This document shows positions 1-6,438 of a stretch of 6,438 nt of DNA, piece by piece; within the stretch, counting starts at the first letter, position 1; each line of letters starts with the position of its first letter. The translations under genes were made by a program, and so were the position numbers. This DNA is from Chloroflexota bacterium (GTDB lineage: Bacteria > Chloroflexota > UBA6077): the NCBI GenBank assembly GCA_021788565.1, contig JAJYKO010000336.1, forward strand, positions 1 through 6,438, written 5' to 3'. Under the pieces are notes generated by a model that was given only the letters and a program-made list of their open reading frames with translations, made no database searches and was not told where the DNA came from.

Positions 1-126
1 GCCCCGCACGTCGACGCCGGCCGACGCGCCGCGCTCGCAGAGAACCACGGTGCAGCCTGTCGCCGCGTCGAGGTCAGTGTAGTGCCCGACCTTTATGCCC
101 TCAATGTCGGTGATGGAGTCAACCAT
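1..126 (-). CDS. P1 family (DmpA/BapA-type, S58) aminopeptidase, N-terminal fragment
   Basis: Only the first 42 codons are present; the gene runs off the left edge. The translated start, MVDSITDIEGIKVGHYTD followed by GCTVVLCERGASAGVDVRG, is the characteristic opening of the P1 peptidase family (DmpA, BapA beta-peptidyl aminopeptidase, NylC). These are cytoplasmic or periplasmic Ntn-type hydrolases that self-cleave to expose a nucleophile. That cleavage site and the catalytic residues lie outside the window, so activity cannot be judged. The ATG at 126 is preceded by a purine-rich ribosome binding site (GGGGGGAG on the minus strand, about 8 bases away). It is the last visible gene of the leftward ecf operon, 81 bases after the S-component gene, separated from it by a long palindrome. 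Family members cleave N-terminal residues, including beta-alanine and D-amino acids, from peptides and amides; the substrate here is unknown. The family call is fairly sure despite the short length. Confidence 0.85.
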   Translation of the reverse strand, partial: MVDSITDIEGIKVGHYTDLDAATGCTVVLCERGASAGVDVRG

Positions 127-152
127 GCGTGCGATCTCCCCCCTTGCCGGAC

Positions 153-188
153 TAGACCGGCTCGGTGTTCGAACATCGAGCCGGTCTA
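153..188. repeat. 36-bp near-perfect palindrome between S-component and P1 peptidase genes
   Basis: Arms TAGACCGGCTCG and CGAGCCGGTCTA (12 bp, perfect) enclose a G/T mismatch pair (165/176) and a perfect inner TGTTCGAACA. The symmetry therefore covers 18 bp per side around the 170/171 centre with one non-Watson-Crick pair. As RNA it would fold into a long stem with a 4-base loop. No T-run follows on either strand, so it is not a textbook intrinsic terminator. It lies just upstream of the P1 peptidase ribosome binding site and downstream of the S-component stop. It could be a processing or stability hairpin, an attenuating structure or a protein-binding palindrome; the sequence does not decide. 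Confidence 0.85.
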
Positions 189-207
189 TACCCTGGGGCA
201 GACGGTG

Positions 208-762
208 CTAGTTTCTCTTTGGCTGTACGTCGGACACCTTGGACTTGCCGCCTCCTGTCTCGACCCTCTTCCAGGCGGTGACCACAGCCACAGTAAAGAT
301 CGCGGCCACGATGGCTTCGGGAATGCCGTTAATGGCCGCGGTGGTGGCGGCAACCGGGGCCGTCATGTAGTTGCGCACCACGGCCATTCCAAGGACTAGA
401 ATGGTGTTGGTCATGCTGCCGACAACGGCGGCGACTATCAGCGCGAGATACTCGTTCCACCGCTTCAGCCCGGCGTAGACCAGGAAGGCCGTGACGCCGA
501 TGAATATGCGGGGAAGAACCGCCACCAGCGGGTCCTTAAAGAGGGGCACGGTGGCGTCCACGAAACTGAAGAGTCCAAAAATCAAGCCGATGATGGCGCC
601 CACCCACCCGCCTTCCATGATGCCGCCGATGATCGCGGGGACGTGCATGATGGTGGCATTGCCGGCGGCGGTAGGCACCGGAATGAAGCCGAGTCTCGTG
701 ACGCCAAGCAGGATTGCGATCGCGGCCAGAACACCCGAAATGACGATCTTGCGAATTGCCAT
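208..762 (-). CDS. ECF transporter substrate-binding (S) component, specificity unknown
   Basis: This 184-residue, very hydrophobic protein has about six membrane segments (roughly residues 6-22, 38-50, 52-69, 79-98, 104-129, 147-164) and a short charged C-terminal tail. It has the size and pattern of the ECF S-component family that includes PanT-like proteins. Visible features are a small-residue-rich first helix (SGVLAAIAILLG) of the kind that packs on EcfT, a loop LPRIFIG at 83-89, and GSMTNT at 115-120. S components bind the solute in the membrane and topple when docked on EcfT. The gene sits in the same operon as ecfA1, ecfA2 and ecfT, so this is probably a dedicated transporter, although a shared module cannot be excluded. 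The start at 762 is supported by a purine-rich GGGGGTAGGAAG directly upstream. The ligand is not readable from sequence; neighbouring hydrolases suggest an amide or peptide-like solute (inference). Confidence 0.85.
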   Translation of the reverse strand: MAIRKIVISGVLAAIAILLGVTRLGFIPVPTAAGNATIMHVPAIIGGIMEGGWVGAIIGLIFGLFSFVDATVPLFKDPLVAVLPRIFIGVTAFLVYAGLKRWNEYLALIVAAVVGSMTNTILVLGMAVVRNYMTAPVAATTAAINGIPEAIVAAIFTVAVVTAWKRVETGGGKSKVSDVQPKRN

Positions 763-876
763 CTTCCTACCCCCTAGCTCTCAGTTTCCAGAAAAATCCC
801 CCATGAAACGGTCCAACGATGCCTCTGTCTGCGCCCTAGATCATTGATCACCGTCCCTTCTCGCTAAGACTAGCCG

Positions 877-2106
877 TCAAGAAGCCGCGACGCCAAGATA
901 TCGTAGCGCCGTCAGTGCGTAAAGCCTGGTGGCGTCGACCAGCTGTTGAATATCCAGGTACTCATCGATATGGTGGGGTATGAAGGTGTCACCAGGCCCG
1001 CACGTGATGACCGGGATGCCGGCCCTGGTGTTAAGGATAGTACCATCCGTGCTGCCGGGTACGGCCCCATATACCGGTTCACCACCAACCGCATCTCGGA
1101 AGGCGCTATCCATAGTGGCGACAATCGGCTCATTACGCGGTGTAGAGGTCGGCGGACGGGAGTCGATGATCTCGTACTTGGCGTCGAAAGTGGGGTCTTC
1201 GTCCTTGAGCCGCTTCAGGATTGCCCGCAGCCTGGCCTCGAGATCCTCGGGGGATTGGCTGGGCAGCACTCGGAAATCGAGAGTCACCGTCGATTGGGCC
1301 GGCAGGACGTTGTTCTGCGGCTCCCCGGAGGCCGGCGACTGAACGATAGTGGGGGTGATGCTGGGCTTACCCATGAAGTGGTGCTCCCCATGAATCCGGA
1401 TCTCATCCTCTTCCCAGATCTTCACCTCGCGCAACAGCGCAGCGGCATGGTGGATCGGGTTCACGCCAGTGAGAGGCATCGCGCCGTGCGCCATCACGCC
1501 GCTCATAGTTATCCTGATCCACATCACGCCCTTCTGTTCTATGCAGAGGCGGTTGTCCTCGGGTTCGCAGATCACCGCGGCAGAGATGCCCTTGCCCCAG
1601 CCCCGGGCCACGAAGTTCTTGACGCCCTTCATCTCGCCCTCTTCGTCCGCCAGCGCCCCGATCAATAGTGACCCGCCAAGCTTCACGCCGCGATCCACGA
1701 TGGCTTTAGTCGCCACGATAGCCGCGACCAGGCCGCCCTTCATGTCGTTTACGCCACGCCCGTAGATCCGGCCGTCGGCGATCTCGGCACCGAATGGAGG
1801 GTGCGTCCAGGCGCTCGGATCACCCTCGGTGACCACGTCAGTGTGGCCCTCGAACATCAGGCGGCGCGAGCCTTCAGGGCCAGGCAACACACCAATTACG
1901 TTTGGCCGGCCCGGCTCCACGACCTCCCAGGTTGTCTGGAGGCCCAGCTCCTCGAACTTTCCCTTAACCCAGAGGGCAGCAGCCTCTTCGGCCTCGCCCC
2001 GCTTTGGGCGATAAACGCTGGGGATCCTCGTCAACTCCTGGGCCCAGCGCACGACCAGTTCTGGATCGATACTGTCGAGAATAGTTCGTTCGAGATCGCT
2101 GAGCAT
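877..2106 (-). CDS. M20 family metallo-amidohydrolase (ArgE/DapE type)
   Basis: This 409-residue protein has the full M20 architecture: a di-zinc catalytic domain with an inserted dimerisation domain (about 190-305). Catalytic and metal residues are all visible: GHTD (H88, D90), GRGVNDMKGG (bridging D121), ADEEGE (base E155, ligand E156), E181 in CEPED, H207 in SGVMAHGAMP, and H378 in HHIDEYL. It should therefore be an active cytoplasmic enzyme cleaving an amide or peptide bond, as ArgE, DapE, carnosinases and aminoacylases do. There is no signal peptide. The ATG at 2106 has a strong ribosome binding site GAGGAG (2116-2121) 9 bases upstream. The gene lies between ecfT and the S-component gene, 45 bases after ecfT, so it is almost certainly co-transcribed with the transporter and probably acts on the imported solute or a product of it. 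ArgE, DapE, succinyl-diaminopimelate-like and N-acyl-amino acid activities cannot be separated by eye. Confidence 0.93.
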   Translation of the reverse strand: MLSDLERTILDSIDPELVVRWAQELTRIPSVYRPKRGEAEEAAALWVKGKFEELGLQTTWEVVEPGRPNVIGVLPGPEGSRRLMFEGHTDVVTEGDPSAWTHPPFGAEIADGRIYGRGVNDMKGGLVAAIVATKAIVDRGVKLGGSLLIGALADEEGEMKGVKNFVARGWGKGISAAVICEPEDNRLCIEQKGVMWIRITMSGVMAHGAMPLTGVNPIHHAAALLREVKIWEEDEIRIHGEHHFMGKPSITPTIVQSPASGEPQNNVLPAQSTVTLDFRVLPSQSPEDLEARLRAILKRLKDEDPTFDAKYEIIDSRPPTSTPRNEPIVATMDSAFRDAVGGEPVYGAVPGSTDGTILNTRAGIPVITCGPGDTFIPHHIDEYLDIQQLVDATRLYALTALRYLGVAAS

Positions 2107-2151
2107 GACTAAATTCTCCTCTATGAGTATAAGTCAGCATCCAGTGTATGC

Positions 2152-3009
2152 CTAGATCGGGAAACTACCCTGGTAGGCCACCATAGCCACGGTGAAGACT
2201 AGAATGAGGCCCATCGCGGCCCAGTCGGCAGGCCCGAAAGCGAGATGGATCAGATGAGATCTCCCTTTCCCCCCGATGTAGCAGCGCGCCTCCATGGCCA
2301 GCACAAGGTCCTCGGCCCTGCGGAAGGCGTCGATAAACAAGGGAACTATCAGTGCTGCCATAAGTCTGGTAGTTGTAATGAACTGGAGCCTGCCGCGCGT
2401 CCCTAGGTTTGCTCCCCTGGACGCTTGTGACTTCATTACGATCTCCATCTGCTCGGCCAGGATAGGAACGAAACGGAGGGCTATGGTTGCCACCAGAGAA
2501 AGCTCATGCCCGGGCAAACCCAGCCTGGAGAACGGTCGCAGCATGTCTTCGATGCCGTGCGTCAACTCTGTTGTGGTGGTCGTGTTAGTGAGGAGGCTGG
2601 CCAGAAACATCAGCTGCAAGAAGCGAAGAGTGGAAACAATCACCAGTTGAACGCTGCCGTTGGTGACGTGGATCCAGCCCCACTGGACGTATGTAACGGA
2701 AGCCCTGCCCTGAGGAACGAACTGATCTCCGTAAAAGAGCAGTTGCAGCAGAGCGAGCAGGATTATGAACGGTATTGCGGGCTTGATGCCTCGGAAGGCG
2801 TAGCCTATGGGCACTCTAGCAAGGAGCACGAAGGAGCCGCTGACAAGGAGTAGGATCAAGTTTGCCGTGTAAGACACGTTGAACGATATGGCGATCACGA
2901 TCAAGAGCATTACGGTAATCTTGGTCCTGGGGTCGAGCCTGTGAACGATGGAGTCGCCCGGAAGGTACTGGCCTATGGTGATGTTTCTCAGGAAGTCAAA
3001 ATCTTCCAT
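2152..3009 (-). CDS. ecfT: ECF transporter transmembrane coupling protein EcfT
   Basis: This 285-residue membrane protein links the S component to the two ATPases. It opens with IGQYLPGDSIVHRLDPRTKI, the usual EcfT N-terminal pattern, and has several membrane segments (about 32-46, 48-65, 76-93, 120-140, 170-185, 262-280). The cytoplasmic coupling helices carry the two Ala-Arg type motifs that dock in the ATPase grooves: SQASRGA (194-200, R198) and AMEARCY (238-244, R242). The start chosen is the ATG at 3009, preceded 5 bases away by AGAGGAG; a GTG 33 bases further upstream is open but has no properly spaced ribosome binding site. The gene overlaps ecfA2 by 22 bases, implying translational coupling. 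The order ecfA1-ecfA2-ecfT matches Bacillota group II modules, but the following hydrolase and S-component genes make this a dedicated, group I-like operon. Confidence 0.95.
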   Translation of the reverse strand: MEDFDFLRNITIGQYLPGDSIVHRLDPRTKITVMLLIVIAISFNVSYTANLILLLVSGSFVLLARVPIGYAFRGIKPAIPFIILLALLQLLFYGDQFVPQGRASVTYVQWGWIHVTNGSVQLVIVSTLRFLQLMFLASLLTNTTTTTELTHGIEDMLRPFSRLGLPGHELSLVATIALRFVPILAEQMEIVMKSQASRGANLGTRGRLQFITTTRLMAALIVPLFIDAFRRAEDLVLAMEARCYIGGKGRSHLIHLAFGPADWAAMGLILVFTVAMVAYQGSFPI

Positions 3010-3860
3010 ACCTGCTCCTCTGCATCTTCGACAGTCACACACTCCTCGGGTACTGGGTAGCCACGCTCCCTCAGCGCGTGCATAACCTCCATGATCTGAG
3101 GAGCAGCAAGACCGAAGCGCCGCAGCTCCTGGGGTTGGGAAAAAACCTCCCCCGTACGCCCGCTCATCACTGTTCGGCCGTCACTCAATACGTACACCTT
3201 GTCCACCAGGCTTGTAAGGTCTTCCATGTTGGTCGAGATAAAGACGATGGTGAGCCCTTCCTGGTCGTGAAGCCGCCGAATATCGGCCAGCAACTCCTTC
3301 CGGCCGCGCGGATCGACTCCGGAAGTTGATTCGTCCAGGACCAGCACGTCGGGTCGAAGGGCCAGCACGCCGGCGATCGCCGCCTTCCGCATCTCGCCCC
3401 CGCTCAGAGAGAAAGTGAAACGGTCCTTGAACTTGTCGAAACTCAAGCCGACGATATCCATGGCCCAGTGCACCCGATCTCGGACCTCTGCTAAGGGCAG
3501 GCCCATCCTGAACGGCCCAAAGGCGACATCGTCCCCGACCAATCGCTCGAACAGCTGCGCCTCCGGGTATTGGAAGACGAGGCCGACCTTCTGACGGATG
3601 GCTCGTATGTCGACTTTGGAATCGGCAAGATCGTGTCCGAAGACGATCACCTTGCCCCGCTCCCGCGGCCGGATGAGGCCATTGAAGTGCTGAACTGTCG
3701 TCGATTTACCAGCGCCGGTGCGACCGACGATGCCAACCATCTCGCCCCTGTGGATCTCCATGTTCACACCCTTGAGGGCTAGCACTTCCAGGGGGGTGCC
3801 CTTCAGATAAATGTGGTGGAGATCCCTGATCTGGATAATTGCATCCTGCTGGTCGTTCAT
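2988..3860 (-). CDS. ecfA2: ECF transporter ATP-binding protein EcfA2, with altered switch histidine
   Basis: This 290-residue ABC ATPase has Walker A GRTGAGKST (46-54), Q-loop Q97 (FQYPEAQLF), signature LSGGEMRKAAIAG (152-164), and Walker B VLVLDESTSG (172-181) with D176 and E177. DPRGRKE follows, a pattern typical of EcfA2 rather than EcfA1. It pairs with EcfA1 and grips EcfT. Two deviations are visible. The usual SHSMED switch region reads STNMED (209-214), so the conserved H-loop histidine is Thr210; the nucleotides (ACC codon) confirm this. The residue after the catalytic Glu is Ser rather than Pro, and the signature Gln is Glu. Walker A, Walker B and Q-loop are intact, so it should bind ATP; hydrolysis at its own site may be weak (inference). 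The ATG at 3860 overlaps the ecfA1 stop in an ATGA, with only a weak ribosome binding site, so translation is probably coupled to ecfA1. Confidence 0.95.
   Translation of the reverse strand: MNDQQDAIIQIRDLHHIYLKGTPLEVLALKGVNMEIHRGEMVGIVGRTGAGKSTTVQHFNGLIRPRERGKVIVFGHDLADSKVDIRAIRQKVGLVFQYPEAQLFERLVGDDVAFGPFRMGLPLAEVRDRVHWAMDIVGLSFDKFKDRFTFSLSGGEMRKAAIAGVLALRPDVLVLDESTSGVDPRGRKELLADIRRLHDQEGLTIVFISTNMEDLTSLVDKVYVLSDGRTVMSGRTGEVFSQPQELRRFGLAAPQIMEVMHALRERGYPVPEECVTVEDAEEQVWKILTS
3015..3021 (-). promoter_or_regulatory. ribosome binding site deciding the ecfT start
   Basis: On the minus strand AGAGGAG lies 5 bases before the ATG at 3009. The competing GTG at 3042 has GAGGA directly abutting it, with no room for initiation, and would add 11 poorly conserved Cys/Arg-rich residues. 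This favours 3009. Confidence 0.8.
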
Positions 3861-4720
3861 CTTCTGGCTGCTTTCCGGGTAGCGAACTCGAGGATCTTCT
3901 CCACGGTCTCGTCCACAGTCAGCAAATCGCTGGGGAATTCAGGATCGCGGGCGTGAATGCGGGACGCCAGGTCTGTGGTTTGCGGTACGTCCAGCTGGAG
4001 CGCGCGCAGTGCCTCGGCCCTGGAGAAGATGCCGCGTGGAGTGCCTTCCATCACTATCTGCCCACCTTCCATCACGATCACTCTGCGCGCGTCGATCACC
4101 TCATGCATGAAGTGGGTGATGGCCACTACCGTCATTCCCTGGCCGTTCAGCTCGCGCACCACGCGCAGCACGTCTTCTCTTCCCATGGGATCGAGATACG
4201 CCGTCGCCTCATCCATGACGAGGACCGCGGGCCTCATCGCGATCACGCCCGCGATGGCAACCCTCTGCTTCTGGCCCGCTGAGAGCAGGTGAGGGGCGCG
4301 CTTCCGGACGTCTTCCAGTCCGGTGACCCTCAGCGCCCAGTCTACCCGCGCCTTGAGCTCGTCTCTCGGAACCCCCAGGTTTTCTGGCCCGAAGGCGACG
4401 TCTTCTTCGACGACTGTGGCCACGATCTGGTTGTCGGGGATCTGAAAGACCATGCCGACGGTCGAGCGGACCGCGATGACATTTTCTGGATCTTTGGTGC
4501 TGAGCCCGCGTACCGCGACTTCGCCCTCGGTGGGCAGCAGAAGCGCGTTGAGGTGCTTTGCGAGGGTGGACTTGCCTGAGCCATTGTGCCCGACGACAGC
4601 AAGATACTCACCAGGGAAGACGTCGAGGCTGACGCCGGTCAGGGCTTTGATTGGATTAGGCGACAGGGCGTTGTAGGAGAAGGAAACGTTGTCGACCCGT
4701 ATGATCGGTTCTGTTGCCAT
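3857..4720 (-). CDS. ecfA1: ECF transporter ATP-binding protein EcfA1
   Basis: This 287-residue ABC ATPase is the first gene of the leftward operon. It has Walker A GHNGSGKST (44-52), Q-loop Q93 (VFQIPDNQIVATVVEEDVAF), signature LSAGQKQRVAIAG (146-158), Walker B VLVMDEATAYLDP (166-178; D170, E171) and the switch histidine H203 in ITHFMHEV. The DNQ after the Q-loop and the KQR after the signature are EcfA1-like. The signature deviates from LSGGQ by Ala148. Its own Walker A, Walker B and H-loop are complete. The start chosen is the ATG at 4720, which begins MATEPIIRVDNVSFSY, where the family normally starts, and follows GGGGGAAAC. An in-frame ATG at 4822 would add 34 unconserved residues, lacks a ribosome binding site and would place the upstream hairpin inside the gene. 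The stop overlaps the ecfA2 start by 4 bases. Expression is probably controlled from the divergent region 4721-4990. Confidence 0.95.
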   Translation of the reverse strand: MATEPIIRVDNVSFSYNALSPNPIKALTGVSLDVFPGEYLAVVGHNGSGKSTLAKHLNALLLPTEGEVAVRGLSTKDPENVIAVRSTVGMVFQIPDNQIVATVVEEDVAFGPENLGVPRDELKARVDWALRVTGLEDVRKRAPHLLSAGQKQRVAIAGVIAMRPAVLVMDEATAYLDPMGREDVLRVVRELNGQGMTVVAITHFMHEVIDARRVIVMEGGQIVMEGTPRGIFSRAEALRALQLDVPQTTDLASRIHARDPEFPSDLLTVDETVEKILEFATRKAARR

Positions 4721-4728
4721 GTTTCCCC

Positions 4729-4753
4729 CAAGAGATGGTGGGAAGATCTCTTG
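4729..4753 (-). promoter_or_regulatory. 8-bp perfect hairpin abutting the ecfA1 ribosome binding site
   Basis: In the ecfA1 leader RNA, CAAGAGAT and ATCTCTTG form a perfect 8-bp stem around the 9-base loop CTTCCCACC. The 3' arm runs directly into the G-run (4725-4729) that serves as ribosome binding site. The loop contains UUCCC, complementary to the GGGAA of that binding site, so an alternative hairpin hiding it can also be drawn. The pairing is seen in the sequence. A role in translation control, or as a DNA operator (two half-sites 16-17 bp apart), is inference. Confidence 0.5.
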
Positions 4754-4828
4754 CCTCTGGAAGAACAAAGAGCTGTCGGGATCTTCGAGACGCCGTTGAC
4801 AGTCGCCGCTTTCCGGGGGCATAATCGT

Positions 4829-4844
4829 TTGTCGATTGTCGACA
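4829..4844. promoter_or_regulatory. candidate GntR operator: TTGTCGATTGTCGACA
   Basis: This short site holds a tandem TTGTCGA repeat, a 13-bp inverted repeat GTCGA-TTG-TCGAC (4831-4843) and the perfect palindrome TGTCGACA (4837-4844). The form, a TTGT...ACA palindrome, resembles sites of FadR/FCD-type GntR proteins. It lies about 15-22 bases downstream of the predicted leftward start and just upstream of the predicted rightward -35, where a repressor encoded next door could control both. Assignment is by position and symmetry only. Confidence 0.5.
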
Positions 4845-4849
4845 TAGCC

Positions 4850-4877
4850 TTGAAACTGTCGGCTGTTTTAACATACT
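4850..4877 (+). promoter_or_regulatory. possible weak sigma70-type promoter for the regulator/aminotransferase unit
   Basis: TTGAAA (4850-4855), a 16-base spacer and CATACT (4872-4877) give a plausible but imperfect promoter, with transcription starting near 4884 and a leader of about 107 bases before the regulator gene. It overlaps the opposite-strand promoter, so the two would compete for RNA polymerase if both are real. Confidence 0.35.
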
Positions 4878-4893
4878 CTCTAGCCAGCGTCAA
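4865..4893 (-). promoter_or_regulatory. predicted sigma70-type promoter of the ecf operon
   Basis: On the minus strand TTGACG (4893-4888) is separated by 17 bases from TAAAAC (4870-4865). The -35 matches consensus at five of six bases and the -10 at four of six. The start would be near 4858, giving a leader of about 138 bases to the ecfA1 ATG that includes the palindromic operator candidate and the hairpin next to the ribosome binding site. Confidence 0.5.
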
Positions 4894-4990
4894 GCAATAT
4901 TTCGCGGATGAATGCCCATGCTCGGGATGTCGTAGAGGTGTCCACTTCGATGTCCGCCAAGTTCACCTGTGTCGAGATTGCAGCGCAACC

Positions 4991-5662
4991 ATGAGCAGAG
5001 TCGCCGCCGATGTACTACCTTATACAGCACTGCGTGATGCAGTTCTGATCGCCCTTCGAGCGGCGATTGTCGAGGGCAAGCTCCAGCCTGGAGAGCGCCT
5101 CCTGGAGGCCGAGATAGCGCGCGAGTTTGGTACCAGCAGGGCGCCGCTGCGCGAGGCGATCCGGCAGTTGGAGAGCGAGGGGCTCGTGGTGAGCGCGCCT
5201 CATCGCGGTACGTTCGTCACCAAACTCTCGGGGGAAGACGCGCGCGAGATCTACTGTCTGCGGGCAGCCGTGGAAGGAATGGCCGCAATCCTCGTTGTTC
5301 GGTCCGGTCGTACTGAGATCCTCGACAGGCTCGATCAACTCTTGACTGAGATGAAGTCCTGCGTCGCCTCCGGCGAGGTCGAGCGGGTGATCCAGGCCGA
5401 TTTCCGTTTCCACGAAATTCTCTGCCAGGCGGCAGGCAATGCCCGGCTGCTCGGCGTCTGGTTGAGTATGAGGACGCAAATCCGTGCATTTGTCTCCGCG
5501 ACGAGCCAGCGATATCTGAAGCCTTCCGAGCTGGTACGCCGGCACTGTGTGGTTCTGGAAGCCATGCGAGCTGGCGATGCGCAGCGCGCACAGTGGTTGC
5601 TCACCGGCGATATACTCGAGGTCGGAGAGCACGTCGCCGCGCGGTTGGCTGCGGTTGGGTGA
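4991..5662 (+). CDS. GntR family transcriptional regulator, FadR/FCD subfamily
   Basis: This 223-residue regulator has an N-terminal winged helix (about 11-78: YTALRDAVLIALRAAIVEGK, PGERL, recognition helix around SRAPLREAIRQLESEGLV, wing HRGTFV) and a C-terminal all-helical FCD ligand domain (about 85-220). Metal-site residues of the FCD domain are visible as D137 and H141 (ADFRFHE) and H185 (RRHCVVLEAM). The usual third His, 22 residues after H185, is Asp207, with H214 nearby. FCD proteins bind small carboxylates or amino acids and act as dimers on short palindromes. It is divergent from the ecf operon and 44 bases upstream of the aminotransferase, so it probably controls both by a shared region. 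The start at 4991 fits the family's usual N-terminus; the ribosome binding site is weak (GAGA about 13 bases away), which may mean low expression. The reading frame stays open upstream, but that part is antisense to ecfA1 and not conserved. Confidence 0.92.
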   Translation: MSRVAADVLPYTALRDAVLIALRAAIVEGKLQPGERLLEAEIAREFGTSRAPLREAIRQLESEGLVVSAPHRGTFVTKLSGEDAREIYCLRAAVEGMAAILVVRSGRTEILDRLDQLLTEMKSCVASGEVERVIQADFRFHEILCQAAGNARLLGVWLSMRTQIRAFVSATSQRYLKPSELVRRHCVVLEAMRAGDAQRAQWLLTGDILEVGEHVAARLAAVG

Positions 5663-5693
5663 CGAACGGGAATCCTCAAAACGATTTGCTTGT

Positions 5694-5700
5694 GGAGGGA
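5694..5700 (+). promoter_or_regulatory. ribosome binding site of the aminotransferase
   Basis: GGAGGGA lies 6 to 8 bases before the ATG at 5707, much stronger than the site before the regulator. The 44-base gap after the regulator stop shows no terminator hairpin, which supports co-transcription. Confidence 0.75.
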
Positions 5701-5706
5701 GCGAGA

Positions 5707-6438
5707 ATGGACACCGTCGAGAAGTACAGCCGCTACGTCATCACCAGTTGTACGAAAGGGGTGGAGCCGGTAGTCGTGGATCACGCCCTGGGCGCCACCA
5801 TCACCGACACCTCGGGAAAGAGCTATCTGGATTGCTTCGCGGGCATCTCCGTTGTCAACGCCGGACACTGCAACGAGCGGGTCAACGCCGCCGCCAAGTC
5901 GCAGATTGATCGGCTGATCCATGCCAACGTCTATTCCTACTATCTGACACCCGCGGCCGACCTGGCCGAAAAGCTGGCGGAGATCCTGCCTGATCCCCTG
6001 GAGAAGACTTTCTTCTGCAACAGCGGCGCGGAGGCTATCGAGGGCGCCCTGCGAGCCATCAAGAAGTTCAACGGCCACCGCGAGACGATCTCCCTGATGG
6101 CGTCGTTCCATGGCAGAACCTACGGGACCCTGAGCATCACCGGACAGTCGGGCCGGAAGCGCGGCGGCGGCCCCTACGCCCCGGGCTCCGCCTTCGCTCC
6201 CGTGCCGTATTGCTACCGCTGCCCTTTCCGAATGAGCTACCCGGAGTGTGGGCTCGCCTGCGCTGAAGCGGTCGAAGATACCTTCCGCTACCAGACCAGC
6301 GACGACGTCGCTGCTTTCATCACCGAACCGGTGATGGGAGAGGGAGGCATACTGACGCCGCCCGCGGAGTACTTCAAGGTGGCCGTGGGTATCGCGCGCG
6401 ACCACGGGGCGCTCTGGCTGGCAGATGAAGTACAGAGC
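5707..6438 (+). CDS. class III PLP-dependent aminotransferase (omega-amino acid type), C-terminally cut by window edge
   Basis: The first 244 codons are present and open to the right edge. The fold-type I class III pattern is clear: G-x-T-x-x-D-T-S-G-K-S-Y-L-D (29-42), NSGAEA (105-110, cofactor phosphate binding), SFHGRTYG (133-140), EPVMGEGG (207-214) and ADEVQ (239-243) with D240, which contacts the PLP ring nitrogen. The catalytic lysine lies beyond the window. Members include 4-aminobutyrate, beta-alanine:pyruvate, AGXT2-like and ornithine aminotransferases; the exact substrate is not readable. A four-cysteine stretch at 169-185 (CYRC, then PECGLAC) recalls a clade of bacterial and archaeal omega-aminotransferases and AGXT2-like proteins. 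It follows the GntR gene by 44 bases and is likely regulated with it. Context suggests that it deaminates an amino acid released by the M20 or P1 hydrolases (inference). Confidence 0.92.
   Translation, partial: MDTVEKYSRYVITSCTKGVEPVVVDHALGATITDTSGKSYLDCFAGISVVNAGHCNERVNAAAKSQIDRLIHANVYSYYLTPAADLAEKLAEILPDPLEKTFFCNSGAEAIEGALRAIKKFNGHRETISLMASFHGRTYGTLSITGQSGRKRGGGPYAPGSAFAPVPYCYRCPFRMSYPECGLACAEAVEDTFRYQTSDDVAAFITEPVMGEGGILTPPAEYFKVAVGIARDHGALWLADEVQS

Follow-up and report, generated by a model that had tools for sequence, protein, structure and literature searches.

A PanT-like ECF transporter locus with two amidases in Chloroflexota: a candidate system for vitamin B5 import and cleavage

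The gene cluster and its ECF module

The window, i.e. the whole stretch of 6,438 nt analysed here, carries the minus-strand gene order EcfA1-EcfA2-EcfT-M20-S-P1 and, divergent from it, a GntR-family FCD regulator and a class III aminotransferase. Profile searches of the window confirmed all of the named families and thereby the original prediction of an ECF set in one operon with an M20 and a P1 hydrolase, divergent from the regulator and the aminotransferase, the P1 and aminotransferase genes being partial. EcfA1 (3857..4720, minus strand) scores 352 bits against TIGR04520 (cut-off 315); its ORF opens at 4822, with a likely start at 4720. EcfA2 (2988..3860, minus strand) reaches 323 bits against TIGR04521, just below the cut-off of 330, and contains Thr in place of histidine in the H-loop column. 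For the CbiQ-type transmembrane component EcfT (2152..3009, minus strand; PF02361, 122 bits), the start at 3009 was preferred over an alternative ORF start at 3042, because a ribosome-binding site is present. The genes overlap in an operon-like manner at 3857-3860 (EcfA1/EcfA2) and 2988-3009 (EcfA2/EcfT). Together with the PanT-like S component of 184 aa (208..762, minus strand; PF12822, 88 bits, cut-off 30.7), they form a complete ECF module of two EcfA, one EcfT and one S in a single operon.

The M20 gene (877..2106, minus strand) encodes an ArgE/DapE-type metallo-amidohydrolase of 409 aa, matching TIGR01910 (ArgE/DapE deacylase) with 251 bits (cut-off 218). The P1/S58 gene, a DmpA/ThnT/NylC-type Ntn hydrolase (1..126, minus strand), is cut by the window end and represented by its first 42 aa only (PF03576, 28 bits, cut-off 23.9); this fragment ends before the Ntn nucleophile region. 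On the plus strand, the regulator (4991..5662) matches PF07729 (FCD) with 89 bits and PF00392 (GntR) with 65 bits, and is followed by the first 244 codons of the class III aminotransferase (5707..6438; PF00202, 183 bits), which the window end likewise cuts.

The S component resembles PanT

A sequence search of the PDB with the S component retrieved PanT of L. brevis (4rfs_S, 2.2e-12) and of L. delbrueckii (6zg3_C, 1.4e-4), followed by RibU (0.61). In Foldseek searches with a structure model (pLDDT 72), the two PanT structures occupy ranks 1 and 2, and their fold alignments show 29% and 24% identity. The resemblance to the PanT-containing family that had been noticed at the outset thus holds by sequence and by fold, among solved structures. 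Mutations of R95 and N131 in L. brevis PanT demonstrate their importance for pantothenate binding, and W64 is the third mutation-tested binding residue, according to the accessible text of PMC7755397; that of PMC11521937 contains nothing on binding residues. By hand-counted positions on one alignment, R95 and N131 correspond to R85 and N119 of the S component, while W64 aligns with F62; among 83 S sequences, R85, N119 and F62 are each retained by at least 97%. The S component is therefore proposed to bind pantothenate or pantetheine, and it very probably binds a classic vitamin. The likeness to the lactobacillal ECF-PanT complexes (PDB 4RFS, 6ZG3) extends to the S fold, two of the three mutation-tested residues and the EcfA1-EcfA2-EcfT module. 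The lactobacillal systems are, however, described as group II, with modules common to several S components (PMC7755397, same text), whereas the S gene of the window is co-encoded with its ECF module and the amidases.

The M20 and P1 hydrolases

Like the DapE/ArgE deacylases of its TIGR01910 subfamily, the window M20 retains the metal-ligand-type positions. H, D, E, E and E occur in all 46 sequences compared, including that of the window, and the last H in 45, the remaining row being a gap; H, D, E, E/D and H, plus a catalytic E, are presumably the metal-binding set. The enzyme differs from these deacylases in that no equivalog model reaches its cut-off among the best 25 of 51 matches, and in its context, which points to a beta-alanine amide as the substrate. 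It is ~50% identical to Bacillota M20 enzymes encoded next to pantoate-type catabolic genes. A separate contig of 20,658 bases encodes S and M20 proteins with 100% and 99% identity, respectively, to those of the window.

The PDB relatives of the P1 fragment are nylon hydrolase (9cxr) and an L-aminopeptidase/D-esterase (9yys); ThnT is not among the matches listed for these 42 aa. The full-length P1 proteins of loci L058 and L001 also match ThnT, which ranks second in one search and third in another, nylon hydrolase being nearest in all three. The Thr nucleophile is present in 56/56 relatives, preceded by Asn in 53 and by Ser in 3. ThnT of thienamycin biosynthesis (PDB 3S3U, 3TM1) is an S58/P1 Ntn hydrolase reported to degrade a pantetheinyl group (PMC6097109, accessible text), and P1 may act on a pantetheinyl-type substrate as well. 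The ThnT substrate is bound to a carbapenem, however, whereas the P1 gene described here is linked to vitamin uptake, and nylon hydrolase 9cxr scores nearer to it. Further P1 proteins at L085, L086 and L088 score 523-549 bits with the P1 HMM, and L087 (G003) also bears a P1 gene, overlapped by an antisense ORF. By HMM, no S gene accompanies the unannotated P1 matches in Microvirga (L081) and Sinorhizobium (L084).

Linkage to hydrolases and CoA genes

Related loci were compared in a set of 80, including 22 from Chloroflexota and 56 from Bacillota, with gene content taken from HMM maps. A lack of co-conservation between the S component and the hydrolases had been named beforehand as refuting the prediction. 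The opposite was observed: P1 and/or M20 is encoded no more than 1.5 kb from S at 12/12 PanT-like S loci versus 0/18 other PF12822 loci, both sets coming from the same 12 genomes. Because ECF, S, P1 and M20 genes recur jointly in relatives, their association in the window is far beyond chance, and this recurrent linkage supports the predicted import-and-cleavage wiring, in which an ECF importer is coupled to two amidases. ECF and S genes occur without any amidase at 12 of the 56 Bacillota loci.

PanB and PanE are encoded at 5/22 Chloroflexota loci, two of which, L001 and L062, also contain CoaX and CoaBC. C. difficile and Acetoanaerobium, two Clostridia, have a P1-S-CoaX arrangement with no adjoining M20, and E. 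faecalis has CoaB-CoaC-S. Pantothenate is N-pantoyl-beta-alanine. The prediction of a beta-alanine conjugate as the substrate is thus retained as far as the beta-alanine amide is concerned, but its carnosine-like class is not: since PanB, PanE, CoaX, CoaBC and pantoate-type dehydrogenases are found at the loci, the candidates narrow to pantothenate and pantetheine. Use of carnosine or beta-alanyl peptides was rejected as the main reading for the same recurrence of CoA and pantoate genes. Binding of a classic vitamin by S, with enzymes unrelated to it, had been named as an outcome that would speak against the prediction; the vitamin part is borne out as very probable, but the enzymes look related.

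Pantoate-type catabolic genes in Bacillota

A trio of a tartrate-dehydrogenase-type enzyme (TTC), an aldehyde dehydrogenase (ALDH) and a short-chain dehydrogenase (SDR) lies beside the core genes at 16/56 Bacillota loci; the full trio is missing from the other 40, and in B. fortis it is located elsewhere. It was found at none of the 22 Chloroflexota loci and is not visible within the window. By family match, its chemistry is that predicted for pantoate breakdown. All 16 trio loci encode M20 (14 loci) or, instead, an amidase-signature enzyme (L040, L048), and P1 is present at 14/16. Among the P1-only Bacillota loci, which are few and related, TTC occurs at 0/6. In the TTC tree, from which the split TTC of L046 (score <300) was omitted and in which two of the 20 further rows (L108, L109) score below the TTC cut-off, the linked TTCs form one clade (96/98), and one unlinked TTC within this clade turned out to adjoin ALDH and SDR genes. 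A plasmid search with TTC matched 715 records, and the two regions inspected showed no clear pantothenate cluster.

Directly downstream at L058, a 12-gene cluster, a malonate-semialdehyde dehydrogenase (MMSDH; TIGR01722, 638 bits, cut-off 448.5) is encoded together with a class III aminotransferase; a malonate-semialdehyde dehydrogenase and an omega-aminotransferase are also present at L027. Pantothenate catabolism in Pseudomonas fluorescens proceeds via pantothenase, pantoate 4-dehydrogenase, dehydropantoate dehydrogenase and dimethylmalate dehydrogenase. Every one of these reactions appears to have a chemistry-matched gene in Bacillota relatives such as L058. The Pseudomonas pathway was defined by enzyme activity, and the 22 Chloroflexota loci differ in having no dehydrogenase trio.

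A proposed route for import and cleavage

From the gene families, their linkage, the catalytic residues, the PanT kinship and the PanC searches, we infer every substrate and every flux direction of the following route. Pantothenate, perhaps also pantetheine, would enter through an ECF complex of its own, whose S component is of the PanT family. In the most likely division of labour, P1 would act as a ThnT-like Ntn hydrolase that splits pantetheine into pantothenate and cysteamine, and M20 as the pantothenase (EC 3.5.1.22) that splits pantothenate into pantoate and beta-alanine. These cleavages would therefore turn surplus vitamin into carbon and nitrogen. In Bacillota, pantoate could be converted to 2-oxoisovalerate via SDR, ALDH and the tartrate-dehydrogenase-type decarboxylating enzyme, and beta-alanine could pass through an aminotransferase and then malonate-semialdehyde dehydrogenase. 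Where Chloroflexota have PanE and PanB without PanC, as some do, these two enzymes may work in reverse and yield 2-oxoisovalerate and a one-carbon unit. The degradation reading is well supported in Bacillota, and the window probably represents the Chloroflexota form of such a vitamin B5 import-and-cleavage locus.

Breakdown activity has been known since the 1960s, with a 1966 paper on pantothenate hydrolase among the references of PMC10393543 (2023). The accessible text of that article calls the identity of the pantothenase protein unknown and describes E. coli and various isolates as cleaving pantothenate before CoA synthesis. At the level of short abstracts, the open-licence literature yielded no gene for pantothenase, pantoate 4-dehydrogenase or dimethylmalate dehydrogenase, and the cluster offers concrete candidates for pantothenase and the downstream steps. 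Although this broader claim is tentative, M20 or its amidase-signature counterpart may be the first gene assigned to pantothenase, and the Bacillota loci may likewise be the first source of genes for the next three steps, with SDR as D-pantoate 4-dehydrogenase, ALDH as dehydropantoate dehydrogenase and the TTC clade as dimethylmalate dehydrogenase; in Chloroflexota, backward PanE/PanB would be a second route of pantoate breakdown. A vitamin-type ECF transporter would thus be tied to degradation and serve nutrition, beyond cofactor supply.

Salvage and other explanations

The serious rival, especially in the PanC-less lineage of the window, is salvage alone. P1 would then release pantothenate from pantetheine, and M20 would do so from pantothenoyl-cysteine or another N-pantothenoyl amino acid, for use by CoaX and CoaBC; the vitamin would not be broken down, and the FCD regulator and the aminotransferase would be incidental. 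PanC, PanD and the archaeal PPS were each found in 0/16 S-bearing Chloroflexota genomes, all of them MAGs (L062 lies on CP070811, a single chromosome record), yet CoaX was found in 12/16. Because the three biosynthetic genes were not found, these organisms probably need vitamin B5 and are likely auxotrophs. A pantothenase would destroy the vitamin they need, which counts against the import-and-cleavage reading. Further points against that reading are the lack of the trio at all 22 Chloroflexota loci and of the full trio at 40/56 Bacillota loci, the 12 Bacillota loci with ECF and S but no amidase, nylon hydrolase as the nearest P1 structure, and Phe in place of W64. The Bacillota carriers are, judged from PanC alone (19/19 S-bearing genomes searched), likely pantothenate prototrophs. 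The P1-S-CoaX operons of the two Clostridia also favour salvage, and CoaX with CoaBC at L001 and L062 fits it as well as breakdown. It is opposed by the ~50% identity of the window M20 to the Bacillota enzymes beside catabolic genes, and by PanB and PanE without PanC in 5/16 S-bearing Chloroflexota genomes, where they have no known anabolic outlet. An ordinary biosynthetic role of PanB and PanE is disfavoured by the same absence of PanC, PanD and PPS, but an unrecognised replacement of PanC may exist. Salvage alone is, on this evidence, rather unlikely.

It is less probable still that P1 is the pantothenase, with M20 or the amidase-signature enzyme acting on another vitamin-derived amide. S58 enzymes work via an acyl-enzyme, and the invariant Thr nucleophile would suit such a role, as would the presence of PF03576 in 12/12 genomes searched, even where the locus has no copy (L008, L036, L061 and L075 have one elsewhere in their genomes); this family is broad, however, and also occurs in 5/14 control genomes. 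Vitamin destruction would make little sense in the clostridial S-CoaX operons that carry P1 and no adjoining M20, and the P1-only Bacillota loci, few and related as they are, have no TTC. It is very improbable that the locus serves to scavenge beta-alanyl peptides or other omega-amino amides and not vitamin B5: both hydrolase families include such enzymes and nylon hydrolase is the closest P1 structure, but the PanT kinship, the binding residues and the CoA and pantoate genes at the loci argue against it.

Aminotransferase, regulator and candidate operator

The window aminotransferase corresponds to the full-length protein P0241, which has 426 aa and shows 100% identity to it in the overlapping stretch. 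Among solved structures, isoleucine 2-epimerase is closest, followed by GABA aminotransferases, and the best models, PRK08117 and PRK05769, both score below cut-off, so that the enzyme does not fall into a characterised beta-alanine aminotransferase subfamily. A seed HMM with a 200-bit cut is no test of this gene, because its own fragment scores 183. A phmmer search with the window and L058 queries found no aminotransferase at E <= 1e-15 at the 22 Chloroflexota loci, several of which end at contig ends; one weak match of 24% identity lies at 11280-12152 of L014. The class III enzyme was accordingly dropped as a conserved part of the predicted pathway, and the idea of a conserved beta-alanine transaminase is not supported by phmmer, model cut-offs or nearest structures.

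The FCD regulator adjoining the operon may sense an intermediate of the proposed import-and-cleavage route. In the divergent intergenic region, a weak palindrome, ATTGTCGACATA (4835..4846), is a candidate FCD operator; 17/200 shuffles gave an equally good palindrome, and 34/200 whole-window shuffles yielded a match. It is a AATGTNNACATT-like element that, in a post hoc search, was not found in L030, is weak in the window and is strong in L057 and L064.

Gene content of the window and of related loci

On its minus strand the window carries genes for EcfA1, EcfA2 and EcfT, for an M20 amidohydrolase and an ECF S component, and for a P1/S58 hydrolase that is cut off after 42 residues. A GntR-FCD regulator and a class III aminotransferase (first 244 codons) are divergent from this set. 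All families named in the original prediction were recovered, and its gene calls are correct. The families are ordinary, but their arrangement across 80 loci points to import and breakdown of vitamin B5 (pantothenate). Support for a catabolic pathway is good in Bacillota, as distinct from the lineage of the window.

Protein searches at E <= 0.001 gave 2,877 relatives of the S component and at least 5,172 of M20; the organism-named matches, few among the best 120 listed for each, are Chloroflexota. Scanning an S-component alignment against 84,980 species genomes yielded 130 confirmed relatives, of which the best 80 were analysed. By record title, 22 of these loci belong to Chloroflexota, many of them interrupted by contig ends, and 56 to Bacillota; L007 (Burkholderiales) and L076 (Terrabacteria ANGP1) were set aside. 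The EcfT-S locus L007, titled Burkholderiales bacterium, has a Chloroflexota-like EcfT score and is probably a mis-binned contig.

Gene maps were drawn with profile HMMs made from the same loci (score >= 200). They place P1 at 14/22 Chloroflexota and 39/56 Bacillota loci, and M20 at 10/22 and 35/56, respectively. P1, M20 and an amidase-signature enzyme are all absent from 7/22 Chloroflexota and 12/56 Bacillota maps, the latter titled Neobacillus (7), Bacillus sp. (4) and Sporolactobacillus (1). Eleven Neobacillus/Bacillus sp. loci (L028, L032, L034, L035, L037, L038, L041, L042, L045, L049, L052) contain ECF and S genes without amidases or the trio of a tartrate-dehydrogenase-type enzyme (TTC), an aldehyde dehydrogenase (ALDH) and an SDR. 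The gene order is ECF-M20-P1-S in the nine Chloroflexota loci with all three (where ECF genes are in reach), ECF-S-P1-M20 in Bacillota and ECF-M20-S-P1 in the window.

As a linkage control, 30 of 59 PF12822 matches from the genomes of 12 relatives were inspected with 1.5 kb on either side (a few of them shorter). P1 and/or M20 adjoin 12/12 PanT-like S genes, but 0/18 other S-type genes in the same 12 genomes (Fisher 1.2e-8; the genomes are related and hence not independent).

The S component and its neighbours

The assignment of the S component to the PanT kind is strong. Among solved structures, its profile matches PanT of L. brevis (2.2e-12) and L. delbrueckii (1.4e-4), followed by RibU (0.61), and the same two PanT structures are the best fold matches of the predicted S model (pLDDT 72). 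An eLife paper (PMC7755397) reports mutations showing that in L. brevis PanT the residues R95, N131 and W64 are important for binding; counted by hand on the profile alignment, they correspond to R85, N119 and F62 of the window S component. Of the 83 S sequences compared, at least 97% keep each of these three residues. In an author-chosen set of 15 Chloroflexota loci (window included) and 13 Bacillota loci, mean identity between the phyla is 62% for S, versus 45% for EcfT and, at loci that have them, 50.5% for M20 and 54% for P1. A ligand common to both phyla would lead one to expect this.

CoaX and CoaBC are encoded at two Chloroflexota loci, L001 and L062. Distant S relatives adjoin CoaB-CoaC in E. 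faecalis and a CoA pyrophosphatase gene in Aerococcus. A plasmid search with the window S component gave five records, one of them from L. fermentum, and a CoA-type gene lies beside S in the regions inspected from the other four.

Probable catabolic genes in Bacillota

In the first step of pantothenate breakdown, the amide bond is hydrolysed, which releases pantoate and beta-alanine. The pantoate is converted to 4-dehydropantoate (SDR chemistry) and 3,3-dimethylmalate (ALDH chemistry), from which a TTC-type decarboxylating dehydrogenase produces 2-oxoisovalerate and CO2; beta-alanine is converted to malonate semialdehyde and acetyl-CoA. In the Bacillota locus L058 there is a candidate gene for each of these steps, in the co-directional order sigma-54 activator, TTC, ALDH, SDR, EcfA1, EcfA2, EcfT, S, P1, M20, CoA-acylating malonate/methylmalonate-semialdehyde dehydrogenase and class III aminotransferase.

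The trio is complete at 16/56 Bacillota loci, and TTC is present at 20/56. TTC is widespread in these genomes (20/22 have matches above the cut-off, 34 in all), and therefore a midpoint-rooted tree was calculated from 19 copies taken as linked and 20 others. The linked TTCs, to which that of the L050 locus belongs, form one clade (96/98) together with one Brevibacillus fortis copy. The latter adjoins ALDH, SDR and a sigma-54 regulator, which supports the meaning of the clade. Another pantothenate-type cluster may lie on the Paenarthrobacter plasmid pADNL1 (L113), where genes for a short piece of P1 and for a tartrate dehydrogenase are close to those for a LysR regulator, an MFS transporter and a member of the penicillin-acylase family (1771-8077).

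Proposed division of labour between the amidases

According to passages of a JBC paper of 2023 (PMC10393543), E. coli and various isolates cleave pantothenate ahead of CoA synthesis, and the protein identity of pantothenase was still unknown at that time. A search of open-access literature showed no gene for pantothenase or for later steps of pantothenate breakdown.

Sequence and gene context suggest, with moderate confidence, M20 as the putative pantothenase and P1 as a putative pantetheine hydrolase, because of the patterns at trio loci, P1-only loci and S-CoaX operons and the likeness of P1 to ThnT. M20, or an amidase-signature enzyme instead (L040, L048), is found at 16/16 trio loci and P1 at 14/16; L046, which also encodes an amidase-signature enzyme, has a split TTC and was left out of the 16. 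Six Bacillota loci (L039, L047, L051, L067, L071, L073) contain P1 without M20 or amidase-signature enzyme, and TTC is present at none of them. In two Clostridia, C. difficile and Acetoanaerobium, P1, S and CoaX follow each other in one operon with no M20 adjoining. ThnT, which degrades a pantetheinyl group according to PMC6097109, is a relative of P1, although among solved structures a nylon hydrolase is the best match of full-length P1 relatives, with 248-251 bits as compared with 179-189 bits for ThnT. M20 keeps its metal-ligand-type positions in 46/46 sequences, one of which has a gap where the last His would be; P1 keeps its Thr nucleophile in 56/56. The amidase-signature enzyme (about 500 aa, family assigned by eye) stands in for M20 downstream of P1 in L040, L046 and L048, perhaps as a non-orthologous enzyme for the same amidase reaction.

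Catabolism, auxotrophy or salvage

PanC was detected in 19/19 Bacillota genomes searched for this gene alone (that of L067 not among them), and import together with these genes thus fits catabolism better than auxotrophy. The S-bearing Chloroflexota, all 16 genomes of which are MAGs, are probably auxotrophs for vitamin B5, because PanC, PanD and archaeal PPS were each found in 0/16; of 14 control genomes, the same searches were positive in 9 (PanC), 8 (PanD) and 4 (PPS). CoaX is present in 12/16, and PanB exceeds the cut-off in 5/16, with two further weak matches. Among 29 genomes from one class, PanC occurs in 0/3 genomes with S and in 18 of the remaining 26, being absent in 8; pooled with the 16, this gives 0/18 versus 18/26 (Fisher 1.6e-6, uncorrected for kinship). 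An auxotroph that cleaves its own vitamin needs good regulation, or else the amidases only serve salvage, which is the main reason for caution. A catabolic pathway may operate in the window's own lineage.

PanB and PanE are encoded at 5/22 Chloroflexota loci. In each of the five genomes PanB scores above the TIGR00222 cut-off of 208 bits (L062 340 bits, L014 344 bits), and PanE of L062 passes TIGR00745 (280 bits versus 141). They adjoin the importer in genomes G008 (L062), G013 (L001), G014 (L014), G015 (L030) and G016 (L064), in which PanC, PanD and PPS were not found. Since PanB and PanE without PanC have no known route to pantothenate, this suggests reverse use or a PanC substitute of a new kind.

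Aminotransferase, regulator and ATPases

By its position, the window aminotransferase could be a consumer of beta-alanine. Its full-length counterpart P0241 matches PRK08117/PRK05769 below the cut-off. The solved structure nearest to it is isoleucine 2-epimerase, and GABA aminotransferases come next; some of its close relatives are named GABA transaminase or 3-amino-2-methylpropionate transaminase. With an E-value limit of 1e-15, a phmmer search with P0241 and the L058 aminotransferase gave no match among the 22 Chloroflexota loci, L014 having one weak match (24% identity), and five in Bacillota loci besides L058 itself.

Counterparts of the FCD regulator adjoin the same operon in L014, L030, L057 and L064, and the FCD gene adjoins PanB/PanE in L014, L030 and L064. 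Between the divergent genes, L057 and L064 have the palindrome AATGTNNACATT, with a near-match in L014, a weak form in the window (4835-4846) and nothing to speak of in L030. Immediately upstream of the weak form, TTGACA and CATAAT were noted by eye at about 4796-4830; they are about 18 bases apart and read in the direction of the FCD gene.

The H-loop histidine is kept in EcfA1 of 9/9 Chloroflexota compared, but absent from 9/9 separate Chloroflexota EcfA2, including that of the window (2988-3860), with Pro (7), Thr (1) or Ser (1) instead; Bacillota keep it in 49/49 EcfA1 and 49/49 EcfA2. EcfA1 and EcfA2 are apparently fused in L003, L043, L066, L072, L073, L074 and L080 (one stop-to-stop frame of 596-723 aa, two Walker A motifs). 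In the second half of the two fused forms read, the histidine is absent in L003 and kept in L074.
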